This document shows, one piece after another, positions 1 to 64,000 of a DNA stretch of 64,000 nucleotides (within the stretch, counting starts at the first letter, position 1; every line of letters begins with the position of its first letter). The position numbers and the translations under genes were made by a program. Below the pieces are notes generated by a model, which was not told where the DNA came from, ran no database searches, and worked only from the letters and a program-made list of their open reading frames with translations. Source of the stretch: Polynucleobacter finlandensis (lineage in GTDB: Bacteria; Pseudomonadota; Gammaproteobacteria; Burkholderiales; Burkholderiaceae); assembly GCF_018881755.1 (NCBI RefSeq), contig NZ_JACVPS010000004.1, positions 124,001-188,000 of the forward strand, given 5' to 3'.

Positions 1-2
1 AT

Positions 3-65
3 CACCAAATCAGCCAAGATGAAATCGCTGCTCAGTTCAAAACAGCCTTTGGCTTTAGTTTTTAA
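3..65 (+). CDS. C-terminal tail of an unidentified gene (partial)
   Basis: The third forward frame is open from the window edge to a TAA at 63-65 and encodes 20 residues ending in QFKTAFGFSF. It is followed by a strong intrinsic terminator at 111-136, the position expected after a real + strand gene. The fragment is too short to assign a family, and a chance open frame cannot be excluded. Confidence 0.4.
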   Translation, partial: HQISQDEIAAQFKTAFGFSF

Positions 66-110
66 GTTCTTTAGCCTCCTAAGCTAACTCAATCTGCAAC
101 CAGCAATAGA

Positions 111-139
111 AAAGGGGTCTCGTGAGAGACCCCTTTAAA
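111..139. terminator. Bidirectional intrinsic terminator
   Basis: A perfect 11-bp stem, AAAGGGGTCTC (111-121) with GAGACCCCTTT (126-136), closes a GTGA loop. An A-run precedes it, giving a U-run for minus-strand transcripts, and TTTAAA follows it on the plus strand. It lies between the tail of the + strand gene and the end of the H1-like reading frame (164), so it can serve both converging transcripts. Confidence 0.85.
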
Positions 140-163
140 CTTCACCCGTCTATAAGTCGAAAC

Positions 164-298
164 TTAAGGACGTGTGCCAGTTGGGAAGGGCCAGGCAGCA
201 GCTGGATTCAACGTAGTTGAAGTAGCGGCTTTCTTAGCCACGGGCTTTTTTACAGCTTTGCCCGCTTTCTTCGCAGCAGGCTTACTTACTTTTTTTTT
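164..298 (-). other. -1 frame extension of the H1-like protein past an A AAA AAG slippery site
   Basis: On the minus strand the coding sequence reads GCA AAA AAA AAG TAA. A -1 slip on A AAA AAG (295-289) replaces the stop with GTA AGT AAG and opens 41 further residues, rich in AKK and ending LNPAAAWPFPTGTRP, with TAA at 164-166. The full product would be 133 residues. Seven nucleotides after the heptamer a stem GCCTGC (281-276) / GCGGGC (265-260), with one G-U pair and a 10-nt loop, is possible; this is the usual layout of -1 frameshift signals. Transcriptional slippage on A9, or an indel in the sequence, would give the same protein. Confidence 0.7.
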
Positions 299-564
299 GC
301 TACGCGCTTTTTTGCTACTTTTTTAGCAGCTGGCTTCTTTTTAGCTACTTTTTTAGCAGCTGGCTTTTTAGCAGCAGCTTTTTTAGCAGCAGGACGCTTC
401 TTAGCTACTTTTTTAGCAGCTGGCTTTTTAGCAGCAGCTTTTTTAGCAGCAGGACGCTTCTTAGCTACTTTTTTAGCAGCTGGCTTTTTAGCAGCAGGAC
501 GCTTCTTAGCTACTTTTTTAGCAGCAGGTTTCTTTGCAGCAGGTTTCTTTTTGGCGATTGCCAT
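286..564 (-). CDS. Histone H1-like Lys/Ala-rich DNA-binding protein (zero-frame product)
   Basis: The 92-residue product is almost entirely K, A, P, V and R in AKKPAAKKVAKK-type repeats, as in the H1-like nucleoid proteins of betaproteobacteria (for example Bordetella BpH1). Such proteins bind DNA through unstructured basic repeats. The ATG at 564 has a good AAGGAG Shine-Dalgarno. The zero frame stops at TAA (286-288) directly after an A9 run (T290-298 on the + strand). Downstream the -1 frame stays open to 164 and encodes a typical family tail, so this short form is either a truncated product, one of two programmed products, or the result of a lost or miscounted A. Two identical 60-bp units lie inside the gene (361-480). 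Confidence 0.85.
   Translation of the reverse strand: MAIAKKKPAAKKPAAKKVAKKRPAAKKPAAKKVAKKRPAAKKAAAKKPAAKKVAKKRPAAKKAAAKKPAAKKVAKKKPAAKKVAKKRVAKKK
341..497. repeat. 60-bp tandem repeat inside the H1-like gene (about 2.6 copies)
   Basis: Bases 361-420 and 421-480 are identical, and the same 60-bp register extends back to 341 and forward to about 497. The unit is 20 codons, so gain or loss of copies keeps the frame and changes only the number of basic repeats. Perfect identity at third codon positions suggests recent duplication or ongoing homogenisation. Confidence 0.9.
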
Positions 565-720
565 AGTAATGCTCCTTCACGTGAAGATTAGTACAAACTA
601 CCGATTAAGAAGACCCGACCATTCATTTCCGCCTTGCCTTGCGGCATATTGGAGTAGACGAGCGAGCCATTCATCGGCGCGCGGCTTGATGCTAAGTGCT
701 GCACGCTAATGAATCTTGGA

Positions 721-755
721 AAAAAAGCCGTGGCCCCAAAGGACAACGGCTTTTT
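721..755 (-). terminator. Intrinsic terminator, probably of nrdAB
   Basis: The 10-bp arms AAAAAGCCGT (722-731) and ACGGCTTTTT (746-755) enclose a 14-nt loop. On the minus strand the stem ends in a run of seven T, which fits termination of the nrdA-nrdB transcript. Confidence 0.75.
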
Positions 756-789
756 GAATTTGCTGGAAAAAATAGAGAGAGTAGTCCAG

Positions 790-810
790 AAACCCTTGAG
801 CAAGGGTTTT
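790..810. terminator. Second hairpin downstream of nrdB
   Basis: The arms AAACCCTT (790-797) and AAGGGTTT (802-809) enclose a GAGC tetraloop. The following TTTT favours termination of plus-strand transcripts, although no + strand gene is clear here. It may also protect the nrdAB mRNA end. Confidence 0.5.
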
Positions 811-897
811 CGGATTTGCGCCTGGTTTTGCTGACCTTTAAAACTATCCAACCGTCTAATCTCCTATTAAGCCGGCGATACGCTTTTGATTACTGTA

Positions 898-2082
898 CTA
901 CTCCCAACTTAGCGCACCACCAGTTTGATACTCAATAACGCGTGTCTCAAAAAAGTTTCGTTCTTTTTTCAGATCAATCATTTCTGACATCCATGGGAAT
1001 GGATTCTCTTCATTTGGGAACATGGCGTCAAGTCCTATTTGCAAACATCTGCGATTACAGATGTATCTTAGGTAGCCTTTGAACATCGGAGCGTTCAATC
1101 CGAGCACTCCACGAGGCATCGTATCTTCGGCATAACGGTACTCTAATTCGACTGCTTTTTCGAAGATCGCTTTGATCTCATCTTTGAACGCGGAAGTCCA
1201 TAACTGCGGGTTCTCCAGCTTAATTTGATTAATCAAATCGATACCAAAATTGCAGTGCATTGACTCATCACGAAGGATGTATTGATACTGCTCAGCAGCA
1301 CCCGTCATTTTGTTTTGACGACCCATTGCAAGTATTTGCGTAAAACCAACATAAAAGAATAATCCTTCCATTACGCAGGCAAAAACAATGAGCGAACGCA
1401 GTAATGTTTGATCCGTTTCTAATGTGCCAGTCTTGAAATTTGGATTGGTCAGCACGTCAATATACGGAATTAAGAACTCATCTTTAGCGCGAATTGAATC
1501 AATCTCGTGATACGCATTGAAGATTTCGCTCTGGTCTAAACCCAAAGATTCCACAATATATTGATAGGCATGAGTATGAATCGCCTCCTCAAAAGCCTGA
1601 CGCAATAGGTATTGGCGGCATTCTGGGGCGGTAATGTGGCGGTAAGTACCCAGAACAATATTGTTTGCAGCCAAAGAATCCGCTGTAGTGAAGAAACCGA
1701 GATTACGCTTAATAATCCTGCGTTCATCTTCCGTTAAACCATTTGGATCTTTCCAAAGCGCGATATCGCGATTCATATTGATCTCTTGTGGCATCCAATG
1801 GTTTGCACAACCAGCTAAATATTTTTCCCAAGCCCACTTATATTTAAATGGAACCAGTTGATTAACGTCTGTCTTGGCATTAATCACGCGCTTATCAGCA
1901 GCATTCACGCGATGTGCAACACCACCTGACAGTGACGCAGCCTCTAATGCTGCAGGTGCAGCAACTTGGGGCGCCATTGCAACTTGGTCTGGCTGTGGAC
2001 GTTGTGGCTCCGCTGCTACCGGTTGCGGTGCAAGCCCAGCTTTCGCTAACGCTGGAGCAACTTCCTCTTCCCAATTCAACAT
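898..2082 (-). CDS. nrdB: Ribonucleoside-diphosphate reductase class Ia, beta subunit
   Basis: This subunit houses the di-iron/tyrosyl radical that starts reduction of ribonucleotides to deoxyribonucleotides, working with NrdA encoded just upstream. The expected iron ligands are visible: D135, E166 and H169 (in [10 protein letters not shown]), E239 (in VMEGLFF), E273 and H276 (in RDESMH). Y173, four residues after H169, is the radical tyrosine position. At 394 residues it is slightly longer than E. coli NrdB because of an Ala/Pro/Gln-rich N-terminal stretch of about 55 residues. The C-terminal end [10 protein letters not shown] is the kind of tail that docks on the alpha subunit. It lies 44 bp after nrdA and very probably shares its transcript. 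Confidence 0.97.
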
Positions 2083-2126
2083 AACTTTCTCCTAATTCTT
2101 CTATTTCAAATCAGTAAGCAAATGGC

Positions 2127-5093
2127 TTACTGACATGCTTCACATTCTTCAAATCCAGCATCACCTGGACGCATTGTGCAAACTGGGCCATCTGCCTCTT
2201 GAGCTGCCGCTGCATCTGTTCCATTGACACCGCCACCACTGGAAACTGAATTCAACTGACCACTAGCAACTGTTGATTTCTCAACGTGCGTTGCAGCCAT
2301 GGTGCGGAGGTAATAAGTTGTCTTTAAGCCGCGTAACCACGCCAACTTATAGGTGTCATCTAATTTCTTGCCAGATGCACCACCCATGTAGATATTCAGT
2401 GACTGCGCTTGGTCAATCCACTTCTGACGACGTGAAGCGGCCTCAACTAACCAACTTGGCTCAACTTCAAATGCAGTTGCATACAAATCGCGTAAATCTT
2501 GTGGAATACGATCGATTTTGGATAAGGTGCCATCAAAGTACTTCAAGTCGGCAATCATGACTTCATCCCAGAGGCCGCGATCCTTCAGATCACGCACCAA
2601 GTACTCGTTTACTACTGTGAACTCACCAGAAAGGTTGGATTTCACAAACAAGTTCTGGAATGTAGGCTCGATACAAGCAGATACACCAATAATGTTAGAA
2701 ATCGTTGCAGTTGGCGCAATGGCGACGCAATTGGAGTTGCGCATACCGTGTTGCTTAATGCGCGCCCGCAAACCATCCCAATTCATGGTGGAAGAGCTAT
2801 CCACCTCAAGATAACCACCGCGCTCTTGCGCTAGCAAAGCAACCGAATCCTGTGGCAGGATGCCACGATCCCACAATGAACCCTTATAAGTGCTGTACAC
2901 GCCACGCTCTTCAGCCAACTCGTTAGACGCTTGATAAGCGTAGTAGCACACTGCTTCCATGGAAGAATCAGCAAACTTCACAGCCTCATCACTTGCATAA
3001 GGAATCCGTTGCATATGCAAGCAATCCTGGAAGCCCATGATGCCCATACCAACTGGGCGGTGCTTCAAGTTTGAATTACGCGCCTTAGCTACTGCATAGT
3101 AATTAATATCAATCACGTTATCCAACATGCGCATTGCAGTACGAATGGTTTTTTGGAGCTTCTCGTGATCCAAAATCATCTTGCCTGAAGCATCGGTAGT
3201 CATGTGAGCAGTTAAGTTCACAGAACCCAAGTTACATACGGCAATTTCGCTCTCGTTGGTATTGAGGGTGATCTCAGTACATAAGTTAGATGAGTGAACA
3301 ACGCCAATATGCTGCTGTGGGCTACGAATGTTGCAAGGATCTTTGAAAGTAATCCATGGATGACCAGTTTCAAACAACATTCCCAACATCTTGCGCCACA
3401 ATTGTTGCGCTGGAATTCTGCGGAAAGGCTTCAATTCACCACGATCAGCTTTTTGCTCATAAGCAACGTAAGCCTCTTCAAATGCTTTGCCGTATTTGTC
3501 ATGCAAATCAGGCGTGTTGGATGGCGAGAACAAAGTCCAATCGCCATTCTCCATCACGCGCTTCATGAACAGGTCAGGAATCCAGTTGGAGGTATTCATG
3601 TCATGCGTACGGCGACGATCATCACCAGTGTTCTTACGCAATTCCAAGAACTCTTCAATATCTAAATGCCATGTTTCTAAATAGGCACAAACAGCGCCTT
3701 TACGCTTACCGCCCTGGTTCACCGCAACTGCTGTGTCATTCACCACCTTCAAGAACGGCACAACACCTTGTGACTTGCCGTTAGTGCCCTTGATATGACT
3801 TCCCAAGGCGCGAACGTTTGTCCAGTCATTACCTAAACCGCCGGCAAACTTAGACAGCAATGCATTCTCTTTCAATGCTTCGTAGATGCCATCAAGATCG
3901 TCATCAACAGTAGTCAAGTAGCAGCTTGAGAGTTGTGGACGAGTAGTTGCTGAGTTGAACAAAGTAGGCGTACTGGACATGAAATCAAATGTAGATAGAA
4001 TTTCATAAAACTCAATCGCACGGCGTTCACGATCTAACTCATTCAAAGACAAGCCCATCGCGACGCGCATAAAGAAAGCCTGTGGCATTTCAATACGACG
4101 CTCTTCGATGTGCAAGAAATAACGGTCATACAAAGTTTGCAAACCGAGGTAGTTGAACTGCAAGTCGCGGCTAGCATTCAATGCTGCAGCCAGTCTTGGC
4201 AGGTCAAACTCGCGCATACGTGGATCTAGCAACTCTGCAGCAATACCTTCGTTAATGTATTTCGCAAAATAAGTGCCATACTCCGCCTGCATATCGCCCT
4301 GCAATACTTCGTGACCCAAAATCTCTTTACGAATCACGTGCATCAAAATGCGAGCAGTTACTTGGCTATAAGCCGGATCGTTTTCGATTAAAGTACGTGA
4401 AGCCAAAATGGCTGAGTCATAAACCTGCGCGATTGGTACACCGTCGTACAAATTCTTAATCGTCTCAGTGATGATTGGAGTTGCATCAATTTGGTTGCCC
4501 AAACCTTCGCACGCAGCCTCAATAATGGTACGCAAAGCAGCCATATCAAGCCACTTCTCAACGCCGTTATCCGTCACCTTGATGCCGGACTCACCAGCTT
4601 GGTTCGCAGCTTGAGCATCTTGTGTGACTTCTTGCTGAGCAGCGCGCTCTTGATTGCGCTTTTCGCGATAAAGAACGTAAGCACGGGCTACGTTGTGCTC
4701 ACCACTACGCATCAAGGCCAATTCGACTTGATCTTGGATATCTTCAATATGGAAAGTGCCACCATTTGGTCGGCTACGCAATAAAGCGCGGACAACTGCA
4801 TGGGTTAATTGTTCAACTTGCTCACGCACACGGGCAGAGGCGGCGCCCTGACCACCATTTACTGCCAAAAATGCTTTCGTTACGGCAATAGCAATTTTTG
4901 ATGGCTCGAAAGCTACGACAGAACCGTTACGGCGAATAATTTTGTAATCGGACAACTGGGTTGCCTGGCTGCCTCCAACACCTCCGGCAACAAATCCTGC
5001 CGAGGGGGTTTGGCTCAATGCCCCAGCAGGGTTCAAACCGGGATTATTCGTTCCAGCCGGTTGGCCTGCTGTTTGTGGATTGGCGTATGTCAT
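2127..5093 (-). CDS. nrdA: Ribonucleoside-diphosphate reductase class Ia, alpha subunit
   Basis: This is the catalytic subunit that reduces NDPs at a thiyl radical. Visible elements are an ATP-cone (about residues 50-145), a second, degenerate-looking cone (about 170-265), C391 in SSCYLTT, the active-site trio N603/C605/E607 in SSNLCTEI, the TTYYLR tyrosine pair, and a C-terminal CEAC pair for thioredoxin-type re-reduction. The 988 residues greatly exceed E. coli NrdA (about 760) but fit the tandem-cone type known from Pseudomonas. I chose the ATG at 5093 because AGGAG precedes it by 6 bp. The frame stays open to 5195, but that end touches the predicted promoter. NrdR boxes upstream predict repression when dATP is plentiful. 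Confidence 0.96.
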   Translation of the reverse strand: MTYANPQTAGQPAGTNNPGLNPAGALSQTPSAGFVAGGVGGSQATQLSDYKIIRRNGSVVAFEPSKIAIAVTKAFLAVNGGQGAASARVREQVEQLTHAVVRALLRSRPNGGTFHIEDIQDQVELALMRSGEHNVARAYVLYREKRNQERAAQQEVTQDAQAANQAGESGIKVTDNGVEKWLDMAALRTIIEAACEGLGNQIDATPIITETIKNLYDGVPIAQVYDSAILASRTLIENDPAYSQVTARILMHVIRKEILGHEVLQGDMQAEYGTYFAKYINEGIAAELLDPRMREFDLPRLAAALNASRDLQFNYLGLQTLYDRYFLHIEERRIEMPQAFFMRVAMGLSLNELDRERRAIEFYEILSTFDFMSSTPTLFNSATTRPQLSSCYLTTVDDDLDGIYEALKENALLSKFAGGLGNDWTNVRALGSHIKGTNGKSQGVVPFLKVVNDTAVAVNQGGKRKGAVCAYLETWHLDIEEFLELRKNTGDDRRRTHDMNTSNWIPDLFMKRVMENGDWTLFSPSNTPDLHDKYGKAFEEAYVAYEQKADRGELKPFRRIPAQQLWRKMLGMLFETGHPWITFKDPCNIRSPQQHIGVVHSSNLCTEITLNTNESEIAVCNLGSVNLTAHMTTDASGKMILDHEKLQKTIRTAMRMLDNVIDINYYAVAKARNSNLKHRPVGMGIMGFQDCLHMQRIPYASDEAVKFADSSMEAVCYYAYQASNELAEERGVYSTYKGSLWDRGILPQDSVALLAQERGGYLEVDSSSTMNWDGLRARIKQHGMRNSNCVAIAPTATISNIIGVSACIEPTFQNLFVKSNLSGEFTVVNEYLVRDLKDRGLWDEVMIADLKYFDGTLSKIDRIPQDLRDLYATAFEVEPSWLVEAASRRQKWIDQAQSLNIYMGGASGKKLDDTYKLAWLRGLKTTYYLRTMAATHVEKSTVASGQLNSVSSGGGVNGTDAAAAQEADGPVCTMRPGDAGFEECEACQ

Positions 5094-5167
5094 GTAGCTC
5101 CTGCTTATATATATAGTTATTTGGTCAAAAAAATCGTTAAAAAACAATGGGGTACTGCTGTATTCAA

Positions 5168-5183
5168 ACACTACATCTAGTGT
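5168..5183 (-). promoter_or_regulatory. NrdR box 1
   Basis: The sequence ACACTACATCTAGTGT matches the NrdR consensus (acaCwAtATaTwGtgt) in both half-sites. It lies just downstream of the predicted nrdA start of transcription. Confidence 0.85.
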
Positions 5184-5198
5184 TTTGAAGTGCATTTG

Positions 5199-5214
5199 GT
5201 ACTAAGTATAGGGA
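5199..5214 (-). promoter_or_regulatory. NrdR box 2 overlapping the nrdA -10 element
   Basis: This weaker box has the core TACTAAGTATAGGG. It starts exactly 31 bp from box 1, three helical turns, the spacing known for NrdR pairs. The hexamer TATACT (minus strand, 5205-5210) inside it is a good -10 element, so bound NrdR would block RNA polymerase. Confidence 0.75.
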
Positions 5215-5283
5215 ATTATTCCTACTTTAGTAATACTTTTTTAATAAATTCTTATAAGTATTTTTACTAAGTTTTATGCTGAA

Positions 5284-5306
5284 TTTAGTGCCATCTTGGT
5301 GCTAAA
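5284..5306. repeat. Inverted repeat upstream of the nrdA promoter
   Basis: TTTAGTGCC and GGTGCTAAA form a 9-bp imperfect dyad (two G-U pairs if RNA) around ATCTT. A second 6-bp dyad CCCTTT/AAAGGG lies at 5314-5331. They sit between the ampD terminator and the nrdA promoter and could be protein-binding sites. Function is unknown. Confidence 0.45.
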
Positions 5307-5334
5307 TTTCGAGCCCTTTTTAGATAAAGGGTAT

Positions 5335-5354
5335 AAAAGTGAGCGTGTGCTCAC
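5335..5354 (-). terminator. Intrinsic terminator after ampD
   Basis: On the minus strand GTGAGC, loop ACAC and GCTCAC are followed by TTTTAT. It lies 17 bp past the ampD stop codon and separates that operon from the nrdA promoter. Confidence 0.6.
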
Positions 5355-5370
5355 ATACTAAAAATGAACC

Positions 5371-6189
5371 CTAGCGGGAATGTAAGCCGTAGGGAAATTT
5401 TTCATCTGAAATACCAGCCTTCAACTGCATTTTTTTCCAGTCAAATTGGACTCCAGGGTCAGTTTTACGTTCTGGGGCGATGTCGCTATGCCCAGCAAAT
5501 TGGAGATCTGGAAAAGTCAGTTGTAAATCTGCCACTAATCTTGAAAGTGCACTGTATTGCACTTCTTCAAACGCAGTCTCCCCATCTCCTTCTAATTCGA
5601 TGCCAATCGAAAAATCGTTGCATCTCTCCCTACCTAAAAATGAAGAAACGCCAGCATGCCAAGCCTTACTCTTGGTGGAAACGAACTGAAAGACTTCTCC
5701 AGCTCGAGAAATCAAGAAATGGCTAGATACTTTTTGGTTGGCAATCTCTGCAAAGTAAGGATGCAAAGAAAAATTGAGTCTATTTTGGAAAAAATCCACA
5801 ATGAATTGAGTGGAAGAGCGATTCTTGAACTCTCCAGGCGGCAAGCTAATGTGATGAATGACTGCTAAGTCAGGCACACACGCTTCTGGCCTTAAGTCAT
5901 GATTAGGCGAAGCGCGCCAAGCAGCGTAACCGAGCCAGCCTTCGGAATCCAAGGCATTGAGATGGTCTCCAGAGCAATAAAAACGATCCTCTAGAGCAAT
6001 TGCATCTGCCTGCGGAAGATGAACTTTGCAACATTGGCACTGAACCATCGCTTGAGGCTTTAGGGTCTCAGCTTTTTTTTGGGCGCCCGTTTTGAGGTTT
6101 TCAGTGGCGCGGAGCTCGGCCTGTTTTTTACCTTTAAGCCACAGATAAAAAAGGCTTGCGCCCACAAATAGGAGTAACCACTTGATCAA
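5371..6189 (-). CDS. ampD: PP0621-like membrane domain fused to AmpD-type 1,6-anhydromuramyl-L-alanine amidase
   Basis: The C-terminal two thirds (about residues 100-272) are an N-acetylmuramoyl-L-alanine amidase of AmpD type, which removes the peptide from anhydro-muropeptides during wall recycling. Zinc ligands H112 (in VIHHISLPPGEF), H234 and D244 (in GHSDIAPERKTDPG) and the catalytic-type E198 and K242 are present. The first about 90 residues hold one membrane segment (3-19) and a small Cys cluster (C51, C53, C54, C72), as in the PP0621 family. In many betaproteobacteria these are two adjacent genes. The start is TTG, 4 nt after the stop of the upstream gene, so translational coupling is likely. 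The fusion would tether the amidase to the inner membrane on the cytoplasmic side. Confidence 0.88.
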   Translation of the reverse strand: MIKWLLLFVGASLFYLWLKGKKQAELRATENLKTGAQKKAETLKPQAMVQCQCCKVHLPQADAIALEDRFYCSGDHLNALDSEGWLGYAAWRASPNHDLRPEACVPDLAVIHHISLPPGEFKNRSSTQFIVDFFQNRLNFSLHPYFAEIANQKVSSHFLISRAGEVFQFVSTKSKAWHAGVSSFLGRERCNDFSIGIELEGDGETAFEEVQYSALSRLVADLQLTFPDLQFAGHSDIAPERKTDPGVQFDWKKMQLKAGISDEKFPYGLHSR

Positions 6190-6193
6190 AACA

Positions 6194-7042
6194 TCACGCT
6201 CTCTGGAGAATGACTTCCATTACAAAACGACTGCCGATATAGGCTAGCAGCAAAGCAGTATATGCACTCAGGACCCAACGTACTGCCGCCCTTCCGCGTA
6301 GGCCGACTCTCCAGCGCGCCACTATTAGCCCACCAAATAAAAACCAAGAGACAAGTGCAAAGATAGTTTTGTGGTCAAAAACCAAAGGTTTTCCAAATAA
6401 GGTCTGGGAAAAAAGTAGGCCTGAGAAGACGGTTAAGCTCAGGAGAGCAAAGCCTACATATAGCAGGTTGAAGAGCAAGCCTTCCATCATCATCAAGGGT
6501 GGAAGGTCTTCAAGCCAATGGCCCACCCGACTATTAGGGGAAACGGCTAGCTCACGATGCAAGGCGCGATCTTGCACGCTCATCAACATGGCGTGCATTG
6601 CCGCCAGGCTGAGAAGGCCGACTGAAATCGTCGCCACAATGAAGTGCCCCTTAAACCAAGGGTCCGAGACTGCACGAGGCGAAATTAAGGTCCCCGGAAA
6701 AATCGACGGCAGAAATGCATAAATCATGGCAAATAAGATTGCCATCCAACGCAAACTAGCAATAGGCGTGAACCAAGACTGGAACCAATAAAAAGCCAAG
6801 CCCACCCAAGCAATTAAAGATAAATCTTGGGCAAAGCCAAATACAAAACCTTCTGGGGTGAATACCGAATCATGCAGTTCAATTCCATGAATCAACAAAA
6901 TCACAAAAATTGCAGCCTGCACCAGACCAGAAAACAGAGGAGAATCCGCTGCAGCCTTTGATCTAAAGCTTAAAACAAGCAAAAGAATCAAATAAAGCGC
7001 AGATGGGAGACATCCGTAACTTGAGTAACCTAAAATATCCAT
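6194..7042 (-). CDS. CcsA/YpjD-like inner-membrane cytochrome c assembly protein
   Basis: This 282-residue protein has about eight hydrophobic segments and resembles the YpjD/CcsA-like proteins often encoded next to ffh in proteobacteria. The family is related to the haem-handling CcsA/CcmC proteins. No clear tryptophan-rich WWD signature is visible, so haem handling is uncertain. Its ATG at 7042 is only 20 bp from the divergent ffh start. The downstream ampD fusion begins 4 nt after its stop. Confidence 0.8.
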   Translation of the reverse strand: MDILGYSSYGCLPSALYLILLLVLSFRSKAAADSPLFSGLVQAAIFVILLIHGIELHDSVFTPEGFVFGFAQDLSLIAWVGLAFYWFQSWFTPIASLRWMAILFAMIYAFLPSIFPGTLISPRAVSDPWFKGHFIVATISVGLLSLAAMHAMLMSVQDRALHRELAVSPNSRVGHWLEDLPPLMMMEGLLFNLLYVGFALLSLTVFSGLLFSQTLFGKPLVFDHKTIFALVSWFLFGGLIVARWRVGLRGRAAVRWVLSAYTALLLAYIGSRFVMEVILQRA

Positions 7043-7062
7043 CTGGAAAGTCTAATCGATAA

Positions 7063-8445
7063 ATGCTAGAAAACCTCACCGATCGTCTATCACGCGTTGT
7101 TAAAACAATGCGGGGGCAAGCGCGCCTCACCGAAAGCAACACTACTGACATGCTGCGGGAGATCCGCCTGGCCTTGTTGGAGGCTGACGTAGCCCTGCCA
7201 GTCGTCAAGTCCTTGCTAGAGCAAATTAAATTTAAAGCCCTTGGGGAAGAAGTGGTTGGTAGCCTGAGTCCTGGACAAGCCTTAGTCGGGGTAGTACAGC
7301 GCGAGCTTGCCCAAGTCATGATGGGTGACACCAATCAAAGCGGCGAACTCAATTTAGCCACCCAACCACCCGCCGTGATTCTGATGGCCGGATTACAAGG
7401 TGCCGGTAAAACCACTTCCGTTGGGAAGCTTGCTAAGTATCTGCAAGAAAAGAAGAAAAAGAAGGTTCTGACCGTTTCTTGCGACGTTTATCGCCCTGCT
7501 GCGATCGAGCAATTAGAAACTGTGACCAAGCAAGTGGGTGCCGAGTTCTTCCCCAGCAGCGTAGATCAAAAGCCAAACGATATTGCCATCGCTGCTCTGG
7601 ACTGGGCGCGTCGTCATTACTTTGATGTCTTACTGGTGGATACCGCCGGTCGATTGGGTATTGATGAAGCGCTCATGCAAGAGATTAAAGCCTTGCACGC
7701 CACCCTTAACCCGATTGAAACACTCTTCGTGGTTGATGCGATGTTAGGCCAAGATGCTGTTAATACTGCCAAGGCTTTCCATGAGGCACTCCCACTAACG
7801 GGTGTCATCCTCACTAAGCTTGATGGTGATTCTCGTGGTGGTGCCGCCCTATCTGTTCGTCAAGTCACTGGTGTGCCACTAAAGTTCATTGGCGTGGCTG
7901 AAAAAATGGATGGCCTGGAAGCCTTCGATGCCGAACGTATGGCCAGCCGCATTTTGGGTATGGGCGACATTCTTGCCTTAGTTGAACAAGCACAGCAAAA
8001 CGTTGACGTTGCTAAAGCAGAAAAGTTAGCAAGCAAGATTTCTAAAGGCGGCTTTGATCTTGGTGATTTCAGAGATCAACTCGCACAGATGCAGCAAATG
8101 GGTGGCATGGCCAGTCTAATGGATAAATTACCGAGTCATATGGCGCAAGCGGCATCCAAAACAAATATGAGTGCTGCCGATAAACAAACCAAGCGCATGC
8201 GCGGCATCATTGATAGCATGACGCCAAAAGAGCGTGCCAAACCTGAATTACTTAAAGCGACTCGTAAGCGCCGCATTGCAGCCGGCGCAGGCGTTGAAGT
8301 TCAAGAAGTCAATCGTCTGCTTGCACAGTTCGATCAAATGCAAACCATGATGAAGCAATTCAAGGGTGGCAAGATGGCGCGTACGATGGCAACCATGGCT
8401 GCAAAAGGAGCCGCCAAAGGTATTGGCGGACTCTTTAAAAAATAA
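7063..8445 (+). CDS. ffh: Signal recognition particle protein Ffh
   Basis: This GTPase binds 4.5S RNA and delivers nascent membrane proteins to FtsY and the Sec translocon. The NG domain shows G1 GLQGAGKTT (110-118), DTAGR (193-197) and TKLDGDSRGG (251-260). The Met-rich M domain follows from about residue 330, with the arginine-rich stretch KATRKRRIAAG for RNA contact and a C-terminal Met-rich end. The length of 460 is normal. Only a weak GGAAAG precedes the ATG, and the promoter must reach into the divergent neighbour because just 20 bp separate the two starts. Confidence 0.97.
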   Translation: MLENLTDRLSRVVKTMRGQARLTESNTTDMLREIRLALLEADVALPVVKSLLEQIKFKALGEEVVGSLSPGQALVGVVQRELAQVMMGDTNQSGELNLATQPPAVILMAGLQGAGKTTSVGKLAKYLQEKKKKKVLTVSCDVYRPAAIEQLETVTKQVGAEFFPSSVDQKPNDIAIAALDWARRHYFDVLLVDTAGRLGIDEALMQEIKALHATLNPIETLFVVDAMLGQDAVNTAKAFHEALPLTGVILTKLDGDSRGGAALSVRQVTGVPLKFIGVAEKMDGLEAFDAERMASRILGMGDILALVEQAQQNVDVAKAEKLASKISKGGFDLGDFRDQLAQMQQMGGMASLMDKLPSHMAQAASKTNMSAADKQTKRMRGIIDSMTPKERAKPELLKATRKRRIAAGAGVEVQEVNRLLAQFDQMQTMMKQFKGGKMARTMATMAAKGAAKGIGGLFKK

Positions 8446-8457
8446 ACAGTTACAAGC

Positions 8458-10200
8458 TTAAGAAATGAATTGTTTAGCTGCTTGCACAGCTGCAATGACT
8501 TTTTCTTTAATCTCAGTTAGTGGAATATTTTGGGACTCAGCATCCGTGCGGCCTTTAAATTCCACTTGAGCATCAGCAAGCCCACGATCGCCGATCACAA
8601 TGCGGAAAGGCGCACCAATCAATTCCCAATCTGCAAACATTGCCCCTGGACGTTCACCACGATCATCTAGGATGACATCAATACCAGCAGACATGAGTTC
8701 ATCATGCAATTGATCTGCGGCGACTTTAACCCCTTCAGATCTGTCGTAATTCATAGGGCAAATGACCACCTCAAATGGCGCCATAGAAATCGGCCAAATA
8801 ATGCCGCGTTCATCGTGACCCTGCTCAATTGCTGCACCAAGTAAACGCGTAACGCCAATGCCGTAACAACCCATCACCATCGGCTGTGCCTTACCTTGTT
8901 GATCAAGATAGGTGCAACCCATCGCTTCAGAGTAGCGTGTACCCAATTGGAATACATGACCCACCTCGATGCCTCGACAAATATCCACTACGCCTTTGCC
9001 ATCGGGCGAAGGATCACCAACCACTGCATTGCGAATATCTAAAACGAGTGGCTCTGGTAGATCACGCGCCCAGTTCACGCCAACCAAATGATGACCTGCT
9101 TCATTAGCGCCGCAAATAAAATCCGACATATTGGCAACGGTACGATCGGCCACGACTGTAACTGCAGCACTTACGCCTACCGGACCCAAATAGCCAGCAG
9201 GTGCATTGCAGGCCTGCTTAATTTCTGCTTCTGTAGCAAAACGTGACTCAGCCATGCCAGGTATCTTGCTAGCCTTCACCTCATTGAGTTCATGATCGCC
9301 ACGAACCAACAGCATAAATAATTTAGCGGGGCCATTCTCTTGATCAGCGGCAAACAAAAGTGATTTGACCGTTTTCTCGAGCGGCAAGTTCAAAAACTTT
9401 GCCACGTCAGCGCAATTGGTTTTTTCTGGAGTGGGAACTTTTTGCATCGCTTGGGTTGCGGCAGCACGCACTGCAATCAAAGCAATGGATTCTGCAGCCT
9501 CTAAATTTGCGGCGTAATCAGAACTTGGGCAATACACAATCGCATCTTCACCAGTATCGGCAATGACATGAAACTCTTGACTGCCTGACCCACCAATGGC
9601 GCCATTATCTGCAGTCACAGCGCGGAACTTAAGGCCCATGCGTTTAAAGATACGGGTATATGCGTCAAACATGATTTGATAGGATTTTTTTAATCCCTCA
9701 GCATCGCGATCAAATGAATATGCATCCTTCATACTGAACTCACGACCACGCATGATTCCAAAACGTGGGCGACGCTCATCGCGAAACTTAGTTTGAATTT
9801 GATAAAAATTAATTGGGAGCTGTTTGTAGCTTTTGATTTCATTACGCGCCAAATCGGTAATTACTTCTTCCGAAGTTGGCTGAATTAGAAAATCACGATC
9901 ATGTCGATCTTTTATGCGTAGCAACTCTGGTCCCATTTTTTCCCAGCGACCCGTCTCTTGCCATAACTCAGCAGGCTGAATCATTGGCATCAACAATTCA
10001 ATGGCGCCTGCTCGATTCATTTCTTCGCGGATGATATTTTCCACTTTGCGAATGGACCTTAAACCCAATGGCAAATAGTTATAAACGCCAGCACTGAGCT
10101 TGCGAATGAGGCCTGCACGCACCATGAGTTTGTGCGAAACCACCTCAGCGTCAGAGGGGGCTTCTTTTAGCGTGGCGAGAAATGACTGTGATGCTTTCAT
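8458..10200 (-). CDS. proS: Prolyl-tRNA synthetase (bacterial type with editing insertion)
   Basis: This class II synthetase charges tRNA-Pro. Motif 2 lies around residues 139-162 ([20 protein letters not shown]) and motif 3 is near [13 protein letters not shown] (about 440-455). The long region between (about 225-400) is the INS editing domain that clears mischarged Ala-tRNA-Pro. The C-terminal anticodon-binding domain begins near residue 480. The 580-residue length is typical. It converges on ffh with a 12-bp gap and diverges from rppH. Confidence 0.97.
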
Positions 10201-10207
10201 GAATGGA

Positions 10208-10213
10208 TATAAT
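10208..10213 (+). promoter_or_regulatory. -10 element (TATAAT) of rppH
   Basis: A perfect TATAAT lies 35 bp before the rppH ATG in the 48-bp divergent spacer with proS. No good -35 is visible at 16-18 bp; the best is a weak ATGACT 20 bp away inside proS. Confidence 0.5.
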
Positions 10214-10248
10214 CAAATCATTGATTTTAAAGGATTTGAGGCACGATC

Positions 10249-10848
10249 ATGCTTGACCGTGAAGGGTATAGAGCCAATGTTGGCATTGTCCTCCTCAATA
10301 GCCGTAACGAGGTTTTCTGGGGAAAACGCGTTGGGCAGCATTCGTGGCAGTTCCCGCAGGGCGGGATTCAACATGGTGAAAGCCCTGAGCAGGCCATGTA
10401 CCGCGAATTGCATGAGGAAGTGGGTTTATTGCCAGAACACGTCCAAATTGTTGGGCGAACTAGGGATTGGCTTCGTTATGACGTCCCTGAGGAATACCTA
10501 CGCCGCCAACACGCCACGCGCATTCACCGAGCAGCTTACCGTGGTCAAAAGCAAATTTGGTTTCTCTTGCGTTTAGTCGGCCTAGATAGCGATATTGACC
10601 TACGCGTCTCTGAACACCCTGAATTTGATGCTTGGCGCTGGGTTCCCTTCTGGATCCAGCTTGATGCAGTGATTGACTTCAAGCGTGAGGTTTACCAGTT
10701 AGCCCTTTCTGAATTAGCTCGCTACCTCTCCCGAGGCATGAGAATGCAACAGCTCGCGTGGGGATCCCCACTTGAAATCTTTCAATCCCTTTATTCTGGC
10801 AGCGAAGAGCATTCACAAAATCCCAACCCTACGGATAAACCGAAATGA
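10249..10848 (+). CDS. rppH: RNA pyrophosphohydrolase (Nudix)
   Basis: RppH removes pyrophosphate from triphosphorylated mRNA 5' ends and so triggers RNase E decay. The Nudix box lies at residues 38-60 ([20 protein letters not shown] followed by VGL), and the family hallmarks YRANVGIVL near the start and HSWQFPQGG before the box are present. The 199 residues include a C-terminal extension of about 30 residues beyond the fold. The ATG is preceded by a GAGG-type ribosome site. Its stop overlaps the start of the next gene by 4 bp. Confidence 0.93.
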
Positions 10849-11408
10849 CCCTTACATTACGCCGCACTTCGATCTACTTTTGCAGCGCAATAATAAGCCT
10901 TAGCTTGATTGCTTGTGCAGGCGATCCCATGGAAAGCGGTTTAGATCCTTTTGCACCTATGGTGTTTAAAGAGGGTGCTACGGCAATGCCACTCAATCCA
11001 CCCAACAAAGCTACCTTAGTGCCATTCTATGTATCTCAGCACACTATTTTCAAGTTTGCGGTGGATACGGATTCCATTTTGATTGGGGCCGATGGGGTTA
11101 CTCGCTACATTGTTGTGCTCACTAATCCTAGCGGTGGCCAACAAGCGCAATATGAGGGAATTCGTTGTGACTCATTTCAATGGCGCCTATACGGAACATT
11201 TGAAAATCAAGCCTGGAAAGAAAATCCACTCTCTACCTGGAGAGGCATTCAGAGCAATGTACCCAATCGTTACCAAGCTTCTTTAGCCCAAGGTGCATTT
11301 TGTAACTTCAACTCACAAGAGAAGAACATCAAGACAATTATTCGGGCACTAAATCCAAATGGCTTTACTGGTGGCACTAAGCCTACCAATTCATTTGGGG
11401 TGCAGTAA
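10845..11408 (+). CDS. CNP1-like family lipoprotein of unknown function
   Basis: The first 24 residues form a lipoprotein signal peptide ending in the lipobox LIAC, with C24 as the lipidated residue. The rest ([44 protein letters not shown]) looks like the CNP1-like family common in betaproteobacteria, which has no established function. Two cysteines (in GIRCDS and GAFCNF) could form a disulfide. ATGA overlap with rppH suggests coupled translation. Confidence 0.75.
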
Positions 11409-11434
11409 CTAGAGTTAGATGTATCTCTAGTTTG
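11407..11434. terminator. Shared hairpin between the CNP1-like gene and proB
   Basis: The 8-bp arms AACTAGAG (11407-11414) and CTCTAGTT (11425-11432) overlap the stop codons of both converging genes, and TTTG follows on the plus strand. The U-run is short, so strength is uncertain. Confidence 0.45.
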
Positions 11435-12215
11435 ATTTGGAACTTAGATAAGTTCCAATTTTCTCGCCAGACAATAGGCGAGTTAATACCTTAGGCTCAT
11501 GACCAGAAGCGATCACCGTTGCAGCGCCTGTTTGAGCTGCAACTTTGGCAGCCAATACCTTAGTCAACATGCCACCTTTACTGAGCTCGCTACCAGCGCC
11601 ACCCGCCATTTTTTCTAAAGCAGGATCTCCAGCCACAGCATCACTTAATAAAGTTGCGCTGGCATCCCGTCTTGGGTCTGCTGTAAATAAGCCACCTTGA
11701 TCAGTCAAGATCACCAGCAAATCTGCATGAATCAGATTGGCAACTAGTGCTGCAAGATTATCGTTATCACCGAACTTAATTTCATCGGTAACCACTGTGT
11801 CATTTTCATTAATGATCGGAACCACGCCCAACTTCAGTAAAGTTTCTAGAGTGGCCTTAGCATTTGCGTTACGTTCAGGGTGTGCCAAGTCAGCATTCGT
11901 TAATAAGATTTGCGCACTGCGTAAATCAAAACGTGCAAAACAACTCTCATAAACCTGCACTAAACCCATTTGCCCAACCGCAGCTGCAGCTTGTAGTTGA
12001 TGGATCTCTTGTGGACGCTTCGTCCAACCTAGACGCTGCATGCCCTCAGCAATTGCACCTGAGCTCACCATCAATACCTCGTGGCCGCTAGCTAACAACG
12101 CAGCCATTTGTTCTGCCCACATCGCAATGGCGGCATGATCTAAGCCCTCACCGTTATTGGTAACAAGGCTGGATCCTACTTTGACAACAATTCGTTTTGC
12201 TTTTTGCACTGTCAT
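11427..12215 (-). CDS. proB: Glutamate 5-kinase lacking the PUA domain
   Basis: ProB phosphorylates glutamate in the first step of proline synthesis. The amino-acid-kinase fold is complete: [10 protein letters not shown] near the start, [11 protein letters not shown]-type loop around residues 48-58, and the [20 protein letters not shown] substrate/nucleotide region. At 262 residues it ends right after that domain, whereas E. coli ProB (367) carries a C-terminal PUA domain. Only 18 bp separate its stop from the neighbouring gene end, so no remnant PUA exists. I chose the ATG at 12215; a TTG at 12233 in the same frame is possible. It follows obg by about 26 bp. Confidence 0.93.
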
Positions 12216-12241
12216 ATCAATTGAGCTTATCAAATGAGTAT

Positions 12242-13330
12242 TTAATCTGGGGCTTTATCTTCAGCGTGATCTTGATATCGCGGATCTGCAGCGCGCTCTT
12301 CAGCATCATCACGATCGCGACGCACAGAATCCAAATAATCCTGTAAGGAATAGCAAAGCTTGTCGCAACCTAAGCCAGTTAAAGCGGAGATCTCAAATAC
12401 AGGACCCTTCCACTTAAACTTCTTCACAAAGTCAGCCACTACTTTTTTACGATCCCCTTCAGGAATCATATCGACTTTATTGAGGACTAACCAGCGCGGT
12501 TTCTCTACCAATGCCTCGTCATACTTGCGCAACTCGTTCACGATAGCCTTGGCATCTGCCACAGGATCTACGTTTTCATCAAATGGCGCGATATCAACCA
12601 AGTGTAAGAGCACGCCCGTACGTTGCAAATGTCGCAAGAAGCGATGGCCCAAGCCAGCGCCTTCAGCGGCACCTTCAATCAATCCAGGGATATCTGCAAT
12701 GACAAAGCTACGCTCAGCACCCACTCGAACTACGCCCAAATTTGGATGTAATGTTGTAAATGGGTAGTCGGCAATTTTTGGACGCGCATTGGAGACTGCA
12801 GTAATCAACGTCGACTTACCTGCATTGGGCATTCCCAATAAACCAACGTCAGCCAATACTTTTAATTCGAGTTTGAGCTTGCGGCGTTCACCATCTTTAC
12901 CGTTGGTCTTCTGGCGTGGTGCGCGATTGGTACTGCTTTTAAAGTGAATATTGCCCCAGCCACCAACACCACCCTGCGCCAAGCAAAGACGCTCACCGTG
13001 AGTCGTTAAGTCAGCGATTGGCTCACCAGTATCGTAATCAGCAATGATGGTACCAACTGGCATGCGCAACTCAATATCATCGCCTGCGCGACCATAACAA
13101 TCAGCGCCACGACCAGGCTCACCATTTTTAGCTGTGTGTGTTTTAGCGTAGCGATAGTCCACCAAAGTATTGATGTTGCGATCAGCTATAGCCCAAACGC
13201 TACCGCCTTTGCCACCATCACCACCATCGGGTCCACCGAACTCAATAAACTTTTCGCGGCGCATGGAAGCACTCCCGGCGCCACCTTGGCCAGCTATGAC
13301 TTCAATACGTGCTTCGTCTATAAATTTCAT
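12242..13330 (-). CDS. obg: GTPase ObgE/CgtA
   Basis: Obg binds the 50S subunit and links ribosome assembly to the stringent response. The glycine-rich Obg domain spans residues 1-158 ([24 protein letters not shown]). The G domain follows with GMPNAGKST (166-174), [17 protein letters not shown] from 213, and NKVD near 285. The acidic C-terminal tail is short. The canonical [11 protein letters not shown] start leaves no free Shine-Dalgarno: the only GAGG lies 12 nt upstream inside the 3' arm of a terminator hairpin (13335-13361). Expression therefore seems to depend on readthrough from rpmA and hairpin opening, or on unusual initiation. Confidence 0.96.
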
Positions 13331-13334
13331 GAAT

Positions 13335-13361
13335 AAAAAAGGCCTCGCACTAGCGAGGCCT
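13335..13361 (-). terminator. Intrinsic terminator between rpmA and obg, directly abutting the obg start
   Basis: The 9-bp stem AGGCCTCGC / GCGAGGCCT (13340-13348 and 13353-13361) with a 4-nt loop is followed on the minus strand by TTTTTT. The obg ATG comes 4 nt after this U-run. It is a strong terminator in an unusual place. Confidence 0.85.
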
Positions 13362-13418
13362 GTTCCTAAGAGTTAAATTCGGAATAAATCTGAATCAAAC
13401 GTGTCTCAGTCAGGCGCC

Positions 13419-13679
13419 TTATGAACGCGGAAGAACTGAAACCTGGGCCTTCTTCAAAGCACCCTTAACGCCGAATTCCACTTGCCCGTCAATTAAGGCA
13501 AACAAAGTGTGATCCTTACCAATACCAACGTTTGCACCAGGATGAACTCGTGTGCCGCGTTGACGAATGATGATGCTGCCAGCATTGATCTGCTCGCCGC
13601 CAAATACTTTAACGCCTAAGCGTTTCGATTCTGAGTCGCGGCCATTTCGTGTCGAGCCGCCGCCTTTTTTCTGTGCCAT
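13419..13679 (-). CDS. rpmA: 50S ribosomal protein L27
   Basis: L27 is a small basic protein of the large subunit whose N-terminus reaches the peptidyl-transferase centre. The start [20 protein letters not shown] and the motif [14 protein letters not shown] are characteristic, and the 86-residue length is standard. A TTTCTCCTG (AGGAGAAA on the coding strand) provides the ribosome site. It follows rplU by 30 bp and is closed by the terminator at 13335-13361. Confidence 0.98.
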
Positions 13680-13709
13680 ATCTTTCTCCTGCTATGTACC
13701 GTTGCCTTA

Positions 13710-14021
13710 TTAGGCTTTAATCGTGTTGATCAAAATTTCAGTGAAATTCTGACGATGGCCTTGGTGCTTTTGGTAATGCTTGCGACGGCGCATCTTAAAG
13801 ATTGTCACTTTATCGTGACGTCCCTGGGAGATGACAGTGGCCATCACAGCGGCACCATTAACCAATGGATCACCCAATTTGAGTGAAGCGCCTTCGCCAA
13901 CGGCGAGGACTTGGTCAAGAGTGATTTCGCTGCCGATTTCCGCTGGTATCTGTTCTATTTTCAATTTTTCGCCTGCAGCAACTTTATACTGTTTGCCACC
14001 GGTTTTTATGACCGCGTACAT
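13710..14021 (-). CDS. rplU: 50S ribosomal protein L21
   Basis: L21 binds 23S rRNA with L20. The sequence [20 protein letters not shown] and the C-terminal [15 protein letters not shown]-type basic stretch ([12 protein letters not shown]) are typical, and 103 residues is the normal length. The frame is open five codons further upstream from a TTG, but the ATG at 14021 with GAGG before it matches the family start. A consensus promoter lies upstream. Confidence 0.98.
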
Positions 14022-14084
14022 GGTGTGAAACCTCAAATTAATTCTACGTTTAAGCTAATCCACCCTGGATGAGCTAAGCCCATT

Positions 14085-14113
14085 ATTATATCTTGCATGA
14101 CGAGCACTGTCAA
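14085..14113 (-). promoter_or_regulatory. Consensus sigma-70 promoter of rplU-rpmA
   Basis: On the minus strand TTGACA (14108-14113) and TATAAT (14085-14090) are both perfect and separated by exactly 17 bp. The -35 lies inside the first codons of divergent ispB. The implied leader before rplU is about 57 nt. Confidence 0.85.
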
Positions 14114-15101
14114 AACCAATGAATTAAGCCAAATTTTGGCCCCAATTGCCTTAGATTTCAAGGCTTTAGATGGGGTTATTCGCCTTCGCTTAGCCTCAAA
14201 AGTGGCCTTAATCGACCAAATCTCCGGTTATATCATCCAGGCTGGCGGAAAACGGGTTAGACCTGCGCTATTACTGCTAGTGGCTAAAGCCCTGGCAAAT
14301 GGCAAAGAAACTCCACACACCCTAGAGATGGCAGCTGTTGTGGAATTTATACACACAGCCACCCTCCTGCATGACGATGTTGTAGATGAATCCACCCTCA
14401 GAAGGGGCAGAGAAACGGCTAATGCTGCTTTTGGAAATGCCGCTAGCGTCCTTGTTGGCGACTTCCTCTATTCCAGAGCCTTCCAAATGATGGTGGCGCC
14501 AAATGACTTACGCGTTATGCAAATCCTGTCAGATGCTACTAATACGATCGCTGAAGGCGAAGTTTTGCAACTGCTCAATATGCACGATCCTGAAGTCAAT
14601 GAAGAGAGTTACCTGCAGGTAATTCGCTACAAGACTGCAAAATTATTTGAAGCCTCCTCTGAGCTTGGCGCTATTTTGGCCAAAGCAAGTGATGCTGAAA
14701 GAGAACAGGCTGCTGCCTTTGGTCGTCATATTGGTACCGCATTTCAATTGATGGATGATTTGCTCGATTACACAGCTAGCGCAGCACAGATGGGCAAAAA
14801 TGCCGGCGATGATTTACGCGAAGGCAAGCCAACACTCCCATTAATTTATCTTCTAGAAAATGGCAGTGCGGAAGAGCGTCTATTAGTGCGTGCAGCAATT
14901 GAACAAAACCAAGATTTACCAGAAGATATTTTTGAGCAAATTTTATTGGCAGTGCAAAATTCAGGCGCTCTAGATTACACACAAGCGGCTGCGCAGCGTG
15001 AAGCTAAGCTAGCCTTGGATTGCATCGCTGCATTTCCACAAAATGAAGCAACTGATGCTTTATTGGCCCTTTGCGACTACTCCATTACAAGACAAACCTA
15101 A
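14097..15101 (+). CDS. ispB: Octaprenyl (polyprenyl) diphosphate synthase
   Basis: This trans-prenyltransferase makes the ubiquinone side chain. The first Asp-rich motif is LLHDDVVDES (D93, D94, D97) and the second is MDDLLDY (D220, D221, D224); GGKRVRP near residue 50 binds the diphosphate. The 334-residue length is normal. It is divergent from rplU, the usual arrangement in proteobacteria. The ATG lacks a clear Shine-Dalgarno. It converges with the next gene with only 7 bp between stops. Confidence 0.95.
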   Translation: MTSTVKTNELSQILAPIALDFKALDGVIRLRLASKVALIDQISGYIIQAGGKRVRPALLLLVAKALANGKETPHTLEMAAVVEFIHTATLLHDDVVDESTLRRGRETANAAFGNAASVLVGDFLYSRAFQMMVAPNDLRVMQILSDATNTIAEGEVLQLLNMHDPEVNEESYLQVIRYKTAKLFEASSELGAILAKASDAEREQAAAFGRHIGTAFQLMDDLLDYTASAAQMGKNAGDDLREGKPTLPLIYLLENGSAEERLLVRAAIEQNQDLPEDIFEQILLAVQNSGALDYTQAAAQREAKLALDCIAAFPQNEATDALLALCDYSITRQT

Positions 15102-15108
15102 AAGCAAT

Positions 15109-16044
15109 CTACGCTCCAACGCTTTTCATTCTTAGTTCACGTGCTGTAATGCGTGCTTTCTCCGCCTCATCCCGCAAGCGCGAGATTTCATCAGCGGATA
15201 ATTTTTCCAGATTTGAATAATCCAGTTTCCAAGCGGGATCTGTAGACCACCTTAAGGGCGACTGCACGGTAGTTCTTGGGGCCGGAGCGCTTTCTAAAAG
15301 ACGTAGCGCCAACTCAAAATTGAGTGCTTGTGAATCTGGGTCATTGGGCTTTGCGGCTGCATTGCCCAAAGGGAAGTCACTAAATAAGAAACGCGGGACA
15401 CCGCAGTACTCAACAATATCTTTCGCAGCACCCATGATGACCGTTGGAATCCCAGCGTCCTCTAAATAGCGGGCCAATAAACTCTGACTTTGGTGACAAA
15501 TCGGGCAATTGGGAATCAATGCAGCAACATTGACTTTGTCAGCTCGCAGCATTTCCAAAATGATAGGGGCGTCAATTTCTAAAGTATGGCGCTGACTCCG
15601 ATTGGTCGGTAAACCATAAAAATGAGGCGATAGCGCCTGAATGCGCCCTTCCTTAACTGCATTTGTTGCCGCCACTAATGGAAACCAACAAGCGCTGTCT
15701 TCCATATTGGCATTACGCCTATCAATCCCAACGTGCGCAATTCGAAGATCAATATCCCCATCAACCGAATCACAATAGGGCTGATAAAACTTTGCTGCCG
15801 AGTTGTAAGGCGCGCCTGTACCCTGAGGGCCCTTACTAGCGTCATAGGGAACGGCGGTCGTAATGAGTCCCAAGACTGACTGATTAAGTGGCTTGCTCAG
15901 GGGTGTGAAGGGTGTCTCAATATAGTGCGCCCAGACATACGGCGTGTCGTAACCCAAACCAAGATAGTAGTTACGCGTCCGCTCCATATACCGAACTGGC
16001 TGATCCAGCTCTGCCGCAAAAGTAAGTTCAGGGGCCTTGCCCAT
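15109..16044 (-). CDS. Glycine/sarcosine/betaine reductase selenoprotein B-like protein (Cys form)
   Basis: The stretch LIPNCPICHQSQSLLARYLE, followed by AGIPTV and CGVPRFLFSDFPLGNAAAKP, resembles the GrdB family, where the active centre is a selenocysteine or cysteine. Here the centre would be C180 and C183 (CPIC). Clostridial GrdB is about 430 residues, works with GrdA/GrdC and is anaerobic. This 311-residue protein belongs to a shorter form seen in aerobic proteobacteria whose substrate is unknown to me. The ATG at 16044 has AAGGA 7 nt upstream. Its neighbours (a FAH hydrolase, a PanE-like reductase and a symporter) suggest a role in small organic acid metabolism. Confidence 0.7.
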   Translation of the reverse strand: MGKAPELTFAAELDQPVRYMERTRNYYLGLGYDTPYVWAHYIETPFTPLSKPLNQSVLGLITTAVPYDASKGPQGTGAPYNSAAKFYQPYCDSVDGDIDLRIAHVGIDRRNANMEDSACWFPLVAATNAVKEGRIQALSPHFYGLPTNRSQRHTLEIDAPIILEMLRADKVNVAALIPNCPICHQSQSLLARYLEDAGIPTVIMGAAKDIVEYCGVPRFLFSDFPLGNAAAKPNDPDSQALNFELALRLLESAPAPRTTVQSPLRWSTDPAWKLDYSNLEKLSADEISRLRDEAEKARITARELRMKSVGA

Positions 16045-16103
16045 CAATACATCCTTGTAAGATGTTACTTATCTAAATATTTAATACTCTATAGGAATTC
16101 ATT

Positions 16104-16871
16104 ATGGCTCAATGGCTTAGATTTCAATACCAGGGGAAAAGTGGTTTCGGTCAAGTGCAAGGCGAGCACATTGCCGTTTACTCAGGAAATCTCTTTGACC
16201 AACCCAAAGCAACGGGCGAAACACTCAAACTTGCCGATGTTGTAATAGATATTCCCTGCACCCCATCGAAGATGGTAGCCATGGTGGATAATTTTCATGC
16301 CCTCGTTACCAAACTAGAGCATGCAGTGCCCGTAGAGCCTTTGTACTTCTTAAAAGGGAATAATTCTTTCTTGGCGGCTAATCAAACTATTCGCACTCCA
16401 AAGTCTTATTCTGGAAAAGTAGTCTACGAAGGTGAGCTTGGCATTGTGATTGGCAAACCCTGTCATGAGGCTAATGAAACTGAAGCTGCTAGAGCGATCT
16501 TTGGTTACACCTGCATCAATGATGTCACTGCCATTGAAATTCTCAATCGTGACCCCGGATATGCGCAGTGGACTCGCTCTAAGAGCTTTAATACCTTCGG
16601 TGTATTTGGTCCGTATATCACTACCGATGTTGACCCCAGCAAGCTTCATATCAAAACTATTCTGAACGATCAGGAGCGTCAAAACTATCCAGTGGCCGAC
16701 ATGATCTTCCCGCCCGCAAAATTAGTGAGCCTGATTTCTCAAGATGTTCCGCTGCAAGCGGGTGACATCATTGCCTGCGGAACTTCAGTTGGTGTCGGCT
16801 CTATGAAACCTGGCAGCAATGTCAGCATCATCATTGAAGGTGTTGGTCGCTTAGATAATCGCTTCGAATAA
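16104..16871 (+). CDS. Fumarylacetoacetate hydrolase (FAH) family protein
   Basis: The C-terminal 190 residues carry the FAH fold: LYFLKGNNSFLAANQTI, the metal-binding acidic residues in YEGELGIVIGK and NDVTA, and GDIIACGTSVGVGSMKPG. Members hydrolyse or decarboxylate 2-oxo or beta-diketo acids (fumarylpyruvate, oxaloacetate, hydroxyheptadienedioate). The substrate cannot be told from sequence. The start has an AGGAATTC ribosome site. It is divergent from the GrdB-like gene across a 59-bp spacer. Confidence 0.85.
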   Translation: MAQWLRFQYQGKSGFGQVQGEHIAVYSGNLFDQPKATGETLKLADVVIDIPCTPSKMVAMVDNFHALVTKLEHAVPVEPLYFLKGNNSFLAANQTIRTPKSYSGKVVYEGELGIVIGKPCHEANETEAARAIFGYTCINDVTAIEILNRDPGYAQWTRSKSFNTFGVFGPYITTDVDPSKLHIKTILNDQERQNYPVADMIFPPAKLVSLISQDVPLQAGDIIACGTSVGVGSMKPGSNVSIIIEGVGRLDNRFE

Positions 16872-16891
16872 AAGCAGTCAGTCATTAAAAC

Positions 16892-16927
16892 AAAAACCCT
16901 TGCTATGTTCAGTAGCAAGGGTTTTTT
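16892..16927. terminator. Bidirectional terminator between the FAH gene and the PanE-like gene
   Basis: A 14-bp perfect stem (AAAAACCCTTGCTA / TAGCAAGGGTTTTT, 16892-16905 and 16913-16926) with a 7-nt loop has T-runs on both strands. It fits two converging genes. Confidence 0.92.
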
Positions 16928-16957
16928 AATACTTACAATGTACTAATACTGAAGATC

Positions 16958-17977
16958 TTAGTAACCCGATACCGATGGCAAAGCCAAACTACCTTTAGAG
17001 GTTTGCACGTTTTCATCTAAATATTTGGTTAAAGCAAATACTGTGTTGAGGCAAGGGGTTGGAGTATTGGTAATTTTCCCAAGCTCAATGACTGAGCCCA
17101 ACAAAGCATCGATCTCCAAACTGCGGCCAGCCTCTAGATCTTGCAGCATGGATGTTTTATGTTTGCCAACTTTTTCAGCGCCAGCAATACGACGCTCAAT
17201 ATCTACGCGGAAAGTAACGCCAAGCTTTTCAGCAATGGTTTGCGCTTCAGCCATCATGTTGCGCGCCAACTCTTTCGTCAATGGATATTGGCAAATGCCT
17301 TCTAAGGTTCCATGAGTTAAAGAGCTAATTGGATTGAAGGTCATATTGCCCCAAAGCTTGAGCCAAATCTCAGAGCGAATGTCTTCCAGAATGGGTGACT
17401 TAAATCCAGCGGCACCCATCATGTCTGAGATCTTCTGAATACGCTCAGTCACTTTGCCATCTAACTCGCCCAATGGAAAACGATTGCCTTCAACGTGACG
17501 AATCACGCCAGGCGCTTGAGTAAAGGTTGCTGGATACACTACGCAACCAATAATGTTGTCAGGATTAATAGCGGCCTTAGCAACGCCACCAGCATCCACG
17601 GTTTCTACAGAATGGTCTTTGTATTCACCGGATAGTTTTTGGAAGTACCACCAAGGAATGCCGTTTTGCATCGGAATCAAAATCGTTTCTGGGCCCATGA
17701 TGGCAGCAAGATCTTGAATAATCGGCTCAACTTGGTGAGCCTTCACTGCCAAAATCACGACGTCTGGCGTTTCGGCATCCGTAATTTTTTCTACCGCTTT
17801 AACTTCGGCTACCAATGGCTCCGGTTGATCGTCCATGATCAAGGCCAGACCACGTTCCTTGATCGCTGCCAAAGTAGCCCCACGTGCAACAACAGTTACC
17901 TCGTTGCCCGCTCGCGCCAACATCACAGCCAGGTAGCCGCCAATGGCGCCACCCCCACCGATCACACAAATTTTCAT
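16958..17977 (-). CDS. Ketopantoate reductase-family (PanE/ApbA) oxidoreductase
   Basis: The N-terminal Rossmann fold shows MKICVIGGGGAIGGYLAVML (GxGxxG type), and the C-terminal half has the ApbA_C helical domain with ISSLTHGTLEGI and the conserved-type KTSMLQDLEAGRSLEIDALLG. At 339 residues it is longer than E. coli PanE (303). Whether it makes pantoate is unclear; placement behind a symporter and beside FAH and GrdB-like genes suggests a catabolic 2-oxo/2-hydroxy acid oxidoreductase. It is co-directional with the symporter, about 100 bp downstream across a hairpin-rich spacer. Confidence 0.8.
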   Translation of the reverse strand: MKICVIGGGGAIGGYLAVMLARAGNEVTVVARGATLAAIKERGLALIMDDQPEPLVAEVKAVEKITDAETPDVVILAVKAHQVEPIIQDLAAIMGPETILIPMQNGIPWWYFQKLSGEYKDHSVETVDAGGVAKAAINPDNIIGCVVYPATFTQAPGVIRHVEGNRFPLGELDGKVTERIQKISDMMGAAGFKSPILEDIRSEIWLKLWGNMTFNPISSLTHGTLEGICQYPLTKELARNMMAEAQTIAEKLGVTFRVDIERRIAGAEKVGKHKTSMLQDLEAGRSLEIDALLGSVIELGKITNTPTPCLNTVFALTKYLDENVQTSKGSLALPSVSGY

Positions 17978-17993
17978 AGGAACCCCACAAGAA

Positions 17994-18076
17994 CAAAAAA
18001 TATTGAATTAATACAATATTAGAGGAGATTATTTTGCGGTGCAACAAAATAATCTCTGCCTCATTTTTAGGCAGAG
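17994..18076 (-). repeat. Three consecutive inverted repeats between symporter and PanE-like gene
   Basis: The dyads are CTCTGCCT/AGGCAGAG (18054-18076), a perfect 12-bp pair GAGATTATTTTG/CAAAATAATCTC (18025-18036 and 18045-18056), and AATATTG/CAATATT (17999-18020), the last followed on the minus strand by a T-run. The first two share bases 18054-18056 and so exclude each other partly. This looks like a terminator or attenuator region within the symporter-reductase transcript. Confidence 0.6.
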
Positions 18077-18079
18077 CCT

Positions 18080-19492
18080 TCAGATAGCCTTTAGTAAGCC
18101 CTTAGGCACTAAACCCCCTATCAGCATCCCAACAATGCTGGCGCATAGGCCCGCCAATTGAGGGGGCATGATGGCATTCGGAGCCAAGATCTCACAACTA
18201 ATCCACATGGTGAGACCAAAAACGACTGACAACAATCCGCCCAAAGAATTAGCTCGAGACCAATAGACGCCGAAAGCTAAGGGAACAAATGCTGCAACCA
18301 GGGTCACCTTATATGCACTCTCGACCATCTTAAAAATCGACAACTGGGAATTAATCGCAAAGAAAGTGACCACTACGGTAAAACAGAGTACGGTAATCCG
18401 CATGATCTTCAGAAGATCTTGATCGGAGAGATGCTTAAAGAAGCCGCGCACAATATTTTCCGCAAAGGTCACTGACGGCGCCAATAGAGTGGCACTCGCA
18501 CAGCTCTTAATTGCCGATAACAATGCACCAAAAAACATGACTTGAGCAATGAGTGGCGCATGGTTCATGATCAACTTCGGCAAGATCATCTGAGGATCGG
18601 TATCTAAATATTGATTGACTAATCCGGGATTAATAATGGTTGCGGAGTATGCCAAGTACAGCGGTACAAAAGCAAAAATGAAATACAGCACACCTCCAAG
18701 GAGTGCTGCCTGAACTGCAATATTCACATTCTTTGAAGAGGTAATACGTTGGAATACGTCTTGCTGTGGAATGGAGCCCAGCATCATTGTGCACAAGGCA
18801 GCTACGAACCCTAGAATGGAGGCCAAGTTCATCTCTGGCCAGAAATTAAATTTACCTGCTGCAGAGGCCCGCTCAATCACCACTCCAATGCCGCCGGTCT
18901 GCGCCGTCATCTCACCACCGATATAAAGCATCCCGACAACAATAATGATCATCTGGATAAAGTCGGTAATGGCAACCGCCCACATACCGCCAAAAAGTGT
19001 ATAAATTAAGACGCTACCGGCACCAATTAACATGCCACCAGTTTGAGTAATGGCTCCCTCAGACACTACATTGAATACCAAACCAAGTGCTTTGATTTGA
19101 GCTGCTACCCACCCTAGATAAGAAACGACGATACAAAGAGTGACCAAGACCTCTACTGTTCGACCATATTTCTCACGAAAGAAATCGCCAATCGTGAGCA
19201 TGCGGCGGTTATACAAATGGCGAGCAAAAAAGAGGCCAACCAAAATTAAGCAAAGTGATGAGCCAAAAGGATCGGCAACTATTCCGCCAAAACCATCCTT
19301 CAAAAAAGTAGCCGGAATACCCAATACGGTCTCAGACCCAAACCAGGTTGCAAATACCGTGGCAGTAACTATAGGTAAAGGCAGGCTATGGCCTGCTGCT
19401 GCAAAGTCGGCAGTATTTTTTACGCGCAATGCAGCCCACAAGCCAATGCCGACTGACACTACCCAATAGATGATGACAAACCAAATCAACAT
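18080..19492 (-). CDS. Sodium:solute symporter (SSS family)
   Basis: This 470-residue protein has about 13 hydrophobic segments and the SSS look: DFAAAGHSLPLPIVTATVFATWFGSETVLG, the long ADPFGSSLCLI region, and SCASATLLAPS in a middle helix. Members import substrates such as proline, pantothenate or organic acids with sodium. The substrate cannot be told. The ATG has AGGAG 10 nt upstream. A TATAAT element and a TGAC-N3-GTCA dyad lie just upstream. It probably heads the transcript that includes the PanE-like gene. Confidence 0.9.
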   Translation of the reverse strand: MLIWFVIIYWVVSVGIGLWAALRVKNTADFAAAGHSLPLPIVTATVFATWFGSETVLGIPATFLKDGFGGIVADPFGSSLCLILVGLFFARHLYNRRMLTIGDFFREKYGRTVEVLVTLCIVVSYLGWVAAQIKALGLVFNVVSEGAITQTGGMLIGAGSVLIYTLFGGMWAVAITDFIQMIIIVVGMLYIGGEMTAQTGGIGVVIERASAAGKFNFWPEMNLASILGFVAALCTMMLGSIPQQDVFQRITSSKNVNIAVQAALLGGVLYFIFAFVPLYLAYSATIINPGLVNQYLDTDPQMILPKLIMNHAPLIAQVMFFGALLSAIKSCASATLLAPSVTFAENIVRGFFKHLSDQDLLKIMRITVLCFTVVVTFFAINSQLSIFKMVESAYKVTLVAAFVPLAFGVYWSRANSLGGLLSVVFGLTMWISCEILAPNAIMPPQLAGLCASIVGMLIGGLVPKGLLKAI

Positions 19493-19523
19493 CGCCCAAG
19501 ATCTCCTACATGAATTTGCTCAA

Positions 19524-19541
19524 ATTATATGACCTTGTCAT
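19524..19541 (-). promoter_or_regulatory. -10 element and dyad upstream of the symporter gene
   Basis: TATAAT on the minus strand (19524-19529) is overlapped at its upstream edge by the dyad ATGAC-CTT-GTCAT (19529-19541). No good -35 is seen, which fits an activator- or repressor-controlled promoter. The regulator is not known. Confidence 0.4.
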
Positions 19542-19600
19542 TTCTGGCAGTTAAGGAATTTGAATCGCTTTGGGGCATAGAGGTCTGACATAATTGCCCT

Positions 19601-20578
19601 GTGAATCTGCTAATTGAGAACTCCCAAACCGACTTGGCTTATCAAAAAGCCATCTTATCTTCGGTATCTCGCACCTTTGCACTCACTATCCCCCTGCTGC
19701 CTCCAATCATTGAAAAGGTAGTGGGTAACACGTATCTGCTGTGTCGCATTGTGGACACCATAGAAGATGCTGCAGAACTCACGCCAGAAGCCAAAAAAAA
19801 TCTATCAGCATTATTTCTTGATGTGGTGCTTGAAAGAGCCCCAGTTGAATCTTTTGTAGAGCCCTGTCTTGACGCTCTCAAAAATTACTCCAATCATGAT
19901 GAGTTGGATTTGATCGACCATACCCCAACCGTATTACGCATTCTGCATACTTGCTCCAGTCATGATCAAGGGGCAGTGAGTCGCTGCGTTTCCATTATGT
20001 CCGAAGGGATGTCTCGTTTTCATGGGCGGCAAACTGAGGCAGGCTTAAAAGACTTATCTGAATTTGAAGACTACTGCTATGTAGTCGCTGGAGTAGTCGG
20101 GGAACTTCTCACTAGCATCTTTCGCCACTACTCTCCCCAATTTTCAAAAAACATTCAGGGGCATGAGAATCTAGCAATCGCCTTTGGTCAAGCACTGCAA
20201 ATGACCAATATCCTGAAAGACTCTCCCGAGGATCGCGCCAGAGGCGTGTCTTGGAAGCCAGCTAACTTGAGTCAGCTTGACCTGCTTCAGATTGCCTATC
20301 AAAAACTATCGGATTCTTTAACGTACATCCTCCTGATCCCTAAAGAGGAAGTAGGTATGCGCCGTTTTTGCCTCTTGGCATTTGGGCTTGCGGTGCTAAC
20401 CCTAGACAAGCTTGCTGCAGGAGACCATTTCGAGCGGCAAGAAGATATCAAGCTTTCCAGAAATACTGTCTGGCTTTTCTACGGCTTTACAAAAATAGCC
20501 GCCGGTAGCAATGGGCTCATTAAAAGTTTTTTCTATTTATGGGGTAGCCCTTTAAGAAAGCTGAAGGCAAAGCAGTAG
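19601..20578 (+). CDS. Squalene/phytoene synthase family protein (squalene-synthase-like)
   Basis: The family joins two prenyl diphosphates head to head. The two Asp-rich sites are DTIED (52-56) and NILKDSPEDRARG (D207, D211), and YCYVVAGVVGELLT (158-171) matches the central helix of squalene synthases. The likely product is squalene or a related C30 hydrocarbon; a phytoene-type activity is the alternative. The start is GTG with AGAGG upstream. No squalene cyclase, hopanoid or carotenoid gene is in the window, so the pathway context is missing. Confidence 0.85.
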   Translation: MNLLIENSQTDLAYQKAILSSVSRTFALTIPLLPPIIEKVVGNTYLLCRIVDTIEDAAELTPEAKKNLSALFLDVVLERAPVESFVEPCLDALKNYSNHDELDLIDHTPTVLRILHTCSSHDQGAVSRCVSIMSEGMSRFHGRQTEAGLKDLSEFEDYCYVVAGVVGELLTSIFRHYSPQFSKNIQGHENLAIAFGQALQMTNILKDSPEDRARGVSWKPANLSQLDLLQIAYQKLSDSLTYILLIPKEEVGMRRFCLLAFGLAVLTLDKLAAGDHFERQEDIKLSRNTVWLFYGFTKIAAGSNGLIKSFFYLWGSPLRKLKAKQ

Positions 20579-20585
20579 ATCGAGA

Positions 20586-21098
20586 CTAAAGAACGCCCTC
20601 ATGTTTTAAAAGCCAAATTTTGATTTGGCGATACAGTCCAGGCGAATCTTCTTTCATATAACCACCGATACCTTGAGCCGAAACCACACGATGGCATGGG
20701 GCGATTAAAGGATAAGGGTTGGCGCCACATGCTGTACCAACTGCTCTGGGGCCACTGTGGATTTTCTTAGCAATACCACCGTAGGTTGCAGTGCTGCCAA
20801 GTGGAATATCTTGAGTAGCTCTCCAAACCTTTTTCTGATGCTCTGTGCCAGCAGGCTTTAAGGGAAGGTCAAATTGGTGCCAGGGGTTCTTGAAGTAACT
20901 TGCACACTGCTTTGCCACCTCTTTTGCCAACTGATTGCTGGGTAGACTTAGGCGAGTCTTGGAGGATAAATAATCAATCTTAGACAACATCAAACTGCCG
21001 TCCACCATCTCAGTCAAAATCCCCAAATGCCCAAAAGGGGCCTCAATAACGCAATATTGGGCATTTTGTGACGGAGATTTCTTTGCTTGCGAGGCCAT
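20586..21098 (-). CDS. ogt: Methylated-DNA--protein-cysteine methyltransferase
   Basis: This suicide enzyme repairs O6-alkylguanine by moving the alkyl group to its own cysteine, C135 in the motif APCHRVVSAQGIGGY. The helix-turn-helix with the arginine-finger region (YGGIAKKIHSGPRAVGTACGANP) precedes it. The N-terminal third is a short Ada/Ogt-type ribonuclease-like domain. The 170-residue length fits Ogt. It converges with the squalene-synthase-like gene. Confidence 0.92.
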   Translation of the reverse strand: MASQAKKSPSQNAQYCVIEAPFGHLGILTEMVDGSLMLSKIDYLSSKTRLSLPSNQLAKEVAKQCASYFKNPWHQFDLPLKPAGTEHQKKVWRATQDIPLGSTATYGGIAKKIHSGPRAVGTACGANPYPLIAPCHRVVSAQGIGGYMKEDSPGLYRQIKIWLLKHEGVL

Positions 21099-21216
21099 AA
21101 GGACGATTCTTACACAACTATAAGAGTTACAGCAGCGGGGCGAACGACAAAACCGCTAGCCTCTGAAATGGCACTTTGCTATATTGAATCCTCCATATTC
21201 TTTGCAGGCATAACCG

Positions 21217-22506
21217 ATGGACACCTTTTTTGACGACTGGCCTTTTATTGCTCAGGTCTCTCTCGTCTTATTTTTACTAGCGCTTTCCGGCTTTTTTTCC
21301 ATGGCCGAAACCAGCATGCTGTCTTCCAATCGCCACCGACTTCGCGCCATGGCAAATGGAGGCAACCCAGGAGCAGCTTTAGCAGAAAGACTCTTAAAGC
21401 GAATTGATTCGCTGCTCTCGGTATTGTTAATTTCTAATAACCTTATCAATACCATCCTGCCAATCTTGGTCACTGGGATTGCGCTGCATATTTTTGGTGA
21501 GAGCGGCTTAGTCCTCACTATCGCAACCTTAGTTGTTGCATTGCTGATTATTGTTTTTAGTGAAATTACTCCGAAGGTCATTGGTGCTGCATTCCCAGAG
21601 AAAATTGCTTCTAATGTTGGCTGGCTCATTCTTCCTCTCACCTACATTCTCAAGCCCTTGCTATGGTTCATTAATAGCTTTGTATCAGGACTCATGAAGG
21701 TATCTGGACTGCAAGCCTCTACTGAAAATAGAGCCATGAGCAAAGAAGAGCTTCGTAGCCTTGTGCTCGAGTCCAACCGCTTTGTATCAAACCATCATCG
21801 TAATATTCTTCTCAATCTATTTAATCTCGAAAATATTTTGGTTGATGATGTGATGACACCAAGATCGAAGATTGAAATTCTCGATCTCTCCAGGCCAATC
21901 GACGAAGTAGTCCAACAACTAGAAACCTGTTACCACAACAAGTTACCAGTATGTGATGGGGATTCCGAACGCATCATTGGCATTCTGTCAGTCAAAAAGG
22001 CACTGTCTTTACTGGGCCATGCTCAACTAAAACATCAAGACTTTAAACTCTTGGTAAACGAGCCTTACTTCATTCCCAGTGGCACCCCTGTCTTGCAACA
22101 GATGCAATTCTTTCAAGATAATCAACAGCGCCTAAGCTTGGTGGTAAATGAATATGGCGAAGTCCTTGGGCTGGTGACATTTGAAGATATTGTTGAAGAG
22201 TTAATCGGTGAATTCACCACCTCGTTCTCCAACCTCTCCAATGACCCCCGCTGGCTGCCGGATGGAACTTATCTTGCCAGCGGCAGTTCTTCCCTGCGCG
22301 ATCTCAATCGTCTATTGAATCTAGATCTGCCTTTGGATGGCCCGCGCACTCTTAATGGGCTAATTCTAGAAAAGCTAGAAGCAATTCCTGACCACGATGT
22401 CAGCATTCGTATTGCCGGCATCGTGATGGAAATTGTGCAGTTTGATGATCAAGGCGTTAGAACCGTAAAGCTTTATCGACCAACACTTACAACCGATAAA
22501 GATTGA
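21217..22506 (+). CDS. CorC/HlyC-type membrane protein (DUF21-CBS-CorC_C)
   Basis: The order of parts is a DUF21/CNNM membrane domain with about four helices (10-190), a CBS pair (about 210-330, with VDDVMTPRSKIEILD and the NEYGEVLGLVTFEDIVEELIGE end), and a CorC/HlyC C-terminal domain (345-425). Related proteins take part in magnesium export or resistance to magnesium and cobalt. The 429-residue length is normal. The following GspE-like gene begins inside its stop codon (TTGA overlap), so the two are translationally linked, which is functionally odd. Confidence 0.92.
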   Translation: MDTFFDDWPFIAQVSLVLFLLALSGFFSMAETSMLSSNRHRLRAMANGGNPGAALAERLLKRIDSLLSVLLISNNLINTILPILVTGIALHIFGESGLVLTIATLVVALLIIVFSEITPKVIGAAFPEKIASNVGWLILPLTYILKPLLWFINSFVSGLMKVSGLQASTENRAMSKEELRSLVLESNRFVSNHHRNILLNLFNLENILVDDVMTPRSKIEILDLSRPIDEVVQQLETCYHNKLPVCDGDSERIIGILSVKKALSLLGHAQLKHQDFKLLVNEPYFIPSGTPVLQQMQFFQDNQQRLSLVVNEYGEVLGLVTFEDIVEELIGEFTTSFSNLSNDPRWLPDGTYLASGSSSLRDLNRLLNLDLPLDGPRTLNGLILEKLEAIPDHDVSIRIAGIVMEIVQFDDQGVRTVKLYRPTLTTDKD

Positions 22507-23576
22507 GCACCCATCAAGATGACTCTCTTATCATTCGCACCTGGCATGAAATCATCGTTAATGCGCTTCATTCCAGGGCGACTGATATTCACATTGAGGC
22601 CGGCCCACAAGAAACTTTAGTACGCATTCGGGTTGATGGGCTCTTAGAGCTTCAATCACGCTACCCCATTGATCTTCACGAGCGCTTAATCACTCGCATC
22701 AAAATATTGGCACGCTTAGATATTGCCGAAAAACGTCTCCCACAAGATGGACGACTCTGCGTTGGTCATGACTTCAGTAAGCCCAATACCGATTGCCGTG
22801 TATCGATACTGCCAACGCTCTATGGCGAAAAGGCCGTAGTTCGGATTCTGCCAAGTCACATTGAGAACCTTAGTCTTGATCGGCTCGGCTTACTACCAGA
22901 ACAGCTAGAAATTTTTCGTAGCGCGATTCAGCAATCAAACGGCCTTATTTTAGTAACAGGCCCGACGGGTAGCGGCAAAACCCGCACGCTGTATAGCTGC
23001 CTAAGAGAATTAAATCTGATTCACCGCAATCTTTGCTCGATCGAAGACCCCATTGAAATTCGCCTTCCTGGTGTTAACCAAGTGGCTTATCACCCCCGCG
23101 CTGGACTAGATTTTGCAAGCATCATTCGAGCCCTACTCAGACAGGATCCAGATGTCATCATGATCGGTGAGATTCGAGATGCAGCAACAGCGCAGCTTGC
23201 TATCCAGGCCGCGCAAACTGGTCACTTGGTGCTCAGTACCTTGCATACCCGCAATGCTAGAGGCGCATTGTCCCGTCTCAAAAGCCTGGGAATCGATCAG
23301 GAGTCGATTGACTCTTGCTTGCGTTGCGTGAGCTCCCAACGATTAATTCGCACCCTCTGCCAACACTGCCTCCATGAGTCTGATCAGACGACTTGTAAGG
23401 CCTGCAAGGGATCTGGTTACTTGGGCCGAATAGGTGTACATGAAATACTCAACACCACATTGCTGGCAGACAAAAATATCAAGCATCTAGATATGTATGA
23501 AGCTGGCATTCGTCATGTCAAATCTGGACTCATCAACGAGGCTTCTCTTGTATCTGAGATTGGCACATGGCATTAA
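22503..23576 (+). CDS. GspE/PilB-type secretion ATPase lacking the N-terminal domain
   Basis: This hexameric ATPase class drives assembly of type IV pili or type II pseudopili. The protein starts directly in the N2 domain (HSRATDIHIEAG) and carries Walker A GPTGSGKT (153-160), an Asp box, DPDVIMIGEIRD as Walker B, the His box TGHLVLSTLHT, and a zinc-type pair of CxxC motifs (LCQHC and TCKAC). At 357 residues it lacks the about 150-200 residue N1 region that couples PilB/GspE to its membrane partner. The start is TTG overlapping the upstream stop. No pilin gene lies nearby. Confidence 0.88.
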   Translation: MSTHQDDSLIIRTWHEIIVNALHSRATDIHIEAGPQETLVRIRVDGLLELQSRYPIDLHERLITRIKILARLDIAEKRLPQDGRLCVGHDFSKPNTDCRVSILPTLYGEKAVVRILPSHIENLSLDRLGLLPEQLEIFRSAIQQSNGLILVTGPTGSGKTRTLYSCLRELNLIHRNLCSIEDPIEIRLPGVNQVAYHPRAGLDFASIIRALLRQDPDVIMIGEIRDAATAQLAIQAAQTGHLVLSTLHTRNARGALSRLKSLGIDQESIDSCLRCVSSQRLIRTLCQHCLHESDQTTCKACKGSGYLGRIGVHEILNTTLLADKNIKHLDMYEAGIRHVKSGLINEASLVSEIGTWH

Positions 23577-24643
23577 GAGATCATCCCCTGCTCCAGAAAA
23601 GATTGACCAAACAAGAGCAACTCCATTTTGCTCAGCATCTGTTGGCTTTACTTCATGCTGGCTTGCCGCTTTTAAATGCTATTGAACTACTTTATCAATC
23701 CGCTCCGAAACCTTGGCTCGGCTGGCTAATGCGCATTCACACCCTTCTCAAAAAAGGATATAGCCTCTCCCATTGCCTAAGAGAGCAAGGCGGTCAATTT
23801 TCCATGGAGTTTATTAACCTTATTCGCGTTAGCGAACGATCTGGTGATTTGTCTTTAGCCCTTAAAACCATTAGCCAACAACTTACTGAGCAGATTGAAC
23901 TACGCCGAAAAATACAGCAAGCGCTCAGCTATCCCATCATTACCCTTTCCACCTCTTTTGGTCTCGTGATTGTGATGATGGTCTGGGTTGTCCCTGTCTT
24001 TAAAGATGTATTTGGGCATTTTCAGGCTGAGCTACCTGCGCCTACCCGTGCATTAATAGCAGTCTCCACCCTGATCGAACATTTTTATATAGAGCTCCTT
24101 CTTGGGATGGCAGTGTTGCTTGGGATATTTATTGCCGCTTGGTTAAAGTCCCCGCGCCTACAAAAAGGCTGTGATCGCATGACGCTCCGCATTCCGGTAT
24201 TGGGGAATTTATTTAGACTTGCCACGCTGACGCATTGGTGCAGAACTCTTGGGCATTTACTATCCTCCGGATTACCGCTTCCAGATGCATTACGCATCAC
24301 AGCACAATCTTCCAATCACTGGCTCAGTCATGACTTTAGCGCTGAGGTCTTTAAGCACCTCACCCGAGGTTGGCCACTGGGTGAGTCACTCAAAAAAGCA
24401 GATCCAACTGGAGCCTTGTGCGATGTAGAAACATTGCAGTTACTTCGTATTGGCGCAGAAAGTGGCTCACTCCCAGAAATGCTCAATAAACGCGCGGATA
24501 TTCTGGGTGCTCAACTTAGCAATCAACTCAACACCCTCAGCCAAAGTCTCGAGCCCTTGCTAATCATTTTGGTTGGCGCCATCATTGGAGGATTAGTCAT
24601 CATTCTCTATCTACCAATTTTTAATCTCGGGCAAATCGTCTAA
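23567..24643 (+). CDS. GspF/PilC-type inner-membrane platform protein
   Basis: Two repeated GspF domains (about 15-140 and 215-340) flank membrane helices around 125-150, 170-195 and 325-350. The repeats show the usual GLPLLNAIELL and GLPLPDALRITAQSS motifs and ESGSLPEMLNKRADI. The protein forms the inner-membrane base on which the ATPase acts. At 358 residues it lacks the N-terminal segment of about 50 residues of typical PilC. It overlaps the ATPase gene by 10 bp. Confidence 0.9.
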   Translation: MALRDHPLLQKRLTKQEQLHFAQHLLALLHAGLPLLNAIELLYQSAPKPWLGWLMRIHTLLKKGYSLSHCLREQGGQFSMEFINLIRVSERSGDLSLALKTISQQLTEQIELRRKIQQALSYPIITLSTSFGLVIVMMVWVVPVFKDVFGHFQAELPAPTRALIAVSTLIEHFYIELLLGMAVLLGIFIAAWLKSPRLQKGCDRMTLRIPVLGNLFRLATLTHWCRTLGHLLSSGLPLPDALRITAQSSNHWLSHDFSAEVFKHLTRGWPLGESLKKADPTGALCDVETLQLLRIGAESGSLPEMLNKRADILGAQLSNQLNTLSQSLEPLLIILVGAIIGGLVIILYLPIFNLGQIV

Positions 24644-25140
24644 TGCTTTCTGTTGAATCAAGCTACTTACAAGTAATACTGATTGGAGTATTGCTGTATT
24701 TAGCTTATGTTGATTTCCGGACCTTTCGCTTGCCCAATAGCATTACCTTGCCCCTCCTCATTACTGGTCTTGGTCTGAGTATATTTACAAGCTGGGGCTT
24801 TACAAATGCCCAGTCTGCGTTGATCGGGGCTGGCCTGGGCTATGTTGTACTTTGGCTCCCAAACTATGTATATCGCCTCATCAAAAAACAAGACGGCATT
24901 GGGATGGGAGATGCCAAATTACTCGCCGCTCTCGGGGCCTGGCTAGGCTGGAGTTCTTTGCCAGGCATTTTGCTAATAGCCTCAGTCTCAGGACTCATTG
25001 GCGGAATAGTCTGGCTTAAATGGAATCAGCGTGGCTATGGTCACGCTTTTCCTTTTGGGCCATTTCTTGCTATTGCTGGCATCATTCAATTGTTATGGCC
25101 TCAACTCCTCACCAGAATCCTACCGATCAATCTGATTTAA
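24643..25140 (+). CDS. Prepilin peptidase catalytic domain (A24), short form
   Basis: The aspartic peptidase that trims prepilin leaders has its two catalytic residues here as D24 (in YVDFRTFRLPN) and D90 in GMGDAK. About six membrane helices are visible. At 165 residues it lacks the N-terminal zinc/methylase domain of PilD (about 285 residues), so N-methylation of pilins may be absent or done elsewhere. The start overlaps the platform gene stop (TAATG). Confidence 0.9.
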   Translation: MLSVESSYLQVILIGVLLYLAYVDFRTFRLPNSITLPLLITGLGLSIFTSWGFTNAQSALIGAGLGYVVLWLPNYVYRLIKKQDGIGMGDAKLLAALGAWLGWSSLPGILLIASVSGLIGGIVWLKWNQRGYGHAFPFGPFLAIAGIIQLLWPQLLTRILPINLI

Positions 25141-25781
25141 CGGCCCTGAAGGGACGCATTCCCTTGCTCGGCCTCACTGGCGGAATCGGTTCTGGCAAAA
25201 CCGCGGTAAGCGATTTATTGGGGCAATTGGGAGCTGGAGTAATCGATACCGATCTCATTGCCCATCAAATCACTGCCCCTGGCGGAACAGCCATTCCCTT
25301 CATCCGAGAGCAGTTCGGGGCTGAATTTCTCGACCCCTCAGGTGCTCTGGATCGAGGAAAAATGCGCTCCCTAGTATTTGAGCAGCCAGAAGCAAGAAGG
25401 GCATTGGAGCTCATTACCCACCCCCTTATTCGTCAAGAAACTATTCGGCAAGGCCTCGAATTAAGCAAAGCTGGAAAGCCCTACCTGGTGTTTGTCATTC
25501 CGCTTCTCGTGGAGTCGGGTAATTGGCATGGCCTTCTTAACCATATTGCAGTTGTGGACTGCCCTGAAAAAACCCAAATCAAAAGGGTTATGGAGCGCAA
25601 CAAGCTCACCCTGGAGGAGGTCGAAAAAATCCTTAAAGCTCAAGCAAGCAGAGATGAGCGCCTATCTCAAGCAGACTCGATTCTTCATAACGCAGGGGGC
25701 TTTGCAGAATTAAATTCGCAGATACAGGATTTGCACCAAAAAATGATGGGATTTAAGACGGATCAATCCACTTCGTCATAG
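25095..25781 (+). CDS. coaE: Dephospho-CoA kinase
   Basis: CoaE performs the last step of coenzyme A synthesis. The P-loop GLTGGIGSGKT lies near the N-terminus, followed by DTDLIAHQI and the lid region DCPEKTQIKRVMERN. I chose the ATG at 25095, giving 228 residues with about 20 extra before the P-loop. It overlaps the peptidase gene by 46 bp. The frame stays open further upstream, but that part is a shadow of the peptidase gene. The coaE-zapD-mutT neighbourhood after a prepilin peptidase is classic for proteobacteria. Confidence 0.94.
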   Translation: MASTPHQNPTDQSDLTALKGRIPLLGLTGGIGSGKTAVSDLLGQLGAGVIDTDLIAHQITAPGGTAIPFIREQFGAEFLDPSGALDRGKMRSLVFEQPEARRALELITHPLIRQETIRQGLELSKAGKPYLVFVIPLLVESGNWHGLLNHIAVVDCPEKTQIKRVMERNKLTLEEVEKILKAQASRDERLSQADSILHNAGGFAELNSQIQDLHQKMMGFKTDQSTSS

Positions 25782-25792
25782 AATATGGGCTT

Positions 25793-26545
25793 GTGATCGT
25801 ATACGAATACCCCTTCAATGAATTAGTTCGAAGCATGCTTCGGCTGGAGTATTTATTCGCCCGTTTTAATCACTTTTTGAGGTCTGATGACCCAGAGCTA
25901 CACCACAACGCTGTCGCTACATTATTTGACTTAGGCGACATCGGGTCACGTGGTGATATCAAATCTCTTTTACTAAAAGAATTTGAGCGTCAAAAATATA
26001 CGCTCAATGGTTTAAAGTCCTCGCAAAAAGTGGATCAAGAGGCGCTTTCTCAAACGCTTGCAGAAATTGATTCTGCATCTGTCAAGATTAATCAGTCAGT
26101 CGGCAGACCTAATGCTGTCATCTCTGAAAGCGAATGGCTCAATGCGATTCGTACGCGTTTAAATATTCCAGGTGGAACCAGTCCAATTGATTTGCCTAGC
26201 TACCACGCTTGGAAAAATAGTCCAACAAGTCAACGTCGTGAGTTATTAGAAAATTTTGTCACACCACTTTTGCCATGGCATGAAGCATGTCAAGTATTTC
26301 TGAAGCTACTGCGTCAGTCAGGCGAAGCTAAGGAAGTGGTTGCGCATCAAGGATCATTTCAGCAAGCCCCATCAGGCAAGGTTTACCAACTGATGCGCAT
26401 TGCAGTTGAGGATGATTCCATCTACTCCGAAATCAGTGCAAATAAATATTTGCTATCGATTCGTTTCTTAAAAGCAGATCGCGATAAAAAGGCGCAACTG
26501 ATAAACGTTGATGTGCCTTTTAGACTGACACTCTGTCAGCTCTAA
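25793..26545 (+). CDS. zapD: Cell division protein ZapD
   Basis: ZapD (YacF) crosslinks FtsZ filaments in the cytoplasm and stabilises the Z ring. The N-terminal YEYPFNELVRSMLRLEYLFARF helix and the sequence RTRLNIPGGTSPIDLPSYHAW are typical, as is the C-terminal beta region ending DVPFRLTLCQL. The 250-residue length is normal. The start is GTG, 11 bp after coaE. Its 3' end overlaps convergent mutT by 4 bp. Confidence 0.95.
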   Translation: MIVYEYPFNELVRSMLRLEYLFARFNHFLRSDDPELHHNAVATLFDLGDIGSRGDIKSLLLKEFERQKYTLNGLKSSQKVDQEALSQTLAEIDSASVKINQSVGRPNAVISESEWLNAIRTRLNIPGGTSPIDLPSYHAWKNSPTSQRRELLENFVTPLLPWHEACQVFLKLLRQSGEAKEVVAHQGSFQQAPSGKVYQLMRIAVEDDSIYSEISANKYLLSIRFLKADRDKKAQLINVDVPFRLTLCQL

Positions 26546-26958
26546 ACTAAAAACTCTTTTAATTTCTCTAGCATTGGCAGGGCTGCAGGCAATAGTGGTC
26601 CTACTGTTGGGCCTTTTGCGGAAATCGTCTGCCAAGATAATTGCTGGCCCTCGCAACCTTGAGGTGTCCCCAGCCAATCGCGAATGATGCTGACATGAAG
26701 TCTGACATAAGCATGTGGGTAATCGTGTTCAAGGACAGTCAACTCTTCGCTCGATGCAATCTCAATCCCAAGCTCTTCATGTAGCTCACGCTTGAGCGCT
26801 TCAAATACAGATTCACCCTGCTCAATCTTGCCTCCGGGGACTTCCCAGTAACCAGCATAAGGCTTGCCCTCTGGCCTCTGGCCTAGCAGATAGCGGCCAC
26901 CTGAATCTAGCAAGATACCTGCGGCTACTTCTGTAACCGGGCGATTATTTTCATTCAT
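26542..26958 (-). CDS. mutT: Nudix hydrolase of MutT type (8-oxo-dGTP diphosphatase)
   Basis: MutT removes mutagenic 8-oxo-dGTP. The Nudix box spans residues 42-64 (GGKIEQGESVFEALKRELHE then ELG), preceded by GYWEVPGG. The 138-residue length and the neighbours coaE/zapD support MutT itself rather than another Nudix enzyme. Start at 26958, 11 bp after the DUF815 gene. Confidence 0.9.
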   Translation of the reverse strand: MNENNRPVTEVAAGILLDSGGRYLLGQRPEGKPYAGYWEVPGGKIEQGESVFEALKRELHEELGIEIASSEELTVLEHDYPHAYVRLHVSIIRDWLGTPQGCEGQQLSWQTISAKGPTVGPLLPAALPMLEKLKEFLV

Positions 26959-26969
26959 TGGGGGTTGGT

Positions 26970-27827
26970 CTAGGCGTGTGAACCAGCCCAGTGCTTAGCA
27001 AATTGCCAAGCCACACGACCTGAACGTGAGCCACGCTCCAATGCCCAAACTAAGGCTTCTGCACGAGCAGCCTCCACTTGAGCATCATTCAATCCAAAGT
27101 GACGCAACCAATGGCCAACGATCCCGAGGTACTCATCTTGTTTTGGCGGATAAAAAGATAGCCACAAACCAAAGCGCTCAGAAAGAGAGATTTTTTCCTC
27201 TACGACTTCACCTGGATGGATCTCGCCATCATCGCCATGCACATATGCTTCGTTATCCTTCATATATTCAGGCAATAGATGGCGGCGATTAGAGGTTGCA
27301 TAAATCAACACGTTGTCGACTTGAGCAGAAACCGATCCGTCCAAGGCGGATTTCATAGCCTTATAACCAGACTCACCGTCCTCAAATGAGAGGTCATCAC
27401 AAAAGATGATGAAGCGTTCTGGGCGATCTGCCAAGATTTCAGTAATGTCAGCCAAATCAGCCAAATGCTCTTTTTCTACCTCAACCAAGCGCAGACCCTG
27501 AGAAGCAAACTCATGCAAACTTGCCTTAATTAAAGAAGACTTTCCTGTGCCCCTGGCACCAGTTAGCAAAATATTATTAGCTGGTTTTTTGAGGATGAAG
27601 TTTTTAGTATTGTCACGAATGGCATCGCGTTGGCGATCGATATTCTGCAGATCTTCGAAAGTAATATCGGATATATGCTTAACAGGTTGCAAGAATCCGA
27701 TGCTGCCAAAGATACTATCGCGGCGGCGCCATCTAAAGGCAGTAGAAGATTTCCACTGCTCTGCTGTTAGTGGTTTTGGTAAAAAAGTCTCGAGATGACT
27801 TAATAAGTTTTCTAATTTTTCGTTCAT
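26970..27827 (-). CDS. DUF815 P-loop ATPase
   Basis: The Walker A motif GARGTGKSS lies at residues 90-98 and the Walker B region reads FIIFCDDLSFED. The family (DUF815, AAA+-like) is widespread beside mutT/argJ in betaproteobacteria and has no firmly assigned function known to me. The C-terminal part LALVWALERGSRSGRVAWQF-type stretch (EALVWALERGSRSGRVAWQF) is typical. It lies 26 bp after argJ and is probably co-transcribed with it. Confidence 0.88.
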   Translation of the reverse strand: MNEKLENLLSHLETFLPKPLTAEQWKSSTAFRWRRRDSIFGSIGFLQPVKHISDITFEDLQNIDRQRDAIRDNTKNFILKKPANNILLTGARGTGKSSLIKASLHEFASQGLRLVEVEKEHLADLADITEILADRPERFIIFCDDLSFEDGESGYKAMKSALDGSVSAQVDNVLIYATSNRRHLLPEYMKDNEAYVHGDDGEIHPGEVVEEKISLSERFGLWLSFYPPKQDEYLGIVGHWLRHFGLNDAQVEAARAEALVWALERGSRSGRVAWQFAKHWAGSHA

Positions 27828-27853
27828 TTGTTTTTGTGTTTTGCCCTGCGTTC

Positions 27854-29089
27854 TTACGAACGGTAATCGGCATTAATAGAAACATACTCATGGGATAGGT
27901 CGCAAGTCCACATAGTTTGAGATGCTGAACCGCGACCCAAATCGATCTTGACGGTAATTTCCGCTTCTTTCATCACCCGTTGGCCATCGGCCTCCTGGTA
28001 ACTAGGATTGCGGCCGCCATCCTTAGCAACCCAAACATCCCCAAGCCACATCTGAACTCGACTAACATCCAGATCAACGATGCCCGCATAACCAATTGCC
28101 GCCAAGATGCGACCTAAATTAGGGTCGCTAGCAAAGAAAGCCGTCTTGACCAAAGGCGAATGCGCCACTGCTTTCGCTACCAAGCGGCATTCTTCAGGAG
28201 TCTTGCCTCCAAGTACTTCAATGGTCATAAATTTAGTAGCGCCCTCGCCATCGCGCACAATCATTTGCGCCAGCTTTCGGGCCAATGTAATGAGCGCATC
28301 ACGAACTACTCCATAACTAGGGTCGGCAATCGAGGCAATCTGTACTGCTGACTGCCCAGTCGCCATGATGATGAATGAGTCGTTGGTTGAAGTATCGCCA
28401 TCAATCGTGATGGCATTAAATGACAGGTCAGCAATTTCACAGGTGAGATTACCCAACAAGCCAGGTGCAAAACCAGCATCAGTAGCAATAAAACCAAGCA
28501 TAGTAGCCATGTTTGGATGAATCATGCCAGCGCCCTTGCAGATCCCAGTAATGACAACTGGACCCGCTGGAGTCTGCACCGTTACCGATGTTGCCTTGGG
28601 TTGCGTATCCGTGGTCATGATGGCTTCCGCCGCATCAAACCAATGGTCTTCACCCAAATTAGCGACAGCAGCTGGAAGCGCAGAAATAATTTTTCCAATT
28701 GGCAAAGGCTCCAGAATGACACCCGTAGAGAATGGCAGAATCTGAGCAGGATGAAGTTTGAGATCCTTAGCTAGGGCGTCACACGTTTCCAAGGCATGCT
28801 TCATACCTTCTTCACCTGTCCCTGCATTGGCATTACCAGTATTGACCACCAGCGCACGGATTTCTCCATTGCGTCCATCTTGTGCCAAGTGTTCGCGGCA
28901 AACCTGAACTGGGGCTGCACAGAATCGATTGAGCGTAAATACACCGGCCACTTGAGATCCAGGCGCTAAAGTCATCACCAATAAATCTTTGCGATTGGCC
29001 TTCTTAATGCCGGCCTGCGCAATACCCATCTGAAAACCCTTCACAGGCTTGAGTTGGTCTTTTTGGGGGAGTGGGAGGTTAACTGTCAT
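27854..29089 (-). CDS. argJ: Bifunctional ornithine acetyltransferase / N-acetylglutamate synthase
   Basis: ArgJ recycles the acetyl group from N-acetylornithine to glutamate in arginine synthesis. The self-cleavage site is visible in [16 protein letters not shown], with nucleophile T196, and [11 protein letters not shown] (85-95) is conserved. The 411-residue length is normal and MTVNLPLP is the usual betaproteobacterial start. The predicted promoter lies so close that the mRNA leader would be only about 3 nt, and no Shine-Dalgarno is visible. Confidence 0.96.
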
Positions 29090-29098
29090 GATCCGACA

Positions 29099-29127
29099 AT
29101 TGTAGAGGGGAATTTTAGGGATGTCAG
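29099..29127 (-). promoter_or_regulatory. sigma-70 promoter of argJ
   Basis: On the minus strand CTGACA (29122-29127) and TACAAT (29099-29104) are separated by 17 bp, each one mismatch from consensus. Transcription would begin near 29092, about 3 nt before the ATG at 29089, implying a nearly leaderless mRNA. Confidence 0.65.
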
Positions 29128-29157
29128 AGGAAGCTCAACCCCAGCAGCGGCTACGTT

Positions 29158-29535
29158 CTAAGCTAGATCGGCCAATACCTGGGCCTCAATTGAACTCCAT
29201 TCAGCATCAGTAAAGAGGCGTGAGCGGGTATGAAAAGCTTTGCCAGTCGAACCCTCAAGAGAAAAGGTTCCGCCCTGCCCTTCGATCACATCCAAAATCA
29301 GCTGGGTATGCTTCCAGTACTCATATTGCAATTTGCCAATATAAAACGGCACGCCTCCGACCTCGCCCAACTTGACGTCATATTTACCAATCGTTAAATC
29401 GGTTGGTAAATAGCAATTAGCAGCGCTGTTATCACAGCACCCACCAGATTGATGAAACATGATTTCACCATGCTCAGTCTTGAGTTGGTCAATCAGAGCA
29501 AGCGCCTCATCAGTAGCAATAACGCGTTCAACCAT
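29158..29535 (-). CDS. DUF779 protein
   Basis: The 125 residues contain the Cys-rich motif FHQSGGCCDNSAANCYL and PFYIGKLQYEYWKHTQLILDV, as in DUF779, a family repeatedly found next to NAD-dependent acetaldehyde dehydrogenases. The cysteines suggest metal or redox binding; no function is established to my knowledge. AGGA lies 7 nt before the ATG. An intrinsic terminator separates it from the upstream aldehyde dehydrogenase, so expression may depend on readthrough. Confidence 0.88.
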   Translation of the reverse strand: MVERVIATDEALALIDQLKTEHGEIMFHQSGGCCDNSAANCYLPTDLTIGKYDVKLGEVGGVPFYIGKLQYEYWKHTQLILDVIEGQGGTFSLEGSTGKAFHTRSRLFTDAEWSSIEAQVLADLA

Positions 29536-29573
29536 ATCCGTTTCCTATCACTCCTACTAGAGCAAAAAAGGGC

Positions 29574-29600
29574 GGATCGCTCCACCCTTTGATTTAGCAA
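29574..29600 (-). terminator. Intrinsic terminator between aldehyde dehydrogenase and DUF779 genes
   Basis: The arms AAAGGGCGGA (29577-29586) and TCCACCCTTT (29591-29600) pair with one mismatch around TCGC, followed on the minus strand by TTTTTT. It probably reduces expression of the DUF779 gene relative to the dehydrogenase. Confidence 0.75.
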
Positions 29601-29612
29601 CCAACCTCCTAA

Positions 29613-31133
29613 TCAGAAGAATCCTAGCTTGCTCTCACTGTAGCTGACTAATAAGTTTTTAGTTTGCTGGTAGTGATCGAGCATGACTTTATGGGTCTCT
29701 CTACCAATGCCAGATTCTTTGTAGCCACCAAAGGCTGCATGAGCAGGATAGGCATGGTAGCAATTCGTCCAAACGCGACCGGCCTTAATTGCACGACCCA
29801 TACGATAAGCGACATTGCCATTGCGACTCCATATGCCAGCACCCAAGCCATAAAGTGTGTCATTCGCAATTTCTAAAGCTTCTGCTTCATCTTTAAAAGT
29901 CGTTACTGCTAGGACTGGCCCAAAAATTTCTTCTTGGAAAATACGCATCCTATTATTACCCTTGAACATCGTTGGCTGAACATAGTAGCCGCCCTCAAGG
30001 TCGCCACCTAAATTAGCTTGTCCACCGCCAATCAATACCTCTGCTCCCTCTTGTTTGCCAATATCTAAGTAAGAAAGAATTTTTGTCAGTTGCTCTTTAG
30101 AGGCTTGTGCACCCATCATGCTATCGGTATCTAGTGGGTTCATATGCTTAATTGCAGCAACCCGTTTGAGTACCTTCTCCATGAACTTGTCATAAATACT
30201 TTCTTGGATCAGCGCTCTAGATGGGCAAGTACAAACTTCGCCTTGATTAAATGCGAATAGAACCAAACCTTCAATTGCCTTGTCCAAGAAACCATCATCT
30301 TTATCCATGACATCTGCAAAGAAGATATTTGGGGATTTTCCGCCTAACTCTAGGGTGGCTGGAATCAAGTTGTTCGCCGCAGCTTGAGCAATGACTCGAC
30401 CAGTAGACGTAGACCCAGTAAAGGCAATCTTTGCAATACGCTTGCTGGTGGCTAATGGCATCCCGGCTTCACGACCATAACCATTGACGATGTTCAGAAC
30501 GCCAGCAGGCACTATATCGGCAATCAGCTCAGCTAATATCAAAATAGAGATTGGCGTAGATTCTGCTGGTTTGAGAACAACACAATTACCAGCTGCAATG
30601 GCTGGAGCTAACTTCCAAGCGGCCATCAAAATGGGGAAATTCCAAGGAATAATCTGACCAACTACACCCAAAGGCTCATGGTAATGATAAGCAACGGTGC
30701 TCTCGTCGATTTGAGATAAGGCTCCCTCTTGAGCGCGGATGCAACCTGCAAAATAACGGAAGTGATCGACTGTAAGGGGGATATCTGCGTTGAGGGTTTC
30801 ACGAATGGCCTTGCCGTTATCAACAGTCTCAGCATAAGCAAGCAACTCTAAGTTTGCCTCAATGCGATCAGCAATTTTTAACAAGATATTCGCGCGATCT
30901 GCGGCTGCTGTTTTGCCCCAAGCATCAGCTGCTTTGTGGGCTGCATCTAAAGCTAAATCGATATCCTCAGCCCCTGAGCGAGCGGCCTTTGTGTATACCT
31001 TGCCACTAATTGGGGTAATCACGTCAAAGTACTGACCCTTCACTGGCGCAGTCCATTTGCCACCAATGAAGTTGTCATACTGAGATTTATATTGAATTTT
31101 TGCGCCTGAGGCGCCTGGAGCAGCGTAGATCAA
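29613..31133 (-). CDS. NAD-dependent aldehyde dehydrogenase (AldB/ExaC type)
   Basis: It oxidises small aldehydes, probably acetaldehyde, to acids. The 506 residues include [21 protein letters not shown], the NAD-site FTGSTSTGR, the general base in ELGGKSPN and the catalytic cysteine in [11 protein letters not shown]. ExaC, AcoD and AldB share this pattern. The start is TTG with a strong AGGAG 6 nt upstream. Divergent from an AcoR-like regulator and followed by a DUF779 gene, it fits the ethanol/acetoin-type aldehyde module. Confidence 0.94.
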
Positions 31134-31377
31134 GATTTTCTCCTATAAGTGTTCTATCAAAATGCCTCTTTTCTCTTTCGATAAATGGCAATAGAGTGGA
31201 ATTTCTTACAAGCAGAAAATTTAAGCAATCGGATGCACTGCAGCAAATTTTTAAAAATTCAAAAATGCCAAAAAACAAGGGTATTTCCTGATCAATGAAA
31301 TAAGCAAGTGTTCATTTATGTGACAACCTAGCGGTATAAATTAACCGCGATAGACTTAACCCAATAGTGAACTCAAA
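31134..31377. promoter_or_regulatory. Divergent control region of the aldehyde dehydrogenase and AcoR-like genes
   Basis: The 244-bp AT-rich spacer holds the octamer AAGTGTTC twice (31147-31154 and 31306-31313), a 14-bp palindrome AATTTTTAAAAATT (31247-31260) and a dyad GCGGT-N8-ACCGC (31331-31348). These are candidate operator sites. I could not find a convincing sigma-54 -24/-12 element on either strand. Confidence 0.4.
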
Positions 31378-32526
31378 ATGAAAGTTTCCAATCTCCGTGA
31401 TATCCGAAGAAGCTGGCTTCTTCACGGGGATGCGCCTGCGGATAGCTTGCAATCCCAATTAGGGTTAACGGTTTTCCGATCTTGGCAAAGATGCTTACAG
31501 TCTGGTCTGGAAGCATTTCAAAAGCGGTTGCCGGACAACATTCTCAGCGGGCAAATCTTGCAGTCCCGCATTGATCAAAGACGCGATTTAATTGCCGTGG
31601 CTAAACCAACCATGAACTATTTACACGGGTTAATGTCTGGTAGTGGTGGGGTGATTATTTTGTCGGATCATCAAGGTGTCATTGTTCACTCTGTTGGAGA
31701 TCCGCAATTTGTATCTAAAGCTGATCGGGTATTGCTCAAGACGGGAGCCTCGTGGCAAGAAAAACACCGGGGAACGAACGCTATTGGCACTGCCTTGGTT
31801 GAGCGAACCGCAGTTTCCATTAATGGGTCTGAGCATTTTTTAGAAAACAATGGTTTTTTAAGCTGCACTGCGGCGCCCATCTTTGCGCCCGATGGAAAAA
31901 TCAGTGGCGTTTTAGATATCTCCACAGATAAGAGTGCTTATCACCCGCATACCATTGGCCTAGTCAAAGCAACCGTTCATTCTCTAGAGAAGCAATTGTT
32001 TTACTCTAATGAGTCTCAATACGCTCTCATACTTAAAATACACAGCAGCCCAGAAGGCTTAGGTTCGATGGGGGAAGGTCTCATTGGGCTTCATGAAGAT
32101 GGCACCATTGCTGGAGCTGACCGTGCCGCCCTTACTTTTATAGAAATCAATGCGCTCGACATTGGAGCAGTAAAGATTCTGCAACTCTTGGATACTTCCT
32201 TAGATCGTATATTTGACTACGCGAAAAAAGATCAAGGTAAGGTCTATGAATTCAGAACCCACTCTGCCAAATCTTTATTTTTGAAAATATCCTTGGGCCA
32301 ATCTTATAGGCGTTCTTCTCACACTGAGGACTTGGGTGTAGCAGTGGATTTATCTGTCGATCTTGTAGAAGCTTCTCCCCATGAAGAATTTGAATCAGGG
32401 GCTCTAAAGCAATTTTCTAGAATTGCTATTCAGAAAACATTAGAGAAGACGAATGGTAATGTCAGTCTTGCAGCAAAACTTTTAAGAATTAGCAGAAATA
32501 CTTTATATCGACATCTGAAGAACTAG
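31378..32526 (+). CDS. AcoR-like regulator with GAF and Fis-type HTH but no AAA+ domain
   Basis: The N-terminal half resembles the sensor of AcoR (SWQRCLQSGLE, WQEKHRGTNAIGTAL, GFLSCTAAPIFAPDGKISGVLDIS), a GAF domain at about 60-200. The C-terminus (340-382) is a Fis-type helix-turn-helix, AIQKTLEKTNGNVSLAAKLL then RISRNTLYRHLKN. True AcoR proteins are about 630-670 residues with a central sigma-54-activating AAA+ domain (GAFTGA motif); the 382-residue frame here is intact and contains none. It is divergent from the aldehyde dehydrogenase and probably controls it, but not by sigma-54 open-complex activation. Confidence 0.85.
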   Translation: MKVSNLRDIRRSWLLHGDAPADSLQSQLGLTVFRSWQRCLQSGLEAFQKRLPDNILSGQILQSRIDQRRDLIAVAKPTMNYLHGLMSGSGGVIILSDHQGVIVHSVGDPQFVSKADRVLLKTGASWQEKHRGTNAIGTALVERTAVSINGSEHFLENNGFLSCTAAPIFAPDGKISGVLDISTDKSAYHPHTIGLVKATVHSLEKQLFYSNESQYALILKIHSSPEGLGSMGEGLIGLHEDGTIAGADRAALTFIEINALDIGAVKILQLLDTSLDRIFDYAKKDQGKVYEFRTHSAKSLFLKISLGQSYRRSSHTEDLGVAVDLSVDLVEASPHEEFESGALKQFSRIAIQKTLEKTNGNVSLAAKLLRISRNTLYRHLKN

Positions 32527-32557
32527 TCAGAAAGAGGAAATCTGCCTCTCATCCCAG

Positions 32558-35323
32558 TTAAGCCAAGGCACCGCAGCAGTTCTTATATTTCTTACCGCTA
32601 CCGCAAGTACATGGATCGTTACGGCCAACCTTTGGTCCAGCTCGAACTGGCGCAGGCGAAATGTCAATGGCTGCACCACGATCACCGGTTGAGCCAGCTA
32701 CCTCTTTATCAGGATCAGCGTGTTGATATTGAACATCCGAAATCTTGGCCAAATCTTCATTCATAGCCTCAGCAGCTTCATCGAGTTCACTGGCACTACG
32801 AATCTGGACAGTCATGATGCTTTTCACAACATCATTCTTAATCACATTCAATAACTCACCATATAGCTCAAATGCTTCACGGCGATATTCTTGTTTTGGA
32901 TCTTTCTGAGCATAACCACGCAAATGGATACCTTGACGTAAATGATCCAATGCAGCCAAATGCTCACGCCAATGACTATCTAAGCTATACAAAAGCACAG
33001 AGCGCTCAAACCCAGCAAAAGACTCGCGTCCAGAAAGTTCAACCTTAGCGTCGTAAGCCTCTTTTGCGGCCTGCAGAACCCGTTCTACGATTTCTGAATC
33101 CTCTACTGATGCAGCGGCTTCGACCCAATTTTTGAGATCAACTGTCAGACCCCAATCACTTGCAAGCGCATTTTCTAAACCGACTAAATCCCACTGCTCT
33201 TCCATGGATTCCAGTGGAACATAGAGCGAACAAATTGTGCGCAGAACATCTTCACGCAAGTTGGCAATCAAATCACCAACATCTTTACTCTCTAATACTT
33301 CATTTCTTAAGCGGTACGTTTCTTTGCGTTGATCATTCGCTACGTCGTCATACTCCAACAACTGCTTACGAATATCAAAGTTACGGCCCTCGACCTTGCG
33401 CTGTGCAGACTCAATGGATCGCGTCACCATGCCTGCTTCGATCGGCTCACCATCTGGCATCTTCAAACGTTCCATCACAGCGCGTAAACGATCGCCGGCA
33501 AAAATACGCAGTAGTGGATCATCCAAAGAAAGATAAAAACGGGATGAGCCTGGATCGCCTTGACGACCGGAACGACCTCTTAATTGATTATCGATACGGC
33601 GACTCTCGTGGCGCTCAGTACCAATAATATGTAGACCGCCAGCTGCTAAAACCTGATCGTGCAGACCCTGCCACTCGTCCTGTAAAGTTTTAATCTTGTC
33701 GGCCTTATCTGCATCTGAAATTGCTTCATCAGCCTCAAGCAAAGAAGACTGCTTGACAACGTTTCCGCCCAATACGATATCTGTTCCACGGCCAGCCATA
33801 TTGGTGGCAATCGTAATCATCTTTGGTCGACCCGCTTGAGCAATGATTTCTGCTTCGCGTTCATGTTGTTTTGCATTTAATACCTGATGCGGCAATGTAC
33901 GCTTATCTAGCAAGCCAGAAATCAACTCTGAATTTTCAATCGAGGTGGTGCCAACCAAGACTGGTTGACCACGTTGATAGCAATCTTCAATATCTTTAAT
34001 CACAGCGTCATAACGCTCGCGCGAAGACTTATAGATCTGATCTTGCTTGTCTTTTCTTTGGCTCAGACGGTTTGGAGGAATCACTACCGTCTCAAGGTTA
34101 TAAATTTCCTTGAACTCGTAAGCCTCAGTATCAGCAGTACCAGTCATACCAGACAGCTTGCCGTACATGCGGAAATAATTCTGGAAAGTAATGGTTGCTA
34201 AGGTTTGATTCTCATTCTGAATCGGCACACCTTCTTTAGCTTCAACCGCTTGATGCAAACCATCTGACCAGCGACGACCTTGCATGAGTCGTCCAGTGAA
34301 CTCATCAACAATAATGACTTCTTTATTTTGAACGACATACTGTTGGTCGCGGTGATACAAAGAATGTGCACGCAAAGCTGCGTACACGTGATGCATCAAA
34401 GTAATATTTTGTGGTGCATATAAAGAGTCACCATCATTTAATGCGCCCAACTGCACTAATATCGTCTCAGCTTTATCGTGACCTTGTTCAGTCAAATACA
34501 CCTGCTGTGATTTTTCATCGACCCAATAGTCGCCAGCTTTTATCACACCAGTACCATCGGCCTTCTCTTCGCCAATTTGTAGCTCTAAGTAGGATGGCAA
34601 TGCATTGATCTTGATATATAGATCGGTGTGATCTTCAGCCTGCCCAGAAATAATGAGTGGCGTACGCGCTTCATCAATCAGAATCGAATCGACCTCGTCA
34701 ACGATGGCATAAGCTAAACCACGCTGAACGCGCTGATCTAAATCCTGCACCATGTTATCGCGCAGGTAGTCAAAACCAAATTCGTTATTGGTGCCGTAGG
34801 TGATGTCAGCAGCATAAGCGGCTTGCTTGGTTGTGTGATCCATCTGAGAGAGATTCACGCCAACCTTCATGCCCAAGAAGTTATAAAGCTTGGACATCCA
34901 CTCAGCATCGCGCTGAGCCAAGTAATCGTTTACGGTGACAACGTGAACGCCCTTACCTGTTAAAGCATTTAAATAAACTGGGAGCGTAGCGGTCAACGTT
35001 TTACCTTCGCCAGTTCCCATTTCTGCAATCTTGCCTTGGTGAAGAGCAAGAGCACCCATAATCTGCGCATCAAAATGACGCATCTTCATCGCTCGTGTAC
35101 TAGCCTCGCGCACGACCGCAAAAGCCTCAGGCGCAATGTCATCCAGCGCTTCGCCAGCACTCAAGCGTGACTTGAATTCAGCGGTTTTCGCTTGAAGGGC
35201 GGCATCATCCAAAGTCTGCAGGCTAGCTTCGAAAGCATTAACCTTAGCAACGACTTTGCGATACTGTTTTAAGAGGCGGTCGTTACGACTGCCGACCAGG
35301 GTTTTAAGAAGACCGATTACCAT
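32558..35323 (-). CDS. secA: Preprotein translocase ATPase SecA
   Basis: SecA drives post-translational export through SecYEG. Visible are Walker A GTGEGKT (103-109), the DEVDS Walker B region ([17 protein letters not shown]), [33 protein letters not shown], and the C-terminal zinc (SEC-C) motif [13 protein letters not shown]. The 921-residue length is normal. It lies alone on the minus strand between the AcoR-like gene (convergent) and the DUF721 gene (divergent). Confidence 0.98.
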
Positions 35324-35377
35324 GGGATATTGAAGAAAATGTAGTCCTTGAGTTTATCACCCGCACCCTCTTTTTTT

Positions 35378-35881
35378 ATGAACTTTGCCCCTAAGCCCTC
35401 CCGTAACAAGGTAGCCCATGAATGGCTCGATTACCTACGAGACTCAGACGGTCTTGGGGGGATCCTTGCCAAGACAGAAGATCTAGCCAAACTCAAGGCC
35501 AGCCTTAACCTTGCATTAATCGAGCTTGAGCTCGGGCATCTGGCATCTAAAATTGAGGCTGGGTGGCGTACCAATGGCCAAAATGAGCTCTTTTTGCTAG
35601 TGGGCAGTGCCAGCATTGCCAGCCGTCTTCAGCAAGTTTTACCTAGCTTAATCAATGAGTTAGCTAAAAAAGGTTATGCTTGCAGTGCCATCAAGGTTCG
35701 CTTAAAGCCCGCCACCCCCACTTGGGAAGTGAAGCCTAGGGATGGCGATAAAAATAGTAGGCCACGTGGCTTTAATCAAGTCGCAAGAAGTTCTTGGGAA
35801 GGTCTGCTGGATAAATTGGCGCCTGATTCAGACTTACGCAAAGCGGTCGAACGATTACTTCAAAGCAAACCCAAACAGTAA
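35378..35881 (+). CDS. DUF721 (DciA-like) protein
   Basis: The 167 residues resemble DUF721 proteins: a KH-like central part (ELFLLVGSASIASRLQQVLPSL) with flanking charged segments. DciA, a member of this family, loads the replicative helicase in bacteria that lack DnaC-type loaders. A position divergent to secA is common in beta- and gammaproteobacteria. I chose the ATG at 35378; a TTG at 35348 in frame would add 10 residues. No clear Shine-Dalgarno is seen. Confidence 0.72.
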   Translation: MNFAPKPSRNKVAHEWLDYLRDSDGLGGILAKTEDLAKLKASLNLALIELELGHLASKIEAGWRTNGQNELFLLVGSASIASRLQQVLPSLINELAKKGYACSAIKVRLKPATPTWEVKPRDGDKNSRPRGFNQVARSSWEGLLDKLAPDSDLRKAVERLLQSKPKQ

Positions 35882-35893
35882 GAAAGAAGCCCT

Positions 35894-36808
35894 TTAGAAA
35901 AAGAGGGGCTGACTTTCTTGGGAATAAGCCTGCGGAGCTTTATTTTCAGAAAAAGAGCTGATTTCGTAGGCACTTGGATCTTCCAGGAGCTTACGTAAGA
36001 GCGCATTATTTAAGGCATGGCCTGATTTCACAGCCACATACGCGCCAACAATGGGATGCCCAACTAAGTAGAGATCACCAATCGCGTCTAGGATTTTGTG
36101 ACGCACAAACTCATCTTCGTAGCGCAGTTCTTCGTTGTTTAAGATACGGTGCTCATCCAACACAATGGCGTTATCCAAACTACCGCCTCGCGCTAAACCC
36201 ATCTCTCGCAAAGCCTCAACTTCATGAGCAAAACCAAAAGTGCGGGCGCGCCCAATTTCACTGCGATAGGCATGCTCAGCAAAATCCACAACAAAACGTT
36301 GGCCTGTTTTATCCACTGCTGGATGTTTAAAGTCGATTGTGAAATCCAACTTAAATCCGAAGAATGGTTCGAGACGCGCAAGCTTATCGCCCTCACGAAC
36401 CTCGATCGGTTTTTTAATCACAACAAATTGACGTGGTGCATTTTGTTCTGCAATGCCAGCAGACTCAATTAAAAATAAGAATGAAGCGGCGCTTCCATCC
36501 ATGATGGGAACTTCTTCACCATCCAACTCAATCAACAAATTATCCAGGCCTAAGCCTGCGCACGCTGAGAGCAAATGCTCAACCGTTGATATGCGCACAC
36601 CATCTTTTTGTATTACGGATGCCAAGCGGGTATCGCATACAGCCAGAGCAGTGGCCGGAACGACCGATTGCTCTGGAGTATCAACTCGCACAAACTGAAC
36701 TCCTGAATTTACTGGCGCAGGCTTAATCGATATCGTTACCTTGCGCCCTGAGTGCAAGCCAATCCCCACGGTTTTCACCGGAGTAGCGATTGTGCGTTGC
36801 TTCATCAT
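35894..36808 (-). CDS. lpxC: UDP-3-O-acyl-N-acetylglucosamine deacetylase
   Basis: LpxC catalyses the committed step of lipid A synthesis. The zinc ligands are the His in [14 protein letters not shown] and the His/Asp in [14 protein letters not shown], and the general-base histidine lies in VKSGHALNN. The 304-residue length is normal. The gene starts with two adjacent Met codons behind AGGAG. It sits at the end of the division cluster, 24 bp after the peroxiredoxin gene. Confidence 0.97.
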
Positions 36809-36832
36809 CAGTTTATAAATTCAGGAGAGTAA

Positions 36833-37333
36833 TTACAGCTTTTTCAATATAGAAGCAGCATCACTCACTTCAAACTTACCTGGAGCTTCACGGTCTAAAG
36901 TTTTTACTACGCCATCTTCAACAATCATGGCATAGCGGTCTGAACGAACACCCAAGCCACGCGCAGTTAAATCAAGTTCAATACCCATCTTCTTTGTGAA
37001 CTCAGCACTACCGTCGCCCAACATGCGGATCTTCTTGCCTACCTTTAGATCACGGCCCCAAGCACCCATAACAAACGGGTCATTTACAGAGATGCACCAA
37101 ATTTCATCAACACCTTTGGCTTTAATAGCATCGAAGTGCTCAACGTAACCAGGAACATGCTTTGCAGAACAAGTAGGTGTAAATGCACCAGGCAATGCAA
37201 AGATCACAATTTTTTTACCGGCAGTTTCTTTTTCAACTTCAAAAGCATTTGGTCCGATAGCGCAACCCTCAGTCGCTTCGTCATAAAACTCGTAGAGAGT
37301 AGCGTTTGGTAATTTTTGTCCGACTGCAATCAT
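36833..37333 (-). CDS. Peroxiredoxin (Prx5-like)
   Basis: It reduces peroxides with the peroxidatic cysteine C55 in ALPGAFTPTCSAKHVPGY. The 166-residue length and the pattern fit the Prx5/hybrid-Prx group; a second cysteine is C24, and no glutaredoxin domain is fused. Placement between ftsZ and lpxC is a common feature in Burkholderiales. GGAG precedes the ATG by 6 nt. A GC-rich inverted repeat lies upstream. Confidence 0.92.
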   Translation of the reverse strand: MIAVGQKLPNATLYEFYDEATEGCAIGPNAFEVEKETAGKKIVIFALPGAFTPTCSAKHVPGYVEHFDAIKAKGVDEIWCISVNDPFVMGAWGRDLKVGKKIRMLGDGSAEFTKKMGIELDLTARGLGVRSDRYAMIVEDGVVKTLDREAPGKFEVSDAASILKKL

Positions 37334-37364
37334 GGGATCTCCAATGAAATAGTTGTTAGTAAGT

Positions 37365-37415
37365 ATGCCAACGCTAGCGCGGGATTCGTCGTCCGGAGGG
37401 GCGCCGCGCTGGCAT
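37365..37415. repeat. GC-rich imperfect inverted repeat between ftsZ and the peroxiredoxin gene
   Basis: GCTAGCGCG (37373-37381) pairs with CGCGCTGGC (37405-37413) with one G-U, and ATGCCA (37365-37370) can alternatively pair with TGGCAT (37410-37415). It is much GC-richer than its surroundings and has no U-run, so it is not a typical terminator. It may be a REP-like element or an mRNA processing/stability structure. Confidence 0.5.
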
Positions 37416-37446
37416 TTCGCAACTATCTATTGTATTGAGCAGTTTA

Positions 37447-38787
37447 TTAATCTGCTTGTTTACGTAAAAAGGCTGGAATCTCGTAATAATCAGCCCCTTT
37501 GTCCAGCATGGTCTTTGCCTGTGGAGAGCTATCTGCACCTAATGTAGGGGCAGGTGTAGCCTCACGCGAACTACGGAATACTCTTGGCAAGTCATATTGG
37601 CTGTAATCAACACCGCTTGGAGCTGGCTGAGCTGCCACTGAAGGCATACCGCCAGAACCAGTCAAGGCCATGCCTGCGCTGGCGCTTAATGCTGAGTCCA
37701 AGCCAGCTTTACTCATCGCAGCAGATGGGCTTGCTGGAGCAAAGCTATTGAGGTCAGCCATCGTTGGCATTGCATCATGAGTACCCGTTGCTTGTCTCCA
37801 AACCACTTCTGGCTGACTATTCTGACGAGCCTGAGGGTTATTTAGACCAGTAGCAACCACGGTTACGCGTAAAGCATCGCCCAAACTGTCGTCATACACG
37901 GTACCAAAGATCACAGTCGCATCATCAGCAGCATAACCACGGATTGCAGCCATCACTTCGCGAGTTTCTGACAATTTCAACGAGCGGCTTGCGGTAATGT
38001 TTACCAATACGCCACGGGCGCCAGAAAGATCAACACCTTCAAGCAATGGGGAGGCAACTGCAGCTTCAGCAGCTAAGCGCGCACGATCCATGCCAGAAAC
38101 AGTTGCCGTTCCCATCATGGCTTTACCTTGTTCGCCCATGACTGTCTTCACATCTTCAAAGTCGACGTTGATCAAGCCTTGAACATTAATGATTTCTGCA
38201 ATGCCAGAAACTGCATTGTGTAAAACGTCATCAGCACAAGCAAAGGCTTTATCAAACTCAGCATCTTCACCCATCACTTCAAATAGTTTTTCATTGAGAA
38301 CAACGATGAGCGAGTCAACATAACTCTCTAATTCAGCGGCGCCATTTTCAGCAACCTTCAAGCGCTTCACGCCCTCGAAATCAAATGGCTTACTGATAAC
38401 GCCAACCGTCAAGATGCCCATTTCTTTGGCAACTTGGGCAACGATTGGAGCTGCACCAGTTCCAGTGCCACCACCCATACCAGCAGTAATGAACACCATA
38501 TGCGCGCCTTGCAAAGTATCCGCAATACGTGCACGCGCTTCTTCCGCAGCGGCCGCACCGATTTCTGGCTTAGCGCCAGCTCCCAGCCCGCTAGAGCCTA
38601 GTTGCAAATTCACAGATGCCTCAGAACGCTGTAAAGCGCCAGCATCGGTGTTCATGCAAATAAACTCTACGCCGTTTACACCGCGTTTAATCATATGCTG
38701 GACAGCATTGCCACCAGCGCCACCGACTCCAACCACTTTAATGATGGTTTTCCCGGCTGTTTCTTGATCTAACATTTCAAATTCCAT
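37447..38787 (-). CDS. ftsZ: Cell division GTPase FtsZ
   Basis: FtsZ is the tubulin-like GTPase that forms the Z ring. The signature GGGTGTG lies at 105-111, with GVGGAGGNAV near the start and the T7 loop NVDFEDVKTVM. After about residue 330 comes a variable linker of about 100 residues, and the protein ends in the conserved peptide YEIPAFLRKQAD that binds FtsA and other partners. An AGGAGGG site precedes the ATG. It follows ftsA by 49 bp. Confidence 0.98.
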   Translation of the reverse strand: MEFEMLDQETAGKTIIKVVGVGGAGGNAVQHMIKRGVNGVEFICMNTDAGALQRSEASVNLQLGSSGLGAGAKPEIGAAAAEEARARIADTLQGAHMVFITAGMGGGTGTGAAPIVAQVAKEMGILTVGVISKPFDFEGVKRLKVAENGAAELESYVDSLIVVLNEKLFEVMGEDAEFDKAFACADDVLHNAVSGIAEIINVQGLINVDFEDVKTVMGEQGKAMMGTATVSGMDRARLAAEAAVASPLLEGVDLSGARGVLVNITASRSLKLSETREVMAAIRGYAADDATVIFGTVYDDSLGDALRVTVVATGLNNPQARQNSQPEVVWRQATGTHDAMPTMADLNSFAPASPSAAMSKAGLDSALSASAGMALTGSGGMPSVAAQPAPSGVDYSQYDLPRVFRSSREATPAPTLGADSSPQAKTMLDKGADYYEIPAFLRKQAD

Positions 38788-38836
38788 ATACCCTCCTAGG
38801 TAAAAAACGAACTACGTTGACGACGACGAAAAAAAC

Positions 38837-40066
38837 TTAAAAATTTCCTGCAAACCATTCCTTCATACGTGACATCACACCCTGGAAAGGACCAGATTGA
38901 GACACACGACGACCGCGCAATAACTGCGCTTGACCTTCCATCAACAAGCCAATGCTGGTTGAAAATCTTGGGCTACGTAATACTTCATGCAGATGGCCGC
39001 GATACTCTGGGGTACCGATGCGCGCAGGACGTAAAAATACTTGCTCTGCAAGCTCAACCATTCCAGGCATCAAGGCTGTACCACCCGTTAAGACGATTCC
39101 TGAAGAAACCATGTCTTCATATCCGGAGTCCCGAACCACGCCTCTGACTAACGTGAACAACTCTTCAACACGCGGCTCGATCACTGCTGATAAAGCCTGT
39201 TTCGACATTGGGCGTGGCTCACGGTCGCCAACGCCAGGCACATCGATCATGGCAGTAGGGTCAGCCATATCTTGGCGCGCAATGCCGTATTGAATTTTCA
39301 AATCTTCCGCATCAATGGTTGGGGTACGCAATGCCATAGCAATGTCATTAGTGATTTGATCGCCAGCAATCGGGATCACTGCTGTATGACGAATAGATCC
39401 TTGGCAATAAATGGCAATGTCGGTTGTTCCGCCACCGATATCGACCAATACAACACCAAGCTCTTTTTCATCTTCAGTTAAGACCGCCAAGCTAGACGCC
39501 AATGGCTGCAAAATCAAATCATTTACCTCAAGGCCGCAACGGCGTACGCACTTCACAATATTTTGTGCGGCGCTCACAGCGCCAGTAACGATATGCACTT
39601 TTACCTCAAGACGTAAACCACTCATACCAATGGGTTCACGCACATCTTCTTGTCCATCAATAATGAATTCCTGCACGAGGATATGCAAAATTTGTTGGTC
39701 GGTCGGAATATTGATTGCCTTGGCAGTCTCCAATACGCGCTCTACGTCGCCAGCACTGACTTCTTTATCCCGAATAGCAACCATACCGCTAGAGTTAAAG
39801 CTCACAATATGATTACCAGCAATGCCAGTAAATACTTGGGCAATCTGACGATCAGCCATCACTTCAGCCTCTTCCAGTGCTTTCTGAATAGACTGAACAG
39901 TCGCCTCAATATTGACCACGACACCCTTCTTTAATCCTTTGGATGCAGTCTGGCCAACGCCAACCACATTGAATTGACCATCTGCTGCCAACTCAGCAAC
40001 CAAGGCAACCACCTTGGAAGTGCCAATATCTAATCCCACTAATAAATCGCGGTTGTCTTTACTCAT
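38837..40066 (-). CDS. ftsA: Cell division actin-like ATPase FtsA
   Basis: FtsA anchors FtsZ to the membrane. Actin-type phosphate loops are visible (GLDIGTSKVVALV near the start; VVLVDIGGGTTDIAIY; GIVLTGGTALMPG). The C-terminal amphipathic tail GVMSRMKEWFAGNF is the membrane-targeting helix. The 409-residue length is normal. It overlaps ftsQ by 4 bp. Confidence 0.97.
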   Translation of the reverse strand: MSKDNRDLLVGLDIGTSKVVALVAELAADGQFNVVGVGQTASKGLKKGVVVNIEATVQSIQKALEEAEVMADRQIAQVFTGIAGNHIVSFNSSGMVAIRDKEVSAGDVERVLETAKAINIPTDQQILHILVQEFIIDGQEDVREPIGMSGLRLEVKVHIVTGAVSAAQNIVKCVRRCGLEVNDLILQPLASSLAVLTEDEKELGVVLVDIGGGTTDIAIYCQGSIRHTAVIPIAGDQITNDIAMALRTPTIDAEDLKIQYGIARQDMADPTAMIDVPGVGDREPRPMSKQALSAVIEPRVEELFTLVRGVVRDSGYEDMVSSGIVLTGGTALMPGMVELAEQVFLRPARIGTPEYRGHLHEVLRSPRFSTSIGLLMEGQAQLLRGRRVSQSGPFQGVMSRMKEWFAGNF

Positions 40067-40929
40067 TGCTTACGCTCACTTTTTTTATCATCGACTTCAT
40101 TCTTCTTAATGCTTGCAGAGGCGAGATGAACTGCAAAACCATTGGCATAACGCAAGTCCACAGCATCAACTCGGTTAGCCCATCTTTCTTGAACTTGTGG
40201 CCAGTACTTAAAGAGACGCGATACGCGTTCCTCTGTAAGCGTTTTATCGGAGCTCTCTTCATCCCGACCAAACTCCAATTTCATACCATTGGATAACTTC
40301 ACATGCCATGCATATCGATCTGACAGGGTTAAGCTCTTTACTTCGGCATCCCATGGTTTAAACCAGGCATTGGCTTTTTCATAGAGACGCATCACTTCCT
40401 TGCCTGCATCATCTGGCCCATTGAAATCAACTAACTTAGTGTCGTCCGGTACATCTGCTACTCGACCACTAAAAATTTCTCCATAGTTATTCATGAGTTT
40501 TTGGCTATCAGCACCATCCCAGGTAGCAAATGCCTTTTGCTCTTCAATGCTGACTACTAAACCATTGGGCCAAACTCGCCGAACATTGGCATGACGAACC
40601 CAAGGGAGCGACTCAAAACCACGCTTCACATCTTCTAATCTGACGCTAAAGAAGTTGCCTTGAACTGTTTCTAAAACCTGCTGCTTCACAGTGGGCTTAT
40701 TGATGTGTTTTAAGGTTTGACCTGCAACAGGCTCAATCACCACTTGACGCAAAGTAAATACAGGTCGCTGGCTTAACCACACTAAAATTCCGACGAGCAT
40801 CATGATGGCAAAGCAACGCATCAAAAAGCGACTTACCTTCTGCATACGATCCGAATGATTCCATAGGGGCGCCATGATGAAGGCGCATGTATCACCAAAC
40901 CAGTTCAAGATAGCGCCGATGGTATGCAT
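40063..40929 (-). CDS. ftsQ: Cell division protein FtsQ
   Basis: FtsQ recruits FtsBL and later divisome proteins. The order is a short cytoplasmic N-terminus, one membrane helix (about 35-52, FLMRCFAIMMLVGILVWL), a POTRA domain with FSVRLEDVKRGFESLPWVRHANVRR, and a beta domain ending in a charged KKNEVDDKKSERKQ tail. The 288-residue length is normal. It starts 1 bp after ddlB and overlaps ftsA by 4 bp. Confidence 0.95.
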   Translation of the reverse strand: MHTIGAILNWFGDTCAFIMAPLWNHSDRMQKVSRFLMRCFAIMMLVGILVWLSQRPVFTLRQVVIEPVAGQTLKHINKPTVKQQVLETVQGNFFSVRLEDVKRGFESLPWVRHANVRRVWPNGLVVSIEEQKAFATWDGADSQKLMNNYGEIFSGRVADVPDDTKLVDFNGPDDAGKEVMRLYEKANAWFKPWDAEVKSLTLSDRYAWHVKLSNGMKLEFGRDEESSDKTLTEERVSRLFKYWPQVQERWANRVDAVDLRYANGFAVHLASASIKKNEVDDKKSERKQ

Positions 40930-40930
40930 G

Positions 40931-41929
40931 CTATGCGCCCACCTTTTTTACAAGCGTTTGACTTAGTAGCCAGAGCACTAAATCTGCATACTCAATACCA
41001 GCAGCCTTTGCCGCCATTGGCACCAATGAATGTGACGTCATGCCTGGAGAAGTGTTCATTTCAAGGAGATAGGGCTTACCTGTCTTCTCATCCAACATCA
41101 CATCAGCGCGACCCCACGTACTGCAACCCAGTGCACGATAAGCTGCTAAGGCCAATTTCTGAACGGCTGTATTGACTTCATCAGCCAAGCCAGTTGGACA
41201 TAAATACTGCGTCTCATCGGAGAAGTACTTGTTATGAAAATCGTAATTTGCTTGAGGTGGAATGATTTTGATGACTGGCAATGCTTCAGCATTTACACCA
41301 TCGCCAACTAAGGGGCAAGTCAACTCATCGCCAATAATGCAAGTCTCAGCAATCACCTTTTTATCTAGTCCGGCCGCTAGTTGATAAGCAGCAGGTAATT
41401 CATCTACTGATTTCACCTTGGTTAAGCCAAGCGAAGACCCTTCATTCGCAGGTTTCACGATGAGTGGCAAGCCTAAATGCTTCGCTACTGCATTCCAATC
41501 GCTATTGGCAGTCAGCTCTTCAAAATCGGGGGTAGTCAAGCCATTGCTTAACCAAATTTGCTTGGTTGCAATTTTGTCTATCGACAAAGCAGAGGCTAAT
41601 ACGCCACTGCCGGTATAAGGTAGGTTCAATAATTCCAATAAACCTTGAATCGTGCCATCTTCACCGTAACGACCATGCAAAGAAATAAAGACCCGATCAA
41701 ATTTTTCTTTAGCTAATTCAGTTGGGCAACGCAGGCCTGGGTCAAACGCGTGCGCGTCGACTCCTTTGTTAAGTAAGGCTTCCAATACACCACTACCCGA
41801 CATCAAGGAAATCTCACGCTCGCCAGAGCGGCCGCCCATTAAAACACCCACTCGACCGAGTGCTTGAATATCTAGCTTAGCTAGATCTGTCTTCACGCGA
41901 TCACCCCACGAAGTGATTAGCTTAGGCAT
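40931..41929 (-). CDS. ddlB: D-alanine--D-alanine ligase
   Basis: Ddl makes the D-Ala-D-Ala dipeptide used by MurF. ATP-grasp features include [17 protein letters not shown], the [10 protein letters not shown] loop, and [17 protein letters not shown] at the C-terminus. The 332-residue form has an N-terminal stretch of about 25 residues before the usual start. It overlaps murC by 8 bp. Confidence 0.96.
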
Positions 41930-43358
41930 TCTTTACCTCGGCTAGGGTGTGGGGTAGAGCCGAAATAGAGCCCGCGCCCATGGTAATGAGAACATCACCA
42001 TCTCTCAGGATGACGCTGAGTTTTTCAGGCATCTCAGCAACGCTGGCTGCAAAAGCAGCATCAGAAGATTTAAGCATGGCTTTGATGTTTTTATCTTCAG
42101 CAATTGCTGCTTTAAGCAAACTCTTACCATCGGCGCCCGGAATCTTTGCCTCGCCTGCTGGATAAACTTCAGTCAGCACTAAAGCATCAAAGTTTTTCAA
42201 AACCTGAACAAATTCACCGAAGCAATCTCTTGTTCTAGTAAATCGATGTGGTTGAAACGCCAACACGAGACGACGGTCAGGATATGCCCCACGAGCAGCA
42301 GCCAAAGTAGCAGCCATCTCCACTGGATGGTGCCCATAATCATCAATCAAGGTATAGCTACCACCTGCAGCCAGCGGAATATCACCATAGCGCTGGAAGC
42401 GACGGCCTACACCATCAAACTCAGATAAGGCCTTAATAATTGCTTGATCACTTACACCCAATTCCGTGGCGATACCAATGGCCGCTAGCGCATTGCGCAC
42501 GTTATGCAAGCCTGGCAAATTCAATTCAATTTGGAGTCGTCCTGGGACGCTTCCATGTCTACGCACAGTGCGGCGCTCTACCGTGAAGTGCATGCGTGTT
42601 CCAACTGCCTTCACATTGCTTGCCCGAATATCCGCATCTTCAGATGTGCCATAGCGTAAAACTGGCTGAGATACAAACGGCATGATGTCGCGTACATTGG
42701 CATCATCAACACATAACACTGCCACACCATAAAATGGCATGCGCTGAATAAACTGCACAAAGGCCTGCTTCAAGCGGGCCATATCATGCTGATAAGTGTC
42801 CATATGATCAGCATCAATATTGGTGACAACTTCCATCGCCGGGAATAATTGCAAGAAAGAGGCATCAGATTCATCAGCCTCAACCACAATGAAATCGCCT
42901 TGCCCCAGGCGTGCATTCGCACCAGCTGAATTGAGTTTTCCACCAATCACAAAGGTTGGATCTAAACCGCCCTCAGCTAATACAGATGCAACCAAGCTAG
43001 TGGTGGTGGTTTTGCCATGTGTACCAGCAATTGCAATACCCTGCTTCAAACGCATTAACTCACCAAGCATCACTGCACGCTGAATCACCGGAATTTTTGC
43101 CGCACGAGCCGCCAAGACCTCGGGATTGTTTCCGGCTACAGCCGTGGAAATGACTACCGCTTCAGCAGTGCCAATATTTTTTGGATCATGCCCAATATGA
43201 ATTATTGCGCCCAATTCTTTTAAACGCTTGGTAGCTACACCTTCAGCCAAATCAGAACCAGAGACTTGGTAGCCTAGATTGAGTAAGACCTCAGCAATGC
43301 CACTCATACCAGCACCACCAATACCTACAAAATGAATTTGCTGAACAATATGTTTCAT
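41922..43358 (-). CDS. murC: UDP-N-acetylmuramate--L-alanine ligase
   Basis: MurC adds L-Ala to UDP-MurNAc. It starts [21 protein letters not shown] and carries the ATP loop [10 protein letters not shown] and [11 protein letters not shown] chose the ATG at 43358 because it overlaps the murG stop as ATGA; the upstream open nine codons are a shadow of murG. The product is 478 residues, as usual for the family. Confidence 0.97.
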
Positions 43359-44428
43359 TGACCGACCCCCGCACAATCTGCACATACCTCAGCTACACGC
43401 TGAGTTGCATTTGGCTTAGCTAGCGCATGCGCACGCTCAGCCATCGCTTTTAAATCTTCACGACTAAAGTTCTGAATCATTAGTGCCAAGTCTTGTGCGT
43501 TGAGATCTTGCTGTGGTAACAACACGGCTGCATTCGCATCTGATAAAAATCTTGCATTTGCAGTTTGATGATCATCAATCGCATGCGGAAATGGAATTAA
43601 GCAAGCGGCAACGCCACATGCCGCCAACTCAGAAACGGTCATTGCTCCAGAACGACAAATCACTAAGTCCGCCTGCGCATAGGCGTTAGGCATATCGTTA
43701 ATGAATGGACGGATATCGGCTTGCACACCTAAATCTGCATACCGCTTTTGAAGATCTGCTAAATGCTTATCACCGGCCTGGTGAATCACGCTTGGACGAG
43801 ACTCTTTCGGAATCAATGCCAGAGCAGCGGGGACATTTTCATTTAAGGCGGCAGCTCCTAAACTTCCGCCCACCACCAGAATCGATAAATTGCCTTGCCG
43901 TTCTTCATACCTCTGAGCGGGTGTAGTCATACGATCGAACTCTTCACGAATAGGATTACCAACCCACTCAGCATGGGACATCGTATTCGGGAAACCCGTC
44001 AAGGTACGCATGGCAATCTTTGCCAATGCGCGATTGGCGCTCCCAGCAACTGAATTTGATTCATGCAAGACTAGGGGGCGCTTCAATATTTTGGTAACCA
44101 AGCCGCCAGGAAAGGTGATGTATCCACCCATACCTAAAACCACGCTTGGTTTAATGCGGCGCATGATGTGCCAACTCTGAATACCGGCACGCAATAAGTT
44201 AAATGGCAGCATCAGTTTGGCTTTAATGCCCTTACCGCGCAAGCCGCCGAATTCCACCGCCTCAAATGGGAAGTCGCATGCTTTCACTAAACGATATTCC
44301 ATGCCATTTTTATTACCCAGCCAAGAAACCTTCCAGCCACAAATACGTAAATACTCTGCAACAGCAAGACCTGGGAAGATGTGCCCACCAGTACCACCAG
44401 CCATCACCAGAATGGAAGGTTGCGTCAT
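43355..44428 (-). CDS. murG: N-acetylglucosaminyl transferase MurG
   Basis: MurG attaches GlcNAc to lipid I, making lipid II at the inner face of the membrane. The GT28 fold shows [33 protein letters not shown], and the sugar-nucleotide site [15 protein letters not shown]. The 357-residue length is normal. It overlaps ftsW by 4 bp and murC by 4 bp. Confidence 0.97.
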
Positions 44429-45696
44429 AACTTCCCTCCGCGCATCAAAATACGATTCTCATAATCAATGCGCAATAACATTGCTATCGCAATAGCATTC
44501 ATCAGAATGCCTGAGCCACCGTAACTTACCAAAGGCAGCGTTAAACCCTTGGTAGGCAATAAGCCTAAGTTCACGCCCATATTGATGAAGGACTGCCAGC
44601 CAATCCAGATGGCAACACCTTTTGCTGCCAAGCCTGCAAAACTTCGGTCTAACTGCAAAGCAGTACGGCCAATCATGAATGCGCGGCGTACAACCCAATA
44701 GAATAAGAAGAGCATCACCACTACACCGAAGAAACCTAGCTCTTCGCCGATCACCGCCAAAATAAAGTCGGTATGCGCTTCAGGTAAGTAATGTAATTTC
44801 TCAACGCTACCACCTAGGCCAGTGCCGAACCATTCGCCGCGACCAAAAGCCATGAGTGAATGCGTCAATTGATAGCCTTTATTTGCAGCATTGTCGACTT
44901 GCCACGGATCCATAAACGCCATAATTCTTCCGCGACGGAATGGGGAAAGCGCAATGATGGTGGAAGCGCTCAATATGCCCACTGCAATCAATCCACCAAA
45001 TAACTTGGCATTGATGCCGCCCAAAAATAGAATTCCAAATGCAATTAAAGCGACCACTACAAACGCACCCATATCAGGCTCTAACATCAAGAGTCCGCCA
45101 ACCAGTGCAACTGCCACACCCATTGGCAACATCCCCTTCACGAACGAATGCAGATATTCCTGACGCTGCACGGTATAGGTGGCAGCAAAAATCACGGCTG
45201 CAAATTTCATTAACTCGGATGGCTGAAAATTCATCAAGCCAAGAGGAATCCAACGTTTTGCGCCATTCACGCCTTTTCCAAGGCCTGGAATTAAAACGGC
45301 AATTAAAAGCAATACGGTGAAACCAAAAATAATCGGCGAATAACGATCCCAGACCTTGGTAGGGATCTTGAAGGCCCAGAAGCCAACGCCAATGGCAATT
45401 CCCAAAGAAATGACATGGCGTATTAAAAAGTGATTGCTACTGTAATTAGCGTACTTAGGGCCGTCGGCTAAAGTGATTGAAGCGGAGTACACCATCACCA
45501 AACCAATCAAGGCTAAAGATAAAACTGCCCAAACCAAGAGTTGGTCATATTCCATCATGCGTGAACGTGTTTGCTCAACCCCGGAGACTGCATCACGAAG
45601 ACCGCTGCGGAAATTATCAATGCCACCTCTAGAGAAATTCCAGAAGCGATTGAAGCCCAATCGATTTTCTGGAAATAGTTTTTCTCTTAAGCTCAT
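44425..45696 (-). CDS. ftsW: Septal peptidoglycan glycosyltransferase FtsW
   Basis: FtsW is a SEDS polymerase that acts with FtsI. About ten membrane helices are visible, with the SEDS patterns [38 protein letters not shown] and [11 protein letters not shown]. The 423-residue protein has an N-terminal cytoplasmic region of about 55 residues before the first helix. It overlaps murD and murG by 4 bp each. Confidence 0.96.
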
Positions 45697-47333
45697 ACCT
45701 GAGCTCCATCAAATTGCATTTCTAATTCCTGAACTTCGGAAACAAATGCTTCAGCACGCGCAACGTAATTACTAAACTGATCGAAGCTTGCGCAAGCGGG
45801 TGACAACAGCACAATATCTCCAGACCGCGCCTGCTTAGCAGCCTCTTGAACTGCATTTGCTAATGTTCCGCTGGCGACACACTGAATATCTGACCCTAAG
45901 GCATCAGAAATAAGCTGTGCATCTTTGCCAATTAAAAATGCGCCTTTTACATAACGTAATGCGGGCTCACGTAAAGGACTGAAATCTTGTCCTTTGCCCT
46001 CCCCGCCAGCAATCAACCAAATACGCTTACCAAATTCGCTGTTACCAAGACCATTTAAGGCGGCGACTGTTGCTCCCACATTAGTGCCTTTGCTGTCATC
46101 GACATACTCAACATCTGCAACGATTGCAACGCTTTGTACCCGATGTGGCTCCCCGTGATAATCACGCAAACCATGCAAGAGCACATTCATAGGTAATCCA
46201 GCGGACCTCGCTAGTGCCAGTGCTGCCAGCGCATTCAAAGCATTGTGACGACCCCGAATGCGTAATGCATCCGCAGGAATCAAACGCTTCAGTCTTAATT
46301 CTTCAGGCTCTGTCACTGCCGCAGCTTTACGACGACGTTTTGGCTTTGGCTCAAGATCTTCATCTACCTCTGCCCATACCAACCAATCAATACCGCCGGC
46401 GCGCAAATCATGCTCGATCCCAAATGCGCCCTGCTCGTCGGGACGACCAGTACCAAATGTAATGACCGTTTTCTCGAGCCTCTGCTCTTGATTCATCAAG
46501 CCCATGACTAAAGAATCGTCGCGGTTCAGTATGCAAGTAGTGTCAACGCCAAAAATTTTGGCTTTTGCGCCCGCATAAGCCTGCATATCACCATGCCAAT
46601 CCAAATGATCTTGAGTAATGTTCAGTACTGTTGCCGCTGTAGCGTTTAAGGTGTGGGTATAAACCAACTGGAAGCTTGAGAGCTCTAGCACCCATATGTC
46701 TGGCATATCTGAAATCTGGTCTGCTTGCTCTAAGCAAGAAACCAATTTGTCTAATGCGGCTGGACTGATGTTGCCCGCAACCGCGACTTTCTTACCTGCA
46801 CGCTCACACAGTTGACCTGTTAAGGCTGTGGTGGTGGTCTTACCATTCGTACCAGTAACCGCCAAAATACTCGGCTTATATTGAACCTCATCAGCTTGAG
46901 ACATGCGCTCCATCGCAGCAATGGCTCTCGCAAAAAACTCGATCTCACTCCAGATATCGATCTGGGATTCTTGTGCTTTAGCTAATAATGATTGCGCCGG
47001 CTCTTGCAGCGGTGATAGGCCTGGACTAATGCCAATCACCTCTACATCTTTTAATAGATCGTCGTCTAGTGGTCCAAAGTGTGAGCTCTTTAGCCCAGCA
47101 AACTCTAATTCACTCAACCAAGCATTTTGAATCTCACTCAATGCGTTAGTGTCGCGAGTGTCCGCAAGTTTTACAGATACCCCATGACGAAGACACCACT
47201 TAGCCATAGCAAAGCCTGATTCGCCAAGGCCCAGAATTAAAAAATGCTCAGGAGCTTGGTAAGCCTCATCCGTAATGAGAGTTGGATTTGCGAAGGCGTT
47301 ATTTAAATTCTGCATTTTTATACTTTGGCTCAC
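45693..47333 (-). CDS. murD: UDP-N-acetylmuramoylalanine--D-glutamate ligase with a basic insertion
   Basis: MurD adds D-Glu to the precursor. [16 protein letters not shown] begins the UDP-binding domain, GTNGKTTT (161-168) is the ATP loop, and [11 protein letters not shown] and [13 protein letters not shown] are conserved. At 546 residues it exceeds E. coli MurD (438). Part of the excess is a charged insertion at about 321-350 containing PKPKRRRK, placed before the conserved [12 protein letters not shown]. The remainder is spread over the N-terminus and loops. It overlaps mraY by 4 bp. Confidence 0.95.
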
Positions 47334-48499
47334 CGTAATTTCAGACTAGACAAGCCTATTAAGACCAATAAAATGGTGATAATCCAGAAGCGCACTACAA
47401 CCTGTGTCTCTCTCCATCCACCCAACTCAAAATGGTGATGCAGAGGCGCCATGCGGAAAATGCGACGGCCCTCTCCGTAACGTTTCTTGGTGTACTTAAA
47501 CCAGAAAACTTGCAACATAACCGAAACAGTCTCTGCGACAAAAATGCCACCCATCACAAACAACACAATCTCTTGTCGCACAATGACTGCAATCGTTCCT
47601 AAAGCGCCGCCCAGCGCAAGAGCACCAACATCCCCCATAAATACTTGGGCAGGATGAGTGTTGTACCAAAGGAAAGCTAATCCAGCTCCGCCCATGGCTC
47701 CACAGAAAATCATTAACTCACCAGCCCCAGGGATGTAAGGGAAGAGTAAATATTTCGCATAAATTGCGTTACCCATGACATAAGCAAATGCACCAAGAGC
47801 AGCACCAACCAAAATGACAGGCATGATCACTAAGCCATCAAGGCCATCAGTCAAGTTCACGGCATTGCTACTACCCACAATCACCAAGTAGCTCAAAATG
47901 ATGAAGCCTAAAACACCCAGCGGGTAACTAACTTCTTTTATGAATGGGATCAGTAAATTTGACTTGGCTGGAAGATTTAAAGCAAAACCACTTCTCAACC
48001 AATCAAAAAATAATTGCAGCACTTTGAGGTTATTTACCTCAGAAACAGAGAAGGCTAAATAGATAGCGGCAAACAAACCAATTAAAGTCTGCCAAAAAAA
48101 TTTCTCTCTAGACGCCATGCCCTTAGGGTCTTTATAGGCAACCTTGCGGTAATCATCAACCCAGCCGATCAAGCCAAAACCAAAGGTAACAATCATCACA
48201 ATCCAAATAAAGCGATTACTGAGATCTGCCCAGAGGATGCAAGAAACAAAGATGCCAATCAGAATCAATACGCCCCCCATGGTTGGCGTGCCTGATTTCA
48301 CTAAATGCGTTTGCGGACCATCAGTGCGAACCGCCTGCCCCATCTTTAAGGCCGTTAATTTACGAATGACCCAAGGTCCAGCAGCCAGCCCAATTAATAG
48401 AGCCGTCACGGTTGCCATCACTGCTCTAAAGGTGATGTAGTTGAATACCCTGAAAAAGCCGAAATCCTCTTGCAACCACTGTGCCAACATTAAGAGCAT
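47330..48499 (-). CDS. mraY: Phospho-N-acetylmuramoyl-pentapeptide transferase
   Basis: MraY makes lipid I in the inner membrane. Hallmarks are [13 protein letters not shown], the Asp pair in [22 protein letters not shown] and the C-terminal [24 protein letters not shown]. About ten helices fit the 389 residues. [12 protein letters not shown] is the standard start, which overlaps the murF end by 10 bp. Confidence 0.98.
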
Positions 48500-49935
48500 G
48501 CTTTTGCCTCCTCTACCAAGGCTTGAACTACACGCTCCATGCGCATAAAACGCGACCCTTTAACCAAAATATTTAAATGCTTGTCGCTAGACTGCCGCAA
48601 ACGAAGATCGCTCACTAATCTTGTGTTCAATACATTCACATCAGGGAAATGTTCTGCTGCTGAGGAAAGTTTCAACTTTTGCTTCATCTCTTCAAATCCC
48701 TGAAGTGCAAACTTGCATTGCTCCCCAATAGAAAAGAACTTAGAGATGCCTTGCTCTGCTGCATATGCACCAACTTCATGATGAAAGGCAGAACCTTGAT
48801 CGCCAACTTCACCCATATCTCCGAGTACCAGCCACGATGTTTTCCCAGATTGTTTTAAAGCATCAATGGCAGCTCTTACGGAATCTGGATTGGCGTTGTA
48901 GCTATCATCAATTAAGGTGTGATGAGCATCTAAGGTTTTGGCCTGCATGCGCCCATTCACCGGATCAAAAGACTCGAGACCCTCTTTTATCTTTTCTAAA
49001 CTTACACCAGCAGCTACAGCCACTGCACTTGCCGCCAATGCATTGCGCACATTGTGGTTGCCTAAGGTTTTTAATTGAACCTCAATCACGCCTTGTGTCG
49101 TTTTGATTTCTACATGGCCATTACCTAGCAAGCTACCCCGAACTCCAGCCGCTTGATGATCTTGATTAGGATTCAATACAAAATCGATAATCTTGCGACC
49201 CCCTGCCGCTTCACGCCAAAGCTCAGAGAATTCAGAATCGGCCGGAAATACCGCCACACCATCCTGAGGTAGAGCACGCAAAGCATCTGCATGCTCTTCT
49301 GCAACTGCAGCCACTGTTGCCATAAATTCTTGATGTTCACGCTGCGCGTTATTAATCAGTGCAATATTCGCAGCAGCAATATCTGCCAACTGCGCTGTTT
49401 CTCCTGGGTGATTCATGCCCAGCTCAATCACTGCCAATCGATCACTAGAACGCATACGCAAAAGAGTGAGCGGCAGACCAATATCATTGTTCAGATTGCC
49501 TTTGGTAACCAAAGTGCGCTCGTCTCCTACTGCCGCTTTAAAGATCGAGGCAATCATTTCTTTAACTGTCGTTTTGCCATTGCTTCCCGTCACAAGGGCA
49601 ACAGGAATAGAGTGCTGCTTGCGCCAAGCTTTGGCTAAAGCAGCTAGACCAACCCGAGTATCAGTCACACACACTGCAGCCAAGTTCTCAGGACATTTTT
49701 CCTGCTTGCTAATGAGTGCAGCACTTGCGCCCGCTTTAGCAACATCTAATAAGAAATCATGGGCATCAAAGCGCTCGCCAGATAAGGTGATAAATAATTC
49801 GCCAGCACTAATCTGACGGCTGTCACTGCCGACCTTAGAGATAGTCAATTGCTGGGCATCTGCACCAGAAATATTAATCAACTGGCTACCTGGCAGCATT
49901 GCATGGATCTGGGCAAGATTGGTCATTGCTAACAT
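48490..49935 (-). CDS. murF: UDP-MurNAc-tripeptide--D-alanyl-D-alanine ligase
   Basis: MurF completes the pentapeptide. The ATP loop [12 protein letters not shown], the motif ELGMNHPGE and [16 protein letters not shown] are visible. I chose the ATG at 49935, whose first base overlaps the murE TGA; AGGAGG lies 9 nt upstream. A TTG at 49938 is an alternative. The length of 481 is close to the family norm. Confidence 0.96.
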
Positions 49936-51485
49936 CAAGCCATTCCTCCTGCCGCTAGAAGAACATGTTCTTGATCAGAGAAATCAAACTTTTTACCTTT
50001 GATTTCTTGTGTAGACTCATGACCTTTTCCAGCCACCAATACAACATCAGCCGCATCAGCATGGCGCACTGCAGCCATAATTGCAGCGGCTCTATCTGGA
50101 ACAGTTTGAATATTCTGCGCACCGGAATCCATACCAGAAAGGATCATCGAAATAATCGCTTCTGACTCTTCTGATCTTGGGTTATCGCTAGTCAGCACAA
50201 TATGGTCTGCATGCTGCTGCGCAACTTTTCCCATTTGTGGGCGTTTACCAGCATCTCGATCTCCGCCACACCCAAAGACACACCAAATCTTGCCACCGCG
50301 CGCGCTGGCAATCGGACGCAAAGCGAGTAATGCTTTTGCTAGCGCATCAGGGGTGTGGGCGTAATCCACTACAACCACTGGCCCTTCAGATTTTTGGGTT
50401 TTATTTAAGGAAATCAATTCCATGCGACCCGCTACTGGTCGCAATAATCCCAAGCGCTTACTTGCCTGATCGCATGTCATACCCTGCGTTAGCAGAACTG
50501 CCCACACTGCCAAGCAATTGCTCAAATTAAATTCGCCTAATACAGCAGCGTTAACAACATGCTCTCCAATGCCCTGATGTACAAATAGAGAAGCGTAGCC
50601 GGCACCAGTCAGCACCGTATCTTTTGCATAAATACAATGCAGACGATCGCCAAACTTCTCAAAGCCAGCAAACTGATCTTTGCTTAGGGCGTAAGCCCAT
50701 ACTTTGATGCGATTCTGCGCTAATAATTGAGCAGCTAATTCACGACCAAACACATCATCCAGATTAACGACTGCATGCTCAACACCAGCCTGTTGGAATA
50801 GTTTTGCTTTTGCCTCAGCGTAATTGGCCATGCTGCCGTGATAATCAAGATGATCTTGACTGAGATTGGTGAATACGGCGCAATTGAACTCTAGACCTGC
50901 CACTCGATCTTGCTCTAATGCATGCGATGAGACCTCCATCGCAATGTATTTAGCGCCTGCATCTAAAAACGCCTTTAACTGCGATTGCAAACGCGGTGCA
51001 TCTGGGGTGGTATAGCCAGTCTGTACGAGAGCTCCAGGAAAACCTGAGCCTAAGGTACCCAAAACAGCTGCGCGACTATTGGGCTGATCTAGCGCCTGAG
51101 CAAGCCATTGAGTAACAGTCGTTTTTCCGTTGGTGCCAGTCACACCGATCACTTGCAATTGCTTGCTGGGAAAGTCATACCACTGCGCGCATAAGCGCCC
51201 TGCTTGCTTTGCCAAGTTCTCAACAGCAAAGAATTTTGGATGATCCTGATACTCACCACTCATGCCTGCTGGATCAAATACCACTGCTTGAGCGCCGTTC
51301 TTTAAAGCAGCTGATATATAGTCGCGTCCGTCACGCAAAGCTTTGCCATGACCAACAGGGTAGGCAAAGAAAATATCACCAGCTTCAACTTGGCGACTAT
51401 CAGCAGTCACTTTGGCTGATGGATCAAGCAAGCCATGCAAATGGTTTATTAAGTTAGCGGGTTTTATATTCATCACCACACTCAT
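49935..51485 (-). CDS. murE: UDP-MurNAc-L-alanyl-D-glutamate--meso-diaminopimelate ligase
   Basis: MurE adds meso-DAP. The ATP loop [14 protein letters not shown], the Lys-bearing SQDHLDYHG region and the DAP-recognition motif DNPRSEE are present; DNPR marks DAP rather than lysine specificity. The 516 residues are normal. ATGA overlap with ftsI. Confidence 0.97.
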   Translation of the reverse strand: MSVVMNIKPANLINHLHGLLDPSAKVTADSRQVEAGDIFFAYPVGHGKALRDGRDYISAALKNGAQAVVFDPAGMSGEYQDHPKFFAVENLAKQAGRLCAQWYDFPSKQLQVIGVTGTNGKTTVTQWLAQALDQPNSRAAVLGTLGSGFPGALVQTGYTTPDAPRLQSQLKAFLDAGAKYIAMEVSSHALEQDRVAGLEFNCAVFTNLSQDHLDYHGSMANYAEAKAKLFQQAGVEHAVVNLDDVFGRELAAQLLAQNRIKVWAYALSKDQFAGFEKFGDRLHCIYAKDTVLTGAGYASLFVHQGIGEHVVNAAVLGEFNLSNCLAVWAVLLTQGMTCDQASKRLGLLRPVAGRMELISLNKTQKSEGPVVVVDYAHTPDALAKALLALRPIASARGGKIWCVFGCGGDRDAGKRPQMGKVAQQHADHIVLTSDNPRSEESEAIISMILSGMDSGAQNIQTVPDRAAAIMAAVRHADAADVVLVAGKGHESTQEIKGKKFDFSDQEHVLLAAGGMA

Positions 51486-53254
51486 CTTTTTAAAACCACA
51501 GGTTGTACTGATACGCTAGCAGCATGAATCTCAGCAGGGCCAGCACCATCTAAAACTGCTTGCTTCACACTGCTATCTGGAAGCACATTGAGCGTACGCA
51601 AAGTCTCGCTCACAATCGTGGAGAACACAGGCGCCGCAACATCGCCGCCATAATGGCTTCCACCAGTTGGCTCATCAATCATGACCGCAACTACAATCCG
51701 TGGCGCACTAATGGGAGCAATGCCAGCAAAGTAAGCGCGATAAGAATTCCCGTAACCTTTGCCAACTAACTTATGTGCAGTACCTGTTTTACCGCCAACG
51801 CGATAGCCCTCTGCCTGCGCTTTTACTGCAGTACCGCCCGGCTCAGTCACAGTCTCAAGCATGGCACGCATTTCTGTAGCCGTTTTAGCTGAGAGCACTT
51901 TTGTGCCGGGTTTGAATTCTGGACTGCGCTCAATGGTCAATGGCACTAACTCGCCGTCACGCGCAAAAATTGTATAAGCACGCGCAACTTGAAATAAAGA
52001 TGCGGAGATGCCATAACCAAAAGCAATACGAGCTTGATCTGTGGGCATCCACTTCTTGAATGGATGAACCGTGCCAGCCACCGCGCCAGGAAATCCAATT
52101 TTAGGAGCCTGTCCCAAACCCACGGAGGTATAAAAATTCCACATCTCTTCTGCAGAGAGATTATTCATGGCAATTTTGGCTGTACCAATATTGCTAGACT
52201 TTTGAATAATCTCTGCAACGGTTAAGTTTCCGTAGGGGTGGGTGTCAGTAATAGGCTTAGGGCCAACTAAATACTTGGCACCAATCACCATATTAGTATT
52301 TGGTGCTACTACGCCCTTCTCTAGTGCAATAGAGATCGTGAAAGGCTTCATGGTCGACCCCGGCTCAAACGTGTCTGTCATAACACGATTGCGCAACTGC
52401 TCGCCACTCAAATTTCTACGGTCATTCGGGTTGTAACTTGGGTAATTTGCCAAGGCCAAAATTTCGCCTGTTTGCGTATCCAAGACTACTGCACCGCCAG
52501 CTTTGGCATGATGCTGCTCAACCGCACCCTTCACAGCGTTGTAAGCTAGATACTGAATCTTGCTATCAATAGAGAGTTGAAGATCCTTACCGTTTTGTGG
52601 GAACTGTTCAATCGCGACATCTTCAACCACTCGGCCCAAGCGATCTACTACTACACGTCGCTGACCAGGGTGTCCTGCTAAATCTTTTTCCCGCGAAAGC
52701 TCCATACCCTCTTGGCCACGATCTTCGACGTTGGTAAACCCTACCACGTGTGCCATTGCCTCACCCTCTGGATAAAAGCGACGGTACTCATTATTTAAGC
52801 CAATGCCTGGGATTTCTAATTTCTTAATCTGCTGTGCAACATCTGGATCAACCTGACGTTTCAAGAAAACCTGCTTACGCTCTTCTTTTAGTTTTTTACG
52901 CAAATCATGCTCACTCATCTGCAAAAGACTCGCAAGCTTCTGAACTTTTTCTGCAGATAAATCATCTGGAACGGTATCGTTATATGCAATCACCGACTTT
53001 GCTTCAAGACTAGTAGCTATGACCATGCCGTTACGATCTAAAATTTTTCCACGACTCGCCGGCAACTCAAGTTCCCGCTGTGTGCCACGCACCGCTTTTG
53101 CTTCATAAAATGCATTTCCTGGGCCTTGGATCCAGAAAGCCCGAATCAAGAGCAATGTAAATACAAAAAACAAAAGGAATAACATCAAGCGCGACCGCCA
53201 CATTGGCAGACGCAACACTAAATTTGGAGAAGTAGAAAATCCTACCGGCCTCAC
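51482..53254 (-). CDS. ftsI: Septal transpeptidase FtsI (PBP3)
   Basis: FtsI crosslinks septal peptidoglycan. One membrane helix (about 22-42) precedes a pedestal domain and the transpeptidase domain, with S300 in FEPGSTMKPF (SxxK), SSN (in IQKSSNIGTAKI) and KTGT (in VGGKTGTAHK). The start appears to be GTG overlapping the ftsL stop by 4 bp. The 590 residues are normal for the family. Confidence 0.96.
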   Translation of the reverse strand: MRPVGFSTSPNLVLRLPMWRSRLMLFLLFFVFTLLLIRAFWIQGPGNAFYEAKAVRGTQRELELPASRGKILDRNGMVIATSLEAKSVIAYNDTVPDDLSAEKVQKLASLLQMSEHDLRKKLKEERKQVFLKRQVDPDVAQQIKKLEIPGIGLNNEYRRFYPEGEAMAHVVGFTNVEDRGQEGMELSREKDLAGHPGQRRVVVDRLGRVVEDVAIEQFPQNGKDLQLSIDSKIQYLAYNAVKGAVEQHHAKAGGAVVLDTQTGEILALANYPSYNPNDRRNLSGEQLRNRVMTDTFEPGSTMKPFTISIALEKGVVAPNTNMVIGAKYLVGPKPITDTHPYGNLTVAEIIQKSSNIGTAKIAMNNLSAEEMWNFYTSVGLGQAPKIGFPGAVAGTVHPFKKWMPTDQARIAFGYGISASLFQVARAYTIFARDGELVPLTIERSPEFKPGTKVLSAKTATEMRAMLETVTEPGGTAVKAQAEGYRVGGKTGTAHKLVGKGYGNSYRAYFAGIAPISAPRIVVAVMIDEPTGGSHYGGDVAAPVFSTIVSETLRTLNVLPDSSVKQAVLDGAGPAEIHAASVSVQPVVLKR

Positions 53255-53517
53255 TTAGCCTCCTTGAGGTACAAAGTACGCTCAGGTGAGATTGGTATCA
53301 TGCGCAATTGATTACGAGCTACATCGCGGATGCGTGCAGACTTTGAAAGATTGCGTTGCTCATACTCCAAGCGCAACCAATCTTGATTTAATTTGTATTC
53401 TTCAACTTGTGTGCGCTCTAAAGCCACAAATAATTTACGCGCGCGCTGCTGCGCTGCCACTAAAGATAATGCGCAAATCAGTAATAGGGATAATAAGGTT
53501 AGGGTTGCACGATTCAT
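53251..53517 (-). CDS. ftsL: Cell division protein FtsL
   Basis: FtsL is a small bitopic divisome protein. Here 88 residues start with a membrane helix ([19 protein letters not shown]) and continue as a periplasmic coiled-coil with [20 protein letters not shown] and the closing [13 protein letters not shown]. Identification rests on this layout and its place between rsmH and ftsI; sequence conservation in the family is low. It overlaps both neighbours by 4 bp. Confidence 0.93.
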
Positions 53518-54464
53518 GCAAGTACTCCCAAACGTTTTTCTGCGATACGCATAATTGCTGAACGAGCACGTGGATTCTCATTTACCTCTTCACTGCTAGG
53601 TTTAACGCGGCCAATAATTTCCAAAGCACTTTGTGGCAAGTCTTTTTCACGCACAGGCAGTCCACGCGGAACTTCTACCTTTGCATGAGACTGCAAAAAT
53701 TGCTTCACAATCCGATCTTCCAAAGAGTGAAAGCTAATGACTGCCAGTCGAGCACCAGGCTTTAGTAATGTCAATGCAGCTTTAAGGCCTAATTCCAAAT
53801 CTTCAAGCTCGCGATTAATAAAAATCCGCAATGCTTGAAAAGTTCTTGTGGCTGGATCTTGCCCAGCCTCTCTCGTGCGCACCACAGTCGCAACTAGGCT
53901 AGCCAATTGCAAAGTGGTTTTTGGTGACAAACCTTCCTCGCGTTTTGCCACAATAGCTTTAGCGATCTGAAATGCAAAACGCTCTTCCCCGTAAGTCTTA
54001 ATCACGCGTGTGATTTCCTCCTGAGGCGCTTGTTCTAACCATGCTGCAGCTGTCAAACCATGATCGGTATCCATCCGCATGTCGAGCGGACCTTCGCGAC
54101 GAAAAGAAAACCCCCGATGAGCTTCGTCTACCTGCGGAGAACTGATACCCAAGTCCAGCAAAATGCCATCGACTGATTCTGGTTCCGCGTACTGATCCAT
54201 CTGCGCAAAACTGTTGTGCACAATCGTCAAGCGTGGATCTTTGATTGCATTGCCCACTGCGATCGCGTCCAAATCCTTGTCGAATGAAATCATGCGCGCA
54301 TTCGGACCCAACTCTTTGAGTAATGCTTGCGTATGACCGCCACGGCCAAAGGTCCCATCGATCAATAGAATGTTTTTTGATGAATCTGAATCTTGAATGA
54401 GCGGACTGTTGATCAGCGCCGTCACCGCCTCGGCCAGTAACACTGGGCGATGAGTTATGTTCAT
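53514..54464 (-). CDS. rsmH: 16S rRNA m4C1402 methyltransferase
   Basis: RsmH (MraW) methylates C1402 of 16S rRNA. The SAM site [14 protein letters not shown], the motif [30 protein letters not shown], and the C-terminal [14 protein letters not shown] and [10 protein letters not shown] are all present. The 316-residue length is normal. The start is 12 bp after mraZ. Confidence 0.97.
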
Positions 54465-54476
54465 GGCACCCTGTCA

Positions 54477-54908
54477 TCAAAAATTAAATTGCTTTAGTGC
54501 TTCAGGCATGCCTTGCGCAATGGCAGCCTGTTCTTTTGCGGAGTATGTTGCTGAATCCCACAACTCCAAGTGACTACCCATGCCAAGCAGCATCACTTCT
54601 TTTTCAATGCCCGCTGCGGCACGCAGCTCTGGGCTAACCAAGATTCTTCCTGCGCTGTCCAAATCTACCTCGGCAGCATTGCCAAGGAAAATTCGGCGCC
54701 ACCAATGGGCATCCATTGGCAACTGCGCAACTTTTGATCGGAAACTTTCCCACTCCGGCCGAGGAAATAGCAAAAGACATCCATCGGGGTGTTTGGTGAG
54801 CGTGACTCTGCCTTCGCCTTGTACCAACAAGGCGTCACGATGCTTTGCCGGCACAGACATGCGGCCTTTTGCATCTAAATTGAGAGCTGACGCACCTTGA
54901 AACACCAA
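54477..54908 (-). CDS. mraZ: Transcriptional regulator MraZ
   Basis: MraZ represses the dcw cluster in E. coli by binding direct repeats near its own promoter. The 143 residues hold two SpoVT/AbrB-like folds ([22 protein letters not shown] and [19 protein letters not shown]). It is the first gene of the cluster, and three GTGGGA-like boxes lie just upstream, so autoregulation is very likely. Confidence 0.97.
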
Positions 54909-54911
54909 TTA

Positions 54912-54937
54912 CCCCACTTTTTCACACTTCCTCCCAC
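54912..54937 (-). promoter_or_regulatory. Three MraZ boxes in 10-bp register
   Basis: On the minus strand GTGGGA, GTGTGA and GTGGGG occur at exact 10-bp steps (54932-54937, 54922-54927, 54912-54917), between the -10 element and the mraZ start. This matches the known MraZ operator layout. Confidence 0.85.
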
Positions 54938-54964
54938 TTTAGAGGATCAATATAAGAGGGTCAA
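54936..54964 (-). promoter_or_regulatory. sigma-70 promoter of the dcw cluster
   Basis: TTGACC (54959-54964) and TAAAGT (54936-54941) are spaced by 17 bp on the minus strand. The -10 element touches the first MraZ box, which explains repression. Confidence 0.75.
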
Positions 54965-54996
54965 GTGTTTTAAGGGCTTTTTTTAGGAATTTCTCT

Positions 54997-55012
54997 AGTG
55001 ATTACAATCACT
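54997..55012. repeat. 16-bp dyad upstream of the dcw promoter
   Basis: AGTGATTACAATCACT has 7-bp symmetric arms (AGTGATT/AATCACT) around AC, about 33 bp upstream of the -35 element. It has no adjacent U-run, so a protein-binding site is likelier than a terminator. The regulator is unknown. Confidence 0.4.
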
Positions 55013-55119
55013 TAGCGTCGTGTGTTAAGAAAATGGTGATATAAAAATTACTACTTGAAACAAGAGCTTGGAAAATACACTTAAGAATAGGTCTTAGCTA
55101 TTTGCCCCAATAATGGGTC

Positions 55120-55147
55120 AATATACTGTATTAAAGAACAGTATATT
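55120..55147. promoter_or_regulatory. LexA-type SOS box between coq7 and mraZ
   Basis: The perfect 10-bp arms AATATACTGT (55120-55129) and ACAGTATATT (55138-55147) surround 8 bp, giving CTGT-N8-ACAG, the LexA core of beta- and gammaproteobacteria, within TACTGT...ACAGTA. It lies 33 bp past the coq7 stop and about 155 bp upstream of the dcw -35 element. -10-like hexamers (TATACT) lie within the arms. No ORF starts between it and mraZ. Confidence 0.6.
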
Positions 55148-55180
55148 AATTTTGGCATTACCCCAACAGCGCATCAAAAA

Positions 55181-55810
55181 TCAGATTTTATAGGCACTCG
55201 TTGTCATGATCTTAGACATCGCCTTCATCATCTGCTGAACGGGTCTGGGTAAAGACGCTCCGCCCGCTTGCACGGCAGCCTGTCCATGCTCAATTTCATC
55301 TAGACGCATTTGATCAACAATTGCACGCGAACGATGATCATTTTGGGGTAATTTTTCTGAGTGACTTTCGAGATGATTTTCTACTTGCTTTTCTGTTTCA
55401 GCAACAAATCCTAAACTCCACTTATCGCCCGCTAAGCCAGCAATCATACCAATTGCAAAGGATCCGGCATACCAAAATGGATTGAGATAGCTCGTATGAG
55501 AACCGAGCTCATGTAAGCGTGTTTCGCACCAAGCTAAGTGGTCCATTTCTTCTTGCCCAGAATGATGCAACATCTCCTGAATCTCTGGATTTCTAGCAAA
55601 TAATTTTTGTGATTGGTAAAGTGCTTGAGCGCAAACTTCACCCACATGATTTACCCGCATTAAGCCGGCAGCATGCTCTCGCTCGGAAGACTCCAAAACC
55701 ACTTCAGAGTGCACATCTGCACCCGGGGTTTGCCGGTGTGCATTGGCACCACCAACGACCGACCGAAGGGCGGTATCAAACTCAATAATGAAGCGATCTA
55801 ACAGGGCCAT
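55181..55810 (-). CDS. coq7: 2-polyprenyl-3-methyl-6-methoxy-1,4-benzoquinone monooxygenase (Coq7)
   Basis: Coq7 hydroxylates demethoxyubiquinone in ubiquinone synthesis. The di-iron ligands are visible as four E/ExxH elements: [40 protein letters not shown] and [10 protein letters not shown]. The 209-residue length fits the betaproteobacterial form. It follows bioB by 14 bp and is probably co-transcribed with it. Confidence 0.94.
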
Positions 55811-55824
55811 TTCTGCGCAAAAGC

Positions 55825-56862
55825 TTAGATGAGAACTTCAGCTTTGCAATTCTGCTTTGTCTTTAATCCAAGCTCTGCCAATAGTGCACGGTCTTGTTCT
55901 GCCTCGGGATTACCGGTAGTAAGTAGTTGCTCACCATAGAAAATAGAGTTGGCACCAGCCAAAAAACACATGGCCTGAACCGCTCTTCCAAGCTCTTGGC
56001 GACCAGCAGATAAACGCACTCTAGCTTTAGGCATCGTAATGCGCGCAATCGCAATCGTTCTCACAAATTCGAGCGGATCCATTGGCTTCTGATCCGCCAT
56101 AGGGGTACCAGCAACCGGCACCAAATGATTGATCGGAACTGACTCTGGATAAGGGCTCAAATTTGCCAATTGAGCCAAGAAAGCTGCCCGCTGTTCACGC
56201 GACTCCCCCATACCCACAATACCGCCACAGCAAACCGACATCCCTGCTGCGCGAACATTAGACAGTGTGTCTAGGCGATCCTGATAACCCCTCGTTGAAA
56301 TAACCGAGCGATAAAAATCTTCACTGGTATCCAGGTTATGGTTATAGAAGTCCAACCCCGCTTCCTGAAGGGCCTCGGCCTGATCAGCCTCCAACATACC
56401 CAAAGTGGCACAGGTCTCTAAGCCCAGGGCTTTTACGCCCTTAATCATGGCAGTCACTTTTTCAATATCTCGGTCTTTAGGCTCGCGCCAAGCAGCGCCC
56501 ATGCAAAAACGGTTGGAGCCGGCAGCTTTAGCTGCTTTAGCAGCCTCCAGCACTTCTTCCAAATCCAGCAACTTGCTCGCCTTGACGTCTGTGTCATAAC
56601 GCGCAGCTTGAGGGCAATACCCACAATCTTCTGGACAACCGCCAGTCTTAATGGATAAGAGGGTTGCCAATTCCACATCGCCTTCGGGGAAGTTGGTACG
56701 ATGCGTCTGCGCAGCCTCTAACATCAAATCATTGAATGGCAAGTCAAATAAAGCCTCAATCTGGGCAACAGTCCAGGCGCCAGAAGCATTTACCTCCCTA
56801 TGTAAATCTGCCTTTGATTTGACATGGGTAAGGGGTTTTTCAGTACTTTGTACGTCCAGCAT
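55825..56862 (-). CDS. bioB: Biotin synthase
   Basis: BioB is a radical SAM enzyme that inserts sulfur into dethiobiotin. The cluster-binding triad C76, C80, C83 lies in [12 protein letters not shown], and [15 protein letters not shown] and [10 protein letters not shown] follow. The 345 residues are normal. It is divergent from bioAFD across 86 bp in which I see no BirA-type operator. Confidence 0.97.
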
Positions 56863-56948
56863 GGGTAAATTCCAGAAAATAGATCAAATCAAGTCATAAA
56901 CATAACAGATGGAAGCTTAGATTAGGAAAAACTAGTGGTCAAATATCA

Positions 56949-58304
56949 ATGATGAAAAAGAAGGTTATTCCTGATGTAAATCAAAAGCACTGGGTTGAAA
57001 GAAGCTTGGAGGCGGTTTGGCATCCCTGCACCCAGATGAAACATCATGAGTCTTTTCCGCTCATTGCCATTACCCATGGCAAGGGGCCTTGGCTCTACGA
57101 CGATAACGACAACGCCTTCTTAGATTGCATTAGCTCCTGGTGGACCAACTTATTTGGACACTCCAATCCACGCATTAATCGGGCCATTTGCAATCAATTA
57201 GAAAAAATTGAGCACGTGATGCTAGCGGGCTTTACCCACCCACCCGTTGTCCAACTTTCTGAAAAGCTGTCCGCTTTAACAAAAGGTAATTTGGGGCATG
57301 CCTTCTACGCATCCGATGGCGCATCTGCAGTGGAGATAGCCTTGAAGATGAGTCACCACTTTTGGCAACTCAATAACAAGCCCAATAAGAAAAAGTTTGT
57401 TTGCTTAGAAAATGGTTATCACGGAGAAACGCTTGGTGCGCTAGCGGTAACAGACGTTGCTATTTTTCGAGACGCCTATGGCTCACTCCTGCAAGATGTA
57501 TTTACCGTTGCGTCGCCAGATGCCCGCAAAGCGAAGTCTGGTGAAAGCGCTGAGGATGTTGCCAAGCAAGCTGCCAATGCTCTTGAAAAACTGTTTGAGC
57601 AAGAACATCAGAATATTGCTGCCATCATTGTTGAACCACTAGTTCAGTGTGCAGGACAGATGGCAATGTACTCACCAGAATATTTGCGGCAAGTCAGAAT
57701 GCTCTGCGATCGCTTTGATATTCACCTCATCGCGGATGAGATTGCTGTTGGCTGCGGACGCAGCGGTAAATTTTTTGCCTGTGAGCACGCTGGTATCTGG
57801 CCAGACTTTCTGACGCTATCCAAAGGGATTAGCGGTGGCTATCTTCCATTGTCGCTCTGCCTCACTACAGAAAAAATGTATCGCGCCTTCTATAGTGATC
57901 AAACAAAAAATGGTTTCTTACATTCACATTCCTACACGGGAAATCCTCTAGCGTGTTCAGCAGCTCTAGCTTGCCTAGAGATATTTGAAACAGAAAATAT
58001 TCTCGAGAAGAATCTGATCCAGGCGCAAGAACTTGCCAACTCATTTGCTTGGGCTAAAACAGATGCGCGCATTGAGCACTGGCGTCAGCAAGGGATGATT
58101 TTGGCCTTTGATATCAAACATGAATCGATGAAAAACCCAAATGCCTTCCCACGTGAAATGTTCTCCGCAAGCTTAGATGAAGGCGTACTCATTCGTCCTA
58201 TTGGCAATACTGTCTATGTCATGCCCCCTTATATTCTGTCTTCGACTGAAACTCTGCAAATGGGCGAAGCAGTACAGCGTGCATTAAATAAGGCGCTCGC
58301 ATGA
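56949..58304 (+). CDS. bioA: Adenosylmethionine--8-amino-7-oxononanoate aminotransferase
   Basis: BioA converts KAPA to DAPA with SAM as amino donor. The PLP lysine lies in LTLSKGISGGYLPLS, with HGETLGALAVTD and IADEIAVGCGRSGKFFACEHAGIWPD before it; WHPCTQM near residue 20 is typical of BioA. The 451 residues are normal. It overlaps bioF by 4 bp. No Shine-Dalgarno is obvious. Confidence 0.96.
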   Translation: MMKKKVIPDVNQKHWVERSLEAVWHPCTQMKHHESFPLIAITHGKGPWLYDDNDNAFLDCISSWWTNLFGHSNPRINRAICNQLEKIEHVMLAGFTHPPVVQLSEKLSALTKGNLGHAFYASDGASAVEIALKMSHHFWQLNNKPNKKKFVCLENGYHGETLGALAVTDVAIFRDAYGSLLQDVFTVASPDARKAKSGESAEDVAKQAANALEKLFEQEHQNIAAIIVEPLVQCAGQMAMYSPEYLRQVRMLCDRFDIHLIADEIAVGCGRSGKFFACEHAGIWPDFLTLSKGISGGYLPLSLCLTTEKMYRAFYSDQTKNGFLHSHSYTGNPLACSAALACLEIFETENILEKNLIQAQELANSFAWAKTDARIEHWRQQGMILAFDIKHESMKNPNAFPREMFSASLDEGVLIRPIGNTVYVMPPYILSSTETLQMGEAVQRALNKALA

Positions 58305-59536
58305 AAAATACATTTCATGCTTTGAGTATGGCCAATGAACAGATTGCTGAGCTTGATGCGCAATTACTAAAACGCAGACTTCGCGTTACCGAGTCACCCT
58401 GTGATACAGAAGTCATAGTTGATCAGCGCAAGTTGCACACCTTTTGTAGCAATGATTACCTAGGCCTAGCCAATCACCCAGAGTTGATTCAGGCCCTAGC
58501 GGAAGGTGCAAATTTATATGGCGTGGGTAGCGGTGCATCACACCTGATCAGCGGACACAATATTGCGCATGATTTGCTAGAAAAAAAATTAGCCTCCTTT
58601 CAAAGCAAACATATCCCCAATGCGGGCGCCCTATTTTTTAGTACTGGCTATCTTGCAAATCTGACTGCCATTACAGGCTTAATAAAACTTGCAAAACCAG
58701 GCGAAGCAAGTATTTACTCTGCCAATCTCAATCACGCATCGATTATTGACGGCGTGCGCCTAGCAAGCATTCAATCTAAAGCCTCGGTCACACTATTTGA
58801 TCATCAGCAATTAGAGGCACTCACAGAGGCACTCAAGAAAGATACGAAGCCTCTCAAGCTCATCATCACCGATGGTGTCTTTAGCATGGATGGTGATATC
58901 ACTCCAGTGAAAGCGCTAGTAGAAATTGCAGAGCAATACGATGCATTACTCTTGGTAGATGATGCCCATGGTTTTGGTGTGCTTGGTGAATTAGGACATG
59001 GCATTCTGGAGCAATTTGATATTAGGTCAGAGCGCATCATATATATCGGAACCCTTGGTAAAGCAGCTGGGGTGAGTGGTGCATTCATTTGTGCACAAGC
59101 TCCTTTTATTGACTGGCTGATTCAAAAAGGCCGCCCCTATATTTACAGTACTGCTACGCCACCAGCCATTGCACATGCTTTGCTGAAAAGCCTCGCCATC
59201 ATTGAAAGTGAAGAAGGCAAGGCTCGGCGTCGTCAACTGAGTCAACTAATTACTCATTGGCAAAATGAAATGCATTTTTCCGATTGGGAAAAAGTGGCTT
59301 CGTGTACACCGATCCAGCCAGTCATTCTTGGCAGCAATGCCAACGCCTTGGCAGCAGCCAAACTATTGAATGAAATGGGTTACTGGATTCCGGCAATTAG
59401 GCCACCAACAGTTCCAGCAGGCAGTGCCCGTCTACGCATTACTTTTTCAGCAAATCACAGTATTGAAGAATTGAAGAATCTTATTCAGGCTTTACAAAAG
59501 ATTGAGCAGCAGGTGCAAGTGGGGAAATTGGCATGA
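58301..59536 (+). CDS. bioF: 8-amino-7-oxononanoate synthase
   Basis: BioF condenses pimeloyl-thioester with alanine. FCSNDYLGLANHPELI, GVGSGASHLISGH, the DDAHGFGVLGELGHG motif and the PLP lysine in IGTLGKAAGVSGAF are present. The 411 residues are slightly above the E. coli length (384). ATGA overlaps on both sides indicate translational coupling with bioA and bioD. Confidence 0.96.
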   Translation: MKNTFHALSMANEQIAELDAQLLKRRLRVTESPCDTEVIVDQRKLHTFCSNDYLGLANHPELIQALAEGANLYGVGSGASHLISGHNIAHDLLEKKLASFQSKHIPNAGALFFSTGYLANLTAITGLIKLAKPGEASIYSANLNHASIIDGVRLASIQSKASVTLFDHQQLEALTEALKKDTKPLKLIITDGVFSMDGDITPVKALVEIAEQYDALLLVDDAHGFGVLGELGHGILEQFDIRSERIIYIGTLGKAAGVSGAFICAQAPFIDWLIQKGRPYIYSTATPPAIAHALLKSLAIIESEEGKARRRQLSQLITHWQNEMHFSDWEKVASCTPIQPVILGSNANALAAAKLLNEMGYWIPAIRPPTVPAGSARLRITFSANHSIEELKNLIQALQKIEQQVQVGKLA

Positions 59537-60255
59537 GCACTCACAATCAAGCTTCCGGGTTCTTTGTTGTGGGAACCGATACCGAGGTTGGCAAAACTTT
59601 AGTCAGCGCTGCCTTCATTCTGAAGCTCAAAGAAGTTGGAATAAAGACGGTTGGCTTTAAACCAGTTGTAGCAGGAACCTATAGAAGTCCAGATGGGCGC
59701 GAATTAAATGAAGATCTAGAAACATTGAGGCTTGCTTCAGGCTTTGAATACGATGACATGCATTTATGTCCTTACGTCTTAAGCACCCCTGCAGCCCCCC
59801 ATCTTGTAGCGCAAGCGCAAGGCATTGACTTAAATATTGCAGTCATCACTAAAGCTTTTCACAATATCTCTGAAAAATTTGACGCAGTGATTGTGGAAGG
59901 TGCAGGCGGATTTCTAGTGCCCCTCAATCAAAAGGAAGATTTAGGGGATGCAGCAAAAGCAATTGGCTTGCCTGTCATTCTGGTGGTGGGCATGCGTTTG
60001 GGATGCATTAATCACGCACTCTTAACGTATGAAGCTTTGAAAATGCGTAATCTTCAAGTGGCAGGCTGGATTGCTAATACGCTTTCAGAAGAAATGCCAC
60101 TTTTGCAAGAAAACATCCAAAGTCTCAAAGATCGCATCAGCGCACCCCTTCTTGGAGTCATTCCACCTCTGCCAATAGCCCTACAAAAGCAAGTAAATGA
60201 GCCTTACTCATTACAAGCGCTTGAGTTTGCTGCGGAGCATATAAAACTCCCCTGA
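59533..60255 (+). CDS. bioD: Dethiobiotin synthetase
   Basis: BioD closes the ureido ring of dethiobiotin using CO2 and ATP. The P-loop GTDTEVGKTLVSAAF lies near the start, and KPVVAGTY, PAAPHLVAQ and VEGAGGFLVPL are conserved. The 240 residues are normal. It ends the bioAFD group; bioC/bioH or other pimeloyl genes are not in the window. Confidence 0.95.
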   Translation: MSTHNQASGFFVVGTDTEVGKTLVSAAFILKLKEVGIKTVGFKPVVAGTYRSPDGRELNEDLETLRLASGFEYDDMHLCPYVLSTPAAPHLVAQAQGIDLNIAVITKAFHNISEKFDAVIVEGAGGFLVPLNQKEDLGDAAKAIGLPVILVVGMRLGCINHALLTYEALKMRNLQVAGWIANTLSEEMPLLQENIQSLKDRISAPLLGVIPPLPIALQKQVNEPYSLQALEFAAEHIKLP

Positions 60256-60308
60256 TGCAGTTGGGCCAAATAAGTGCGACCCCATGTGGTTTCAGATAAG
60301 ATAAACAT

Positions 60309-61505
60309 ATGCGATTACTCCCTGAAATCGTCGATTCCGCAGCAGCAATTCAAGAAATACGGCGCAATATCCATGCCCACCCAGAATTGCGCTTTGAAGA
60401 GAATCGTACGTCCGATCTTGTTGCCGAAGCACTTTCTAGCTGGGGCATTACTGTTTTCCGTGGCATGGGGAAGACAGGAGTTGTCGGTCGACTAGACGGA
60501 GATCTTGGCCCTGGAAAGATGGTGGGTTTGCGTGCTGACATGGACGCACTACCACTGCAAGAGCACAACAATTTTGCGCACACTTCCGTTAACCCTGGAA
60601 AAATGCACGCCTGTGGCCACGATGGTCATACCGCAATGCTCTTAGGTGCCGCTCAATATTTATCAAACCATCGAGACTTTAAAGGCACGGTCATTTTTAT
60701 TTTCCAGCCAGCTGAAGAAGGTGGCGCTGGCGCAAAAGAAATGATTAATGATGGGCTCTTTAAACAATTTCCATGCGATGCTGTTTTTGGTTTACACAAC
60801 TGGCCCGGCCTTGCTGAAGGTCATTTTGGAGTAACCGCTGGCCCCATGATGGCATCTAGCAATGCATTCGAAATTACGATTCGCGGTAAAGGTGGGCATG
60901 CAGCATTGCCGCACAATAGCGCGGATCCAGTGCTAGCAGGCACTCAAGTCGTGCAAGCTTTGCAAAGCATCATTACGCGCAATAAACGCCCCGTTGATGC
61001 TGCCGTGTTATCTGTAACGCAATTCCATGCGGGAGAAACCAGCAATGTAATTCCCGATAGCGCCTTTATCGGTGGAACCGTTCGCACCTTTACTTTAGAA
61101 GTGCTTGATCTGATAGAGCAACGTCTGCGTGAGATTTCTCATAACGTGGCGAGTGCATTTGATTGCCAAGCAGAAATTACTTTTTCTAGAAACTATCCAC
61201 CGCTCATCAACCATGCAGATGAAGTCGAATTTGCTAGCGAGGTGATGGCTGAGCTCGTGGGTGAAAAAAACGTCAATACTGCGATCGATCCTACGATGGG
61301 TGCAGAAGACTTTGCTTTCTTCTTGCTTGAAAAGCCGGGTTGCTATGTGTTCTTGGGCAATGGTGACGGCGATCATCGCTCCGTCGGACATGGCATGGGA
61401 CCATGCCACCTCCATAACCCATCATATGACTTCAATGACGCCCTCATCCCGGTAGGTGTGAACTATTGGGTCAAACTAGCTCAACGCTACTTAGAGAAAA
61501 ATTAG
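60309..61505 (+). CDS. M20-family amidohydrolase (hippuricase/aminoacylase-like)
   Basis: The di-metal peptidase fold shows GLRADMDALPLQE, the Cys/His site MHACGHDGHTAMLLG, QPAEEGGAGAKEMI, and MGAEDFAFFLLEKPGCYVFLGNG. Relatives cleave N-acyl or N-benzoyl amino acids; the substrate is not apparent. The 398 residues are normal. It follows bioD by 53 bp in the same direction without a visible terminator, so it may share the bio transcript. Confidence 0.9.
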   Translation: MRLLPEIVDSAAAIQEIRRNIHAHPELRFEENRTSDLVAEALSSWGITVFRGMGKTGVVGRLDGDLGPGKMVGLRADMDALPLQEHNNFAHTSVNPGKMHACGHDGHTAMLLGAAQYLSNHRDFKGTVIFIFQPAEEGGAGAKEMINDGLFKQFPCDAVFGLHNWPGLAEGHFGVTAGPMMASSNAFEITIRGKGGHAALPHNSADPVLAGTQVVQALQSIITRNKRPVDAAVLSVTQFHAGETSNVIPDSAFIGGTVRTFTLEVLDLIEQRLREISHNVASAFDCQAEITFSRNYPPLINHADEVEFASEVMAELVGEKNVNTAIDPTMGAEDFAFFLLEKPGCYVFLGNGDGDHRSVGHGMGPCHLHNPSYDFNDALIPVGVNYWVKLAQRYLEKN

Positions 61506-61524
61506 TTCTGCCTCTAAATCTAGA

Positions 61525-62301
61525 TTAAGAATTGGTAAATTTAGCGGGGCGCTTTTCTACAAATGCAGCCATACCCTCTTTCTGATCGCTTGTTCCAAAA
61601 CAAGCATGGAATAAACGACGCTCAAAATGAATGCCTTCTGAGAGCGAAGTTTCATAAGAGGCGTTGATGCTTTCCTTCACCATCATCGCAGTCAGCAATG
61701 GCATATCCGCGATACCTTTTGCGATTGCAGAAACTTCATTGAGCAAATCTGCCTGAGGAAAAATACGCGCCACCAAACCAGCGCGCTCCGCCTCATTCGC
61801 GTCCATCATGCGGCCCGTTAAAGCAAGGTCCATGGCTTTTGCCTTAGATACCGCACGTGGTAAGCGCTGTGTGCCGCCAGCGCCGGGAATAATTCCCAGC
61901 TTAATTTCTGGTTGACCAAATTTCGCATTATCAGCAGCCATAATCATGTCGCACATCATGGCCAATTCACAACCGCCACCTAGCGCATATCCTGAGACCG
62001 CCGCAATCACTGGCTTGCGTACTTTTCTGATTTGCTCCCAATTACGAGAAATGTAGTCATGACGATAAACCTCATGAAATTCATACTTTGCCATCTTGGC
62101 AATATCCGCTCCTGCAGCAAAAGCCTTTTCACTGCCGGTGATAATGATGCAGCCAATACTGTCATCAGCGTCAAACCCAATCAACGCTGCGCCCAGCTCA
62201 TCCATCAACTCATCATTTAGGGCGTTCAATACTTGAGGACGATTCAAAGTGATCGTGGCAACCTTGCCATCTACTTTGGTCAAAATGGTGTTGTAGCTCA
62301 T
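61525..62301 (-). CDS. Enoyl-CoA hydratase
   Basis: A 258-residue crotonase-fold enzyme with the oxyanion-hole region [15 protein letters not shown], the [17 protein letters not shown] loop and [15 protein letters not shown] including both glutamates used for water addition. It fits short-chain enoyl-CoA hydratases of PaaF/FadB type in fatty or aromatic acid breakdown. The frame converges with the amidohydrolase gene. Confidence 0.92.
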
Positions 62302-62323
62302 AAAACCCTTTCAGCATTTATTT

Positions 62324-63466
62324 TTAACGCGGCAGTAATACCCACATCTTGCCATTTTGTTTCATACGACCAGCCATTTCTGCTGCGGCATCTCCGGAAC
62401 CCCAATAGTAATCAGCTCTGACGGCTCCCACAATGGCGCTTCCCGTGTCTTGGGCCATGACTAACTTCTGCAGGGGTTGATTGCTGAGGGGTTTGGTTGT
62501 GGCCAAAAAGACTGGCGCACCTAAAGGCAGAGACCTCAGATCAATCGCAATACTTCGCTCACCAGTCAGGGGTACGCCAAGCGCACCGTTAGGACCTAAC
62601 TCTGCACTCACGTTACCTGGCAACTCTTTAAAGAAAACAAAACGGGGGTTGGCATTCAGCATGTCATCTACACGGCTAGGATTGCGTTTTGCCCATTGAG
62701 AAATACCTTGCATCGTTGCTTCACTGCGCGTGATCTCTTTGCGATCTAATAACCATTGGGCAAAAGATTTGAACGGTTGATCATTTGTGCCAGCGAACCC
62801 TAAACGCAAAACACGTCCATCCTCAAGACGAATTTTTCCGGAGCCCTGGATTTGCATAAAGGCTGCTGCAACAGGATCTTGTACCCACGCTAATTCCTGA
62901 CCCTTCAAGGCGCCTGAGCTCATGAGCTCGGCACGAGTCGGCGCTGGACTGGGCTTGGCGTTTCGCCATGCTTTTGGATAAGCGTACAGGGGAACGGCAT
63001 AAGCACTGGTGCGCGTCAGAGAGCCATTCATCACAGGTTCGTAATAGCCAGTGACTAAACCTGTTTCAACTCCACTCGAGCTACTACGCACTTCATAAGC
63101 CTGAAAGTAATTCTCAAAATATCGACGGATAGCTTGTCCATCTCGCGGGGAAATATTACTTGCCTGGGTACATACCTCGCGCCAATTGACTTCACTACTG
63201 CGCTTTCGTAAAGCATCACAGCTTTTAAGCCATGCTGGCCAAGCCTGAGTGAGTTCGTCGTCTTGCCATCCTGGCAAAGCCTGCCATGAGACGGCAGTAA
63301 AGCTAGAAATGGGAGAGCTATATGGGGCCGCAGAAGTTCCACTGGATCGGGAGCTAGACCGGCCTGCAGGTGGGGTCGAACAGCCTGCCAGAAGAGCGGC
63401 AAACAACAGAGCGAATACACTAGCGCAAGCTAATCGCTTTGCCACTATTTGGAAGTTAAGAATCAT
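62324..63466 (-). CDS. mltA: Membrane-bound lytic transglycosylase A
   Basis: MltA cleaves peptidoglycan glycan strands at the outer membrane. A lipoprotein signal (residues 1-28) ends in the lipobox LAGC with C29. The MltA domain and 3D domain follow (GLVTGYYEPVMNGS, VQDPVAAAFMQIQGSGKI, IDLRSLPLGAPVFLATT and the end MVQDTG-like MAQDTGSAIVGAVRADYYWGSGDAAA). The frame is open 87 codons further upstream, but the signal peptide places the start at 63466. That ATG overlaps the ATG of a divergent small gene. Confidence 0.93.
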   Translation of the reverse strand: MILNFQIVAKRLACASVFALLFAALLAGCSTPPAGRSSSRSSGTSAAPYSSPISSFTAVSWQALPGWQDDELTQAWPAWLKSCDALRKRSSEVNWREVCTQASNISPRDGQAIRRYFENYFQAYEVRSSSSGVETGLVTGYYEPVMNGSLTRTSAYAVPLYAYPKAWRNAKPSPAPTRAELMSSGALKGQELAWVQDPVAAAFMQIQGSGKIRLEDGRVLRLGFAGTNDQPFKSFAQWLLDRKEITRSEATMQGISQWAKRNPSRVDDMLNANPRFVFFKELPGNVSAELGPNGALGVPLTGERSIAIDLRSLPLGAPVFLATTKPLSNQPLQKLVMAQDTGSAIVGAVRADYYWGSGDAAAEMAGRMKQNGKMWVLLPR

Positions 63467-63578
63467 GATCGCCAATTTACTCGATGAATACCCAATGCTG
63501 CTCTTTGTCTTCGAGGCAGTCATTGCCTTAGGTCTGCTGCTATTTATCGTACTTTGGACTGGTGGCGGCAAAAAATAA
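63465..63578 (+). CDS. Small single-span membrane protein (37 residues)
   Basis: The product starts MIANLLDEYPMLLFVFEA, has one strongly hydrophobic helix (about 11-32) and a GGGKK end. GGAAG lies 9 nt before the ATG. The ATG shares the bases CATG with the divergent mltA start, so the two genes have back-to-back overlapping start codons and each leader is antisense to the other's 5' coding region. I do not recognise a family. The acidic N-terminus and basic C-terminus suggest the C-terminus is cytoplasmic. Confidence 0.55.
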   Translation: MIANLLDEYPMLLFVFEAVIALGLLLFIVLWTGGGKK

Positions 63579-63600
63579 GCTGTTTTTGCCACAAGACCAT

Positions 63601-63975
63601 CTAGTGAAGGGTTCTGGGCATTACTAGTGCAAATTCTGGAATGGGGGCCTGGAAAAACTGTGCTTCCTCGGTCACACAGAAATACTCCCCCCGCATAGTC
63701 CCTGCAGGTGTGGGTAAGGTAGCCCAACTGGTGTACTCAAAATGCTCGCCAGCGCGCAATAAAGGCTGCTGACCAACCACCCCAAGACCCCGTACTTCCT
63801 GGACATCGTTATCCCCATCGGTAATGAACCAATGGCGGGCTATGAGCTGAACGCTAGCCGTCCCGGTATTGCGGATGGTGACGGTATAAGCAAAGGCAAA
63901 TTGACTGTTATCAGGCTCAGATTGCTCTGGCAAATACTGGGCTTTGACCGTAATAGTGATTTCGTGGGGATTCAT
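63601..63975 (-). CDS. apaG: ApaG (DUF525) protein
   Basis: The 124-residue single-domain protein has the ApaG pattern: ITVKAQYLPEQSEPDNSQFAFAYTVTIRNTG, RHWFITDGDNDVQEVRGLGVVGQQPLL and YTSWATLPTPAGTMRGEYFCVTEEA. It has a fibronectin-III-like fold and has been linked to cobalt/magnesium homeostasis, though its biochemical role is not settled. The ATG at 63975 is near the window end, so its promoter is not seen. mltA follows 134 bp downstream, with the small membrane ORF antisense between. Confidence 0.96.
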   Translation of the reverse strand: MNPHEITITVKAQYLPEQSEPDNSQFAFAYTVTIRNTGTASVQLIARHWFITDGDNDVQEVRGLGVVGQQPLLRAGEHFEYTSWATLPTPAGTMRGEYFCVTEEAQFFQAPIPEFALVMPRTLH

Positions 63976-64000
63976 GCTCGAATTCTGCTCTATCCGGAAG

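Follow-up and report, generated by a model that had tools for sequence, protein, structure and literature searches.

A predicted LexA operator between coq7 and mraZ at the head of the dcw cluster in Polynucleobacter

The spacer between coq7 and mraZ in Polynucleobacter finlandensis carried an exact match to the LexA operator consensus, and this predicted operator probably controls a LexA-repressed second promoter that lies 159 bp upstream of the main mraZ promoter Pmra and would read into mraZ and the dcw cluster. The site was found in a window of 64,000 nucleotides (the whole stretch of DNA that was analyzed) and was compared across 61 genomes of the genus; labels beginning with G, C, and L are our own handles for genomes, contigs, and loci. 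Because rsmH, ftsL, and an ftsI-like gene lay downstream of mraZ (Table 1), the locus was recognized as the head of the dcw cluster; the ftsI ORF was named from its place and from PBP2/FtsI-type matches below the cut-offs. The closest named matches of the Coq7 protein came from uncultured betaproteobacteria (90 and 84% identity), followed by Polynucleobacter species.

Table 1. Coordinates of genes and of predicted regulatory features around the LexA-type site (positions within the window)
Feature	Position	Strand	Description
rsmH, ftsL, ftsI	51482..54464	-	dcw genes downstream of mraZ; TIGR00006 and TIGR02209 over cut-off
mraZ	54477..54908	-	First dcw gene, presumed first target; TIGR00242, 116.7 bits (cut-off 98.35)
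Putative MraZ operator repeats	54912..54937	-	GTGGGAGG...GTGGGG, overlapping Pmra; conserved in genus alignment
Main mraZ promoter Pmra	54936..54964	-	TTGACC-N17-TAAAGT; consensus match, conserved in the genus and recognizable in other family genera
Predicted leader of SOS transcript, up to Pmra	54965..55113	-	Inferred start near 55111-55113; older conserved non-coding DNA
Predicted -10 hexamer of LexA-controlled promoter	55120..55125	-	TATATT, facing mraZ; one-sided conservation, umuD layout
Predicted LexA operator (SOS box)	55124..55143	.	TACTGTATTAAAGAACAGTA on + strand; exact pattern, recA/umuDC motif, genus conservation
coq7	55181..55810	-	Upstream co-directional neighbor, not thought to be a target; NF033656, 324 bits

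The predicted operator and the other LexA-type sites of the genome

TACTGTN8ACAGTA was taken as the consensus of the proteobacterial CTGT-N8-ACAG type of LexA operator. Positions 55120-55147 had the structure AATATACTGT-ATTAAAGA-ACAGTATATT, composed of two perfect 10-bp arms separated by an 8-bp spacer that was not itself palindromic, and thus the "28-bp perfect dyad" of the earlier note held for the arms only; the near-ideal LexA site that it had placed between the two genes was borne out, with zero mismatches to the consensus at 55124-55143. The box lay 37 bp past the coq7 stop, reading toward mraZ, within a 272-bp spacer between two minus-strand genes. It was the sole zero-mismatch instance in the window, and 3e-5 exact matches were expected in this spacer from base composition; sites with up to three mismatches numbered 18 in the window versus 16.4 expected, so that the exact match alone was notable.

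Four exact instances were present in the 2.28-Mb genome: (i) upstream of recA (L001), (ii) upstream of umuD and umuC (L003), (iii) in the coq7-mraZ spacer, and (iv) at L004. Allowing up to two mismatches gave 39 sites versus 95 for the reversed control, i.e., near-matches were not enriched; 11 of the 35 sites with one or two mismatches were examined as loci, 10 of these 11 lay inside ORFs of at least 100 aa, and near-matches were therefore left out of the regulon. Across the 61 genus genomes, the exact pattern occurred 178 times per strand versus 7 times for the reversed control, with three exact sites per genome in 35/61 and two to four in 56/61.

The LexA protein on which the case of the earlier note depended was encoded in the genome (TIGR00498, 227 bits, over the NCBIfam cut-off), and its HTH/DNA-binding region aligned closely to the solved LexA structure 7ocj, which we take to be that of E. 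coli LexA. Across the genus, a LexA match over the cut-off was obtained in 57/61 genomes and any match, UmuD included, in 60/61. The exact motif was shared with recA and umuDC, the earlier note having proposed a check against recA and lexA, and lexA itself displayed only a degraded 3-mismatch site (AGCTGTATACAATCCCAGTA on the lexA strand; L016:2208-2227) overlapping its own start codon, which suggests weak self-repression of lexA. Taken together, the consensus match, the LexA gene, the motif shared with recA and umuDC, and the conserved place predict that 55124-55143 is an operator bound by LexA.

Two further kinds of exact site were observed. The palindrome at L004 (L004:1501-1567; G000:C13:10701) overlapped the 5' part of a short ORF with weak similarity to TnpB, an ATG starting at the last base of the palindrome, and it may be an insertion-sequence palindrome instead of a LexA site. 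At L182 (G058) and L180 (G010), exact boxes stood some 125 bp ahead of an ORF that exceeds 190 codons and encodes hydrophobic stretches; it may be an additional SOS gene.

Conservation and history of the box within the genus

The coq7-mraZ spacer was read in 60 of the 61 genus genomes and was readable in 59, those left out being G022 (fragmented coq7) and G055 (contig end). The box, allowing up to two mismatches, was found in 45 of the 59 readable spacers (34 exact, nine with one mismatch, and two with two) and absent from 14. Its ACAG half-site on the mraZ side was intact in 45/45 and its CTGT half-site on the coq7 side in 41/45; the damaged coq7-side halves (G002, G033, G060, and G017, at L035, L047, L052, and L054) read CTGG in three cases and TTGG in G017, and the mraZ-side half was intact in all four. 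The coq7-side flank of the operator varied; the mraZ-side flank and some bases of the 8-bp spacer were conserved (one spacer column in 45/45), and thus conservation was not limited to the LexA half-sites.

These changes bear on the reading of the dyad as an RNA hairpin, for example at the coq7 3' end, or as the site of another palindrome-binding protein. Perfect 10-bp arms directly past coq7 would suit a hairpin; however, no T-run was present behind the dyad, and the T-to-G changes in 4/45 boxes faced an invariant A, so that the pair was broken and not compensated. The half-sites, moreover, were identical to those of recA and umuDC, which speaks against a hairpin and another protein alike, and we consider either of them very improbable.

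Outside the genus, 38 family genomes of other genera (a subset of the 99 family genomes with a MraZ match) contained no CTGT-N8-ACAG in the mraZ upstream sequence that was read (325-1295 bp). On a Coq7 plus MraZ protein tree, a single change accounted for the distribution of the box; the branch concerned had an SH-aLRT of 98, and every site in the six outgroup rows had four mismatches or more. The one change on the tree, together with the absence from the 38 genomes, points to a single gain: in all likelihood the box arose a single time within the genus and has been retained by all 45 readable descendants, a reading tempered by the tree itself, which came from a quick search and contained several long branches and incomplete rows (66 rows, four of them Coq7-only and two with partial MraZ).

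The comparison was also applied to named loci. A box was found in 24 of 28 readable Polynucleobacter-like loci (L218-L240, plus L243 with two mismatches); L241, L242, L244, and L246 had no box, and L245 ended early. These Polynucleobacter-like loci probably overlap the genus genomes in many cases and were kept apart from the 45/59 count. Of the other named loci (L247-L297, 51 in all), 13 were read, and their best sites within 700 bp had four to five mismatches; a Pmra-like site after coq7 was not found in five of these 13.

Predicted promoter and leader between the box and mraZ

The operator ran directly into TATATT on the mraZ side in 35/45 genomes and into the mirror hexamer on the coq7 side in 6/45. 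The same TATATT joint was harbored by 8 of the 11 umuD boxes recognized among the fetched genus loci and by 0/5 recA boxes, and a further probable umuD site (L183), truncated at the end of its contig and not among the 11, was without it. The genus umuDC promoter thus shared the order of box and hexamer with the mraZ-facing site but differed in spacing: an umuD ATG was located 11 bp after the umuD box in the P. finlandensis genome, whereas some 215 bp, with a further promoter in between, separated mraZ from its box. A T-rich stretch preceded the operator and a good -35 was not seen, the partner TTAATA (55144-55149) being weak and a consensus match only; promoter-consensus matches in 53500-57000 numbered four versus a shuffle mean of 4.6, which was not above chance.

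The distance from the box to the Pmra -35 was 159 bp in 34/45 genomes and 156-159 bp in 42/45, and that from the coq7 stop to the box ranged from 5 to 80 bp over the 45. From the coq7 stop to Pmra, (i) 181-259 bp were counted with the box and (ii) 135-137 bp (nine genomes) or 167-182 bp (five genomes of the other lacking clade) without it; added DNA beside coq7 therefore tracked the box relative to the first lacking clade and hardly relative to the second.

A LexA-controlled promoter was favored because TATATT was kept mainly on the mraZ side and at a near-fixed distance from Pmra; the 10/45 boxes without exact TATATT, the four damaged coq7-side halves, the partly conserved 8-bp spacer, the 3-mismatch site at lexA, the recA boxes, the chance-level consensus matches, and the poor -35 count against it. 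LexA might instead serve only as a roadblock or silencer that halts read-through from bioB-coq7 into dcw and has no promoter of its own. Such a role would agree with the co-directional coq7 and mraZ, with a box 37 bp past the coq7 stop in a spacer in which no terminator-like site was found, and with the weak promoter consensus at the box, yet it leaves unexplained the one-sided -10-like hexamer held in common with the umuD layout, and we regard it as quite unlikely. The weak -35 would also be compatible with a site that LexA binds with little regulatory effect; a single gain kept in 45/45 readable descendants, despite changes in the coq7-side flank, argues against so idle a site, to which we give very little credence.

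Conserved non-coding DNA of about 150 bp separated the operator from Pmra, which was assumed to correspond to the promoter that has been mapped in Burkholderia cenocepacia (PMC7761207). The elements CGCTAAGT..TTGT, Pmra, and the repeats were recognized by eye in most other genera read and in box-less members of the genus, so that their conservation predates the box and gives no evidence for an SOS RNA. The motif CGCTAAGTGATTGTAATCACTAG at 54995-55017, of a conserved non-coding type lying some tens of bp upstream of Pmra, was close to CGCTAAGTC.TTGTTCT in many other Burkholderiaceae (by eye, among L080-L117).

An SOS RNA at this locus would be a separate non-coding product of the LexA promoter, ending before mraZ and acting in trans or by attenuation. 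It would fit a stretch downstream of the box that is conserved but holds no ORF of consistent length, and precedents are (i) UpsM, a 206-nt RNA from the mraZ leader of Rhodobacter (PMC5089854), and (ii) DinR, an RNA that is cut from a LexA-controlled mRNA and represses ftsZ in Klebsiella (PMC10907235). Rhodobacter sphaeroides has a 268-nt mraZ leader, and the UpsM promoter is its sole mraZ promoter (PMC5089854); a long leader and a distant promoter would be shared with the present locus, but the UpsM terminator had no counterpart in the P. finlandensis spacer, and the terms LexA and SOS gave no matches in the available part of that paper. Against an SOS RNA, much of the conserved leader DNA was also present in box-less species, the RNA fold of 54901-55114 was nothing unusual (z-score -0.06), no Rfam family reached its gathering score, and terminator-like sites were found in 5/45 leaders under a looser scan and not in the P. 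finlandensis spacer. The earlier note had offered either a damage-controlled upstream dcw promoter or an SOS RNA starting at the box; the former was favored, and the latter, as a free-standing RNA, found no positive support and appears unlikely.

Small peptides were also considered. Four ORFs of at least 20 aa (lengths 20-29 aa) overlapped the P. finlandensis spacer, and the sole mraZ-strand ORF clear of Pmra (55081-55158, 25 aa) started upstream of the operator and crossed it; it was rejected as an SOS peptide, since it begins upstream of the predicted transcript start. A small SOS peptide encoded after the box was likewise rejected: start codons recurred in the 45 aligned leaders (frames of at least 12 codons; 30/45 at one column and 39/45 at another, plus 42/45 at two columns in the region of Pmra and the MraZ repeats), but the frame lengths differed.

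Possible consequences for cell division

We infer a course of events that would run from LexA binding, through a damage-induced promoter and read-through into dcw, to an effect on division. In the undamaged cell, LexA seated on the operator, which overlaps the -10, would block the mraZ-facing promoter, and mraZ would be read from Pmra. Upon DNA damage, LexA would be cleaved, RNA polymerase would start near 55111-55113 on the minus strand, and transcription would proceed over an untranslated leader of about 200 nt, through Pmra into mraZ, and then into rsmH-ftsL-ftsI and the rest of dcw. Since MraZ acts as a repressor of Pmra in E. coli (cited in PMC7761207), what would most likely follow is a burst of MraZ made from a start site outside its own control and not covered by MraZ, with an altered supply of division genes during SOS. 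The MraZ pulse could lower the output of Pmra, or equally the read-through could raise dcw supply, and any direction assigned to the effect on the division genes is a guess.

The effect on division is the weakest step of this proposal and draws on studies of MraZ in other bacterial species. In B. cenocepacia, a single promoter, PmraBc, can drive 15 dcw genes; MraZ binds DNA immediately upstream of mraZ and regulates this promoter (PMC7761207). Fragments of 161 and 289 bp displayed comparable promoter activity there (PMC7761207), and thus conserved DNA further upstream would have no known role in that species. PmraBc belongs to the same family and is a MraZ-bound promoter; it differs from the present locus in that the best LexA-like site (at L272) has four mismatches. 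In Dietzia, excess MraZ gave elongated, slow-growing cells (PMC9602371).

The earlier note took a coupling of SOS and division at the DNA level to be new, but links of this kind had already been published: (i) a LexA site before a mraZ homologue in a gut Gram-positive metagenome, bound by B. subtilis LexA in an EMSA (PMC3998124), and (ii) LexA repression of the 5' region of the E. coli dcw cluster at three SOS boxes (PMC3265435, section 12). The former likewise is a LexA operator before mraZ and differs in its Gram-positive hosts and its origin from metagenome contigs, and the description available for it gives neither a lineage history nor a promoter anatomy; for the latter, LexA control of the same cluster is stated, and the Polynucleobacter site is distinguished by being exact, upstream of Pmra, and conserved. 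The E. coli K-12 cluster was rejected as a sequence parallel, since the best site in 88500-94500 had three mismatches to TACTGTN8ACAGTA (one of them in the CTGT/ACAG core) and lay inside ftsI. The available part of a comparative SOS study that included multi-chromosome Burkholderiaceae gave no matches to mraZ (PMC3323433). Among the matches listed in the literature search, which covered few subscription papers, no betaproteobacterial mraZ SOS site and none of the Polynucleobacter arrangement were found, SOS-dcw links as such being already in print.

In the best-studied bacteria, SOS halts division via a dedicated inhibitor protein. SulA (PF03846) had matches in 2 of 120 family genomes, one of them over the cut-off, and the P. 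finlandensis genome was not one of the two; a divergent SulA, such as the putative one of B. cenocepacia (pBCA006), may escape this model. Thirteen of the 14 genomes without a mraZ box harbored LexA boxes (0-1 mismatch) before an ORF of 35-40 residues (L186-L193 and L198-L202 in the 13 genus genomes; e.g., L179, minus strand), and a small-protein search of the fourteenth, G056 (78% complete), gave no match. The small ORF had a good ribosome site, with 56-65 nt between the operator start and the ATG in the three cases that were measured, and two LexA boxes were present in G003, G025, and G045. Its product displayed one hydrophobic stretch (by eye) and the conserved end GE(W/F)..(R/K).EW(V/I)C; no Pfam family was found for three members tried, and an NCBIfam search with one member gave only two matches, both far below the cut-off.

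Homologues lacking any LexA site with under three mismatches were found in G010, G044, G053, and G055 (mraZ spacer unreadable). A probable homologue was also found in the P. finlandensis genome (C13:6894-6971, L203; E 0.004 with a single query and 2.7e-5 with the profile), its best upstream site having five mismatches, and the other genus members gave no convincing match to the single small-protein query. Run against the 120-genome family sample, the small-protein profile matched the P. finlandensis genome only.

The small size and the SOS control are the grounds for guessing that the protein is a candidate SOS division inhibitor, comparable in kind to YneA and SosA; it may instead be an SOS membrane peptide. 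A swapped SOS checkpoint would be one reading of the pattern: an older LexA-controlled protein of 35-40 residues and membrane type would have been freed from LexA, mraZ would have come under LexA, and damage-induced MraZ, made from a start site beyond its own repression, would be the brake by shutting Pmra and the division genes. We hold this reading to be possible but rather doubtful, and since the pattern of box and small protein amounts to one or two events on the tree, a replaced checkpoint stays a suggestion.

A genus with few consensus LexA sites thus keeps one at the head of its division and cell wall cluster after a single gain, and the near-complementary distribution of this box and the SOS-controlled small protein offers a natural case in which one checkpoint has possibly replaced another. 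If the function proposed here for the LexA-repressed promoter is true, DNA damage would set the supply of division genes at the level of transcription in these free-living freshwater bacteria.
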